64,000 nucleotides of DNA, from positions 1 to 64,000 of the forward strand of contig JANVFP010000033.1 in assembly GCA_027919835.1 (NCBI GenBank), read 5' to 3'. A program made the translations under genes and the position numbers. Positions 1-64,000 of the stretch are shown piece by piece (position 1 is the stretch's first letter; each line of letters starts with the position of its first letter). Below the pieces are notes generated by a model. It was given only the letters and a program-made list of their open reading frames with translations, was not told where the DNA came from and did not search any database. This DNA is from Lentinula raphanica. Its lineage: Eukaryota; Basidiomycota; Agaricomycetes; Agaricales; Omphalotaceae.

Positions 1-208
1 AAAGGGGAAGTAGTGGGCTTGCAGGAGGAAGGTTGTCCAGACCACTAGGGTCGGGCAGAAGAACTTGACCAGTAATGGGATGATGCAGCACGTTGCCAGG
101 CGAGCCAGACTGAGCTACTGTGATGAGAAGTTGACCTTCGAACGTCAACGGATCAAGTGGAAGCGGAATGGCCAGCGAAGCGGCAGTGTGAGCGGGACAT
201 TTCAGGGA

Positions 209-1006
209 CTAGCGAACAGGCCACTTGGTAAGCGAGGAATGGGAAACGGTGCATATAGGAAAATGTACCCGGACGTGAGTACGAAGCTCCTTGTCAACCC
301 CCAAGCCACGCCGAGTGGTCTCGTTGTAGATCTTTGCAGTGTACTCAGCCTTGGTCAGCGTCTTCTCACAGAAGTCGCACAGTAGGCATATGAATCTGAG
401 GGCAAACAAGGGGCAGAGGCGAGACTTGTGCCAGAACACCCGATAGTAACCCTGCCAGAGTCATAAGTACTAAGGACTGAATGAAAGAAGATGTCTTACC
501 AAGGCCCCAGTTACCTCCGGACGCCTTAGCATCGTGAGCAACGCGTCCTTCACCTTAGATTTGGACGCGGTCATGACTTGTGACAACGACTCTTGAACGA
601 GCAACAGCGCGCGATAGAGGGTGAAACCTTCGTCCCGGCACACGGGCCCATTCGAGAATCTGTCATAAAATTGAACAAGAAGCTTGGGGTAGAAGGTGTC
701 TGGAACAGTGGTTTTGTAATCCCCAGGCAATGCCTGAGGAAAGTCGTCAGAGTCAGGGCTAGCGTAGCGGGGCAAGGCGAATGATGAGCTAAAAGAGTTG
801 GAAAAGGATGGCCAGTAGCGTTGAAGGATGCCACATTCAGACTCAGATGCGGGAAGGAACAAGATGGGCTTCTTGGAGCCAAGACTGTCTCGAGCACGAA
901 GCTGGGAGTTGAATTTGGGGTCCTCAGCAGTAACAGCCTTACTCCGCAACTCTCGGACAGCGTATTGCTTGTGCGACGACGAAGATCCAGCGTGGCGAGA
1001 CGACAT
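209..1006 (-). CDS. Two-exon gene of unknown function carried antisense in a family-A LTR element (copy 1)
   Basis: I do not recognise a named function. Exon 1 runs 1006-500 (169 codons, phase 0) and exon 2 runs 451-209. The 48-bp intron has a GTAAGA donor and a GGCAG acceptor. The product of about 249 aa has a basic serine-rich N-terminus, a central block with PDTFYP, an EGF.LY.ALL segment, and a C-terminal cysteine cluster CPLF..RFICLLCDFC followed by HVRVHFPIC, which suggests a zinc-binding fold. A diverged paralogue lies at 43550-44083, sharing FLPAS..EC, RY..PD, PDTFYP and EGF.LY.AL. Both copies sit antisense, immediately upstream of the polypurine tract of a family-A LTR. I infer a conserved cargo or antisense gene of that retroelement family. 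The splice model is my own and the start codon is the first ATG of the conserved frame. Confidence 0.6.
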
Positions 1007-1471
1007 AGCGATAGTCGAGAAAAGATCAGTTGAACGTCGATGTTGAAGTTGGGAGTGAAAGAGAAAGCGGACTTAGAGAAAATTTTCGAAGTCCGGTTGC
1101 CCTTTTATCCACGGTTCTTAAGAACTTCCCAGGACGTAATAAGCCACTGGGAAAATTCTAAGAATAGTAGGAATATTGTAATACTTACAAAGGTCAGAGA
1201 AATGAACTTTGTGAAGTTGCAGGATGTTGTGATTAGATCTCTTGATAATCACACTCGGAAATTAAGCGCTTCTATCGAGTTAGCCGCGGGATTAATTATC
1301 ATCAGTTGATCCCGAGGCAACCGAACAGATCTATAGCGTTAATGAGTGGGAATACCATTGGGATATTGAAGAGATCAATCCAAAAGCTCGGATCAGTTGC
1401 AGTACCACACTCCCAAGGGAGGTACGAGCCTGTCTACCCAACCAGATGACCGGGGACGGTCAGATCTTTAG
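1007..1471 (+). other. 3' internal (untranslated) segment of family-A LTR element, copy 1
   Basis: This stretch lies between the antisense gene and the polypurine tract. It is homologous to the reverse strand of 39817-40113: both contain ATCACACTCGGAAATTAAGCG, a CAGTACCACxCC block, and GACCGGGGACGGTCAGATCTTTAG just before the purine tract (these matches are given only in part). I see no convincing coding sequence; short ORFs here are not supported. Confidence 0.55.
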
Positions 1472-3174
1472 TTTGGGGGAGATAATACGCCCATTTTGCG
1501 TGCAGGCATGCAATGGCCTAATTTTAATGATTAGAGCCTTGTAGAGTACTAAAGGACTGTAGTGAGCCCGAGCTGACAGTCAAACTTGTATCATGTTAAT
1601 GCCAGGACGTCAGATCCAGACAGGAAAACACATCCTGACGAATAATAAGAGTTAACACTCGAGTCCCTTGGTCGGGGAGTCCTTCAAGACAAAGCCACCT
1701 CTGATATGAGCTATCAAGGGATTATCAACTTAGTTTTCAACGCCTAACGGCCAACTGAGTATGATACTGCACCAAGACGAGCTTAGAACCAATAGATCTA
1801 TTCGTATTACCAGTGGGGATGGATTATTCAAGGCCCAGACTCAACAGATCTGTTCACTTAGATTGAGTTTCGGGATGGATCAGGTCGCAGGAATGTGACT
1901 AAATGGAGAAACAACCAAAGTGTAGCATCCCAGTTACATGTGGACGTTTCCTAAATGGGAAATAGACGCCTGAGATGTACAGCTTTGACCAGGAGTGTTG
2001 CAAGGGTAGATCTTTCGACTTCACCATTGTTAAACCTCTGGATCTATTCGATATATGCATATCGTTGGAAAGCTAGAAGCCAAACGAACCTATTGGGACA
2101 GGTTTCCCCCCTTTATATGTACTCCCATTCAGTTGAAGAGACATACAACCATTCACATAGCGGAATCAAATGAGGAAACGTTTGAGTTACCTGTGCAGGA
2201 GCTTATCCGTGCCCTTTAACCACCAGCATGTGGATGGACGCACAGACCAGGTCTGGATTCGAAGGTCAGGCAACTAGATCTCGACGAAGGACCACCAGAA
2301 ATGGACATTTTACTTGTTTTTATCCTTTTTACTCTCTGTTTCTCTGGTGTTTGTATCGTTTCTCGTCCTATCTTTCCTTATTTGTATCAGATCTCGGACT
2401 CCGTTCTCTCAAATCTATAGATCTATTCCATAAAATAGTAAATTGGCTACAGATCTATTTGTAGAAGTACTTAAGGACGTAGCCTACAAAATATAGTTCA
2501 GGTTTTGTGCCCAGTTTCTCTGACTAGCTAACCTTTGCTCTCATACGTGAGGAGTAAAGGCTTTGTAAGCCAGGTGGTCTTCGAAAGTGGTTGTGAAATT
2601 CTCATCTCGTTAGGCCCGATATCTTGTCAGTTGATAAAGTCTCAGCTAGATTTGAATCGAAGGTAGACTCCTACCGTGGAGATACAGAGGGCTTGGTTCT
2701 CGGTTGTTCCAAGTGAGCGTTCAGAGTTTCGGTGGCTCTGTTCAAGCAGAGGTGTGGTGATCGGTGATCCATACGAGCTGTGAAGGTTTCCTGTGATTGG
2801 TGATCAGTAGATCTTCAACCTGGTTCTGATAGTATTTGTGTGGTCATAAAGTCTGATCTATACGAGTTCTCTCGTTCCTTGTAAACCCTTTGAGTGGATC
2901 ACTCACCCCCTTCGAGTCCAGATCAAAAGATCTGTACTTCTGTGTCACTTCGCTCTGTTGACCTGTATTGCGGATCCAGTAGATCTTTTAAGACTACCAG
3001 TTCGTTCTGAGGTATAAGATCGTGCAGAATCTCTGACAACGCCCCACACCTCGCTTAAATACATTTGACAAACGACATAAGAAGTATATTGGTGATCAGT
3101 GTTCAGTGATAAAGTCACTAGGTCATTAGGTCTATCCAACGAAGCATTAAATTGCACCCTTCATATCCTCGTTA
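1472..3174 (+). mobile_element. Polypurine tract and 3' LTR of family-A element, copy 1
   Basis: The tract TTTGGGGGAGA (1472-1482) is followed by an LTR of about 1.69 kb (1483-3174) that ends ...CCTCGTTA. The same LTR occurs on the minus strand at 38107-39805 and, truncated, at 57229-57855. Shared landmarks are the phrase around 'cgaggtgtggggc' (reverse at 3040-3060) and the terminal CCTCGTTA. The right end falls inside the gag-like frame of 3175-3755, so this insertion broke that ORF. The 5' part of the element lies left of the window. Short ORFs inside (for example 1955-2173, 2228-2464 and 2945-3157) are not credible genes. Confidence 0.65.
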
Positions 3175-3755
3175 ACGGTGTTGAAGTAGCGAGTGTATTT
3201 TTGTTCGATTGAAGAGAAGCTATTAGCAATATTCGAGTGGACTTGACGAATATCGTTAATTACTGTGTCTTGGAACATATTCATGAAAAATATAGGGTCT
3301 GAGCATATATTTTCTATCGCGTCATCGCTCGCTACTCCGTTATTGGATCGTATGCTGCGTTCGGATGGTACAGGTGAAAGAATTATCGAGGGTCGATTGT
3401 TTGTTGCTACGGGATCGGACGACGACGGCATATTTGGAATCGGTAAAATGTTTGTTGGCATGTATATGTTGGGCAGACTGGAATATGTGGATGGAGGTCT
3501 TAAAGGAGGAGACTCCTTGTTCGTGTTGTCTTCAATAGGTTCAAATGACGATAATGTGATATTATTGCGTCGACTCGTTGAAGTCCTTGAGTATGAGCCG
3601 TGAGGCTGTCGCCACGAACTGACAGTGTCCGCCATTGACGCCGGTTGTGGGTTGCCACGTCCACCGAATGCTGTCCTCGCAGTTCTCGTAGGCGTGATAC
3701 TTCCGCTTTGAGGTGTTTGGTATGTAGTTCTTTCACTAGATTCTGGGAAAGACAT
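3175..3755 (-). pseudogene. Truncated gag-like ORF of another retroelement, cut by a family-A LTR
   Basis: The frame begins MSFPESSER and runs about 193 codons. It is rich in serine, proline and threonine, then shifts to a helical segment with FFMNMFQDTVINDIRQVH. It stops within a few codons of entering the LTR end at 3174. The composition (disordered N-terminus, then a helical region, no conserved enzyme motif) and the leader upstream suggest the N-terminal part of a gag polyprotein. I cannot name the family. The rest should lie beyond the left edge of the window, on the far side of the inserted element. Confidence 0.4.
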
Positions 3756-4063
3756 TGTAGAGGTTTGGATATTGATATTGAGGTACGAACTTCAGTGTTT
3801 GTGAACAAGAATTTTGTTTGAGATGTATTGAGTGTAAACTTTGCACAATTATTGAGACTTTTAGAACTTCTAGTGTGATTTCTAGGTGTTCAAAAAAGTA
3901 TAAGGTGGATGCCTCGAGTAGAGGCGAGCTTTCTTAATATCAGACGATGAACACGACAAGATATATTAGACGTGTTGATAGTCAGGATAAAAGAAGAACT
4001 AAAAGTAACAATATGTGCAAATAGTCTCGTATATGAGTGATTACTAATCAGAATATGTCATAG
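3756..4063 (-). other. Leader or LTR remnant upstream of the truncated gag-like ORF
   Basis: On the minus strand this region contains CTTGTCGTGTTCATC and TTTTTTGAACACC. These resemble the LTR interior and the base run just after the 5' LTR of the family-B element (32080 onward). It may be a decayed 5' LTR plus leader. The similarity is short and judged by eye. Confidence 0.3.
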
Positions 4064-4646
4064 GCGTTACAGTACCTTTATTGGGCTAAAATTAGAACTT
4101 GATCTCATCTGATAGCAAAAAATCTGAAAAAATCATGAAAAATACTCAAAAAATTCAGGGGTGCCTCATTGGCTCTGAAAATGCAAAATAAAAAAATTTA
4201 CGTGACACAATTGAAAAATAACATCACTCCAAATCATACCAAATCCACTATACTGTCAGTATATATCATGTATATATTATTCTTAGCACCTCTAGTAGCT
4301 TCAATCACTGAGTATAGCTTATATCACTCAAGAATCATGCCAAACTCAAAACATTGAGTAAATATAATGGACATGGTATTTTTAGCACACCTAGTACCCT
4401 TAAAAACTTCAGAACAATTTATATCACTCAATATGTTCAGTACACACAACTTTTTGACTGTTAAGTGTGTTAAGTATAGTGACTGATAACACTGTTTTGA
4501 TTATTTTCATTGCCATCTGTGTCAAGTATGATATATAGAACTACTGTTCCAAGTTGATTTCCTCTAACACAAGTCACAAATTCATAAAGCTGTTCAGAAA
4601 TATTATGTACTTGACCAATCAAATCAACTCCACAAAGGAAGACATT
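4064..4646 (+). repeat. Deleted copy of the foldback (FB) repeat family, interrupted by the gypsy element
   Basis: From 4064 the sequence follows the left arm of the foldback elements at 40121, 45648 and 52637 (for example the A-rich block with CAAAAAATTCAGGGGTGCC). From about 4450 it turns into the opposite orientation (TTTTTGACTGTTAAGTGTG...). It is therefore a shortened hairpin version without recognisable outer ends. The gypsy LTR follows at 4647. A 120-bp stretch before it (about 4525-4640, minus strand) reads as an open frame, but I do not recognise it. Confidence 0.6.
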
Positions 4647-5306
4647 TGTCCCGAAGGAGTTAGCACAGAAGGGTGACACGAGCACAAGCACAAGCACAAC
4701 CCTATACAGGGTAAGGGTGAGGTTGATCTCAGCAGCAGTGAGGGCACGAAGGGCCAATCACTAGGGCTTCAGAAGGAAAAGACAAGCTAGTTCCCAATGA
4801 CCAAGTTAGTAGTATTGAGTGTGAGTAGGATACAAATACGAACCTAGTTCCCAATGACCAAGAGGTCGAGATAGGGAACCAGGAGTCTAGCTACAGTGGT
4901 ATTTATACTGAGTGAAACAATAAGTACCCAAAGCAGTAGAGATGAACAGTGTGAGTGAAGAAGATTGGAAAATACAATAACGCGAGAATGTAAAAGGTGT
5001 AGTGCGAGAATGTGAAAGGTAAAGAGCGAATGAGAATGGTTGGAAAGATAAGGAGTAGTGACAGCGCGAGAGACAGATATGAAGAACAATAACACAAGGA
5101 CCATAGTGCGAGAATGGAAGGAAGAATGGTGACAGAACGCGAGAGGAGAATGATAAAGCATGAGAAGAGGATTGATAATGAAGCAGGAGGTGTGATTGCT
5201 AATTGTAATGAGTCATGAAGAACGATCAGGTGGTAGCAAGAACATATGATGCAAAAAGGAGTGCATGTGATAAGGAAAAATGACACACATGTCAGATGTC
5301 ATGACA
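4647..5306 (-). repeat. 3' LTR of the gypsy element
   Basis: A 660-bp repeat that is nearly identical to 10943-11602. It follows the minus-strand polypurine tract, which identifies it as the 3' LTR. It contains several long spurious minus-strand ORFs (4844-5161, 4903-5286) that recur identically in the other LTR and are not genes. Confidence 0.9.
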
Positions 5307-5320
5307 TTACCCCCCTCCTA
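5307..5320 (-). promoter_or_regulatory. Polypurine tract of the gypsy element
   Basis: The minus strand reads TAGGAGGGGGGTAA directly before the 3' LTR. This is the expected site for plus-strand primer formation. Confidence 0.7.
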
Positions 5321-8300
5321 CAGTCGATGTCCCAGCGACTACCTCTGTAAGGTTTTCATAGGGTTGCCATGGAAGTGAGTTGAAGATGGAGGCTGCAATT
5401 TTCCGTGGTGCATTTGGGTGAATCTTGTAAAAATCTTCAATTTCTTCATCTGCCGAGCCCCGTATGTTCTCCTCGTTTATCCATTCGTCATGACCTTCAT
5501 CATATCCTTTCCATCGGACCAGGAATTGAAGCTTCTTCCATCGACCATAGAAGCGACTGTCAAGAACCTTCTCTACTTCATAAAACTCTTCTCCTTCTAT
5601 AATTTCTGGTTCCGGTGGTGGTGGTAGTGTCCCATTCACATCATTGCCCTTCCAGGGTGACAGCCGGTTCACATGTATGTTATCATGGATTTTCATCCAC
5701 AACGGAAGATTGAGTCGGTATGTTAGCGGACCTGTCTTTTCTACCACCTCGAATGGTCCAAGTCGTCTGCTTCCGAGCTTCTGGTTCTTTTGTCGTATCT
5801 TTAATTTGTTGAGGGAGAGCCAGACTGGTTGGCCTACATCAAATGTCGGTGCTTCCCCTCAGACTTCTTCTCTGATCTGCTCTTTGCTCATACGTAAAGC
5901 CGCTTCGGCATCCTCTCTTGCATATTTCAGCAATTCCAATCGTTTATCAATTGATGGGAATTTGTTCCAGATTCCGATTGGAATGTTGAATTCGGGTGTA
6001 TAGCCGTAGAGTATTTCGAAAGGGGAATGTGAATGAGCGGAGTGGATTCGAGAATTAATGACAAATTCAGCAGTAGGGAGGAGATTGTCCCAATCATCTT
6101 GTCGTCGACTTATGTACATTCGGATGTATTGCTCTATCTCTTGATTTGCATGTTCTGTTTGACCATTAGTTTCTGGGTGATAGGCTGTTGTGAGGGCAGA
6201 TTCAATTCCCAGACGTTTCAATAATTGTCGCATCACATCTGCCGCAAACTGCGGTCCACGATCTGATACGAACCGTCTGGGAATTCCATGAAGGCGGAAG
6301 ATCTCTTGGTAAAAGAAATCTGCTACACCTTCTGCAGTTATCTCCGTAGTTGTGGGGAAACAATGGATCATTTTGTTATAGTGGTCAACGAATGTGATTA
6401 TGGCATTGTGGCCTACTTGCGTCATTGGTAACTCACCAATAAGGTCAACGCCAATGTCCTCCCAGGGACCAGCTGGAACAGGTAGAGGTTGGAGCAGTGC
6501 TGCATGGGAAGGATTTAGTCGTTTCCGCTGACAAACATCACATCCTTCAACATATTTGTCAACGAAGGTACGGATACCTGGCCACCAGTACTGTCTGCTG
6601 ACTAACTCCAATGTTCCATGCATTCCTGGGTGTCCTGCTGTTCGTGAGTCATGGCATTGCTCCAGTACTGCCTTATGCAGTTCTTGGTTAGGTGGAACAT
6701 ATATCCTTCCTTGGTAGAATACTAGACCCTCCTCTTCTCGCCAATCAGTCAATCCGTGAGTAAGGCTCTGTGGTCCATTGAGCTTGTTGAGTGCCTCAAT
6801 TACCTCTGATTCTCGGGTGCTGTTCTGTCGTATACTTTCTAGCAATGGATTGTCAAGTAATACTGCAGTTGATGCCTTGATGAAATGCTCGGGTTTAAGT
6901 ACAACTTGTTCTTTGTTGTCCTCGGAATCATGCACCTGGTGTTGTGCCATGCGAGATAAGGCATCCGCTTGTGTGTGAATCCTTCCCGCACGATGTGTTA
7001 GATGGAAATTAAATCGTGATAACCAGAGAGCCCATCGTGCCTGCCTTCTGCTCAAGTCCTGTGCCGTTCGCCAGAATTCTAGATTCTGATGGTCTGTAAT
7101 GATTTCAAATGGTTCAGGTAATCCTTCCAGAAAGTGCCTCCAATCTTTGAGCGCTTCTATGATAGCAAGCATTTCACGATCATAGATTTCATAATTACGC
7201 TCTGCTGGCCCCATAGATGCTGACCAAAATGCCACAGGATGCCAAAGGCCATCTTCTTGGAGTTGTGGTAGGGTTCCGCCAGTGGCAAAACCGGATGCAT
7301 CGACTTCAATCCATGTGGGTCTGGTGTGGTTCCATAGCACTGAAATGGGTGCAGTGGTGAAGGCTGTCTTCAGGCTGTCAAATGCTTCCTGCTGTAAAGT
7401 GCCCCAGTCCCATTGGATATCTTTTCGTGTTAAGTCGTTAAGGGGTCTTGCCCTTTTCGCAAATCCTTCAATAAACCGCCGATAGAAGTTAGCAAAGCCC
7501 AGAAATCCTCGAAGATCACGTAGTGATTTTGGTGTAGGCCATTCTTTTACGGCTTTGACCTTAACTGGATCCATCTGAACCTGTCCTTCGCTAATGACCA
7601 GCCCCAGGTATTCGATTGATGACTTTTCAAACTCGCATTTCTCAGGACGCAGATAGAGGTCATGCTTGGCAAGTCAATCGAGGACCTCATGAACTAGTTT
7701 TCTGTGCTCCTCCAGTGTTTCAGTAAAGATCAGGATGTCATCCAGATATACGGCAACCTTTCCAGATGCGATGAGGTCCACAAAGATGGAATTCATGAGG
7801 GCCTGAAATGTGGCAGGAGAATTGGTGAGACCGAAGAACATAACCAGGGGTTCGAATAGACCCCGGTTAGTAGCAAATGCTCCCTTCCATTCATGACCTT
7901 GTTTGATCCGCACGTTGTTATATCCCCATCGAACATCAAACTTGGTAAAGATCTTGGAATTTTGAAGTCGGCTGATGATATCTGCAACAAGGGGAAGGGG
8001 ATAACGATTCTTGATGGTGTAGTCATTCAGTCGTCTATAATCCTGTACGAACTGGAGTTTACCATCCTTCTTTTTCACAAAGAAGACTGGTGATGCAATT
8101 GGGGATTTAGAAGGCTGTATGTAACCTTTACGAAGATTTTCTTTCAAGAATCTGTCAAGCTCTTCTTGTTCATTAAGTGACATGGGGTAGATCTTGGTTC
8201 ACATTGTTTCAGGGGCATCAGGTTTGAGATCAATAGCATGATCCCAGGGTTTGTGATCGGGAAGACGTTCTGATTCCTTTTCAGAGAAAACCTTTGAATG

Positions 8301-8678
8301 TCGGTGATATTCCAGAGGGACGATTTCTTCAAGTGATTGCTTTGGTTTTTCTCGATAAGCTGCCTCTGCCAATTGTTGGGAATAGGTGTATCCAGCTGCA
8401 CACCAAAGTTCTTCTGTAGCATGGTCTAGAACTCCAGACCGACACAAGGCTCTTCTTTGTTTCCGGTTTCTGAGTAAGTGGTAGAGGGGTGGGGCATCAT
8501 CTCGCAAGTCCTCCATTTCATCAGCAGTTGGTGTCGGCAATGGAACATGTTCTGGATTGATTTCTAGTAGATCTAAAGTGGTTCCCCCTATGTTAGCCAC
8601 TTGGGGTTCTGGTACTTCCTCAATAACTATGGGGTGGGCTGATTTTAATTGTACTAAAATACGGCCCTCCTTCCAGTT

Positions 8679-8903
8679 CATCAGCAAAACTGACCTGGTG
8701 CCTAGGTTGCCTAGAGATACCCCCCAAAACCTCAGCAGTCTGAAAACTTTGAATTTGCCTGAAAAAGCCTGAGCAAGCCTGAGGTTGCCTGGAAAAGCCT
8801 GGGCAAGCCTGAGTTTGCCTCAGATTTCTTTGGGTGCTTTGGGAGAGCCTAGGTTTTGGGGGGTATCTCTGGGTTACCTGGGCCAAAGGTACTTTTCCTG
8901 ATG
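8679..8903. mobile_element. MITE M1 (225 bp) inserted in gypsy pol
   Basis: The ends are CATCAG.. and ..CTGATG, with long imperfect inverted repeats (GAGATACCCCCC near the left end, GGGGGGTATCTC near the right). The flanking 2-bp duplication is TT. The interior is repeats of 'gcctgagcaagcctgag' type. Relatives lie at 11761-12042 and 41856-42079. It has no coding capacity. Confidence 0.85.
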
Positions 8904-9345
8904 TTGATGTTTGGATTTACTTTCTGAAGCCAGGGTAACCCAAGGATTATATCATCTGATCCTAGGTTGGTGACTAAGTATTCAAGAAGCTGTGGCATGT
9001 TCTGATCTATTGTAGAAAGGAGCCGTGCCGAATGAGTAATTTTCCCTGCTGTGTTTGGTGTGCCATCAATATTGTAAAGAGTGATTGGTTTTGGAAGAGG
9101 TCGAGTAATGATTCAATGTTGATCTATAAAGCGCTGGTGTATAAACAGACCAGTTGCTCCAGAGTCAATCATTGCTGCGCTGTTTGTACTCTTGAATCTG
9201 CCTTGTAACTTAATCGGAACACGGAAGTGAGAAGAATCACTTGATTGCATAGAACCGATGGTACACGAGGAAACAGATTGATAGATAGAAGACGATTTAG
9301 AGTACAATTCAGGGAACCAGGCGGCAGCCATGACAGGTTCCCACT

Positions 9346-10887
9346 TTAAAAATTCTGGCGCAATTCAGAAATCTGATCAGCCAATGTTTTCTGATTAGCT
9401 GTCAGCTGCTGGAGAATCTGGGAAAAGTCTGGCAAGGTTGGCGCAGTGGTAGCAGCTATGCTAGAGGTGGAGGATCCAGCAGTGGCAGCAGTTCTTTGGC
9501 TTGGTCGAGGGTAGCCCAAGAACTTTCGATGGCAAACATTGGCTAGATGTCCTGTGTATCCACAGTAGTCACATATATCTCGTTCATGATGCCCATCTGC
9601 CCTGCAATGATTCTGTGATCCACATCCATAGCATCTTCCAGCCATGAATTTTTGATAATCATCAGGGGAACGTCCAGTGGAAGTGGCATCTACGTCCATG
9701 GCATTTGGATCACGGGCAGGAGCAAATGGAATGGCATGGAAAGCACTGGTGGAGTTAGGGATTTGAGAAGGAGTGGTGATACTCTGTCCCCTTTCTTTAG
9801 CACGTTCAATTTGACGATTGTCAATGCGCATGGCTTCCTGGATAAGACCATCCAAGGTACCAATGTTATCTTCATCAGTGTACACCAATCCATCCTTGAC
9901 TCGGTTGGATAGATGCTGATAAAAACGGTCTCGGAGGTCTGGGTCAGAATATCCAGTACGGCTTGCATGCTGTTTGAATGCTGCTGCATAAGCTGCAACT
10001 GTATTTTTTCTTTGCCATAACCCTTTAAGTGCTTCCTTAGCATCTACTACAGGGTTGGCTGTTTCAAAGCGAGCTTTGAAGGCTTCCTTGAATAGATTCC
10101 AAGTGGGGTAAATGAAGGAAGCACCTGCTACATTGTTGTTGACGTTACTGATGTTTTTGGAGATTGGAGTAGCCCAAATAGCAGCATCTCCTTCAAGAAA
10201 GGAGATAGCCGATTTGATCCGTTCCTCATTTTTGCCTCTGAGTGATGAGATCCCCTGGGACCAGAGTTCAAATGCTGCCATGAAGCATCGAGCATCGTCG
10301 CTCCGTTTCCCATCATAGGGCTGTGGTTTGCTAATACTTTTACTGGTGCCCATGTTACTTGCAATGTCTGTAACTGTTGTTTGAAGTGCCTGCTGCTGTT
10401 GTGCAAGCTGGTGAATGATGTCTGCAATCTGTTGAATGCTTGCCATTGTAGAAGAATCAACTGGTTCGGGTTCTGTAGTGTCAGGTTGTTGAGTTTCAGA
10501 TATATTGTTGCTGTCTGAGTCTGAGTCTGATTCTGATTCTGGTTCTAATGGAGTGATGGAAGTAGGCACAAGTGCAGGGGATGCTCTAGAACTAGGGTTG
10601 GATGATCGTCCAACTCTAAGGGGTATGGGGGATGGTGCAACAGGTGGTTCTGGGGGAATGTGTAAATAACGCTCTGAATCGTAATCAAGTTTGAGTGGAA
10701 ATGTGTATTGATTGGGACAAGGATTTTCGTCACAGTGTTCCCAGCTGTTAGAGTCAGTTGACCAATGTACGTCACAGTGGTCAGTGGAATCAAATGCGTG
10801 GGTGTAGTTGGAACAATCTGTGAAGGCTCCAAAGGTAGGCGTGATGACAGAGTAAGGTGGAGGACTGGATATGTCCGATTTCCACAC
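9346..10887 (-). CDS. gag polyprotein of the gypsy element (513 aa)
   Basis: The frame is intact and opens at ATG 10887, 55 bp inside the 5' LTR. The N-terminal third is acidic and serine-rich. A capsid-like region (AFELWSQGISSLRG... to the segment with ERGQSI) is followed by a cysteine-rich knuckle with CYGCGSQNHCRADGHH and CDYCGYTGHLANVCH, which would bind genomic RNA. The C-terminus is a short coiled-coil stretch. It ends in TAA, and the protease frame starts 14 bp downstream in another frame, so gag-pol expression needs a frameshift or re-initiation. Unlike pol it has no premature TGA. Confidence 0.85.
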   Translation of the reverse strand: MWKSDISSPPPYSVITPTFGAFTDCSNYTHAFDSTDHCDVHWSTDSNSWEHCDENPCPNQYTFPLKLDYDSERYLHIPPEPPVAPSPIPLRVGRSSNPSSRASPALVPTSITPLEPESESDSDSDSNNISETQQPDTTEPEPVDSSTMASIQQIADIIHQLAQQQQALQTTVTDIASNMGTSKSISKPQPYDGKRSDDARCFMAAFELWSQGISSLRGKNEERIKSAISFLEGDAAIWATPISKNISNVNNNVAGASFIYPTWNLFKEAFKARFETANPVVDAKEALKGLWQRKNTVAAYAAAFKQHASRTGYSDPDLRDRFYQHLSNRVKDGLVYTDEDNIGTLDGLIQEAMRIDNRQIERAKERGQSITTPSQIPNSTSAFHAIPFAPARDPNAMDVDATSTGRSPDDYQKFMAGRCYGCGSQNHCRADGHHERDICDYCGYTGHLANVCHRKFLGYPRPSQRTAATAGSSTSSIAATTAPTLPDFSQILQQLTANQKTLADQISELRQNF

Positions 10888-10942
10888 GCCTCGTAGGATT
10901 AGTTACAATAGCTGATGGTACGAGTAAGCAATCTCGACCTAA

Positions 10943-11602
10943 TGTCCCGAAGGAGTTAGCACAGAAGGGTGACACGAGCACAAGCACAAGCACAACCCTA
11001 TACAGGGTAAGGGTGAGGTTGATCTCAGCAGCAGTGAGGGCACGAAGGGCCAATCACTAGGGCTTCAGAAGGAAAAGACAAGCTAGTTCCCAATGACCAA
11101 GTTAGTAGTATTGAGTGTGAGTAGGATACAAATACGAACCTAGTTCCCAATGACCAAGAGGTCGAGATAGGGAACCAGGAGTCTAGCTACAGTGGTATTT
11201 ATACTGAGTGAAACAATAAGTACCCAAAGCAGTAGAGATGAACAGTGTGAGTGAAGAAGATTGGAAAATACAATAACGCGAGAATGTAAAAGGTGTAGTG
11301 CGAGAATGTGAAAGGTAAAGAGCGAATGAGAATGGTTGGAAAGATAAGGAGTAGTGACAGCGCGAGAGACAGATATGAAGAACAATAACACAAGGACCAT
11401 AGTGCGAGAATGGAAGGAAGAATGGTGACAGAACGCAAGAGGAGAATGATAAAGCATGAGAAGAGGATTGATAATGAAGCAGGAGGTGTGATTGCTAATT
11501 GTAATGAGTCATGAAGAACGATCAGGTGGTAGCAAGAACATATGATGCAAAAAGGAGTGCATGTGATAAGGAAAAATGACACACATGTCAGATGTCACGA
11601 CA
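10943..11602 (-). repeat. 5' LTR of the gypsy element
   Basis: The partner of 4647-5306, same length and orientation, differing visibly only at about two positions (one in 'agaacgcRagagg', one in the terminal 'gtcaYgaca'). It carries the promoter for the minus-strand transcript. I could not identify a convincing tRNA primer-binding match in the few bases after it. Confidence 0.9.
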
Positions 11603-11760
11603 ACATTGAGAATTTGGGTATGTTGTTACACTCCTTGTGCTCATGTGTTCAACTAATTGCTTTTACTGACTTGAATCTTCTCCAGTTTGAGCAGCATATC
11701 GGAGGATGTCCGAAGGCTGTGGTTTGTTGTTTGAACACCTCCAATGTCAATACTTAAATG
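11603..11760. other. Unassigned sequence between gypsy element and MITE M3
   Basis: It begins with the second ACATT duplication. I see no gene. It should be the continuation of the sequence interrupted at 4646, read together as one pre-insertion site. Confidence 0.4.
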
Positions 11761-12042
11761 CATCAGGAAAAATATTCTCATCTCTAGAGTCCCCAGAGAT
11801 ACCCCCCAATTCCTAGGTAGTCTCAGAGAGCCTAGAGTATCTGAGTTCTTTGAGGCTTCTAAAAATTCTCTGGGTGCTTTCTGGTGCTTTCTGATGCTTT
11901 CTGGTGCTTTCTGGTGCTTTCAGATGCTTTCAGGATCTCTAGGATGTTTTTTGATCTTTCAAAGTTCACAAAAATCTCTGAGCAGCCTAGGAATTGGGGG
12001 GTATCTCTGGGGACTCTAGAGCTGAGAATATTTTTCCTGATG
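11761..12042. mobile_element. MITE M3 (282 bp)
   Basis: Ends CATCAGGAAAAAT / ATTTTTCCTGATG, with inverted blocks CCCCAGAGATACCCCCC / GGGGGGTATCTCTGGGG. The apparent 2-bp duplication is TG. The interior holds about five copies of an 11-bp GCTTTCTGGTG-like repeat, which makes it longer than its relatives M1 and M2. Confidence 0.85.
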
Positions 12043-12283
12043 TGTCCTTGGGAATAGTGGCCGTTTTTTTTTTCTATGTGTAGGAGAGTTGGATGTGGGA
12101 AAAAAATTACTTCACTTCTAGCCTGACAGGCCCACAAATTGATAAGCCACAGTTCACAAGCTCTTGTTTCCGACATGTGATTCAGACTTTGTGAGGAACA
12201 ATGATGGTATATGAGAGCTGCTTCAACACAGCTGCTTCATCACTGAAGGTTCATCTGTGACCCTTCATATGCATTCTCAAATG
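12043..12283. other. Unannotated gap before the large transposon
   Basis: 241 bp with a T-run and no credible ORF or repeat. It could hold remains of the 5' side of the NACHT gene, but I found no matching motif. Confidence 0.3.
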
Positions 12284-12475
12284 CACTTCAGGCAGCCACC
12301 TAAACTTACCAAGTTAGGATTAAAAATTGATCATATAATATACCCAAGGTGGTGGTAATCCCATGGGCAGTCCCGGTCAGGGATTCCCCAGGGGGATTCC
12401 CAGGTCAGGACCCCTGACACTTAGGGCCTGGAAATCCCAGACAGGGAATCCCAAACAGGGGGATTCCCATGATTC
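12284..12475 (+). repeat. Left terminal inverted repeat of the large transposon
   Basis: Matches the reverse complement of 28475-28666 almost base for base over the outer 120 bp, then with small differences. It contains several GGGATTCCC-type 9-mers, the same motif as in the subterminal arrays. Confidence 0.85.
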
Positions 12476-13060
12476 CCTAGACCCCTGATTTTTGCATTGA
12501 ATATTGAATTTACTATCCTCTATACTGATGTAAAAATCACCAATCATGTAGGTATTCCAGTATTGAGAATACATGTCCAGATGTCCAATGGTAGTTGCTA
12601 TCCCCTGAACTAGCATAATACTAGCAACCTAGAAGTAGGGAATTGTGCTACAATATATGCTATGCTATAGGACATGGTGAACATATAAAATAGGACAAAT
12701 TGTTCAATTGGTCAATGCATGCTATTTCAGTACATTTCATAATATTTAATCCATCACCAATGCATTGTACTTTAGACCATACCATACTTGCAAGCTGTTA
12801 TTGTCTGAGGTTCACCGAGATTGTAATGGATGCAGACTGATTATTTTGTTTCAATGCAGAATTTATCACATCCCTCAAAGTATCACTGCCTTGATTTGCT
12901 ATTGTTTCAATATGTACTGCATATAACTGCAGAATGCAAAATTGTGGGAATTTGTTTGACTCTTTTTGATTCAAAGTGTCACTCTTGATTTGGTATTGTT
13001 ACAACATATATTATACATAACTGCATATTTCTGCTGTCTTCTAGATATGCATACTCCTCC
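12476..13060. other. AT-rich spacer between left terminal repeat and array
   Basis: No gene or repeat recognised. It is not similar to the equivalent right-hand spacer (27958-28474). Confidence 0.4.
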
Positions 13061-13310
13061 TGGGAATCCCCTCTACTGGGAATCCCTTTAACTGGGAATC
13101 CCCTCTAACTGGGAATCCCTTAGCTGGGAATCCCTTTAGCTGGGAATCCCTCTACTGGGAATCCCTCTACTGGGAATCCCTCTACTGGGAATCCCTCTAC
13201 TGGGAATCCCTCTACTGGGAATCCCTCTACTGGGAATCCCTCTACTGGGAATCCCTCTACTGGGAATCCCTTTAACTGGGAATCCCTCACCTGGGAATTC
13301 CCTTCACTTG
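13061..13310 (+). repeat. Left subterminal minisatellite (TGGGAATCCCTCTAC)n
   Basis: About 16 tandem units of 14-16 bp whose constant core is the near-palindrome GGGAATCCC. The same core is repeated in reverse orientation at the other end of the transposon, which suggests transposase-binding sites. The array stops about 80 bp from the end of the transposase frame. Confidence 0.85.
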
Positions 13311-13393
13311 AAAGTCTCAGCGAGAGAGCTCTTATATATCAAAACCAAATCTTTGTATATGATTTCCATTGAGGCTACAATTATCATTCATAT

Positions 13394-16300
13394 TCAGTAT
13401 ATATCTAGTGTATCTTCTGACTCCGCATACCACCCATCCGTTAAGTTGAGCACATCAATTGACTCAAGCAAGCCTACATCCAAATCATCATCATCAACCA
13501 ATGATTCACCACTATCGTCGTCCATCCATTCTTCGCAGACATCGACCACTCTATCAGAATCCAGATCTATTGATGCTGCTGCTAACTCCGCTTCTGTTGG
13601 CCCCCAAGGTGGTAAAGCTTGATTTATAGGCAATACAGCAAATGCTCGTTGCCAAAAAACACATAATCGGCATAATTCAGAGCGTCTCTGGTCTAACTGA
13701 TAAAAAACATCCTCTTCTATATTATACAAGAGTCAATGATCAGGACCTAATGAACAAGGTAGGAATCACTCACCAGACTCATGAAGTTCACTGATAGCCC
13801 TTTGGAGGACCGACCACTCTTCCGAAAACCACTCTCGCAAAGTCAAACATTCATGTTGTAAACGTCTTCGCTCCTCATCGCAACGATCTCGCAACAAGAT
13901 ACCTCGAATACCGTGTCTGACCTGATCACAACTTTGCCATAAAGGGGCATGAGAGCCACTGGTGTCGTCGTCAAGACCAATATCATCCCAAATAGAATCA
14001 TCAACGTCCAGAGAGAACAATTCTTTGGTAGGGATCGGTTGAGGTGCTACCGCATTCGCAGGTGCCCTTTTGAGACGGATCATTTCAGACATGCTCTTGC
14101 AGATATTGTTATACCTTCGCGCCAGTGCTTCAATGCCTGGATCACGGCGTTTCACCGCATCTTCAGTATGATTATGAAGTTTGCGTTCTGAAGCTGATGG
14201 ATAGTCAATAACGAGATAGGTGGATGGCCATGGACTGCTCACTGTTCATTTGGCGACGGAATGATCGTTCAAGGCGATCTCGTTCAAACTTTCGAGCCGT
14301 GAGTTTGGTTCTGAGTCGAAGTTTGCACGAACGTGCATTCATTCGCGCGGCAATGAAGGGACTCGAGGCTAGGTGCCGATACTGAGTGCGTCCTTCTACC
14401 CCTAACGCCATCTCCTTGTTCTTCAAAGTAGCAGAGGTCTTCCGTAAATTCTCCTTCACCTCAGTTAACTGTTGTTCGGCCTCTGCTACCTCGTATGGTT
14501 CCGCCGACAAGTCTGTAGTGATATCTTCTAATCGCCGCACCCGGTCACTGAGTGTATCACGGACCGTGCGCAGACGAAGGGCCTCTTCAACAGCAGTTTT
14601 CCCTGCTTTCCGTGACTGTTCTGGCAAGAGTCAATTTTAACGTTAACCTCGGCTCTTGGATTAACTCACTAGGTAATGGCTGTGTCTGCTTTTTCACTTG
14701 TTCAGCCCACTGCTCCCGCAGAAAGTCAACACTTCGCATTGAATACCGGATATCCTCCTCAGCGTCAACACGCTTTGCCTCAGTGTGGTTCCACTTCCTC
14801 ACAATCCAGCTAGCTAGCCCCCGCAAGCTCGCCACATCAGCATGTTGGATCTGTAAGTCCAGCGTATAGATACGGAGATGATGCTACATGAGAACGAGCA
14901 TCAGAAAGGGGGTCAGGCAGGGTATATGATACAGAAACATGACTTACTCCACATACTCGAAGGTAAGCGATTAATTTGCTGATTGAGTGCCAGAAGCGCT
15001 CGCAGCCTTCCCCGTCTGAAAGGCCAAAGCCTTTACATTTACGAGGGTGATAGATGCATTGACAAGGCCAACCGTGGCCGAATGCATGAAATACAGAGAT
15101 AGCAAAGGTTATTCGTGGGAGGTAGTGTTCCAAGAAGCCCCATTTGATACAGCTGCGTTCTAGCTGACATGCTATATCGTATAGAAGGCCGACCGTATAT
15201 GAAGAAGGAAGGTGCTTGAAGAGCATGTCGATCAAAGAGAAGGCGTAATGCTGTCTCTCTCCTGCTGTCGTTATGTTTACCAACCAGAGCACCCTGTCAT
15301 GTCGACATAAAAGACCCATCAGGCCAGTTGAGTCAAAAAATTTGGTGCTCGCTTTTGTTCGTGCTCCGTCGGCGGCGATGAAGCTATTCTCGCATCCATC
15401 AAGAACCGACTTAGGAACCTTTAAAGATCCCTCGTAACCATCGCTATCTAGCTCCGTTCGGACACCAGAGTCAGAAGAGTTTGTTTTGGGGCGAACGGAA
15501 TCTACAAAGTGCTGCCAGCTGTCCACGTCTCCTTCTGGAATAAATACTGTTCGTGGATGCACTCGGTGAGGATCTCGATACGTCCGAGTGTTGTTCTTCT
15601 GAGTGAAACAAGCATCCAAGCACACGATACACGATAATCTAGACAAAGAAAAGCGACTTGAGCACAGGTATTTCGTTAGATCACCGCGAAACGTACTCCT
15701 GGGTCAAAGGCGAGCTTCCCCCAAAACACAACGGACATCGACGGCGAAGATATTCACTAGGTCGCTCCCGCATGGGTTCTTCTTCCTCTACCCGACTACG
15801 CTTAGATCTGTCTTGCTCTGCTTCCTCTCTATCAACGGTCGGCCCTCGATCTTCAATGCCACTGCTCCGACCTTCTTCAACCACGCGATCGATGTAGGAA
15901 GTGGAGACCTGTAGCAGTGTGTTATACCACTGTAGTGCATTAGAGAATCGTCGCCGAAGTGGATCTTGTCCTTGTAGATGAAACCCTTGCGCCTTCAGGA
16001 AATCCTCAAGCGTATCACATATTGCTGTGTTATTTGGTGAGATACGAAGAAAGAGGCGGTTCACAAAGTCCAGAACCCGCAGATCCACGGCAAGGGAAGG
16101 ATACAGCGGAGCGCATCCGAAGAGAGCACGTTCTATGAGTTGCTTTGCAGCAGGGCGACACGAACAGATTTGAAGAGAAATTCTTTCTAACTCTGTGAAA
16201 ATCATAGAATGTTAGCGTTATTCATATACAGTAAGTTCCACTTACTGTGGAACCGTACCACTACTATATCTAGTTTGCGCGACTTGTTCAGACAGACACA

Positions 16301-16762
16301 TTCCTCTGTGGACCATGTGGTATCTTCGGCCAGGTTATTGGATACACGTAGTAAATGAAGATAAGGTCGGACGAGAGTAGGTATGATCTCATCGTTCCAA
16401 TGCCGAAACTGGGCGAATCGTTTCTTCTTGTGATGTGACTCACTGCCTCCTCCCACTGAATCGACTGATGTGATGTGTTCAGATACGTCGGTATGAACAA
16501 CAGGGGCGCGGTCTACGTTGTCAGACGTTTGCGGTCGGTAACGAAAACCTACTTGACCTTCAGGTATTGGAAGGGGGAAGCGCTGAGAATATGCATGTGA
16601 GGGCATAATGAGTAGGTCCTGGGTAGCCTTCTTGCGCTTCTTCATCGGGGAGGTAGAGCGAGACCTATTTTTTGATACAAGTGCATAGGAGCTTCGAGTT
16701 GGAGTAGTGGACGCAGGAACATCCTGTGAGAGGAAGTCCTTAGGGATACGAACTCGAGACAT
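13394..16762 (-). CDS. KDZ transposase, intact seven-exon gene (about 1010 aa)
   Basis: Proposed exons are 16762-16246, 16192-15697, 15638-14948, 14883-14670, 14620-14243, 14187-13774 and 13716-13394. They sum to 3033 nt, exactly 1011 codons, and every intron (49-64 bp) has GT..AG ends. The N-terminus MSRVRIPKDF leads to a cysteine cluster (CVCLN..., then ICSCRPAAKQL) of the type reported with KDZ transposases. A CPLCFGG / CLDACFTQK cysteine module spans residues ~325-350. The RNase H-like core has candidate catalytic acids in FFDSTGLMGLLCRHD (about 440), LLYDIACQ (about 492) and GEGCERFWH (about 551). The C-terminal half is coiled coil, with an acidic tail DDDDLDVG. The role would be DNA cleavage and strand transfer in the nucleus. 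No disabling mutation was seen. An upstream in-frame ATG at 16987 exists, but the family N-terminus favours 16762. Confidence 0.9.
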
Positions 16763-17641
16763 CAGGGTGTCGTAGTGGAAGCGGAAAGGAAGTGCACTGT
16801 CAAACACCACACCCTCAAGAACTCTTGCGAAGACGTTTATTGTTCCAAAAAGGAGCAGCAAAAATATTAGTTTAACGTCATTTCGGACGATGATCAGCCA
16901 CTGTGGTTTCATCTCTTTATTGTTGGGATACGCACTTGGATCCGCACCATTTTTAACGTCTGCGTCAAAGCTGTTTCTACAAGTCACTTTTGCATAGACT
17001 TCAACTTCATGAACAATGATGAAATATGTGTGTTTTTATAATGTTTCGCCTCAAGAATACATCACTACCACAAAATTATACATAGACAGAGCGATAGGGA
17101 ACTGTACACTACCAAGTGCTCATTATAACCAGCAATTTGCTATATCTTCGGCGAGCAAGTGTCATTCGCATGATGCTAATGGAGGTGCACTGTGATTCCG
17201 ATAAAATGAGGCTACCAGAGAGTATTAGCGACTGACATAACAGCTTACGCATGTACGTTGCATTGATGATTGTTGGCCGAGATACTAACCCTACCGCGAC
17301 ATTAAAGTACCCGGAATTGATAAGATGTTCACAGAAGTATCTCTAGAACATCGCAAATCATCCCAGGTAGTTATTCGTAGCTAGAGTTTCGTCGTCGTGG
17401 CGTGCCCCGCTTTCGAAAGCCCATAGCGCAAGTGACATGAAAAGGAGGTTGAGCGTAAAGGTAGGAAATGTCGATACGGAGTTTGAGATACAACAAGTGA
17501 CCTGTGTATTCAATAAGCGTTTGGACAGTTCAGATTAAACGTGTGCGGAAGACTGAGATATTGGATACGATATCTAATGCGCGCGTCAATGCTGTGACAT
17601 TTCCGCTGATTAACAACAGAGACCGTAGTACCAGGATGGTC

Positions 17642-18292
17642 CAGCTGAGGCTGTAAGATTAATGCATAACGACTGGACAACTGTCCCCACTCGTTATGCG
17701 TAATGAATGGACAGCTATCCAGTAGATAAATGAATTATCCATATCTCCTGAAATAGCCATTTTTGGAAAAAACTGACCCCCCCTATAGGGGGTTTTCCAT
17801 TTTGGTCTATCAATATAACCTCAAATTTTAAACCCTAACCCAACCCCTAACCCAACCCAACCCCTAACCCCTAACCTAACCTAACCCCTAACCCCCTAAC
17901 CTAACCCAACCCCTAACCCCCTAACCTAACCCAACCCCTAACCCCCTAACCTAACCCAACCCCTAACCCCCTAACCCAAACCAAACCCTAACTAAACCTA
18001 AACCCTAACCAGCCCTAACCCTAACACAGTCCCTACCAATGAAAATATACCAAACCCTAACCCCTAACCCAACCCCTAACCCAACCCTAACCCCTAACCC
18101 TTGCTAACCCAGGTTGGGCACTGAATCAGACCCCTCCCTTATGTTAGGGTTAGCATAGCTAACCCTAACGGTAGGGGCCTGATTCAGTGCTAAATCCCAG
18201 TTGTACAGTGGTGGGATAACTGTCCATTCATTACGCATAACGAGTGGGGACAGTTGTCCAGTCGTTATGCATTAAACCTACAGCTACAGGTG
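17642..18292 (+). mobile_element. Telomere-repeat MITE-like element T1 (651 bp)
   Basis: Ends CAGCTGAGGCTGTAA and CACCTGTAGCTG (inverted), flanked by the perfect 7-bp duplication GATGGTC. The interior has a palindromic CCCCTATAGGGG, about 250 bp of variable CCCTAACCC/CCTAACCC-type repeats, and a long hairpin around GTTAGCATAGCTAAC. Related copies lie at 44084-44668 and 62011-62596. T1 is the most diverged of the three. Confidence 0.85.
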
Positions 18293-18497
18293 GATGGTCT
18301 GTGCCCAGGGAAGCACGTCCAGAAAGCATGATAAAACCGACAAAGTTCAATCCTTGTCCATAAAGTGCTGAAGCGCTGAAGTGTCCTGAAGTGTCGTCGA
18401 TCAAGGCTGGTACCAGGAAATAACTACAGAGACATAGCAGGGGCAATGGAAGAACAGAATAGAAAGAAGAAATGTAGTTTCCCGCGGTTCCGCTGCT

Positions 18498-18610
18498 AGG
18501 TGACTTCTCGGGTCGGATAAGAAAGTTCGTTTTAGGAACCGCCCGCGAGCTGAGGTAATCCCGATACGGTTCCCAAAACGAAATTCCTTATCCGACCGCT
18601 CGAGTTACCT
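18498..18610. repeat. 44-bp inverted repeat with 25-bp spacer near the Spt5-like gene start
   Basis: Arms 18498-18541 and 18567-18610 are complementary with few mismatches; both include GGTCGGATAAG..CGTTTT on one strand or the other. It lies about 230 bp upstream of the presumed ATG at 18836 and could form a hairpin or a dimeric factor site. It may alternatively be a tiny foldback insertion. Confidence 0.6.
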
Positions 18611-18835
18611 GAACGTTGAAACCGTGGGAAACGGCGTTTTTTTCAAACATCGCCTACGTTCGTACTCAACGCTGGTCGTGTTGACCAGGTAAGACATTCT
18701 TTTTTCGTCATAGGCTGCATTCGAAGAGTGTTATTCGTACTTGTCATGTATCTTGCTCATCGTAACACTTGTACAATCAATTGAGAATTGAGATTAGTGA
18801 GCTCACAATCCATCCAGATTCTTATAACGATTATA

Positions 18836-21800
18836 ATGGACGAAGTGCCCTCCTTGGACGTTGACAGCAACGGTAACAGTACAGTAAGTTACCGTATGTT
18901 GCATCCACGTCAAAATCACCCATACCAGCGTCAATCATTTGGAGGAGGAGCGTAGTCCAATTCTTTCCAAACACACCACGGCCTTGCAACAGCTACAAGG
19001 TATGTAACGCGCCGCGTTTTCAAGTCTTGTGTGCTTATGATGTATAGACTATTGGTCCGAAGACGAGCAGGACTTTGACGGAGAGTTCAAACCTTTCCTT
19101 ACTCCTTCTACCTGTAGTACCCACCTTCCCCTCGACATCTCGATGATCTCTCCGACATTCCCCTCGTCCATATCCTCTTCGCTATCTTCTACTCTCACCG
19201 ACAACACGCGTACATTCTCAGAGGCGAAAAGAACAGCCGACTCTTCATTAACAATCGGTATGGTGGACCTAGTCTTTGATGGAATGCCCGGACTTAATTT
19301 TCTATGCCTAGATTACGCTTCTGATGAAAATATGGACTTGGCAGAAAGCGCGAATCCGTCACCAGCTCCTCTTCCTCTAATCGATCATATTCACCTCTTC
19401 GCCAGTGAGGCCACGGACTCCCCATCCGATCACGCTTCGACAATCTCCCAAACCTCTCATCAGTCTCAAGAGACCCCATCGCAAAGTTCGCACAGTAATC
19501 GCGCTATTGCACCCAAGCCGCGTATCCCGAGCCACCGATCATTTCAGCATTTTCTTGATTTGGAAGCCAAAGACGACGATGAGGATGCATCAATCGACGA
19601 GGACGATACGCTAGAGGAAGATGGCTTCATTGACGACACGATGGTAACCCTTCATGCCGACCTCGTACCTTTCGATGAAGTGGTTACGGGCCCAACTAGA
19701 AACGCCGCTTTTCTTGAGCACCTCGAGCAGGTATATGCTCATCCGTCTGTAGCCGACGATATCATGAGCGAAAATTCTATGGACGACCGCAGTGGCGACG
19801 CTCTCCTTACTCTCAACAATTGCGCGACAGATTACGTTGAGAAATTTTCTCCTGAAATCAATCATCTACCTGGCGACTGGGCTCTTTTTAGAGTGGAATG
19901 TAAAGTAAGAGCAAATTCTATAACCCATCGTTCACACTCTAATGCCTTTTCTCAGGCAGGATCGGAGTACGAGATTTTGTTCGACATTATGCACGCCCCA
20001 CATATAGAATCCGAGGTCCGCAGTGCCTTTTTCAACCCCAGCGTAGGAAACCACCTGTATATCGAAGGATCCATCTCACGGCGTCACAAGTCTCCACTGT
20101 TGGATTTTCTCCATGCTCATTCCGACGTCCAATCGTCGACTTTGAGATATCTCCCCTCCGATGACCACAGGTCTTCTCTCTGGGTTCGACCTCAGAATGA
20201 TCAAGTGTTTGCGCGAGGTACTTGGGTGAAGATTCTCTCCCCAGATACTTATCGTGGTGATGTTGGTCTCGTACGAGGGCTTCGAGCAAACCCCGGACGT
20301 CTATCTGTTCTTGTCACTCTTGTACCACGTACTTTCCGAGAGGACGACTTGGAAACAATGACTCGGCCGAACCTGGAACTCATGCTCGATGAAGACCTCG
20401 AAACTGCTGGTGCAGTCAAATATAGTTCTCGAAGTGGTGATTACTATACGTACGGGAGTGAGGTATATCAGTCAGGATTGATCATGCTGCTCTTTGCACC
20501 GGCTTCTCTTGCTGTTGCACACACAATCTCAGGCGAGAACCATAGATTGTTCATCGAGAGCAAGCATGCCTTTGTACTTGAACGTCGACATAGCATACCA
20601 GTTCCCGAACACTGGTCGTTCCATGAGGGTGACGAAGTTCGAGTTATCTCTGAAGCTCCGCATCACTCTGGTCCTTTGCGATATGGGCTGGTGAGATCGG
20701 TTCTTCGTAGATGTTGCGAAGTGGAATTTGTTGTTGATGGGGGCTTCAAAGAACTCATCGCAATCCCGATGAACCTCTTAGTCAAAGAAGTCACTCCTGG
20801 GGACTATGTCAAGGTAGTCGCGGGCATTCACGATGAGCTCTGTGGTTTAGTCGGAGAGAAAAACGGTCGTGTTGTTGGAATAATACCTGATAACTCGTAT
20901 ACTGTGGTAAGAGTTTGCCCCTCAACTCATATATATTAACTAACTTCGCATTCAGAGTGTATGGGTGGATGCCAACTCGGTGGTGAAATCAAACCAGATC
21001 ATACCGCTCAGCCACCGCAAATCTCTCTGGATGGATCTTAAAGTCGTCGTCACAAATGCTGACTTTAACAAACAGCTGAAGGGCATAATCAAGAGAGTAT
21101 GGGCTGATGGTCACGGATTGATTCGTATCCTGGTGTACGTTCCTACTAGCGATTGCTCATTTGAACTAGACTACACCCAAGTGGTAGAAGAAGGGTCAGC
21201 TACCTTTGACGTTTACAGTTTTATCGCGACGCACGCTCACTTTTCACGGTAGATCCTACAAGTCTCTGGACAGGCTTGCCCTGGATTCGGGGATATCGTT
21301 GGTTGATGACTATGGGATCGATAGGACATTACATCTCATGAAGACCGGCCGTCAGCCTTGGATCGGTGTTCGAGTACTTATCATCCATGGGCATTACCAT
21401 GGATACACTGGTACCGTTCGCGATGTCAACTTGTATCGGATCAACCACAACAACCTCTATGCCAGCGGTTTGAGGCTCACTCTGGAGATCGATGTTATGA
21501 CTACCACTGCAGCCAATCCTCGAATTCAACTGGATTATGATCTGGTTCGAGAACTGCGGTATGTGACTGTCAATGATAACCAAATTTGTGAGAATGCTTA
21601 TACTCTGTCCTCAGCACCCATGCGCCGCTACACAATGTGATTAGGCCGTCCTGGAATCAATCTATATTCATGCCAAATTCGCGTTACAAGCCTACCAAAT
21701 TTATACCTGTACAAATCCCAACAACCGTTTTGCCTTCCCGACCATCCACTCCTCTCATCGATCCGGATTCGCTGAAGGCTATGTATGAATTCGTTGGATC

Positions 21801-22404
21801 ATGGTATCCAGCGGTAGACGTCCACGAAATTCCATCTCCACATCACAATCCACCATCGCCTGATCAGCAGTCTCATTTCTTGGCTCATAAGAACTTATTG
21901 GGCATCGCTATACGGGTTGATGTTGACGGAGGGCCATACGACACCCTGAAGACAAAATCAGCCGAACGCTATGTGATCCCAACTCCATACTCCAACGGCT
22001 CGTTTAGCACTGTCGTATTTCGAGTAGATCGACCTAAGATCAAAGTTGGTGATGTATTCCTCGATGGGTCGGTTTTATTCAAGCATCGAAACCGCCCTAA
22101 GCCAAGTACAGAGAAGCGGCTGATGGTGGTGATCGGAGGGTTTGAAGAACACATTGGAAAATTCGTCCGCCGTTTGTACTATTTTTACAAGGGAAGCATG
22201 GAGGATGATAGCAAATGGTTTCGGTTGGTAGTTGTTTACTTCTCAGATGGGGAGGAGATCATAACTGATGAGGAGATCGAACTTCACCCTGGTAACGTAG
22301 AATATGTTCGGGAAACATCGGATATGCGTAGAAAGTCTACAGAACAACTGGCTGAACGCCGTCAATTTCTGGCGCATTCAGCTCCTGAATTACGCCGAAG
22401 TTAG
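18836..22404 (+). CDS. Spt5-like NGN/KOW-repeat protein carried by the transposon (about 1081 aa)
   Basis: Exons from the third onward are well supported: 19048-19904, 19956-20906, 20956-21194, 21253-21558 and 21615-22404. All phases agree and introns are 48-58 bp. The first two exons (18836-18883, 18945-18999) are tentative. The N-terminal 250 residues are acidic and low complexity (DLEAKDDDEDASIDEDD). An NGN-like domain follows (DWALFRVECK|AGSEYEILFDIM, after removing an intron that reads through in frame). Several KOW-like motifs come next: GTWVKILSPDTYRGDVGLV, GDYVKVVAGIHDELCGLVG and GVRVLIIHGHYHGYTGTV. A tail with WYPAVDVHE and a further beta-rich domain ends the protein. The arrangement resembles transcription elongation factor Spt5. 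It is much expanded in agaricomycetes as I remember it, and its link to KDZ elements is inferred here from position. No premature stop remains after splicing. Confidence 0.8.
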
Positions 22405-22742
22405 ATATGCTTATCCTTGTATGTGTGAATGCATTATCGACTTTGAACATATCATATGGAAACTCTGTTTCATGCATACTCTGAATATTGGAAAGATGGT
22501 GCGTCCGCAACGACGTTAAACTATGAAATGAGCCAAGTTAGACAAATGAAGTGGCCTAGCTAGGTGGAACAATAGACGAATGGACGGCGAGTGGATGGCA
22601 AACACATCACTTGGCCTTTTTGAGTGAAACAATAGGAAGATGGCTGGTAAGCAAACACATCGCTTGAATCACACGTAGTTTTTGTTGAACTTTTTGGTGG
22701 ACAGTGTAATTTGATTCCTGACTTCTCCATCAAAATCCACCA

Positions 22743-25700
22743 ATGGCGAACACTCGAGCAGCTCAACGGGCACGCACCCGATCACAAACACAAGGGGTCA
22801 CAACATTCACCTCCCTCTCTCAGGAGGAGGCACGCAACAAGAAAAAGACGGTAGTATCCTGATCTTCTAACACCTCGCGCAATACTGATCATCGCATACT
22901 AGACGCATCGAGACCGGAAGCAGAAACCGGCTCAAGGACCATCCAAATCAACAAAGGTCAAAGGACGCAAAGACTCTGGTTCGGAGGAAGATGCCACCGA
23001 TGACGAATTCAAAGATGAAGACAACGAAGAAGAAGAAGAAGAAGAGGAGGAGGAGGAGGAGGAGGAGGAGGAGGAGAAAAGGGCTCGATCAAAGAGACGA
23101 AAGGCTACAGAGGTGATATCTATATCTCACTTGTTTTCCATGAGTAGGGCTAACTTTGTGCGACAGGACAGCGCATCTCGACCACCCAGGCAGGTGAAGA
23201 AGGGTAATTCAAAGGTCCAACAGAAGACTGCAGCGGTAAGTCAAATGTTTCGTTCCGTTATCCACACTAATAAGCCCTGCAGACTCGCACATCTCGAAAA
23301 CCTACAGTGGTGGTCCAGGATCGCAACACGCAACATCTCCCTCCGCCACCTCTGAAACGTGATGCTGCGGCTCCTACAATGGTTTCGCAACCAGTGAAGA
23401 CATCCGCAGTGAAACCTGGGCCTCTTCCTCCGCCTCCGTTGAAGCGCACGGCACGACCAAGCTCGGTGGTTCCACATGTTCCCGCTGTTCATCCTGCGGC
23501 TCGTGCAAGCAGTAGCTCCCACATTCAGAGGGACGACAATGCCTTGCAACAGGGCTGGAAAATCATGAAGGAATACCTGCTAGGATCATCCACGCTCTCC
23601 ACACAGCCCCTTGTTGAGGCGGCATTGGCAAACCTATTTGGTTCTGATGTGGCCATGCAGTCACCGTGGCGGGTGAAAATTGCACAGATAACAGGTCTAG
23701 AGCCGGACGACGATGAACAACGACAGGCACTTCTGCACGAAATAGATACAGCAATCAGTCAGTTCTCTCATGATTCTACACCTTCGAGGATCGAGAAGGG
23801 CAGCCGTTCAGGTGCTGCTGCAGACTCCCGCATGTCTCCAGATCTTAGACAATCCCCAGAACCCTTCATAGCCTCATCCCCGGAAATAAGCGGTCACAAG
23901 TTACGCAGCCGTACAGGTGCTTCTGCAGACTCCCGCATGTCTCCAATTCTTCGAAGCTCCCCAGACCCCTCCATAGCCTCATCTCCCGAACGGACTGGTT
24001 ACGATGATCCAACTGATTCGATGGCCTGTTCTGACGAGGATCACTTGAGTCCGAAGGACCGACAGTTACTTGTGACTGCTAGGGCAGATTTAGAGTGGGA
24101 CATCGACTGCTGTTCACGCGCTGAGCAATACAACCAACCGACCGCTAGGAACATATGGTCCGAACTCAATGACCAGTTCTATGAGACAGCGGAGAACCGT
24201 CTTTACTCCTCAAACGGTTTTGGGCCACGCGAACATCTCTCGAGAGAATCAACAGACATTGCACATGTTCGTGCTTACGTCTTGTCTCATGATCCCCACC
24301 ACTATTCTACCTTTCGAGAGACCGCGCGCACAGAATGGCAGGATCTTGAAAAATGGTCCCTCGAAGCTGAGGACGACTTGCGAAGGAGGTTTGGCCCGGA
24401 AGGGGAGGTTATTGCCGAGGACGACCAGGAAGAGCCAGAAGACACCGCCAGCGGGTTTGATGCGTTAACGTGGCCCGATGATGAAGACAATGCTGCGCCG
24501 TCTTCCCCTCAACGCCTAGTGGACTACAGTTCAAGCCCGCCTCCCCAAGAACATGGTATGATTGAGGGTACCAATGAAGGTACCCATACTCGTCGAGGTA
24601 AGCTCATCGAATCTCCTTGAGAGTAGGTCATTGATCATATGATCTACGTAGCTGCGGAAGACAAGGAGTCTGGCAAGAAACCTGGCAAGAGCAGACGTCG
24701 TCATAAAACCCGAATTGAGACTGAGGATGAGGGACGTGTTCAGAAGGCCTACGAAACTGAGAATGAAGATCACCCGAGGGAAGAAGAAGAAGGACTTGAC
24801 AATGACGAGGCAGAAGATGCCGAAGACGACAATCCCAAAAAACCTGGCCGTCTTTCCCGTCGTGTGAAGGAGGAACTTGATGCCGCCCAAGCAGAGTATG
24901 AGGCAAAAGTGGCATCAATCGCTGACGGAGCAAACAAGAGTGTCCATGCCTGTTGGCGTTATCTCAATGAAGTGATCTTGGTCCCTCGAGAAACCAACGC
25001 TTGGAATGCTTTCCAGGCCTGGTATGGAGTGCATGGGGAATACTGTCGTCCGGAATCAAGTATGTTCTCTTCCATCACACGTCCTGATCATGTACTCATT
25101 TGAGTTCATCTCTGTCCCTTTCAACAGTGGAGCCGGGGGAGTGGACTGCCTTCGTGGCAGAAAAGTATCAGGACATCCTCGATTCGAAGCTCCAGCCTGA
25201 AGATCAACATAACGAAGATCTCAAGTGTGAGATATTTGCAGAACACATCAAGTGGTTTGAAGAACACCACGACGCTTATGTTGAGAAGAAGAAGGTGGAG
25301 GGGAAATTTAATGGGACGGTGAAGACTATGCTCAAGCCGCTCTTTGCCTTGGTAAGCCATCAGTCCATATGTCAAGTTCGAGTTCCTCATACTCTTGGTT
25401 AGGGCAAGCAGCTTTACCGCAACACTGGGGCACATCTCTTAGGTCATCTGGTTATCACCGATCATGATGCACAACGGAAAAGCAGAAGTGTGACCTGGGG
25501 CTGCACGGATATTGTCAAACAAGTGATTGAGGAACATGCAGTGGACTTGAGAACACAGCTCACCGATATTGATGCACTACTACGGTATGTTCCTAGATCG
25601 ATATTAAAACTTCAGCTCAATTCTTACCGTTATAAAGGAGGAAGGAAATGAAAATGCATGGGATATCGAAAGAGTTGGCGAAACTATCAACTGCGTGTAT

Positions 25701-27294
25701 CAAAACCCAGTCCGACTCGGGTCCAAGAGATCGTGATCGTCGAGTTATTTCAGCAAGCTTTGTCTATGATGTTGGTATGTGAATTCAATCTTTGAGTGAA
25801 TTGTTCAAAAGACTGAAAATGAACCAGAACGTTGTATCGGAATCAAGACGATGAAGCTTACGCCAGGCCAGTTTGTCAAGCACGCATACAAATATCATGT
25901 TCGCGTAATCAACTGGCCTGTGGGACTACCGTTTTTCAACATGAAAGAGGGAGAAGGAGATCTCCATTCTATGAGCGCGATAGATATCAAGAAGGTCACG
26001 GGCCCACGGATTGCTCAGATATCACGCGAAGTGAACGGAGAGGAAGATGAGGAGGGGGAAAAATGTTTCGAGGTTGTAAAATGGAACGACGGTGGGTTAA
26101 AACAGGATACAACATATTATAAATACTGACGAAGTTTTTCTAGACGAAATCGAGCTTAGTCTAAAGGACCAAGCAAAAATCCCTATTGTTTCAGACACCG
26201 AGGGTAAAGTCATTGTGACGGTGTCTTATTCTTCACTCTATGAACAAGAACTGCAAGAACTGCAAGAACGGAGTGGCAACTATAATGATGATGACAACGA
26301 CAACGACAGATTCTACGAGGACGATGAAGTATCCGAAGAAAATCCACCAACTGCTCCTCGAGCAAAGCCAGTCCCGAAACTGCGTACGATGAAGCAGACA
26401 AAATCCACATCACAGACTGAGGAACGTTTAATCCGTCAGGCTTCTGAAGAAGCACCGAGAACTACCTTTCCTCATACCCGTCTGCTCCACCACACTTCCC
26501 AGTCGGCAGCTCTATCTAGCGTTCCTCTAGATTCTGTTCCTCGTCCTCACACATTGGCCAATCAGATGCGTTCTGACAGTAATAGTCAGCGAGGCGCTCC
26601 ATCCCATGTCCATTCAAATTCTGTTTTACGTTCTGGCTCCTCATCTCATTCAACTCAGCTTCATCGCAGTATCCAGCCCGGGGCTCAGGCTCAGTCTCAT
26701 AGTCATCTTCCTATGGAATCTGGTTCACGTTATCGACCTTTGCTGGGATCATTTGCTAGCACGCAGTCTCATGCTCCGCATCAATCTCCATCAGTTGCTG
26801 GCTCTTCAGTTCTGACGAAGCCTCGGTCTCAGTTCAATGATGGAGCACAACAGCACCCTCGTCGATTGCAAGGTCCACAGGCTATTCCCCAATCTGATCA
26901 TCATGTAACTGAACAGCATCGTCGTCATCCTCATCCTCCAGCTCCACCTGAGTATGACTTGGTTGAACGGCATGCTTGGCACCCTCAGCCTCGACCTCAG
27001 CCTCAGCCTCAGCCTCAGCCTCAGCCTCGACCTCAGCCTCGACCTCAGCCTCAGCCTCGACCTCGACCTCAGCCTCAGCCTCAGCCTCAGCCTCGACCTC
27101 AGCCTCGACCTCAGCCTCAGCCTCAGCTTCGACCCCATCCTCACCGTTCGCAGTTGGCAACCATTCCAGAAGATCACCACCAGCATACTTCAGGCAACAA
27201 TTTGAAGCGCAAGGGGTATGAGAATAGAGACAGAGCTGAGGAAGATAATGGAGGTAGGGTCCAATTCAAAAAGCGTAACACTAGCCAACAGTAA
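22743..27294 (+). CDS. Large charged coiled-coil/proline-rich protein of unknown function (1355 aa), third gene of the transposon
   Basis: Ten exons can be drawn with all phases closing: 22743-22850, 22903-23112, 23167-23235, 23283-24597, 24652-25059, 25128-25351, 25403-25584, 25638-25774, 25828-26091 and 26144-27294. They total 4068 nt. The N-terminus is basic (MANTRAAQRARTRSQ). It is followed by a long glutamate run, two PPPPLKR motifs, two near-identical 'ASADSRMSP.LR.SP.P.IASSPE' repeats, and an acidic linker. A conserved-looking helical core follows (about residues 650-950, with HACWRYLNEVIL, FEEHHDAYVEKKK and RSVTWGCTDIVKQVIEE). The C-terminus is a PQ/PR repeat tail and a basic KRKGYENRDRAEE end. 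I do not recognise a catalytic domain. It lies 339 bp after the Spt5-like gene on the same strand. Likely nuclear; possibly a chromatin or DNA-binding accessory of transposition. Confidence 0.75.
26985..27127 (+). repeat. In-frame CCTCAG/CCTCGA hexamer array coding (PQ/PR)n
   Basis: About 22 hexamers encode alternating proline-glutamine and proline-arginine near the end of the third transposon gene. Because the unit is 6 bp, copy-number change keeps the frame. Overlapping ORFs on either strand here are artefacts of the repeat. Confidence 0.85.
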
Positions 27295-27410
27295 TGTAGG
27301 ACTGTACTTTTACTTGTTTGTATATGGTACACAATATGGTACACGTTGTATATCAATTATGATCCTTTCAGGAGGGTTGGTTTTGTGTGTGAATTTTTCC
27401 AAGGAGACCC

Positions 27411-27957
27411 ACAATTTCCAGCGAAGGGAGTCCAATAGCATTGAGAGACAGTTCCCAGTAGAGGGGATTCCCAGTAGAGCCACAATTTCCAGCGAAGGGA
27501 GTCCAATAGCATTGAGAGACAGTTCCCAGTAGAGGGGATTCCCAGTAGAGGGATTCCCAGTTAAAGGGATTCCCAGTTAAAGGGATTCCCAGTTAAAGGG
27601 ATTCCCAGTAGAGGGATTCCCAGTTAAAGGGATTCCCAGTAGAGGGGATTCCCAGTAGAGGGATTCCCAGTTAAAGGGATTCCCAGTTAAAGGGATTCCC
27701 AGTTAAAGGGATTCCCAGTAGAGGGATTCCCAGTTAAAGGGATTCCCAGTAGAGGGATTCCCAGTAGAGGGATTACCAGTTAAAGGGATTCCCAGTTAAA
27801 GGGATTCCCAGTAGAGGGATTCCCAGTAGAGGGGATTCCCAGTAGAGGGATTCCCAGTAGAGGGGATTCCCAGTAGAGGGGATTCCCAGGTGAGGGATTC
27901 CCAGTCATGGGATTCCCAGGTGAGGGATTCCCAGTCAAAGGGATTCCCAGTAAAGGG
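27411..27957 (-). repeat. Right subterminal minisatellite (GGGATTCCCAGTAGA)n
   Basis: It starts with two copies of a ~70-bp unit containing AATTTCCAGCGAAGGGAGTCC (27411-27547, quoted in part). About 30 units of 14-16 bp follow, built on GGGATTCCC with GTAGA or GTTAA linkers. It is the mirror image of 13061-13310 and about twice as long. It begins about 120 bp after the stop of the third gene. Confidence 0.85.
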
Positions 27958-28474
27958 TGAGGAGATAAGGTATTTCTCATGTATATTATCTATAAGAGTT
28001 TATATGTTTCCATTTGTTACTATGCAGCAGTTCAAATAAATTATTGACCAGACAAATTGCAACCAATAATGAAATATTGGAAGGGCCACCTAGTAAAGGT
28101 AGTTAGACTCTTGCTTGACTTATAATGGAGTATGTAATACAGAGACAAGCACAGTTGAAGGTCAAAGCAGCTTGCTAAATCTCAGAAGGTTAAGCCAGTC
28201 AATGCTTGAAAGTAGCAAATGCCAGGGCCTCAACAGTGATGAATATACTGACTAGAATTACACACAAATAAGTTAGTGCTTTGCCTATGTACACAGCATG
28301 TTTGTTTCTACTGTTGATTGAGCGAGAAGAACTGGTGCTTGATCAAACAAGGACCTCAATAGTGATGCATATAGCTATTCAATTGATATACACATCAATC
28401 AGGACTTAGCTTACCTGCATAAGAAAAGAACTGGTGCTTGGTTCCGTTAGGAAATGGTCAAGGAAATACTGTGA
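27958..28474. other. Spacer between right array and right terminal repeat
   Basis: 517 bp, AT-rich. 'GAACTGGTGCTTG' occurs twice (28330, 28430) and there is no supported ORF. Confidence 0.4.
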
Positions 28475-28666
28475 GGCCTTGTTGGGAATCCCTATGTGGG
28501 AATCCCAGTGGGGATTCCCAGGTCCTAAGTGTCTGGGGTCCTAGTCTGGGATTCCCCAGGGGGATTCCCTGACCGGGACTGCCCATGGGATTACCACCAC
28601 CTTGGGTATATTATATGATCAATTTTTTAATCCTAACTTGGTAAGTTTAGGTGGCTGCCTGAAGTG
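28475..28666 (-). repeat. Right terminal inverted repeat of the large transposon
   Basis: Inverted copy of 12284-12475, ending GCCTGAAGTG at 28666. It includes GGTAAGTTTAG, a good splice-donor match facing the NACHT gene, and an intron acceptor (TTTGCAG) lies at 28732. The transposon end could therefore supply the donor for the gene's first remaining intron. That is speculative. Confidence 0.85.
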
Positions 28667-28732
28667 AGGCAAAGGTATTTTTTGCAATCACTGTCTTTCT
28701 ATATTTACTTAATCTTACATTTTACTTTGCAG

Positions 28733-31316
28733 CTGGATCAGGAAAGACAATTGTGGTGTGAGTTTAGTGACCTGTATGATTGTGATACTGTGTGAATTTA
28801 TTATCTGTTCTAGTGCAAGCATTATTGAGAACTTGAAGATATCAGGCAATTCAGGTTTGGTGGTTTACCATTACTTTGATCTCCGCAACAATGCTGGAGA
28901 AAAAAGAAGTTATCGAGGATTGCTGCTGAATCTCCTTGTGCAATTGGGAATTCAAAGCAACAGAATCCATCCTGCATTGAAGAGTTTATATGAACTCTTC
29001 AAAAATAGGCACTTGGTTTTCAAGCCTACCAATAATAAACTGGCTGACATTTTCATGACTGTTATTAGGGATTTAGTTCAGAGAAAACATCAACTTTATA
29101 TCATAATTGATGCTCTAGATGAATGCAATGACTCAGATTCTCCTTGGGTCTTGGATCTTCTTTTCAAAGTAACTAAATTTCCTATGGTTGGGATTGTAAT
29201 TTCAAGCCGCAATCATCCGCCTCACAATTTCAAATGTGTAGCAATTTCTTTGGACCATAACAACAGGGTCAATACAGATATCAGTCATGTCATAGAAGAT
29301 CAAAGTCAAAAAATGTTTAAAATTCCAGCCTTGCAGCTTAAGGTGAAGCAGTTGTTATTGCAAAAAGTAGATGAAGGGTATGTAAATTCAGCTACTGGCT
29401 AGGGCTATTGTATATAAGCTTACATTTTTCCTAGATTCCGTTACATTGAATGTCAACTTCATGTATTTAAGGAATATGCTGAATCAAAGCATGCAATAGG
29501 AGTACCAACCCAATTACCCTCAGATCTGAAGGAAACTTATACTCAAGCCATTGCAGAATACAAGAAAAATATTAACCACTCTGAAGAATTCCATCACCTT
29601 TTGTTATGGCTTCTATATTCTTTTGAACCTTTGCATAAGAATCAAGTTGCAGCTATTTTGTGCATGAAACTAGTAGACTCATCCACAGTTCCTTCAAGTG
29701 TTGCTCTAATCAGTGACTTGGGGAGCATTGTGAATACAACATTGATTGCTGTGGATGCTCAAGACATTGTCCAATTTTCACATGCATCAGTCAAGGAATT
29801 TTTACTTGAAATTCGAGATAATATTCAAGTAAAAGAACTGTTTAATGTCAATGCACAATTGGCTCACAATATTATGGCCCATATGTGTCTCATATACCTG
29901 TTACAATACACCCACTATGAGGATACAGATTCTGAAACAAAATTTGTAGGGAAAAGTCTCAGGGTATTCAAACATTATGCAACTCAATACTGGGCAGAGC
30001 ATAGCAAGTACAATGAAAATTCAGACACTCCATTTGAAGATACATTAACACTCACTCAAAAGTTCCTTGAAGATAGTCCTAAACAATTTATGAACTGGAA
30101 AAGAAACTACAATTACATGGGTGACAAGATTGCAACTGGAAGCCAGATATTTCGAGATTGTCATCCTGTACATGTTGTTGCATTCTTTGGGTTGAGAAAT
30201 AGTACTCAAAGGTTGCTTGCCAAAATAACATCAACTCAGAATAATACTTTAGGTAAGTCAGATGCAATCTATTATATATACAATATCTAACAGCACTTAT
30301 TAGCAATCAGTATTATAGGGGAAATGCTTGGAACTGCACTTCAAACAGCAGCCTTTGGGGGCCAGAAGGAAATTGTTCAGTTACTGTTGAGATATCATGC
30401 AGATGTTAACATTCAGGGTGGATATCATGGAACAGCACTTCAAGCTGCAATATCTGGGAGATCCAAAAGTGTTACTCACTTACTTCTAGAATACAATGCA
30501 GATGTCAATGCTGAAGGAGGATACTATGGAACTGCAATTCAAGCAGCAGCATCTGGTGGGGATCAAGATATTGTTCAATTACTTTTGAAGCATAATGCAA
30601 ACCCTAATGTTCAAGGAGGATACTATGGCACAGCACTCCAAGCAGCAGCATTCAGGGGACATAGCAAAATCATTGAGATGCTACTAAAAATAGGTGCCAC
30701 AGTTAACACCTTGGGAGGGATATATGGTAGTGCTCTTCAAGCTGCAGTAGCAGAAAATTACCAAAATATTATCCAAATTCTTCTAAAGCATAATGCAAAC
30801 CCAAACACAAGGGGGGGATTTTATGGCACAGCATTGCAGGCAGCAGCATTCTGGGGTTACAAGGAGACCATCCAACTTCTTCTCAAATACAGTGCAGATA
30901 TTAATATGCAGGGTGGAGAATATGAAACTGCTCTTCAAGCCGCTGTGGCTGGGAGCCACAAGGACATCATCCAGATCCTTCTAGACAAAGGAGCAGACAT
31001 TTCTATTCAAGGAGGATATTATGGGACAGCACTGCATGCAGCAGCCTTTTTAGGATACAAGGAAATCCTTCAGTCATTTCTCAGACATAATGTAGATGTC
31101 AATACACAGGGGGGAGAATATGGAACAGCACTTCAAGCAGCTGCAATCAAAGGTCACAAAGATATCATTGAGTTTCTTATAAAACATGGTGCAAAAATTA
31201 ATGCTCAGGGAGGACAGCATGGAACAGCATTGCAGATTGCAGAAAACAATGATCAACAGGATCTAATTGAATTCCTTCTGGAACATGGTGCAGATGTTGA
31301 TGCTTATGTTTACTAG
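28733..31316 (+). CDS. NACHT-ankyrin (NLR-like) gene, 5' end missing
   Basis: Exons are 28733-28757, 28814-29377, 29435-30252 and 30319-31316; frames agree across three introns. The first exon encodes the P-loop A-GSGKTIVV. NACHT features follow: YHYFDLRNN, RGLLLNLLVQLG, LYIIIDALDECND (Walker B-like) and GIVISSRNHPP (sensor). A winged-helix-like segment ends in FRYIECQLHVFK and LLLWLLYSFEPL. The C-terminal part is ten ankyrin repeats of about 33 aa with the signature GTALQ.AA..G....I..LL, highly alike, suggesting recent repeat amplification. Fungal NLR-like proteins of this type are linked to heterokaryon incompatibility and innate sensing. Everything before the P-loop, including any effector domain, is absent; the large transposon ends 66 bp upstream. 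Probably a truncated gene. Confidence 0.85.
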
Positions 31317-31794
31317 TATAATGTTATTAGCCAAATGTATATCTTGTAAATATATTTTGATTCTGATATGAATAAATTGCACATCTAGCAAGGTCTAAAG
31401 ATAAGAGTCTCCACAGGTAAGATCACTTGTGAGTACCCCTAGGTAAGATTCATGGGAATACCTGCAAGTTTTGTAACCTGCCAGTTCAGGTTTATTCCTT
31501 GCAACTATTGTGTGGCAAAACAAGCAGGCTGTTGCTTATATGGAAAGCACACCAACTGTCCATTTCAGCTGTCTCATGCTCATCTCAGTGATGCTGTAAG
31601 GACTCTTGACTAAAGATCTTCATAAGTTCTGGACAGGTATGACTGAGACCCATGGCACAGGAGGCAAGGGAAGCACTTGAACTTTGACCAAGATCTGACC
31701 CATGAGAAAACATACCTGTCTAGCAGGTGAATGACAGTCATTGATTACACAGTTCACCTGCAGTTACTTGCAGGTATCTAACCTATAGGTATAT
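31317..31794. other. Intergenic sequence between ankyrin gene and family-B LTR
   Basis: Contains several short degenerate CAGGTAAG / CCTGCAGG repeats. No gene seen. Ends with the target duplication TATAT of the family-B element. Confidence 0.4.
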
Positions 31795-32079
31795 TGTAAC
31801 CGGCCCCTATCGTACTTACTTATCTTGTACAATCTATATCTTATCTTGTATATATTATCGGACATTCTCACGATGAACTATACAGTTCATCGCAGTATAA
31901 AATCCACGGACTATTAGATAATCAGTAGTTCTTATTTTCTTGTCAAAACAGTAGCATATCAAGTTTCAATAGAAGACTTGTCGTGTTCATTTGTGTGAAC
32001 TAAGATACTAAAAAGCCACAAGCTATCTGAAGCTTAACAGCTCCAATAAAATCCCATAACCATCCCACGGACGGTTACA
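31795..32079 (+). repeat. 5' LTR of family-B element (285 bp)
   Basis: Bounded by TG..CA. It contains a TATAAAA box-like stretch and just before it a perfect hairpin GATGAACT-ATAC-AGTTCATC. No clear tRNA primer-binding site follows; the next bases are GTTTTTTGAACATCG. Confidence 0.88.
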
Positions 32080-32134
32080 GTTTTTTGAACATCGAGCAAA
32101 CAAAACTCAGCTATTCAATTGTCGAATAGAAAAC

Positions 32135-33331
32135 ATGCCGCCGAAAAGAGACAGCAAAAAGGGTCCCAAGACAGGACCTCTGTTCGAACCCCAAAAGGCT
32201 GATCAGAACCCAGAGATGGGTTCCGCGGCCAATACACTCTCGGTCAATAATCCATCGCCGAGTGAAATGGCTTACTCGGGCCAATCGAACCAAGAAAAAG
32301 AAGTCTCGTCAGATGACTTCAACACGTTGTTTGGTGGACAACCACCACCACGACCTCGTTCCCCTATGGAACCTGGTCAAATTCGAGAGACACCAGTTGA
32401 GGAGGATGACTCCCAACTGAGCTCTAATGGAAATACAGTCCGTAGTTCCCCGCTGGCTGCACAAGCAGCCAGAAAACAATCACTCGCCGCTATGAGTGAA
32501 TCTGAGCCAGCTATCGCTAGCAACGTAAGCGATACTCATGGTAAGTCTCCCAGTAGGATGGGAGTAAATTTCCCCATCAATGTGGATGGTACGACGTCGT
32601 TCGTCACGCCGGATAAGAAGAAACAAACGTTACTACGTTTGATTGAGTCTCAAGAAGTTGAGGCTCAAGATGTTCTTGACAAAGCGCTCAAGGAAGTTCG
32701 GTTTCAACAAGTTGAGAGCCTCAACAACCGATTCCGAGTGCTTCGCGAATGGATAGAGCAAAATCCCCTCGGCAAGGAGGATACTAACGCAGTCATTTCA
32801 GACCGTACCAAACTTGAGTCTAAGACTCAAGATAACCTCGAGCGATCATCCCAAATGGGAGGTGAACTTAATATGAACTCGAGTGCTAAGCCGAGCACTC
32901 GTCATGTCTATCCCAATGGGAAGACATTCGACGAAATGGTCAATGACCCACGTTTCGTCGACATTTCTGGTAGTACTAGAAACATCAGAAACCCTCTATC
33001 ATGGGAGGATAGAGTGGTCGGACAAATGATGAGATCCCATTCGATGAAAGACGGGAAATCATCAAGTCTCTGGCACGACCAGGGGATTTCCTTCGATAAA
33101 GAAGGAAGACCTCACCACCGTGAGGGGTATGATGGGGGTAATAAACCCCAACCTAAAACTCAGATGCAAGTCGCATCTGGAGGTCACTATCCAGATGATA
33201 GTGATAGTGACGACTCGTCGGATGACTCGTTCGATGGGTATAGACCACAGGACGAATCAAGAAGGAGTCGTACTCCTTGGTTGGAATCAGACTCTAGCGA
33301 GTCCGAAGTGCCACACCTGGATGATTCGTAG
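32135..33331 (+). CDS. Family-B ORF1, N-terminal gag-like protein (398 aa)
   Basis: Opens MPPKRDSKKG, 56 bp after the LTR. It is mostly disordered (Ser, Pro, Asp, Glu), with a helical region around residues 165-230 (TLLRLIESQEVEAQDVLDKA) that may oligomerise, and an acidic tail. No enzymatic motif. It overlaps ORF2 by 11 bp in the string ATGATTCGTAG, where the ORF2 start precedes the ORF1 stop, the typical layout for termination-reinitiation. Function beyond gag is unknown. Confidence 0.65.
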   Translation: MPPKRDSKKGPKTGPLFEPQKADQNPEMGSAANTLSVNNPSPSEMAYSGQSNQEKEVSSDDFNTLFGGQPPPRPRSPMEPGQIRETPVEEDDSQLSSNGNTVRSSPLAAQAARKQSLAAMSESEPAIASNVSDTHGKSPSRMGVNFPINVDGTTSFVTPDKKKQTLLRLIESQEVEAQDVLDKALKEVRFQQVESLNNRFRVLREWIEQNPLGKEDTNAVISDRTKLESKTQDNLERSSQMGGELNMNSSAKPSTRHVYPNGKTFDEMVNDPRFVDISGSTRNIRNPLSWEDRVVGQMMRSHSMKDGKSSSLWHDQGISFDKEGRPHHREGYDGGNKPQPKTQMQVASGGHYPDDSDSDDSSDDSFDGYRPQDESRRSRTPWLESDSSESEVPHLDDS

Positions 33332-35495
33332 CCGTAAAGATAAAAAACGGCGAAAGGCTCGCAAAGCGAGGTCTTTATTGAACGCATTAGCCAATAAAGG
33401 TCACGATGAGTACAACCGTCGTATTCAACAACAGCTTGTTGACGGTATCCGACGTCAATTAGATGTTGTACTTCCTCCCTTAGAGGGAGTAAAAAACGTC
33501 AAGGTTAAACAACCTGATGGATGGTCTGGGGGAGGAAATCTCGATGAATTCGAGACCTGGACTAATTCGGTCCTCAACTGGATGGTTGTGAACCAACTAA
33601 TGGGACCTGATGGTAACGGTATGCAGGTACTCTGCCTTGAAGGCATGCTGGATGGGGAAGCTAGACAATGGTATCATGACCATGTCATCGGACCCCATCG
33701 CTCCAGGGAGTACTGGAGGACTGAAGAGGTCCTAATTGGACTCTTCAAACACTTCGTTCAAAGCGAGGTGTATACATACGCAGAGACAATTTGGCGCTCT
33801 GCGAAATATGATGCCAAAACTGGCATTCGCGACTACTTCGCAAAACTTAATCGTTTTGCATTACGATTACTGCACATCCCAAGTAAGGATGTGTTTCGAT
33901 CAAAATTACTCGATGGGTTACCCGTTCATCTCATAAATTATCTGAGAGATGAACATGTCATCCCAGAAGTAGCTTCAGTTCGCGAAATCGTGAACTGTAT
34001 TCGGCGCAAGGAAGAAGCTGATGCAATGTCAGCTAATACCAAGTTGTTGCACTCCACGCCGAGTGCAACCTCCAGGAGCGACAAGAGCGCTCCCGGCGCG
34101 AAGGGTAGCACCCAACGCTTTCGGTTGGTAAAGGTATCCGCCCAAACCAGTAGACCAACCACAAGTTGGTCTAAACCCAACAACGCCTCTGGAAACTATG
34201 TCCCGAGGCATGCTGCCATGTCCACTCCAGCTGAAAAGCCAAAGGACACTGTAGTTCCTAACAAGGAACGGAAGTCCGCCCCAAAACTGTGTTGGGGTTG
34301 TGGACAAGTGGGCCATTTCCACAATGACCCAGTCTGTGAATGTTATGGCAAAGAAAGATTATTTGCCATAAGTGAAGACACCTCGTTGGTCGAAGGGGAT
34401 GCACCACCTGAAGTTGAGGAAGCACAGGTGATGGCGTTGGAGTCCGCTGAACCAACGACAGATACCGCCATTGAATTGGTGGCAGATTCTGACGGCGAAT
34501 ACGTTCTAGAGCAGTACGAAGACTACCTCGGAGCGATGTTTCATTCATCGGAATCTGATGACAATGAAGTGACCTCTGCTGGTCGCATGGCTGGAATGAC
34601 TGCTCGATTAGAGCAAGTTCTGGACCACCCCATAGCGGTAGTTGATACTGCTAGAAGGATCGTGTTGAGTGACGGAAATGTCGTCCTCAATGAGGAGGCG
34701 GGAGACGAATCCGACAAGGATATTGTCATGGGCGATCCTGACTCACCTTGGACTTATCCTGAGCTGATTCCATTGACGGAAACAGAACTGGATAGTCAGT
34801 TTCCCCATTGTTCTTCAGAACAGATGGGTATATTCTTGGAGCGACAGCTACAAGAAGAGTTCACCAATGACAGTGAACTTATGAAGTGGGAGTACATAGA
34901 TGATGTACTCCGACTACACGCTCTGGATGGTCGATCTATTCAGCCATCTACTATGATGGATGTGGCCTTGCTCCGCTCGTTGAGCAAAATTGACCGTCCC
35001 ATTCGAGGTAATCCAGACGAACGTCGAATGATGTCCTGTCTGATGAACATCGGAGGTAGCATAGCGCTCCTCATGTTCGACTCCGGGAGTTCGCTAGAAG
35101 CTCTCACCCCAATGTTTACGCAGGTTGCGAAGCATAAGGTGTTCGAATTGAAACACCAGCACAGTCTCCAATTAGGGACTGTGGGTAGTAGGGCGAAGTT
35201 CAACTATGGAACTTACGCTGATGTCGTCGTTGGAAACGACAAATATCCCACTTATTGGGATATAATTAATCTCGATCGGTATGATGCCGTGATTGGCACA
35301 TACTGGATGAGAAAACACAATGTTGTGCTTGATTTCAAGAACAACATTATCAACATCAATGGCTGCAAAATAGCCACCATGACAGCTACCAAAGACGCGG
35401 CAGAATTCCAGCGTCGTGTAGCGATGCGTCATTCCGAAAGGAATGAGAAGTTGAAGAGGAAGGATAATCCTTCTCCTAAGGAGTCCACTATCTGA
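33321..35495 (+). CDS. Family-B ORF2: capsid-like region, zinc knuckle, aspartic protease
   Basis: Taken from the ATG at 33321; an earlier in-frame ATG (33120) overlaps ORF1 deeply. A basic start (MIRSRKDKKRRKARKARS) is followed by a retrotransposon capsid-like domain with DEFETWTNSVLNWMV, EGEARQWYHDHV-type and FVQSEVYTYAETIW segments. A CCHC-like knuckle CWGCGQVGHFHNDPVC follows, then an acidic linker, and an aspartic protease with LLMFDSGSSLEAL and a later DAVIGTYWMRKH. It ends in TGA, and pol continues in the same frame 33 bp later with no other stop. Readthrough of the TGA or a CGA-to-TGA mutation are both possible. Confidence 0.8.
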   Translation: MIRSRKDKKRRKARKARSLLNALANKGHDEYNRRIQQQLVDGIRRQLDVVLPPLEGVKNVKVKQPDGWSGGGNLDEFETWTNSVLNWMVVNQLMGPDGNGMQVLCLEGMLDGEARQWYHDHVIGPHRSREYWRTEEVLIGLFKHFVQSEVYTYAETIWRSAKYDAKTGIRDYFAKLNRFALRLLHIPSKDVFRSKLLDGLPVHLINYLRDEHVIPEVASVREIVNCIRRKEEADAMSANTKLLHSTPSATSRSDKSAPGAKGSTQRFRLVKVSAQTSRPTTSWSKPNNASGNYVPRHAAMSTPAEKPKDTVVPNKERKSAPKLCWGCGQVGHFHNDPVCECYGKERLFAISEDTSLVEGDAPPEVEEAQVMALESAEPTTDTAIELVADSDGEYVLEQYEDYLGAMFHSSESDDNEVTSAGRMAGMTARLEQVLDHPIAVVDTARRIVLSDGNVVLNEEAGDESDKDIVMGDPDSPWTYPELIPLTETELDSQFPHCSSEQMGIFLERQLQEEFTNDSELMKWEYIDDVLRLHALDGRSIQPSTMMDVALLRSLSKIDRPIRGNPDERRMMSCLMNIGGSIALLMFDSGSSLEALTPMFTQVAKHKVFELKHQHSLQLGTVGSRAKFNYGTYADVVVGNDKYPTYWDIINLDRYDAVIGTYWMRKHNVVLDFKNNIININGCKIATMTATKDAAEFQRRVAMRHSERNEKLKRKDNPSPKESTI

Positions 35496-35528
35496 CTCTG
35501 GGCACTCCGAGAGGAGAACGAGAGGATC

Positions 35529-38106
35529 ATGAGTCCTAAGCCCTCTCGACCGACCACTACCATAGAAGAAGTGGTAGACGATTCGGATATCCAAAACGAA
35601 CTCGCCCGCATAAAGCGTGCATTACCCACTGATTCACCGGTGGTGATTCGTCTGGCTGATCCAGACGAAAATGTCGATCTCCGTCCAGAGTTATTGGACG
35701 ATTGCGTGGAATATGTGCAAGAATTCTCGCGCAGATTTGATGCTAGGTATGAGAAGCATCAAATGGGGGAGGGAAACCCCGAGCCCATTCAAAAATCAAT
35801 TGACCCAGAATTAGATTTGGGATCATCATCTGAGGACTCCAATGTCGGCAGCGACGAGGAGTATGAGATTATGGAATACACCCATAAACTCAAACCAACT
35901 GACAGACTATGCATCATACATAGCAACCATCAACGACGACAAATCCCTACGACCAATAATCGTAAGGGATTACACAAGAAACGTCGGACTGGTCAACTTG
36001 CCAGAAGACATAGAGAGTTCCGAGCTAAAGAAGCGGAACTGACTTATCTTCCAGTCGAAGAAATTGAACTGGAAGATAACCGTGAGGTACTAAAGTCCCT
36101 CAAGTCTACCGATGGAGACTACTCTGAAGCAGACATCCCACGACTACGTGAAGGATGGCTAGAGCGGAACAAAGACATGCTTCAGGGAGTCCCAGAAACA
36201 CTCCCTCCACTACGGGAGATCAATCATCGTATACCGTTGATTGACGAAAACAAAAGGTATAGTTATTATATGCCTCGGTGTCCGGATAGTCTCAAAGTAG
36301 ACTTATCTGAGAAGCTCGAGAGATACACTCGGGCTCAATGGTGGATCCACGCAACGGCTCCCCAAGCAGCTCCCATGCTGTGCATTCCCAAGAAGAATGG
36401 GAAATTGCGTACCATTGTCGATTATCGACAACGGAACAAAAATACAGTGAAGGATGTCACTCCTTTCCCTGATCAAGACCATATTCGGTCTGATGTAGCA
36501 CGACACAAGTATCAATCCAAGATTGATATGTCGGATGCATATGAGCAAATACGCAACGAGGTACGAGATGTACCCAAAACTGCATTTGCTACCATTTATG
36601 GTACATATGTCAGTCAAGTCATGATGCAAGGAGATTGCAACGCCCCGGCGACATTCCAACGCATCATGACTAGGACCTTCCAGGACCTAATCGGACGATG
36701 TGTCCACGTATACCTAGACGATATTTTCGTCTTCAGTGATTCCATAGCGGATCACGAGAAACACCTAAGCATGGTGTTTGAACGACTTCGTAAACAGAAG
36801 TTCTACCTCAAGGCAGACAAATGCGAATTGTACGCTAAGGAGGTAGACTGTCTTGGCCACATGATAGATGACCAAGGTATCCATGCAGACATGGACAAAA
36901 TGGCGAAAATTCGTGAATGGAGAACGCCAAGAAATTTCAACGATGTCCAGAAATTTTTAGGACTCGTACAATATTTGGCAAGTTTCATGCCAACGGTAGC
37001 AGTGTACACCAGCCCTCTGTCGCTAATGTGTAGGAACAACGTTCCCTTCGTGTGGCTTCCGTTCCACGAAACCTGTTTCCAAAATATCAAACGTCTCGCT
37101 ACATCTGATAAAGTACCGGTGCTTAAACCGATTGACCCTAGGACTGGAGTGCCTATATGGGTCATATGCGATGCCTCAGTAAGCGGCATCGGGGCATACT
37201 ATGGTCAAGGTCCTACCTGGAAGGACTGTAGGCCCGCTGGATTCATGTCCAAAAAGTTCACTGCAGCGCAGATGAACTATCGAGTATTTGAGCAAGAAAC
37301 GCTCGCCATACTGGAGGCTTTACTCAAATGGTCGGACAAATTGATGGGATATCGCATCCACATTGTTACCGACCACGAAGTGTTGACTTTCTTTAAGTCA
37401 CAACGGCACTTGAGCAGCCGACAAACTCGATGGATGGAATATCTATCGAGGTATGACTTTGATATTCGATATATCAAAGGCTCAACTAATAAAATCGCCA
37501 ATGCATTATCGCGATATTATGAGTCTGACCTTCCTGGAGAGACTCATCCGGCTAATGAATATGTCAATGCCAACATCCAACTTGACAAAGATATGGACAA
37601 TCTCCCTAACCCGAGGATAGACAAGGTTAAAGGAGCTCGACTAGCTGCTCTTCGGGAGGACAAAGAGCAACGAGACATCGAGGCTAAACTCCTTGATGAA
37701 AACAAAGAAAAGGTCGAGACTGATCCCAATACAGATCAGGAACAGTACAACCCCACTGTACTCGAATCACGACAAAGAGGTCCTAAACTTCTTCCTACGT
37801 CGTTAATCGAATCGAACTTCGAGAATGAAGTTCGTACACTATCGTTGCAAGACGCTCTGCTCCAGAAAATACTGGAACACCCTAATGATCACAAAGGATT
37901 CCAGGTGATCAATGGAATCATATACTCCACTAATCGCAATGGAGACGATGTGATTTGCATTCCCGCCGGTAAAACTACCTCGGGAAAATCCCTTCAAGGA
38001 CTAGTCCTCGAACAGGCTCACGAAGTGGTAGGTCATTTCGGTGAGCAGCGAACATCCGATTATGTTCGGAGATGGTACTGGTGGCCCCGTATACACGGGG
38101 ACACGG
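35529..38106 (+). pseudogene. Family-B pol, part 1: reverse transcriptase, RNase H, start of integrase (split by insertion)
   Basis: A linker domain precedes the reverse transcriptase (APMLCIPKKNGKLRTIVDYRQRN; QGDCNAPATFQRIM; VYLDDIFVF). RNase H follows (WVICDASVSGIGAY; NYRVFEQETLAILEAL; VTDHEVLTFF; GSTNKIANALSRY). The integrase zinc domain begins (HEVVGHFGEQRTSDYVRRWYWWP) and is cut at 38106 by the family-A element; its CxxC half appears at 45354. The ATG at 35529 is only nominal, since the frame is open back to the ORF2 stop. Confidence 0.9.
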
Positions 38107-39805
38107 TAACGAGGTATAAAGTCGGTTCTTAGTATAATGCCTTATGACAGGTCACTTAGCACGAACACAGAGTACGACTTCACGGATTCGTCAATCAAAT
38201 TGTATTTATAGCGAGGTGTGGGGCATTGTCAGAGATTCCGCACTATCTTATATCTCAAGTCAAACGCAGTCTTGTAAGATCTTTTAGATCAGCAATACTG
38301 GTCAGCAGAACGAAGTGACACGGATATACCAGTCGTAAGATCTGGACTAAGGGGTTTGTTTTGAGTGGCTTCCACTCGAATAAGGGTTTTTAGGCTCGGA
38401 AAGCAACGGGGTACCAGACGTTATGGTAGACCAATCGATTCCGCTCCCGGGTGAAGCAGTACTGATCACTATTCTCAGTAAAACCTCGAAGATCACGCAG
38501 ATCACCAATCACTACGTGTCAACTTGAACAGAGCCACCAAAACTCTGCACGTTCACTCGGCACAACCTGAGACCAAGTCCTCTGTATCTCCGGAACGGAG
38601 TCTACCTTCAACTAGCAAGTGACAGACACCAAGTCAAACCACTCAAAAGTCGGGCTTATTGCGATGAAGTAACACACTTAATCTGCAAGGTCCGGTACGG
38701 CTTAGAAGCCTTTACTCCCACGTATGGATGAAAAGGATTACCAGTTCAGAGAGATCTGGGCGCGAAACTTGTTTCATTTGTGCGGATACAGGTCTTTAAG
38801 TACACTACGAAAAGTCCAATACCCGTATTTGTCCTTGATCTAGTAGATCTAGCTATTTCTATGGACGGAGTCCGATAATATACACTTAAATAGTAAAATA
38901 TGACTGAAACAATACAAACACGCAAGGAAATAGTAAAGAAAACAGAGAAAAAGATGAAACTTGTCCGTATTTCGTCGTACTTTTGCCAGATCTAGAAGAC
39001 CAAGCAAGTTCCGACCATGGTCTGTGCGGCATCCACATGCTAGGGTGCCTAACTCGTCAGAGTGGCTCCTGCCTGTGTTGCTCAAGTGTTTCCGACGAAT
39101 TTGCTTCCGCGGAATAGTAGTGGTCTCCCCAGGTTTATGAGATAGACTCGTAACCGTGGTTGATCTCGCGGATCAAGTAGGTCTGGTCCGCAGCTTTCGA
39201 ACGGTATGCATATAGCCTGGTGTTCTGGAGCGGACAACGAAGATAAATGCTTCAGAAGTGTTTTCCATAGGTTTCTGCGCGTTTCCGTGAGTGCTGGTCA
39301 AAGCTGTACATAGCATACGCTATATCCCAGTTTAGAACTTGAACATATGCGTGTTTCCGCTGCGGGTTTCACCCGTACTGCCACGGAAATACTAGATCAT
39401 GATGTTTCCGACGGTTTCCGCTACTTTGCGTAGGGTTTCCATGTGGTAACTCGTCCGGATAGGCTCTCATCGTGTCTGATCTGCTAGATCAAGTGAAATT
39501 TCCGTCATCACAGCCAAGTACCAAACTCAGTTGTGCCGATCCGGCAGATCTTGATACTAAGTCGATATTCCCTTGGTGTGCTCATACCAGTAGTCAGCAT
39601 TCTTGAAGGATCCCCGACCAAGGGTGCGAGCAATAGCTCTAAGTGGATATTCATGGCTGATCCTGCCAAAGGATCTGTATCCTAGCTTATACTGATACAA
39701 GTTTGACTGCTAGTTCGGGCTCACTACAGTCCTTATTGATACTATGCAACGGTCTAAGTTGATCTTTTTGATCATTGCACGCCTGCGCAGAAAAACCGCG
39801 CAACA
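38107..39805 (-). repeat. Family-A LTR, copy 2 (3' LTR, about 1.7 kb)
   Basis: Alignable by eye to 1483-3174 over the ends and many internal blocks. It carries repeated GATC-5 bp-GATC motifs (for example 38837, 39166, 39478 and 39541). Short ORFs within (38849-39085, 39687-39908) are not genes. Confidence 0.7.
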
Positions 39806-39816
39806 TCTCCCCCAAA

Positions 39817-40120
39817 CTAAAGATCTGACCGTCCCCGGTCATTGCTATGGGTAGTGTAGGCTCGTATCCCTTGAAAGGAGTGGTACTGTAGCTGATCCAA
39901 CAGATCAATCACTTTTTCCGCAACATTCTGACTTGATTATACCCGGTGATCTAACAGATCAAGTTGATCCGTTGATCTTAGCACCCGTACCGACAACTCC
40001 GCTGTCCTCTTGTCGAAGACGCTAAGTCCTCGGTTTGTTATCGGCGCTTAATTTCCGAGTGTGATATCATGACGTAAATCACGCTTCCAATTCTATCACA
40101 TCACATACACACTTCCTCGA
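39817..40120 (-). other. 3' internal segment of family-A copy 2, up to the FB1 insertion
   Basis: Homologous on the minus strand to 1230-1471 (shared 'cactcggaaattaagcgc'). It ends at TCCTCGA, the 7-bp duplication of FB1. Confidence 0.65.
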
Positions 40121-43100
40121 CACAGGATACAGTAAAGCTTTTGTAAAAAACACTGATAAGTTATCGGGTACCTATTGCAAATAGTTGTGATAACCCAGAG
40201 GGGGTCCCGGAAATGGCCCCGGGGGGTGGTCATGCCTGTCACCACCTGTCACATATGGACATATGGCTTATATTTACTGTTTTGGGTAATTAATAATCAT
40301 CCAGATATTAAATAAGCAGTACATTTTCAAAAAAACTCGAAAATTCATAAAAATTCATAAAAAACCTAAAATGGCCTGATTAGGTCAGATCAGGATATGT
40401 AAGCAAATGACCTCATATGATAAAAAATGATGTAGGGCCAATGTAGGTACTAAAAATAGCCCAAAAAATTACTAAAAATGTGAAAAATATTTAGGGATGG
40501 TATAGAGCCTATTGCAGGCCCAGGCACATCGAAATTACCAAAAAAGGAAAAAATTGATCATGATCTCATCTTGTAGCAAAAAATCTGAAAAAAATCCTAA
40601 AAATAGTCAAAAAATTCAGGGGTGCCTTGTTGGCCCTGAAAATGCAAAATAAAAAAATACGCGACAAGTGTAAAAATTTTCATCACTCCAAATCATTCCA
40701 AATCCACTATACAGTCAGTATATATGATGTATATGCTATATTTAGCATCCTAGTACCTTTATTCGGCTAAAAATAGAACTTGATCTCATCTGATAGCAAA
40801 AAATCTGAAAAAATCATAAAAAATACTCAAAAAATTCAGGGGTGCCTCATTGGCCCTGAAAATGCAAAATAAAAAAATTTACACGATACAATTGAAAAAC
40901 AACATCACTCCAAATTATACCAAATCCACTACACAGTCAGTATATATCATGTATATGACATTTATAGCACCCCTAGTACCCTCAATCACTTATATCACTC
41001 AAGAATCATACCAAACTGAATAATTTGGGGAGTAAATATGTTGTACATGATATTTTTAGCACACCTAGTACCCTTGATAACTTAGAACAATTTATATTAC
41101 TCAATATGTTCAGTACACTTAGCACTTATCACACCTAACACACTAAAACTCATAACAGTACTTATATGTATTATACTTAACACAGTTGACAATGAAAATA
41201 CTTAAAACAGTGTTATCATTCACTATACTTAACACACTTAACAGTCAAAAAGTCGGAACAATTGTTATACTATAATACACTCATAACAACGAGTTTTGGG
41301 TGCTTATGGGTGCTTATTTGGTGTTTTTGAGTCGAAATTCATCAATAGCACACTCAATAATTTTTGTGTGGGCTCTATATTGTGTAAGGATGTTGTTTAT
41401 ATCATACTACACTTGATACAATTTGGAGAACTCAAGATTACAGCTTGTGGGACTGGCTATATTGTGATCTTGTGTGATATAACAGTGTTTTATGTAAATG
41501 TCCATGCATACACCCATGTTATGAAGTCAAACTGCTACTGGGTTATGAGAAGAGTCATCCTACAACCTATTCTATGCAAACTCTATGTGATACAGCCAAG
41601 AGATCTGTAATGGGGGTCATTGAATATGACATCTATTGTTACATGTAAGTTTAGACATCTATAGTTTACATGAAACATGTACATGTATATCACAGAGTCC
41701 AATAGTCATAGTGAGTATCTGAACCATGTCCAGACACTTCTAGTAGACCATAGGAGTGATTCCCTCATGAACCACCATCAGTATACTTGCATTACATGGA
41801 CATATGCATTGACAATTACATAAAACACTGTTATATTTCAAAAGATCACAATATACATCAGGAAAAATCTATCTAGGCCCAGGTTGCCTGGAGACACCCC
41901 CAAAATTCCAGGCAGTTTCAAGTTCTTGAAATGATTTTAAGTCAACCTTATGTCTTCAGGCTTACCTGAGTTGCTTTGAAAATCTTTGGAAATCTTTGAA
42001 AATCTCTGGGAAGCCTGAGAAGTCTAAGCTTTTGGGGGGTGTCTCTAGGCTCTCTGGACCCAAGGTATTTTTCCTGATGTAGCCAGCCCCACAAGCTGTA
42101 ATCTTGAGTTCTCCAAATTGTATCAAGTGTAGTATGATATAAACAACATCCTTACACAATATAGAGCCCACACAAAAATTATTGAGTGTGCTATTGATGA
42201 ATTTCGACTCAAAAACACCAAATAAGCACCCATAAGCACCCAAAACTCGTTGTTATGAGTGTATTATAGTATAACAATTGTTCCGACTTTTTGACTGTTA
42301 AGTGTGTTAAGTATAGTGAATGATAACACTGTTTTAAGTATTTTCATTGTCAACTGTGTTAAGTATAATACATATAAGTACTGTTATGAGTTTTAGTGTG
42401 TTAGGTGTGATAAGTGCTAAGTGTACTGAACATATTGAGTAATATAAATTGTTCTAAGTTATCAAGGGTACTAGGTGTGCTAAAAATATCATGTACAACA
42501 TATTTACTCCCCAAATTATTCAGTTTGGTATGATTCTTGAGTGATATAAGTGATTGAGGGTACTAGGGGTGCTATAAATGTCATATACATGATATATACT
42601 GACTGTGTAGTGGATTTGGTATAATTTGGAGTGATGTTGTTTTTCAATTGTATCGTGTAAATTTTTTTATTTTGCATTTTCAGGGCCAATGAGGCACCCC
42701 TGAATTTTTTGAGTATTTTTTATGATTTTTTCAGATTTTTTGCTATCAGATGAGATCAAGTTCTATTTTTAGCCGAATAAAGGTACTAGGATGCTAAATA
42801 TAGCATATACATCATATATACTGACTGTATAGTGGATTTGGAATGATTTGGAGTGATGAAAATTTTTACACTTGTCGCGTATTTTTTTTATTTTGCATTT
42901 TCAGGGCCAACAAGGCACCCCTGAATTTTTTGACTATTTTTAGGATTTTTTTCAGATTTTTTGCTACAAGATGAGATCATGATCAATTTTTTCCTTTTTT
43001 GGTAATTTCGATGTGCCTGGGCCTGCAATAGGCTCTATACCATCCCTAAATATTTTTCACATTTTTAGTAATTTTTTGGGCTATTTTTAGTACCTACATT

Positions 43101-43411
43101 GGCCCTACATCATTTTTTATCATATGAGGTCATTTGCTTACATATCCTGATCTGACCTAATCAGGCCATTTTAGGTTTTTTATGAATTTTTATGAATTTT
43201 CGAGTTTTTTTGAAAATGTACTGCTTATTTAATATCTGGATGATTATTAATTACCCAAAACAGTAAATATAAGCCATATGTGACAGGTGGTGACAGGCAT
43301 GACCACCCCCCGGGGCCATTTCCGGGACCCCCTCCGGGTTATCACAACTATTTGCAATAGGTACCCGATAACTTATCGGTACTTTTTACAAAAGTTTTAC
43401 AGTATCAGCTG
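40121..43411. mobile_element. Foldback element FB1 (3.29 kb)
   Basis: Ends CACAGGATACAGTAAAGC and (inverted) CAGCTGATACTGTAAAAC, flanked by the 7-bp duplication TCCTCGA. Two inverted arms of about 1.33 kb (40121-41463 and 42084-43411) are nearly identical; the spacer of about 0.6 kb contains MITE M2. It is AT-rich, with A/T-run-rich motifs and no real gene. Apparent proteins such as the 104-aa frame at 41296 and its mirror at 41962 are the same arm read from both sides. Confidence 0.9.
41856..42079. mobile_element. MITE M2 (224 bp) in the spacer of FB1
   Basis: Ends CATCAGGAAAAATC / GTATTTTTCCTGATG, with a TA duplication on each side. FB2 carries the unoccupied site at about 47400 (CAATATAGCCAGCC), which proves the insertion and its 2-bp duplication. 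Confidence 0.92.
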
Positions 43412-43549
43412 TCCTCGAAGCAACTTCTTTTCAACATTTTACATACTATCCCAGGGCTTAGTAAGTGCTGACAAAGGTTCAACGGACTTAGAAATTTTTC
43501 TAAGTTCGTCTTTCTTCCTCCCACCATCGTTGTCCCTGTCCTTGACACG

Positions 43550-44083
43550 ATGGCTTCGTCCTCTAAACGACCACCTCCTCGACCTCTCGCAGCGCCTCCC
43601 GTCAGGAAGAAACTGTCGATCCGTCCCGTAGATTCCTTGGACTTGGGCGCCGTTCACCGTGTTCACTTTGACCGGTCAGTCCGAGAGCTTGGCAAGCTGT
43701 CTGTCGCCTCCGACGCGCTGTTCCTACCGGCCTCAGCTGAAGAATGCTCCCTCCTGGTCAACAAATGGAAGCATTTAGCCAACACCGCCAGCCCCGCCTT
43801 CAGTTTACGACGTTACACCCATCCCGACGAAGTCGACTTTGAAGAGGTGTTGAATCAGGACACCAGCAATATCCGACCCGATACCTTTTATCCTCCTCAG
43901 TTAACCACTTTCTGCACTACCTTCGACACTGGAGCCGTCTCCTCCGGGGAGGGGTTTCAGCTGTACCAGGCGTTGGTCTTTCTGCAGCGCGGGCTTGCAC
44001 GCCTCATCCGTGGTCATCTTGCTAAGGCAGAGATCCATCGTCGGCTCCTCACGTTTACTGCTCTCCCCAACTTTTCTTACAGT
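43550..44083 (+). pseudogene. Antisense gene of family-A element, copy 2, truncated by T2
   Basis: About 178 codons remain, homologous to exon 1 of the gene at 209-1006. The N-terminus is basic and proline-rich (MASSSKRPPPRP), then FLPASAEECSLL, RRYTHPDEVDF, PDTFYPPQL and EGFQLYQALVFLQRGL. The frame continues two codons into T2 and stops. No sequence like exon 2 (the CxxC part) was found beyond T2. Read relative to its host LTR element, it is antisense and lies in the same place as copy 1. Identity between the copies is low by eye, yet both keep the frame. Confidence 0.65.
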
Positions 44084-44668
44084 CACCTGTAGCTGTAGGT
44101 TTTATGCATAATGAGTGGGCAACTGCCTGAGCCCTGTTTTGCATTACTAAGGGGCAGTTGCCCACTCAGCCAATAAATGAATATTTAAACTGGGATTAAG
44201 CACTGAATCAGGCCCCTCCCGTTGGGGTTAGCTATGCTAACCCCAACATTAGGGAGGGGTCTGATTCAGTGCCAAACATAGGCCAATAAGGGTTAGGGGG
44301 TTAGGGGTTGGGTTAGGTTAGGGTTAGGGGTTTGGTTAGGGGTTAGGGTGGTTAGGGGTTGGGTTAGGGGTTAGGGGTTGAGGATATATTGATAGACCTT
44401 AAAAAAAGACCCCCTATAGGGGGTGTCAGTTTTTTCCAAAAATGGATATTTCAAAAGATACAATTAATTCTTTTTTTTCAAAAATATTGAAAAATGTTTT
44501 TGCCTATATGTTATGCATAACATGTTTCCCAAGTTGTTATGCATTACATCCACTGCTATAGTGAGATATAGTGAGGCTTATTGAGGGGTAGGCAACTGCC
44601 CCTTGGTAATGCAAAACAGGCCTCAGGCAGTTGCCCACTTGTTATGCATAAAAGTTACAGCCTCAGCT
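44084..44668 (-). mobile_element. Telomere-repeat element T2 (585 bp)
   Basis: Same family as T1 and T3, in inverse orientation: starts CACCTGTAGCTG, ends CAGCCTCAGCTG. The interior has GGGGTTAGG-type repeats, a CCCCCTATAGGGGG palindrome, and a hairpin GGGGTTAGCTATGCTAACCCC. It is very similar to T3. No matching 7-bp duplication is seen (TTACAGT versus AAGTTAA), so a flank has been lost or altered. Confidence 0.85.
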
Positions 44669-45349
44669 GAAGTTAATGCCTCAAGCTTTCCTTGGCTGTT
44701 ACTTGATAGAACCCTATAAGTATCTTATTGACCTATGTTGTTCTTCTAAGTATCTGCCCTAGACATTCTATGTCCTTTCTGAGTCTTTTGCATTACTTTT
44801 CCGCTGTCTTTTCCGCCCGAATTGATGTCTGATCCGCTAGATCATTTTGATCTGCTAGATCAGACTCATCAATGTTATTTCTTCGGTTATCAAGTTGGTG
44901 GTTGCAGCCTCATATGGCATGTTAAATCCATTGGGCTTTACAAATTGCAAACTGCGTCGGTTTTAGATCTAAGTCTTTGCATTGTACGCATGCTTAAGCT
45001 GTCAATGAGCACAGGTCTTTTAGATCTCGTAAAATTTTCATGAAAATTTCTGAAATTTCGAAAATTCTTGAAACACCGTGTGTCCCCTCCCCCAAACTAA
45101 AGCTCAGCAGTCCCCTGCTGACCCGAAGCATCGGAAAAGGTATAAAAGCAAGGATCCCCGACCAAGGGTGCGAGCAATAGCTCTAAGTGGATATTCATGG
45201 CTGATCCTGCCAAAGGATCTGTATCCTAGCTTATACTGATACAAGTTTGACTGCTAGTTCGGGCTCGCTACAGTCCTTATTGATACTATGCAACGGTCTA
45301 AGTTGATCTTTTTGATCATTGCACGCCTGCGCGGAAAAACCGCGCAACA
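44669..45349 (-). other. Rearranged 5' part of family-A copy 2
   Basis: 45158-45349 matches the first 190 bp of the family-A LTR. At 45086-45157 there is a second polypurine-like string (minus strand: TTTAGTTTGGGGGAGGGGA) followed by unmatched sequence containing GATCCGCTAGATC and GATCTGCTAGATC at 44829-44862. It looks like a junction between related elements. Confidence 0.45.
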
Positions 45350-45353
45350 ACGG

Positions 45354-45647
45354 AACAGTTTTGTAAGTCCTGTGAGACTTGTCAACGAATAAAGAAGCCA
45401 AACTTGCAACCGGCTGGTAAACTTCATAGTCTTCCGATACCCACTCGACCTTGGGAATCGATAGGAATGGATTTCGTGGGACCATTCCCCGAATCCAAAG
45501 GTTATAACTACCTGTGGGTAGTTCTCTGTAGATTGTCCTCACGGACACATCTCATCCCTATACGAACTTCGACTACTGCGGTCGAACTAGCCGAGCTATT
45601 CATCAAGGAAATAGTTCGTCTACATGGATTACCGAAATCCATAATCT
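45354..45647 (+). pseudogene. Family-B pol, part 2: integrase zinc domain end and catalytic core start
   Basis: The frame gives EQFCKSCETCQRIKKP, which completes the HHCC zinc domain begun before 38106. It continues to WESIGMDFVGPFPES (first catalytic Asp) and FIKEIVRLHGLPKS, then is cut at 45647 by FB2. Confidence 0.9.
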
Positions 45648-48600
45648 CACAGGATACTGTGAAGCTTTTGTAAAAAGACCTGATGAGTTATCCAGGAGCT
45701 TTTGAAAATAGTTGTGATGACACAGAGGGGGCTCCGGAAATGGCTCCGGGGGGTGGGCATGCCTGTCACCACCTGTCACATCTGACCTATATTTACTGTT
45801 TTGGGTAATTAATAATTATCCAGATATTAAATAAGCGGTACATTTGTAAAAAATCCTGATAAACTATAAAAATTCAAAAAAACCCAAAAAAACCTAATTA
45901 GGTCAAATCAGGGTATGTAAACAAAATAGCCTTATATGGTAAAAAATGCTGTAGGATCTATCTAGGTGCTAAAAATAGCCAAAAAAATCACTAAAAATGC
46001 TAAAAATATGTAGGAATGGTATATAGCCTATTGCAGATCCAGGCATCCAAAAATTACCAAAAAAGGAATTTTTTGATGATGATGTCATCTTGTAGCAAAA
46101 AATCTGAAAAAAATCCTAAAAATAGTCAAAAAATTCAGGGGTGCCTTGTTGGCCCTGAAAATGCAAAATAAAAAAAATACGCGACAAGTGTAAAAATTTT
46201 CATCACTCCAAATCATTCCAAATCCACTATACAGTCAGTATATATGATGTATATGCTATATTTAGCATCCTAGTACCTTTATTGGGCTAAAAATAGAACT
46301 TGATCTCATCTGATAGCAAAAAATCTGAAAAAATCATAAAAAATACTCAAAAAATTCAGGGGTGCCTTATTGGCCCTGAAAATGGAAAATAAAAAAATTT
46401 ACACGACACAATTGAAAAACAACATCACTCCAAATCATACCAAATCCACTACACAGTCAGTATATATCATGTATATACTATTTATAGCACCCCTAGTACC
46501 CTCAATCACTTATATCACTCAAGAATCCTACCAAACTGAATGATTTGGGGTATTAAATATATTGTACATGATATTTTTAACACACCTAGTACCCTTGATG
46601 ACTCAGAACAATTTATATTACTCAATATGTTCAGTACACTTAACACTCATCAAACCTCACACATGAAAACTCATAACAGTACTTATATGTATTATACTTA
46701 ACACAGATGACAATGAAAATACTTAAAACAGTGTTGTCAGTCACTATACTTAACACACTTAACAGTCAAAAAGTCGGAACAATGTTACTTTATATACATA
46801 ACACACTCATTGTTATACTATAACACACTTATAACAACGAGTTTTGGGCGCTTATGGGCGCTTATTTGGTGTTTTTGAGTCGAAATTCATTAATAGCACA
46901 CTCAATAATGTTTGTCTGGGCTCTATACTGTGTCAGGATGTTGTCTATATCATATTCTTCTAGTTACAATTCAGAGAACTCGAAAATTCAACCTGTCGGG
47001 TTAGCTATATTGTGATCTTTTGAAATATAACAGTGTTTTATGTAAATGTCAATGCATATGTCCATGTAATGCAAGTATACTGATGGTGGTTCATGAGGGA
47101 ATCACTCCTACAGTCTACTAGAAGTGTCTGGACATGGTTCAGATACTCACTATGACTATTGGACTCTGTGATATATATGTACATGTTTCATGTACACTAT
47201 AGATGTCTACACCTACATGTAACAATAGATGTCATATTCAATGACCCCCATTACAGATCTCTTGGCTGTATCACATAGAGTTAGCATGGAATAGGTTGTA
47301 GGATGAGTCTTTCCATGACCCAGTAGCAGTTTGACTTCATAACATGGGTGTATGCATTGACATTTACATAAAACACTGTTATATCACAAAAGATCACAAT
47401 ATAGCCAGCCCCACAGGCTGTAATCTTGAGTTCTCCAAATTGTATCAAGTGTAGTATGATATAAACAACATCCTTACACAGTATAAACCCCACACAAAAA
47501 TTATTGAGTGTGCTATTAAAGAATTTCGACTCAAAAATACCAAATAAGCGCCCATAAGCGCCCAAAACTCGTTGTTATAAGTGTGTTATAGTATAACAAT
47601 GAGTGTGTTATGTATATCAAGTAACATTATTCCGACTTTTTGACTGTTAAGTGTGTTAAGTATTGTGACTGATAACACTGTTTTGAGTATTTTCATTGCC
47701 AACTGTGTTAAGTATGATACATATAAGTACTGTTCTGAGTTTTAGTGTATTAAATGTGATGAGTACTAAGTATACTGAACATATTGAGTGATATAAATTG
47801 TTCTGAGTTTTTAAGGGTACTAGGTGTGCTAAAAATACCATGTACATTACATTTACTCAATGTTGTCAGTTTGGTAGGATTCTTGAGTGATATAAGTGAT
47901 TGAGGGTACTAGGGATGCTATAAATAGTATATACATGATATATACTAACTATATAGTAAATTTGATAAGATTTGGAATGATGTTGTTTTTCAATTGTGTC
48001 GTGTAAATTTTTTTATTTTGCATTTTCAGGGCCAATGAGGCACCCCTGAATTTTTTGAGTATTTTTTATGATTTTTTCAGATTTTTTGCTACCAGATGAG
48101 ATCAAGTTCTATTTTTAGCCCAATGAGGGTACTAGGATGCTAAATATAACATATACATTATATATACTGACTATATAGTGGATTTGGTATGATTTGGAGT
48201 GACAAAAATTTTTACACTTGTCGCGTGTTTTTTTTTATTTTGCATTTCCAGGGCCAACAAGGCACCCCTGAATTTTTTGACTATTTTTAGGATTTTTTTC
48301 AGATTTTTTGCTACAAGATGACATCATCATCAAAAATTTCCTTTTTTGGTAATTTTTGGATGTCTGGATCTGCAATAGGCTATATACCATTCCTACATAT
48401 TTTTTAGCATTTTTAGTGATTTTTTTGGCTATTTTTAGCACCTAGATAGATCCTACAGCATTTTTTACCATATAAGGCTATTTTGTTTACCTACCCCGAT
48501 TTGACCTAATTAGGTTTTTTTGGGTTTTTTTGAATTTTTATAGTCTATCAGGATTTTTTACAAATGTACCGCTTATTTAATAACTGGATAATTATTAATT

Positions 48601-48759
48601 ACCCAAAACAGTAAATATAGGTCAGATGTGACAGGTGGTGACAGGCATGCCCACCCCCCGGAGCCATTTCCGGAGCCCCCTCTGTGTCGTCACAACTATT
48701 TTCAAAAGCTCCTGGATAACTCATCAGGTCTTTTTACAAAAGCTTTACAGTATCAGCTG
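45648..48759. mobile_element. Foldback element FB2 (3.11 kb) inside family-B integrase
   Basis: Ends CACAGGATACTGTGAAGC and (inverted) CAGCTGATACTGTAAAGC, flanked by the perfect 7-bp duplication ATAATCT (45641-45647, 48760-48766). Inverted arms of about 1.4 kb are nearly the whole element. The integrase frame resumes precisely after it. It holds the empty site for MITE M2. No genes: the 94-aa frame at 47281 is an arm sequence. Confidence 0.92.
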
Positions 48760-48766
48760 ATAATCT

Positions 48767-49665
48767 CTGACCGAGATTCTAAATTCGTGTCACGCTGGTG
48801 GCGCGAAGTACATCGACTGTTAGGAGCTAAGCTCTTAATGTCTACAGCGCACCATCCTCAAACGGATGGTGTGACTGAACAAGCGAATCGATCAGTGACT
48901 CAGGTTCTTCGTTCAGTAGTAAAGCCAAACCAGACGGACTGGTTAGACAAAATCCCTATGACGGAATTTGCACTCAACGCAAGTGTCAACGAATCCTCAG
49001 GATTCGCACCATTTGAATTGGATGGCGGATTTATGCCTTCCATGATTCGAGAACTACCTGCCGAGGTAGCAGTCGCGCCAGGGGTACGACACTTTGCAGA
49101 ACAGGCTTTACTGCACTTAGCCGAGGCTCACGACGCTATCATCGAATCTAGAGTCTTTCAGACTCATTGGTCGAATAGTCGACGAAGGGATGAGCCAGAT
49201 ATCAAGGTCAATGACCTCGTATATCTTTCTACATCCAATCTCGCACTGCCTAAGGGAAGAGCGAAGAAACTAATGCCCAAGTTTGTTGGGCCTTACCCAG
49301 TCACAGAAGTGATCGAAGGAAAGTTGGTGTATCAGTTGGGATTACCCACTGAACTCAGTAAACGAGGAATTCATAATAGATTCCACGTATCCCTTCTACG
49401 TCCTCATATTGAGAACGATGATGTGATGTTCCCTGAACAATGTAGGGCACAACCATACGACTTTGGCGAACCAGTCGAAGTAGAATGGTTAGTTGATGAC
49501 ATCGTAGGTCATCAATGGCAAGGGCAGAAATTGTTCTTCCACGTATTGTGGAATTTGGGCAACATCACTGTCGAACCCTACAATACTTGTCGAGAGCTAC
49601 AAGCACTCGATAGGTATTTAGCCCTCAAAAATGTCTCTCATTGGAGACAGCTGCCGCGCAAATAG
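48767..49665 (+). pseudogene. Family-B pol, part 3: rest of integrase and chromodomain-like C-terminus
   Basis: Resumes with SDRDSKFVSRWW (second catalytic Asp) and HHPQTDGVTEQANRS (catalytic Glu). A GPY/F-type module follows (KKLMPKFVGPYPVTEVIEGK... HNRFHVSLLRPH), and the protein ends with a chromodomain-like VEWLVDDIVGHQWQGQKLFFHVLWN. The ATG at 48628 is inside FB2 and not relevant. The stop TAG at about 49663 is natural. Confidence 0.88.
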
Positions 49666-49792
49666 CATGAGAAATAATGTCTTGTGATCGTGATTGCCGT
49701 TTCGGCCGGCATTACGAAAATTTTCTTTGTGGGAAAAGGAAGAAAACAGAGTCAGCGCAAAAAAGTTTTGAAGTCCATCTTCAACGCCCACC

Positions 49793-52612
49793 ATGTCCCT
49801 GACCCACAACAGCGACAATACACCCAACGATCCTTCGGGATCACAAAATATTCAATTCGGCGACTTTCCAGGGTCGTCTGAATCCCAAAACGTTCCAGTA
49901 GGAGCGAACCAACCAGCTGGGGCGCCAGCTTTTAATCACGCTACTGGTCCTGGATTTTCAGGACCATTTGGGGGAGGGTCCCATCCGGGATTCTTCACCA
50001 ACCCGCCACAGAACTTCGGTTCAATGGCCGGTGGATCGAGTGCCACAAGCGCTCACTCACCTGCAGGACAGGTGATGAATCCTCAATTCCAAGCACCTCC
50101 CATCCACCATGCCCAACCATCTTTCCAGCATCAACCGACTTTCACCCCATATGGGTTCTCCACCCCCATGATGCCGATCCCAGGAATGGTGTCAACCCCC
50201 AATCCCCAGCCTTTGAGGATTACAATTGGGAATATCATTGCCCACTCCGAAAACTGCCCTACGTGTATGAATTACATCGCACATCTGGCTATGGCTAACG
50301 ACTTCAATGAGGCAATTGCGCAGCGCGATAGCATCATTAGAAGTTCGGGTGCCTCCTCATCCTCCTCCATCCCCAGTTCGTGTAATCACGAACCGTTAAT
50401 TAGCTCCTTACAAGAGCAATTAGCATCGGTCACTCGTATCCATGAGGTCGAGCGACAGACGCTTAATGATCGAATCACTGCCCTCGAACTAGAGCGTAGT
50501 GAGTTACATGCTCGTATTGACGAGGATGAAACCCGCATCAAGCGGATTGTCCGGAATGGTGACGCCGTCGACGACGAGCGTCACTACTGGAAGAATAAGT
50601 ACTATGACCTCGTCGAGGGAGTAGAGCCTACTCAGTCTCGGGCTAATAGTCCCGAGAATCAACCTAAATCCTCCGATAAGGGTAAAGGTCGGGAAGTACC
50701 CTCTATCCCACTACGATGTCGACTCGCTTCCCCGGAGGCAATTCCGTCTAGAGGGTCGTCAATCCCATTGTCTCAACGTCTATCACCTGTAGACGACGCT
50801 ATGGACCCTATCCCACCTAGGGAAGAACCTCCTACCACTGCCTCCACCTCAGAGGTTAGTACTTCTGTGAAGCTCCCTAAGCCCACAGTACCTTCCAAAG
50901 CCTCCCCGCATTCCGGGGAAAAGCGCAAGAGGAATGAATCGACTGGAACTCCCAGTCATCGCGACGTAGTACCCTACGATGACCTATACCCTCGGGATAG
51001 GCTCGACCCGTCTTACAAGCCAGGCGAGGTCGAAACCGATTCTGACGATCTGTCAGAACCAGACCCTCATCCCAATCAACTAAAGGGGAAGATGCGCGGG
51101 TTACAAAACAAGACCAATAAAGAGGTCAAGCGCAAATGGCATGAGGAGGACGTTCGTAGAGCCAAGGCTGAGGGACGACCAATCCCCATCAAAAAATCAA
51201 AATCGTCCAAGAACCGGGAGTGGGACGCACTTAGGGAAGGCCCATCCAAGCTCCCGTTCAAACCTCCGACCACGGTCGAAGAATATGAATGAATCTGTCA
51301 AGCCCTTTGGGACTCTGACAACTTTCAACCTCCACGATTAATGTGGAAAACGGTCAATGGCATGCGCAGGCTTAGCCATAGTGCTCGTATGACCCCACTC
51401 AGTCGAAGAACTGAGTTAGAAAACGTCCTTGCAACGTTTAGTATTATACCTCGTTGGTATAAGAATCTGATGGAACTTCAAGGGAAGAAGGTTCCATCAA
51501 TGACCACCGTTGGTGGAAACGCACCATCCGCATCCAATGCGCCTGGTACGAGTGCTTCTCATAGTCGACAAGACCCGCTAGTCATTGATACTATTGGGTC
51601 TGGCCCAAGCACTATGGTCTCTAGCGGACCACCTACTCAAGCAGCACGATATGCTCGAGGAGATCTAGTTCCTCGCAACCCCACGGTTCGTGAAAACCGG
51701 ACATGGTTCGGGCTTACTGAAGCCAGTGCACTGGATCAGTGGGTGTCGGCCATACTAAGTCACAGTCCGGAAGAGCGACTCCCCGGAATGAGGGTGGAAG
51801 TGGTCAACGACACTGCGAGGACCAATACTCGCAGCATCCGAGGGATGCTTGCAGTATTCCAACTCATACCCAATGCCATGGGTACCCATGTCATACATGA
51901 AGGCGACGCCAACTTATGGGTACACCTGATGCTGTGTGAGTTGGCATTACATCCCACTCGTTATGAGGGGATGCTCCAAGTAGTAGGATTGGAACCTAAT
52001 CCTATCTATCAACCCGGGCCACTTCCGGAATTCCCTATCGAAAGTCCAATCCAACTGGAGAGGATTTGTCAAGATTTAGCCAACCGAGGGTATACGGTTG
52101 CTCATTTGCAAGACATGGTGCTGTACCTCCTATGGTGGTTAAACGATGTAGCCCATCGTATACCCCATCTGTGGGATAGACTGCAACAGCAGTTTTCACA
52201 TGTCGTGAGGAACATACTCGCGCAATACGTTTTCAATGGTGTCCCTAGGACTACTAATGAAATCGAACAGTACGTGTACCCCGATGGTTCACGATTGGAC
52301 AACATCGATAACGCGGGTCGTTTTGCCGACTACAGTGTTGTGTTGACTTACACCCGAAGCATCGTCGACGCCCTGGGTCAATCTGCGTTCTCAACTACTG
52401 TACCCAGTAGTTCTACAGTGGTATCTAACGATCCACCGCCGTCGAATTCAATGACAACTGAGGTATCTAGTGGGACTGTGGGACCCGACATCACAGACCC
52501 TCCTGAACCAATCGATTGGGATGCTCAGTTCACCTCTGATGGCGACCCACGACTCGACTATGGCGACGATGGAATGGACATGGCCGGCAACAGTGGCACA
52601 TCACATACTTGA
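49793..52612 (+). CDS. Family-B ORF3: extra ORF downstream of pol, with one in-frame TGA
   Basis: I do not recognise it. The frame spans about 939 codons broken only by TGA at 51290-51292; the 16 codons between that stop and the next ATG (51341) stay open. The first half (499 aa) is Gly/Pro/Gln-rich, then has a coiled coil (RIHEVERQTLNDRITALELERSEL, quoted in part), a low-complexity region, and a basic segment KEVKRKWHEEDVRRAKAE. The second half (about 423 aa from 51341) is globular-looking with tryptophans (LNDVAHRIPHLWDRLQQQF). No transmembrane or signal segment is evident, which argues against an envelope-like protein. It lies on the same strand as pol with a 127-bp gap. The TGA fits a CGA codon after deamination; readthrough is the alternative. 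Confidence 0.6.
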
Positions 52613-52636
52613 CCTGGAGAGGTCATTAAACATACT

Positions 52637-55600
52637 CACCCGTAGCTGTAGAAACTTCGCAAAGTAATCCGATAAGTTCCCACCACAGCTTCGCAAAGTA
52701 ACAGGACTCGCTCTCGAAGCTTAAAAAACCCTTCCGGGTAGGCCAGTAGGGCTCCGGGGGGTGCTTGGCTATTTAGTATATTTAATAATATTTAATAATT
52801 CTTTTATTATTTAATAGATATATTATAATAAATCTACTTTGCAAAGCTGTACTGCACTTTGCGAAGTGACTACGTTTATGGCAATCATGAAATCAGGTAA
52901 ATTAGGGTTAGATCATTATGTCATTGATTTCCTTTTTGGGTTATGATATTTTTGAATAGAAAAAGCATAGAATGATATTATTGATCTTGAGGTGCTAAAA
53001 CATGACAGAGGAAACCAAAAATAGCTACAATGAGGTATTGGCTACCTCAGGCACATCAAAATTGCCTAAAAAGGAAATTGGTCCAAAAATAGAACTTGAT
53101 CTCATCAGATAGCAAAAAATCAGAAAAAATCATAAAAAATACTCAAAAATTTCAGGGTTGCCTTGTTGGCCCTGAAAACGCAAAATAAAAAAAAATATGC
53201 AACAAGTGTAAAAAATGTTATCACTCCCAATCATACTAAATCTAGGTATATATGATGTACATGCTATTTTTAGCACACCTAGTACCCTCAGACACTTAGA
53301 ATGGCTTATATCATTCAATATATTCAGCACACTCAATGCTTATTAAACTCAACACACTTGTTAATGAAAAAACTCAGGACAGTAGTAATGTATATCATAC
53401 TCAATACACTTAACACACTCAACAATGAAAACCCTCAGAACAGTGTTCATGTGTGTTATACTTAAAACACATAATACACTTAACAATGAAAAGTCTTGGA
53501 ACAATACTAATGTATATCATACTCAACATATTTAACACACTCAACAATGAAAACCCTCAAAACAGTGTTCATGTGTGTTATACTTAAAACTCATCATACA
53601 CTTAACAATGAAAAGTCTCGGAACAATACTAATGTATATCATGCTCAACACACTTAACACACTCAAGAATGAAAACCCTCAAAAAAGTGTTCATGTGTGT
53701 TATACTTAAAACACATAATACACTTAACAATGAAAAGTCTCAGAGCAATACTAATGTATATTATGCTCAACACACTTTACAATGAAAAAAGTTGGAACAG
53801 TGCTCATGTGTATTATACTTGATACACTTCATCAATCAATATAACACACTTAACAATAAAAAATCAGAGTAGTGTAATCACTCATAACACATATCACACT
53901 GAACACACTTCATCAGTAAGAATAACATACCTTTAATAGGACATTGTTATACTATAACACACATATAACAACGAGTTTTGGGCGCTTATGGGCGCTTATT
54001 TGATGTTCTTGAGTCGAAATTCATTAATACCTAACTCAATTATTTTTGTAAAGACTTTCTGTTGTGTCAGGATGTTGTATACATCATACTCCCCTAGATA
54101 CAATTCGGGGAACTCAAAATTACAGCCTGTAGGGATGGCTATATCATGATCTTTTATGATTTAACAGTGTTTTAGGTAAATGACAATACATATGTCCATG
54201 TATTGCATAGATACCAAAGCTGTCTCATGAGGAGAGCACTCCTACAGTCTACTAACAGTGTATAAACATGATCCAGATACTCACCATGACCATTGGACTC
54301 TGTAATATACATCTACATATTTCATGTATATTGGTGATATGTATACTTGCATGTAACTACAGATGTCATACTCAATGACTCCCATTGTAAGTCTCTTGGC
54401 TTTATGACACAGAGTAAGCATAGAGTAGGTTGTAGGATGTCTCCTTTCATTGCCCAGAAGGAGTTTGACTTCATAACATGGATGTATGCACTGTGACTTA
54501 CACAAAACAGTGTAAAATCATAAAAGATTATCATATATCCAGCTCTATAGGCTGTATTTTTTGGTTCTCCAAATTGTATCTAGGAAGGTATGATATAAAC
54601 AACATTCTGACACAATATACAGCCCACATAAAAAATTATTGAGTGTGTTATCAATGATTTTTGACTCAAAAACACCAAATAAGCGCCCAAAACTTGTTGT
54701 AATATGTGTGTTATAGTATAACAATGTCCCATTATAGGTGTGTTATACTTACTGATGAAGTGTGTTCAGTGTGATAAGTATAATGAGTGATTACACTACT
54801 CCAAGTTTTTGATTGTGAAGTGTGTTATATTGATTGATGAAGTATAACACACATGAGCACTGTTCCGAGTTTTTTCATTGTGAAGTGTGTTGAGCATGAT
54901 ATACATTAGTATTGTTCCGAGACTTTTCATTGTTAAGTGTATTATGTGTTTTAAGTATAACACACATGAACACTGTTCTGAGGGTTTTCATTGTTGAGTG
55001 TGTTAAGTGTATTGAGTATGATATACATTACTACTGTCCTGAGTTTTTTCATTAACAAGTGTGTTGAGTTTAATAAGCATTGAGTGTGCTGAATATATTG
55101 AATGATATAAGCCATTCTAAGTGTCTGAGGGTACTAGGTGTGCTAAAAATAGCATGTACATCATATATACCTAGATTTAGTATGATTGGGAGTGATAACA
55201 TTTTTTACACTTGTTGCATATTTTTTTTTATTTTGCGTTTTCAGGGCCAACAAGGCAACCCTGAAATTTTTGAGTATTTTTTATGATTTTTTCTGATTTT
55301 TTGCTATCTGATGAGATCAAGTTCTATTTTTGGACCAATTTCCTTTTTAGGCAATTTTGATGTGCCTGAGGTAGCCAATACCTCATTGTAGCTATTTTTG
55401 GTTTCCTCTGTCATGTTTTAGCACCTCAAGATCAATAATATCATTCTATGCTTTTTCTATTCAAAAATATCATAACCCAAAAAGGAAATCAATGACATAA
55501 TGATCTAACCCTAATTTACCTGATTTCATGATTGCCGTAAACGTAGTCACTTCGCAAAGTGCAGTACAGCTTTGCAAAGTAGATTTATTATAATATATCT

Positions 55601-55779
55601 ATCAAATAATAAAAGAATTATTAAATATTATTAAATATACTAAATAGCCAAGCACCCCCCGGAGCCCTACTGGCCTACCCGGAAGGGTTTGTTGAGCTTC
55701 GAGAGCGAGTCCTGTTACTTCGCGACGCTGTGGTGGAGACTTATCGGACTACTTCGCGGAGTTTTTACAGCTTCAGCTG
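52637..55779. mobile_element. Foldback element FB3 (3.14 kb)
   Basis: Ends CACCCGTAGCTGTAGAAAC and (inverted) CAGCTGAAGCTGTAAAAAC, with the 7-bp duplication ACATACT (52630-52636, 55780-55786). Two inverted arms, outermost AACTTCGC.. and GCGAAGT.., extend roughly 52637-54170 and 54540-55779. Diverged from FB1/FB2 in sequence but sharing many motifs. The identical 68-aa frames at 53130 (minus) and 55080 (plus) show the mirror symmetry. Confidence 0.9.
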
Positions 55780-55786
55780 ACATACT

Positions 55787-55830
55787 TCATCTTGCAACTA
55801 GACTGCTGGGCTCAGTCTAATGGGGGAGGG
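55787..55830 (+). promoter_or_regulatory. 3' end of family-B internal region with polypurine tract
   Basis: Short remnant ending ATGGGGGAGGG immediately before the 3' LTR. Confidence 0.75.
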
Positions 55831-56218
55831 TGTAACCGGCCCCTATCGTACTTACTTATCTTGTACAATCTATATCTTATCTTGTATATATTATCGGACA
55901 TTCTCACGATGAACTATACAGTTCATCGCAGTATAAAATCCACGGACTATTAGATAATCAGTAGTTCTTATTTTCTTGTCAAAACAGTAGCATATCGAGT
56001 TTCAATAGTCCGTGGATTTTATACTGCGATGAACTGTATAATCCACGGACTATTAGATAATCAGTAGTTCTTATTTTCTTGTCAAAACAGTAGCATATCG
56101 AGTTTCAATAGAAGACTCATCGTGTTCATTTGCGTGAACTAAGATACTAAAAAGCCACAAGCTATCTGAAGCTTAACAGCTCCAATAAAATCCCATAACC
56201 ATCCCACGGACGGTTACA
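55831..56218 (+). repeat. 3' LTR of family-B element (388 bp, internally rearranged)
   Basis: Same as 31795-32079 except for an extra ~103 bp at about 56008-56110: a 31-35-bp inverted copy of the TATA/hairpin region, followed by a second direct copy of about 70 bp. The right flank repeats TATAT. Confidence 0.88.
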
Positions 56219-57228
56219 TATATTTAATAAAGATAGAGAAAATAGTAATATTATGATGAAGCATACATTAAATAACATTAGTATACTTGGATACATGTAA
56301 GTAATTGATACAAGTTAGTGCCTATGCTTCACTTCAGTGGAGTGGTGTGTTGAAGAAAGAAGAGGACAGGTAGATGGTTGTTGAGGCAAGCTGTACAGTC
56401 GAGGACAATTAAAGTCAATAAATTTTTTGACCAAATTATTGAGATGTCAGTTAGCATAGTGGATGGACAAAAACTGCATTTATAGCATATTTAGACATCA
56501 ATAAAAATGATTCAATGAGCCAATTTTCCCCAATCTCAATATGACCTTTTGACCCTCAAAAATTTGGCAGTCCCTCAAAAATCAACAGGGATTTCTTTGA
56601 AAACCTTGGAAAATGCTTGTTTTGAGGAGCTTTTACTGTTGCGATAATAAAAATGATATCATGACTGTCTATATTTTTGGTCCAAAAAAGGAAATTATGC
56701 AAAGTCGGATAATCTTTGTCTCCCTCGTCTGCCTCATATACTGCACAATGGGTCATGGAAGGCCACCGAAATGCAAAAGAGTCATTGCCGGCCTTCTCAA
56801 TCAATTGGATGCCAAACAGAAATCACCTGCTGCGAGCCAAAACCCGGTTACCCAACATCAATGGCTCAACCAGATGAAACAGAAATTAATGTACCGGAAC
56901 TAGCAGTGGTTGCAGATGATGGTGAAGCACCCAATGAGTGCTGGCTGGATGAGGAAGCAGCAGGTATTGCATGTTGGTTTGGAGGTATAGAGTCCGATGT
57001 TGAGGGAATGAGTGAAGAGGAATGTCGAGAGGAAGACTGGGAAGAGGAGTGGTTTGAAGATGAGGATCTACAGGAGAGACTTCATAAGCATGCTCTGGCA
57101 ATGGATAAGGATGGTTTGGATGAAGATTAAGCTCAGTGGGCAGTGAAGAATCAAAAAAAGTGAAGGCAAGAGCGGGAACACAAGGGTAAGTGTCTTCCTT
57201 CAAATATTGCTCAAAGCTCAATCCGATA
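56219..57228 (+). other. Gap with a possible transposon-gene fragment (56752-57130)
   Basis: Most of this kilobase is AT-rich with nothing recognisable. From 56752 a frame opens MGHGRPPKCKR (AT-hook-like), and an overlapping frame from 56771 or later gives a strongly acidic 119-aa end with EEECREEDWEEEWFEDED. The two frames could be joined by a small intron or separated by a frameshift. It resembles the N-terminal part of transposon-associated agaricomycete proteins, but I cannot name it. Confidence 0.3.
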
Positions 57229-57855
57229 ACGAGGATATGAAGGGTGCAATTTAATGCTTCGTTGGATAGATCTAATGACCTAGTGACTTTATCACTGAAC
57301 AGTGATCACCAATATACTTCTTATGTCGTTTGTCAAATGTATTTAAGCGAGGTGTGGGGCGTTGTCAGAGATTCTGCACGATCTTATACCTTAGAACGAA
57401 CTGGTAGTCTTAAAAGATCTACTGGATCTGCAATACAGGTCAACAGAGCGAAGTGACACGGAAGTACAAATCTTTTGATCTGGACTCGAAGGGGTGAGTG
57501 ATCCACTCAAAGGGTTTACAAGGAACAAAAGAACTCGTATAGATCAGACTTTATGACCACACAAATACTATCAGAACCAGGTTGAAGATCTACTGATCAC
57601 CGATCACAGGAAGCCTTCACAGCTCATATGGATAACCGATCACCACATGTCTGCTTGAATAGAGCCACCGAAACTCTGAATGCTCACTTGGAACAACCAA
57701 GAACCAAGCCCTCTGTATCTCCACGACAGGAGTCTACCTTTGATTGAAATCTAGCTAAGACTTTATCAACTGACAAGATATCGGGCCTAACGAGATGAGA
57801 ATTTCACAACCACTTTCAAAGACTGCCTGGCTTACAAAGCCTTTACTCCTCATGT
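57229..57855 (-). repeat. Truncated family-A LTR, copy 3
   Basis: The minus strand ends CCTCGTTA at 57229 and matches 2550-3174 closely (for example the segment around GGATCTGCAATACAGG). Homology ceases at about 57855, within the LTR, so this is the 3' third of an LTR only. The 70-aa frame at 57244 mirrors one at 2945 and is not a gene. Confidence 0.8.
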
Positions 57856-58453
57856 ATAGGCATATGCCATGTACAAGGAAACATAAGTGGGATTTTCTGG
57901 AAACGAAGGACTGCGTTGTGGGGAAGATAACTTTTCCAGTTGACGGTAACTGAGAAAAAGAGTAGTATTGCTGCTCTTTTCAAGAGGATTCATATTCACT
58001 GGACCGGCCAGGAACAGATCTAGAGAATCTCTAGCAGGGACCGAGTCGTGGATGTCGCCGTTAGCGCTAACCGGAGACATAGACCCTATCAGTGTCATCA
58101 GGTCTGGTAGCACCACCGGATGAGTGAAGACAGCGGCATGTATTCCCTGCGTGGATTTTGAGCACCAATACGAGCACCCTGAAATAAGGATAGGTCTGCT
58201 CCAGGATGACTCGGTGATTCTCCGCCGTGCCGGTTGGGCTTTCGTCGCTCGAATATGTTTGAAGCTTGTATATGAAGTCGGGAGGAGCATTGTTGAGTTG
58301 TAGACTATGCAAAAAGTTTTCATTATAGCTAAGTTTTACTCCAGAATTGAGAACCTGAGGGACATACCAAGTCCCGACTTTGAATGACTCAAAATCGAAT
58401 ATGAGTGCATGTAGGTTTCTTGAAGGATTTGGGATTAAGAGCACTGTTGGCAA
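57856..58453 (-). pseudogene. Unrecognised protein-coding remnant on the minus strand
   Basis: Two overlapping frames each look partly coding: 58453 to about 58160 (FDFESFKVGTWYVPQVLNSG, NAPPDFIYKLQTY) and about 58170 to 57850 (FTHPVVLPDLMTLIGSMSP, SVPARDSLDLFLAGP). They would join by a one-base shift near 58155. It may be a frameshifted gene or an unseen small intron. The end runs into the truncated LTR. Product unknown. Confidence 0.35.
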
Positions 58454-58891
58454 AGAGACAAGGTTGATAATGACCCGCTCTCAATTTGTCTTTGGAAGAC
58501 ATCGAGCTTGAAGGTTGAAATTTTGAAAGTTGAAGTCTGAAGTTTGAAACGGCTCTGCGTAGTGCTTCCTGAAAACCGTCACGTGATATGAATCACGTCG
58601 CGATTCGTGGCGCGTCTTGCGAAAGCTGCTCTGATGAAGATAACTCTAACCAGCCTTTCAGATGGTACCGCTACCTGATTCCGAGCTAAAAGTCAGTTGT
58701 AACGTGTTTTTCAGCGTTCATCGCCCGCCAGTAAAGGTTGGCCACATCGGAAGATCAAATCTAGAATGCCAGTGTACCCACCGTTTTGCCCGGGCTACAA
58801 CTACTTGAAATTTTTTTGTTCTGGATGGCAAATGTCTGACCATTCATCGTAGAGGTCATATCAAAACTGTGCAAACTTAGCCTACATTAGT
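58454..58891. other. Intergenic sequence upstream of the remnant and downstream of the RING gene
   Basis: No supported gene. Contains a short tract of GAAGGTTGAAATTTTGAAAG-like repeats at 58505-58545. Confidence 0.4.
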
Positions 58892-60084
58892 CTACAAAAA
58901 CCATCGAAGGGGTTCGGCTGATGGTACAGCTACTCCAGACTCCGCTGCTACAGCTCTCACGCCAGCCTCTATAGTGACAGAGTGGACCGGCTTGGCACAG
59001 ACCGAAGAATGACAAGTTGGGCAATGAAAGAGGACTTCTGTAGTTTCAGGTTTCTGTTGACGCATTCGCTCGTGCTCGGCTTTAGCTCGATTGAGACACC
59101 TCACACAGAAAGAATGGCCACATCCAAGGCTAAAAGCCGAGTGAGCATGGTCGGATAGATGTGTGGCAAAGAGTCACTGACACATGGTTTCCCCAAGCCA
59201 GATCTGAGCAAAGAGGGCATTCGTAGTTCCTTTTGCGTACTGCCAGATAATCCCCGGTCTCCTTCTCCGAAGACTGCGAGACAACAGGGGAAACATGCTG
59301 AGCACTCAGATCATCGGTAGGCATGGAATACGCACATCATATTGTTTCTGTACTAACACCTCCTTCTCTTTGAGTCAGTTGAGCACTTTTACTTGGTCGG
59401 CAATGACAGTATTCCACTGAGTCTCATACTGATCGACTGCAAGTCTGAACGTGTTTACTACACCTTCCTGGAACACAGGAGTGGAGGCCCTACTGCGATT
59501 TGTTCCAGTGAGAAAATTGGGAGTAAAATATCTGGTAGGCACGGCACTCGCTCCGATGAAAGAACTCGAAGTGGAAGCACCGGTCTGCGTGTGGCCCGTT
59601 CGAACGAATGGTTCAGGCCCAGTATCAGAGGCCATTTGAGCCAAGGGAGCCAAATCCGAAGCGTCCCAGTAGTGGTGCATCATAGAGGTAGAAGCCCTGC
59701 TGCCACTTGAACGAGTGAGAGGATCAGTGGTCGAAGATCTGATAGGCATCAAGCTCTCTTCAACGGAAGACCTAGTTGTCACTGACGCGCTGGCGTGGGT
59801 ATCGTTCGTTCGAGTGGCGGATGAATCAGATGTTAAGGCTGTGGCCGCTCTGGGCTCGAGGTTTGTTCCCATCTGAGGAATGGATTCAGGTCTCTGCTTG
59901 GTGATAGGTCTGAGCCACTCACAGATTCCAGGGTTGGCGCTTGCACCTGAGGAACGGGTGACCTGCCATTCCTTTTACGAAGGGCCATAGTATGAGGTAC
60001 ATGAGTTGCCACTCGACGACGGGCAGCAGCTCTGGAAGATTTGAATTTATGTTTAGCGAATGCAGCAGTATCGTTGGTACCCAT
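58892..60084 (-). CDS. RING-finger protein, probable E3 ubiquitin ligase
   Basis: Exon 1, 60084-59923, is 54 codons (basic, FAKHKFKSSRAAARRRV). A GTGAGT..CAG intron leads to exon 2, starting 59872 (Ser/Thr-rich, then a helical segment VVNTFRLAVDQYETQWNTVIADQ). A further exon ending at 59181 contains YECPLCSDLAWGNHV. A 51-bp intron (59130-59180) leads to exon 4, 59129-58892: LGCGHSFCVRCL...FHCPTC. Spliced together, the last two form a C3HC4 RING (CPLC ... CGHSFCVRC ... CPTC). The exon 2-3 border (about 59394-59270) is uncertain. Function by family: recruits an E2 enzyme for ubiquitin transfer; substrate unknown. The RING is C-terminal. No disabling mutation seen, though the exon 2-3 junction needs RNA support. 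Confidence 0.7.
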
Positions 60085-60432
60085 GTAGCGATAATAGAGA
60101 TAAGTTGAATGATAGTCGATTGAAAGATATGGAATACGGAGGACAGTGTCTTTTCGTCGTCTTGAAACTTGCAAGACCCTCTAAAAATGCTGTCACGCGG
60201 ATCGGTCCGACATATGCCGTTGTTCGCCATGTTCTCACTGCTCAGGAGTCAGGAATAGCCATTGCGAGCTACTTACTTAAGAGCTGTCCAAGACTCCAAG
60301 ACTCCAATGCTCCTGAAAGATGAATCCGGGGTTTCAACTTTTATTGCGTCCGATTCAGCTTTGTGTATCTGGAAAGCGGTTAAAGACTGAATCAGTAAGG
60401 AACCCGGTAGAACCATTTGACTACCCATTGCC

Positions 60433-63159
60433 TTATTGAAGAAATGTGTAATGAGGATTTGGCTGGTGGCGATGTGCTGACCATTGATTGGAATCTTCAT
60501 GTACAGCACCACCGACTACATGCCATGTGAGGAGCAACAGTACGATTAAGGAAAGACTGGTAAACCATGAACGGAACAAAGTATTGTACGCGGATTCAAC
60601 GATGGCGTGAGCCCCCTCCCTCCCTTGAGAACCCCTTCCACCATCCCTTCGTTGTTTGATCATTGCTTTTCGTGCTCTTTCTTCTTTCTTCGCTCTCGCT
60701 CCTCTCTGCCTCGGATCGATTACTTCGTAATCCCTCTCAGCCTTCCGACTCTCTTCTCCATCATCCTTGGGAAACTGCAGAAGGTGACCAAGAAAAACCT
60801 CGATCATCATGGATCTCGATTCCCGCTTCATCATCTATGGTGGGATTTGAGTTTGCTTCTGCCTCAGCAGTCGTGTGCTCAGAACCAGCTCCTGTGCACG
60901 CCCGGTAAAGCCATCTGAAGCTTCCCTCGGAAAGCGTTTAGGGCGTTTAGAACGTCGCTTTCATCCTTTGATCCCGTCTCTTCGTTTAGTGAGTTTACGG
61001 ATTCACCTTTCATTTTGGGAATCTCGGGTACTGTGAACGTGAGCACAAACCATTAGCGAGTGGTCATTCTGAATTCGGTCAGTCGTTTGAGAGAACGTAC
61101 CTCGAGCTTGATTGCTCATTAGCAAGAGTCTCTCGGATTTCGATAGTAGATCCGTCTAGCCTTTTCGCGCTGTAGACTCTTTTTCCTTCGGTTGTCTTCC
61201 CCTCCTCTTGGCTTTTCTTCTTTTCTGGCTTACTTTGGCTAGTCCAAGGTCCGTGGGTGACAATGTCAGGTAATGCCCCGCTCACAGGGGAAGCAATCGG
61301 TTGATCTATCACTGCTGAGTTACATACCAGAAAGATGATAAAATACATGGAAAGGTGTTGAGATGCTACAGCCAGGCCGCACGACAGGCTTCTTCTTGAT
61401 CATGACCAGCTCTACCACCTCGATATCCTTGTCTGCAATTTCAAGAGTTTGATGTCTCTTCGACGCCAATGTCAGCCGGGAGGAGATGGAATGAAACCAG
61501 CAACGTACTTTTTAGTTGCTTCCATCATTCAAGTTCTTCTCGTTCTTTCAAAGGTTGTTCCCGGGCTCTCTGTTGCGCGCGCCCTTCGCAAGCTGTTGTT
61601 CGCGGTATGATATCCGGAAATGGGTTGTCGATGAGTCGGACGCCTTTGGTTTTTGAGGACTAACATAACAACAACAAATTATGATTGAATCTTCAGACGA
61701 GCTTGGTTTGAGACGGACTAAATAGGCCGTTCATTGCCACCGTCCAGTTCTGTGGTTTAGAAATCCTTGAGTTCAACAAGTTATACGAGAGGAACGATGG
61801 ACGCTACCCAGTTCTCCTATCTTCATGGCATCTAAGAATCTGTGGAGTAAATATGAAGAGTAATCAACATACTATGGAACGTATTGCCAATGGTCCGTCA
61901 CAATGTATGTTTGCGGTGGAGTTGGTTAGCGCGGTCTGCGAAAGCATGAGCAACGGAAGAGGATATGTTTGTCTCGGGCTGACCTAGTGTGATGGCTGAC
62001 CCAGTGTGATCAGCTGAGGCTGTAACTTCTATGCATAACATATGGGCAAGTGCCTGAAGCCCGTTTTGCATAACAGCAGGGCAGTTGCCCACCCCTCAAT
62101 AAGCCTCACTATAGCTCACTATAGCAGTGGATGTAATGCATAACAACTTGGGCAACATGTTATGCATAACATATAGGCAAGAACATTTTTCAATATTTTT
62201 GAAAAAAAGAATTAAATGTATCTTTTGAAATATCCATTTTTGGAAAAAACTGACACCCCCTATAGGGGGTCTTTTTTTAAGGTCTATCAATATATCCTCA
62301 ACCCCTAACCCCTAACCCAACCCCTAACCACCCTAACCCCTAACCAAACCCCTAACCCTAACCTAACCCAACCCCTAACCCCCTAACCCATATTGGCTCA
62401 TGTTTGGCACTGAATCAGACCCCTCCCTAATGTTGGGGTTAGCATAGCTAACCCCAACGGGAGGGGCCTGATTCAGTGCTTAATCCCAGTTTAAATATTC
62501 ATTTATTGACTGAGTGGATTAGTGCCCCGCTGTTATGCAAAACAGGCCTCAGGCACTTGCCCACTTGTTATGCATAAAACCTACAGCTACAGGTGGTGTG
62601 ATGGCTGACCTAGTGTGATGAAGAACTGCGAATCGTTTGAGTTTTGCTAGCCTTTATTCGCCATTGCCACTAGACCTCGATGAACAAATCGTGACCGGCG
62701 ATGAATTTCGTCTTCAAAGAGTTCTGAGACAAAGCAAAAAATCAGGATCTTCTTCTTCTTCAAAAGTGTCGAGGTGCACCTCCATAGAACATTTCTCCTC
62801 CATTTCTGGTTCCCGTCTTATCCCAGTTTGGACCAAGAAGCCGGGGACAACTCAGTGTTATTTGAGGGGCAATTGTCTAGTGATTTTTGAAGCACGAACC
62901 GATAAAATATGACTCCATCGTAGTATCCTGTAAGTACGTATATCAGCAAAGCAATTCACAGAATGAACAAGCAACTCACCCTCCATTGCCAATGTGAGAA
63001 GATTCCGATATGCTTTGGGCGTTTCCTGAGCACAGAATGAGGTTGTTTGACCACAAAGAGAGAGACGCAGAGGTGTACTTTTGACCAGAGCTCGATATCA
63101 AGTCCGCCAACAGTAGTTGGAAAAGCCACGGTCACAGAAAATGTCGTGTAAGCGCTCAT
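60433..63159 (-). pseudogene. CWC27: CWC27-type spliceosomal cyclophilin gene, decayed and interrupted by T3
   Basis: Pieces on the minus strand follow CWC27 from end to end. The start is MSAYTTFSV..TTVGGLDIELWSK (63159-63079); then ETPKA.RNLLTLAMEG (about 63030), GYYDGVIFYR (about 62930) and VVPGF.VQ. A segment for GDKTGTxNGGEMFYG is readable only after a one-base deletion. Next come LFEDEI..RSRFVHRGLVAMAN then TAG, and NSNDSQFFITL, after which T3 is inserted. Beyond T3 come RKHTL then TGA, AMKIGELG, LIDNPFPDIIPRTTA (about 61650), DIEVVELVMIKKKPVVRP, DESDVLNALNAFRGKL (about 60930) and FPKDDGEESRKAERDYEVID (about 60770). CWC27 is a cyclophilin-like component of the spliceosome; the conserved C-terminal blocks make the identification specific. 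Stops, a frameshift and the insertion indicate a pseudogene. Confidence 0.8.
62011..62596 (+). mobile_element. Telomere-repeat element T3 (586 bp) in the CWC27 pseudogene
   Basis: Ends CAGCTGAGGCTGTAAC and (inverted) CACCTGTAGCTGTAGG, with the perfect 7-bp duplication GTGTGAT (62004-62010, 62597-62603). The interior carries CCCTAACCC-type repeats, a CCCCCTATAGGGGG palindrome and a hairpin, and is closely similar to T2. The flanks also show a short tandem duplication of GTGATGGCTGACC. Confidence 0.9.
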
Positions 63160-64000
63160 CGATGGATCTCACAGTTTCGGCGCTTACTCTAATTCAGCGG
63201 TCAACGTTCAACGTCCAACCAGGTATATGTACTACTTCGTCTTAGGAACCACCAGATAAAACAAATCGAAGCTTGAATATCTCCTCTAGTTCCCAACAAT
63301 CGGTAAGACGAATGAGCTATCCTCTAAAGAGCCGATCTGACCACAGCAGGATGCCCAATACCTTGAAAAGTCTGTCAGCGTGTGGCAATTGACAACCAGT
63401 GGACCAAGAACGCAACTAATCGGTGAAGTATATCAATCGATATTCGGCTTTACGTAGTGAATCTGGCAGTGATTCTCTGTGAACGATGGTATCCCTCCGA
63501 GCTCCGCTGTGTCGATTGAGATTGGGTTGTATCGTCCAAGCACCAAATCCAGATATATCAGAGAAAAACCATGGCCAGTAGTCCGCGAAGCTAGGTCGGA
63601 GCCGTTCAAGCTCATAGGTGCAGGTCAAGAACCTAAACATCTTCACGTCAAGCTGAAAATCCTCGTCCAGTATTTCAGATCATTGTAAACGAGCGCTAGC
63701 ATTCTAAGAAGATTCATTGTTCAAGACTTGGCAGCGGCAATCCAGGGGTTTTCATATTCAACGCCCATTTCTTTGAAGCAGAGGTGGGCGTCCAAAGACA
63801 GACCCAAACAGGCACTGTCATAGTATTTCTGTGTCTGGTAGTAGCTGGCCATAGATGGAAGCAATGAAGACGAAGAAAGGTGAGACTGAGGTTGACGACA
63901 GAACAGAGGTTGTACCAGGCAATCCAAACGACTGAGTTACCTAGATAATACCAACTATTTTTGATCATACCATGTGCTACTACCATTATGCAACATCGAG
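63160..64000. other. Region upstream of the CWC27 pseudogene, no confident gene
   Basis: Minus-strand frames at 63416-63646 (LTCTYELERLRPSFADYWPWFF, quoted in part) and 63721-63927 (MASYYQTQKYYDSACLGLSLDA) may be exons of one unrecognised gene running off the window, since their codon use is plausible. A plus-strand frame at 63479-63688 overlaps the first and is probably a shadow. I cannot assign a product. Confidence 0.3.

Follow-up and report, generated by a model that had tools for sequence, protein, structure and literature searches.

KDZ transposons were reportedly described as a class by Iyer et al. in 2014. In the available text of one account (PMC12730594), the fungal Kyakuja and Zisupton KDZ elements carry a TET/JBP gene, an accessory gene type that acts on DNA methylation, while Kyakuja elements have CA..TG ends and 7-bp target duplications, two Laccaria families being devoid of terminal inverted repeats (TIRs). 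The Cryptococcus KDZ1 element is described, in the portion of PMC12810828 consulted, with a CxC1 cluster, TIRs of 241 bp, and 8-bp duplications. A system of a different kind is found in bacteria, where RfaH constitutes a specialised NusG/Spt5 paralogue for chosen transcription units, and where the leader signal, ops, forms a small hairpin (PMC5995543, in part). A literature search returned no report linking a KDZ transposon with Spt5, or Spt5 with a transposase in Agaricales, nor any report of a transposon-encoded NusG-like protein or of Lentinula raphanica transposable elements. For literature joining KDZ transposase and KOW, one main text examined has no KOW, and in another the word is an author's name.

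The window, that is, the whole 64,000-nucleotide stretch analysed, corresponds to positions 1-64,000 of contig JANVFP010000033.1 of Lentinula raphanica (assembly GCA_027919835.1). It contains a 16.4-kb KDZ-type element (12284-28666) with a transposase gene, an Spt5-like gene, and a third gene. The element has CA..TG ends. Its left TIR starts with CACTTCAGGCAG (12284..12469, + strand) and aligns to the right one (28483..28666, - strand), in which the complement of CACTTCAGGCAG ends at 28666. The original prediction of inverted ends of about 190 bp is confirmed by this alignment, with 89.8% identity over 187 columns and a single indel as the sole difference in the first 100 bp. The mirror-image subterminal arrays that it proposed are likewise found, as a left tandem array of 15-bp units containing the palindrome GGGAWTCCC (13060..13303, + strand) and a right array, inverted with respect to the left one (27523..27957, + strand). 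The palindrome is confined to the element flanks (n=51; of the two outermost 2-kb stretches, the left one has 19 copies and the right one 32), with none in the middle of the element and none elsewhere in the window; its copies are likely transposase-binding sites. A probable nested short element, with no strand assigned (17640..18294), encloses telomere-like CCCTAAC repeats between inverted ends of 81 bp (93%).

The transposase gene (13394..16762, - strand) encodes 1012 aa in our splice model, with a KDZ domain, a CxC1 cysteine cluster, and D-D-E residues. The protein matches the KDZ transposase domain PF18758 with an E-value of 3.9e-55 (187.3 bits, cut-off 26.6) and the CxC1 family PF18802 with 28.6 bits (cut-off 26.9). 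The motifs AADG, LLYDI, and GEGCERFW, which we take to hold the acidic catalytic residues of KDZ transposases, are conserved in 7/7 elements compared (C3 and C60 counted as one). The KDZ domain, acidic residues, and CxC cluster place the element, as judged from its sequence, in the KDZ superfamily, by analogy with which it would move by cut-and-paste. With fungal KDZ elements, as far as these are covered in PMC12730594 and PMC12810828, it shares the combination of a KDZ transposase with a CxC cluster and a large size; with Cryptococcus KDZ1 (PMC12810828), CxC1 and long TIRs; and with Kyakuja (PMC12730594), CA..TG ends and, among related copies, mostly 7-bp duplications. Nevertheless, TIRs are present in the window element and in all 7 other elements compared, unlike in the two Laccaria Kyakuja families (PMC12730594), and the related copies show both 7- and 8-bp duplications, unlike the KDZ elements compared. 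Judged on its TIRs, the element does not appear to belong to Kyakuja. It carries accessory genes, as do the TET families of KDZ, but these encode an Spt5 paralogue and the third protein, for which no family was recognised, unlike those of the Kyakuja/Zisupton TET elements (PMC12730594); no TET/JBP match was found in the 10 ORFs scanned of 33 listed.

A perfect target duplication is seen in 11/13 end pairs (8 of 7 bp and 3 of 8 bp; among the 13, C10 repeats the C3 site), and in the C2 end pair ATTGCAA is repeated with an offset of 3 nt. At the window copy, the sequences next to the two ends (...TCAAATG on the left, AGGCAAA... on the right) form no target-site duplication. Its insertion site was compared with a paralogous site. 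An interrupted P-loop gene, NACHT-like by eye, forms the right half of the target site (28667..29402, + strand) and is visible on the right flank only, the left half being missing. As the duplication is absent and one target half is missing, the earlier description of the element as intact holds for its genes and ends, but not for its insertion site, and a clean recent insertion at the window site is not supported.

The Spt5-like gene (18836..22404, + strand) encodes a protein of 1076 aa in our splice model, the public record P0001 giving 1081 aa. It resembles Spt5 in its acidic N terminus, where FLD-EA and FI (here FID) motifs occur, and in the NGN and several KOW domains that follow in identical order. 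Profile comparison recovers this NGN and KOW order and matches a solved Spt5 (8qsz_Y, E 1.7e-18) across the NGN, the KOWs, and the N-terminal motif; for the window protein alone, Pfam NGN and KOW scores fall under the curated cut-offs. Unlike Spt5, the protein is transposon-encoded, strongly diverged, equipped with an extra C-terminal region, and separate from the presumed host Spt5. The latter is presumably C42:206727, the strongest NGN match of the whole genome (85.8 bits), located elsewhere, which would make the element gene a separate paralogue. The predicted structure of the Spt5-like protein is poor (pLDDT 34), and an NGN-like strand/helix order at 313-386 of the model is only suggestive. 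The third gene (22743..27294, + strand; 1360 aa in our splice model) encodes a protein with a conserved core of about 400 aa, for which no convincing family was found in Pfam, NCBIfam, or PDB. The three closed frames originally called (1011, about 1082, and 1356 codons) agree with these splice models.

The transposase, the Spt5-like gene, and the third gene constitute one mobile unit and the regular gene set of the element, as had been proposed: the genes travel together, and the whole unit is present at two sites. Elsewhere in the genome, related ends bracket related three-gene elements, rather than unrelated sequences. Among the 12 best Spt5-like loci, including that of the window, 11 have a third-gene match at less than 20 kb and 10 a KDZ match at less than 14 kb, although these 12 include C3 and its near-duplicates C10 and C64, which are either insertions or assembly duplicates. 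At the genome scale (114 KDZ loci among the matches listed, 37 Spt5-like, and 36 third loci, with adjacent exon matches merged by hand), 18/37 Spt5-like and 17/36 third loci lie at most 10 kb from a KDZ match among those listed, for a chance expectation of at most 4.6%. The protein distances of the three genes, obtained from independent tblastn anchoring with one misplaced stretch known (C26, CxC region), correlate across six elements, with r of 0.56, 0.83, and 0.52 (23, 13, and 6 of 720 permutations, respectively, are as high). C3 and C60 each contain the complete unit of 13.6 kb, inserted at separate sites and flanked by 7-bp duplications that differ from one another; they are 99.1% identical over 13,521 aligned bases, and their matched codons show neither gap nor new stop. 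In view of the co-occurrence, the correlated distances, and the C3/C60 copies, we reject a chance adjacency of the three genes.

Between C3 and C60, alignment-based counts give dN/dS values of 0.027 for the transposase (983 codons, Fisher p 9e-7), 0.133 for the Spt5-like gene (813 codons, p 5e-4), and 0.138 for the third gene (532 codons, which cover part of it, p 0.005). Each of the three genes is under purifying selection between these transposed copies, and, because dN/dS is low, the constraint reflects selection and not mere youth. These counts replaced values from independent tblastn anchoring, which suffered from artefacts (C3 and C10 differed despite 99.97% identity), and values over long distances were left out, as dS was saturated. 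The original prediction had read the long frames as a sign of recent activity or selection: selection is shown on C3/C60 rather than on the window copy itself, and a clean recent insertion is not supported for the latter, as discussed above.

A 22-nt motif, N-GTC-CGNAAN-GAC-N-TTAAACTA, new with the present analysis, is found before two of the three genes. In the window, one copy is in sense for the transposase (16868..16889, - strand), 105 nt from its ATG, and the other in sense for the third gene (22502..22523, + strand), 219 nt from its ATG, both according to the splice models; the spacing to likely ATGs generally spans about 70-220 nt. With up to 2 mismatches allowed, the genome counts 77 copies, of which 61 are exact, and 4 copies of the reversed pattern. 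Most exact motifs (53/61) have an element-type Spt5-like locus at 10 kb or less, the other 8/61 having no Spt5-like match inside that distance. Exact and variant copies are found in sense up to 6 kb downstream of 36/50 element-type Spt5-like loci (none downstream in 14/50), upstream of 0/50, and near 0/25 loci of the other Spt5-like group, these groups (30, 20, and 25 rows) having been defined after the matches were inspected. At up to 2 mismatches, the motif stands in sense, at most 6 kb upstream, at 22/114 KDZ loci among the matches listed (none in 92/114) and 19/36 third loci (none in 17/36). The C3, C60, and C10 elements carry it at the third gene only. In a pattern-free k-mer search of 10 diverged elements, including two fragments, all 12- and 13-mers common to at least 6 derive from the motif. 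The information content of the motif is not independent evidence, because its rows were selected by the pattern, whereas the genome-wide pattern count and the k-mer search are independent. As two variable places of the motif are third codon positions, its reading as a coding peptide, VRNDVKL, was considered and rejected: stops follow in-frame in most copies translated, one copy has an internal stop, and no conservation is apparent by eye between the motif and the ATG.

Covariation indicates that the motif forms a hairpin, for which the folding energies are weak. The stem of 4 bp covaries across 19 distinct variants, in which 96.1% of cells are paired, with a score of 0.367 vs 0.073 and 0/500 shuffles as high, G-T pairs included and wobble pairs occurring at the outer stem position. 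Stem pairs changed on both sides number 2, which is unremarkable (181/500 shuffles). This pairing comparison relates to 55 distinct motif sites, rather than to all copies; copies inside one element family are not independent, and the 3:10 change may be a single event. A pairing prediction made in advance was mostly borne out on 40 newly fetched copies: C at position 13 goes with G before the stem in 7/7 cases, G with C in 22/23, and A with T in 6/8 (C in the other 2/8). It failed for T, which goes with G instead of A in 2/2 cases, forming a G-T wobble. Single copies fold weakly, both as RNA (-2.4 to -3.0 kcal/mol, z -0.3 to -1.6) and as DNA (-1.7 to -1.9, z -0.4 to -0.9).

The arrangement recalls RfaH/ops, as presented in PMC5995543, in that a paralogue exists besides a presumed housekeeping Spt5 (C42:206727), and a short strand-specific hairpin signal stands before the presumed target genes and is absent before the factor gene. 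Unlike RfaH/ops (PMC5995543), it belongs to a eukaryote and a transposon, the motif is unrelated to ops by eye, and recognition of the signal, be it as RNA or as non-template DNA, is putative. Because the hairpin precedes the transposase gene and the third gene but is absent ahead of the Spt5-like one, the element may have transcription control of its own. Such control by the Spt5-like gene was suggested in the original prediction; the motif is compatible with it, without being a proof. As the leading, though tentative, explanation, the element-encoded Spt5 paralogue might promote the transcription of hairpin-marked element transcripts, in the manner of RfaH at ops. A fuller scheme, which we consider conceivable but doubtful, is a self-contained elongation control, in which a dedicated Spt5 paralogue would recognise the leader hairpin and let polymerase II transcribe the transposase and third genes, as a counterpart of RfaH/ops of independent origin and common to two KDZ types. 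In the leading explanation, the Spt5-like gene, devoid of hairpin, would rely on an ordinary promoter and be expressed first. Its product would join RNA polymerase II on element transcripts, and either sustain elongation or prevent silencing. The 22-nt hairpin, if transcribed in the transposase and third-gene leaders, would address the paralogue, being read as nascent RNA or as non-template DNA. The paralogue would thereby be retained by selection for serving the element, its probable beneficiary.

The place, orientation, and covariation of the hairpin can also be read without any Spt5 addressing. The motif could be a 5' UTR RNA element that governs how stable the mRNAs of the transposase and third genes are, or how they are exported or translated. 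Its binding partner would be either the third protein or a host RNA-binding protein, with a separate job for the Spt5-like protein. A leader RNA suits the covariation with G-T pairs, the sense orientation, and the distance to the likely ATGs, and the third protein is as regular an element partner as the Spt5-like protein; however, no known domain was found in it, and the tie between the motif and the Spt5-like gene (53/61) would then be merely indirect. We consider this reading somewhat unlikely. The motif could also be promoter DNA, in the form of a double-stranded promoter or core-promoter site where the inverted repeat is a dimer site and not a hairpin. An inverted repeat with a fixed spacer, about 70-220 bp ahead of the likely ATG, suits such a site, but the sense orientation, the invariant asymmetric 3' part TTAAACTA, and the wobble pairs at the outer position speak against it and we regard it as unlikely.

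Other explanations concern the Spt5-like protein itself, which could act generally, without a sequence address, by competing with host Spt5/Spt4 or by blocking silencing genome-wide. Plant SPT5L, which takes part in RNA-directed DNA methylation, lends some plausibility to this. So does the reported action of Spt5 factors in Paramecium non-coding transcription (PMC8934623). General action is nevertheless improbable, and leaves both the motif and its avoidance of the Spt5-like gene (0/50) unexplained. The idea that this gene is a passenger, that is, a host gene captured by chance and useless to the element, draws on the ability of DNA transposons to carry captured genes, but is scarcely credible in view of the purifying selection between transposed copies, and of the presence of the gene beside two KDZ transposase types, of which the window has CxC1 and C34 has CxC2, with long co-inheritance.

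Returning to the addressing of the Spt5 paralogue by the hairpin, the covarying hairpin offers a concrete handle, making an RfaH-like addressing of a eukaryotic Spt5 paralogue to chosen genes directly testable. Overall, the finding that a transposon contains an Spt5 paralogue under purifying selection suggests that element and host contend over transcription elongation.

The inverted ends noted for the element were recovered at window positions 12284 and 28666, with 89.8% identity over 187 columns, and the mirror-image subterminal arrays noted with them resolve into a palindrome, GGGAWTCCC, which occurs 51 times in the outermost 2 kb of the two sides and nowhere in the element middle or in the remaining window. 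Subterminal words are also abundant in relatives of the window element, each having its own, mostly similar in form to GGGAWTCCC; because other elements of the family share this richness, the palindromes are probably transposase-binding sites. A probable short element (window 17640-18294; 81-bp inverted ends around telomere-like CCCTAAC repeats) is nested between the transposase and the Spt5-like gene.

The 49-Mb genome containing the window contig, C33, was searched with the element end, the transposase family, the Spt5-like protein and the third protein, revealing additional elements, 13.6 to 31.9 kb long, on contigs C27, C14, C26, C2, C3, C60 and C10. Perfect target duplications accompany 11 of the 13 end pairs (eight of 7 bp, three of 8 bp), the C10 duplication site among these pairs repeating that of C3; the C2 duplication is offset by 3 nt, and the window copy has none at its ends. 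A single element was inserted twice, on C3 and on C60, its copies having 99.1% identity and different target duplications, and a dN/dS comparison of these two copies revealed purifying selection on all three genes, the Spt5-like gene included. The distances of the three proteins correlate across six elements. Together with the further three-gene elements, these two insertions and correlated distances confirm the original prediction that the three genes form one mobile unit. Four pairs of ends stand only 1.4 to 4.2 kb apart and, known from the ends alone, look like non-autonomous derivatives. At C26:640-27896, an element of the same family encloses a second one (11802-19196), and both have a 7-bp duplication of their own.

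On its right flank, the window copy adjoins a P-loop gene (NACHT-like), cut precisely at the element boundary; a paralogue on contig C50 has the uninterrupted junction ...CTCTGGATTTA-AGGCAAAGGTA..., matching the right flank over 38 bp at 97%. The left flank does not match the upstream portion of this gene in the two paralogues compared, and one target half is therefore missing, which may be due to recombination between copies, aberrant transposition, or mis-assembly. A short repeat at window 11761-12043, 240 bp left of the element, has many near-identical copies in the genome (up to 100%) and is a young multi-copy short element family.

The leftward-directed first gene is a KDZ transposase, as predicted (KDZ domain, E 3.9e-55, and CxC1 cluster), its three catalytic stretches being conserved in all seven elements compared. 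The middle gene encodes 1081 aa in public record P0001. Taken alone, this protein gives NGN and KOW matches below threshold; its proposed Spt5-type identity is upheld by a profile built from ten relatives, some of them apparently modelled as fusions with the third gene, that matches solved Spt5 proteins (E 1.7e-18) across NGN and KOWs, as well as the acidic N-terminal FLD-EA...FI motif of Spt5. The top NGN match in the genome, C42:206727, is presumably the host Spt5. Domain-family searches found no known family for the third protein, and its weak PDB matches (E at least 0.009) are regarded as chance. L. raphanica, L. guzmanii, and Lyophyllum shimeji yielded relatives. A second L. raphanica assembly has an Spt5-like and a third protein with the same locus prefix, each on a contig of 45,457 bases, and thus probably on the same one.

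A strand-specific, covarying motif, leader or promoter-proximal, accompanies the transposase and third genes and not the Spt5-like gene. When ten diverged elements were compared by k-mers, every 12- and 13-mer common to at least six came from this short hairpin motif (22 nt including the outer pair); one further, simple word appeared at 11 letters. The 21-nt pattern occurs in the genome in 61 exact copies, with 7 more at one mismatch and 9 at two; a reversed control pattern gave 4 matches at up to two mismatches. Of the exact copies, 25 precede a KDZ match in sense orientation at no more than 6 kb, 14 likewise precede a third-gene match, and 26 lie downstream in sense of an Spt5-like match, while 5 fit none of these. 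With diverged Spt5-like genes included, 53 of the 61 have an element-type Spt5-like locus no more than 10 kb away. Within 6 kb, the motif is downstream in sense at 36 of 50 such loci and upstream at none of the 50. In the copies read, it stands ~70-220 nt before likely start codons, and it appears non-coding. Three exact copies (C13:17128, C54:30617, C59:60577) have no listed transposase or third-protein match nearby and no Spt5-like match within 6 kb; the nearest to C13:17128 is at 9.7 kb, and none is listed on contigs C54 and C59.

Across 55 sites, stem pair 3:10 is C-G at 50, G-C at 5, and broken at none; the outer pair, between position 13 and the base before the stem, forms a Watson-Crick pair at 50 sites and a wobble at 3, and is broken at 2; and one of the two inner pairs is broken once. 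A variant, GTGCGCAANCACNTTAAACTA, with both 3:10 positions changed, precedes third-type genes (C14:589174, C14:1106327, C14:1106379, C24:694565, C24:694625, C11:1376775). The outer-pair prediction was fixed before 40 unseen copies were inspected: C at position 13 was paired with G in 7/7, G with C in 22/23 (one T), and A with T in 6/8 (two C), but T gave G, not the predicted A, in 2/2, so that this part of the prediction failed as worded, although G-T is a wobble pair. Among 19 distinct variants, 96.1% of cells are paired and none of 500 shuffles comes up to the covariation score, in a test of four pairs only and of related sequences; double-change pairs number two, which 181 of the 500 shuffles reach. 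Folding energies are unremarkable by themselves.

Spt5-like genes also adjoin the transposase in a second KDZ type (CxC2, e.g., on C34), C34 and C11 being alignable in both gene blocks; this type showed no long terminal repeats, and its mobility as a unit is therefore only putative. The two seemingly Spt5-less elements checked, C6 and C25, encode a diverged Spt5-like gene (profile E 9e-9 and 1.1e-12), and the C25 protein as query retrieved additional diverged ones, many at motif-bearing loci. A second multi-copy Spt5-like group (25 matches, on C8, C30, C39, C61, C14, C1 and at other loci), with many open frames of ~420-580 aa, has the motif near none of its matches; the seven of its loci that were compared with the KDZ list have no listed KDZ match within 20 kb. 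This group may be a further family of mobile elements.

Both large KDZ elements and the presence of accessory genes in fungal ones have been described before (PMC12730594, PMC12810828 and PMC12477816); the literature covered, which excludes most subscription papers and Repbase, yielded no transposon with an accessory gene of Spt5 type. Rival readings of the motif are a DNA promoter site and an RNA element recognised by a different protein. For a hairpin addressing the Spt5-like protein itself, bacteria offer a precedent: at ops signals in leader regions, the non-template strand forms a small hairpin that recruits RfaH, a NusG paralogue (PMC5995543). Under this favoured mechanism, the motif would be transcribed, the Spt5-like protein would join polymerase II, and the hairpin would address this protein.
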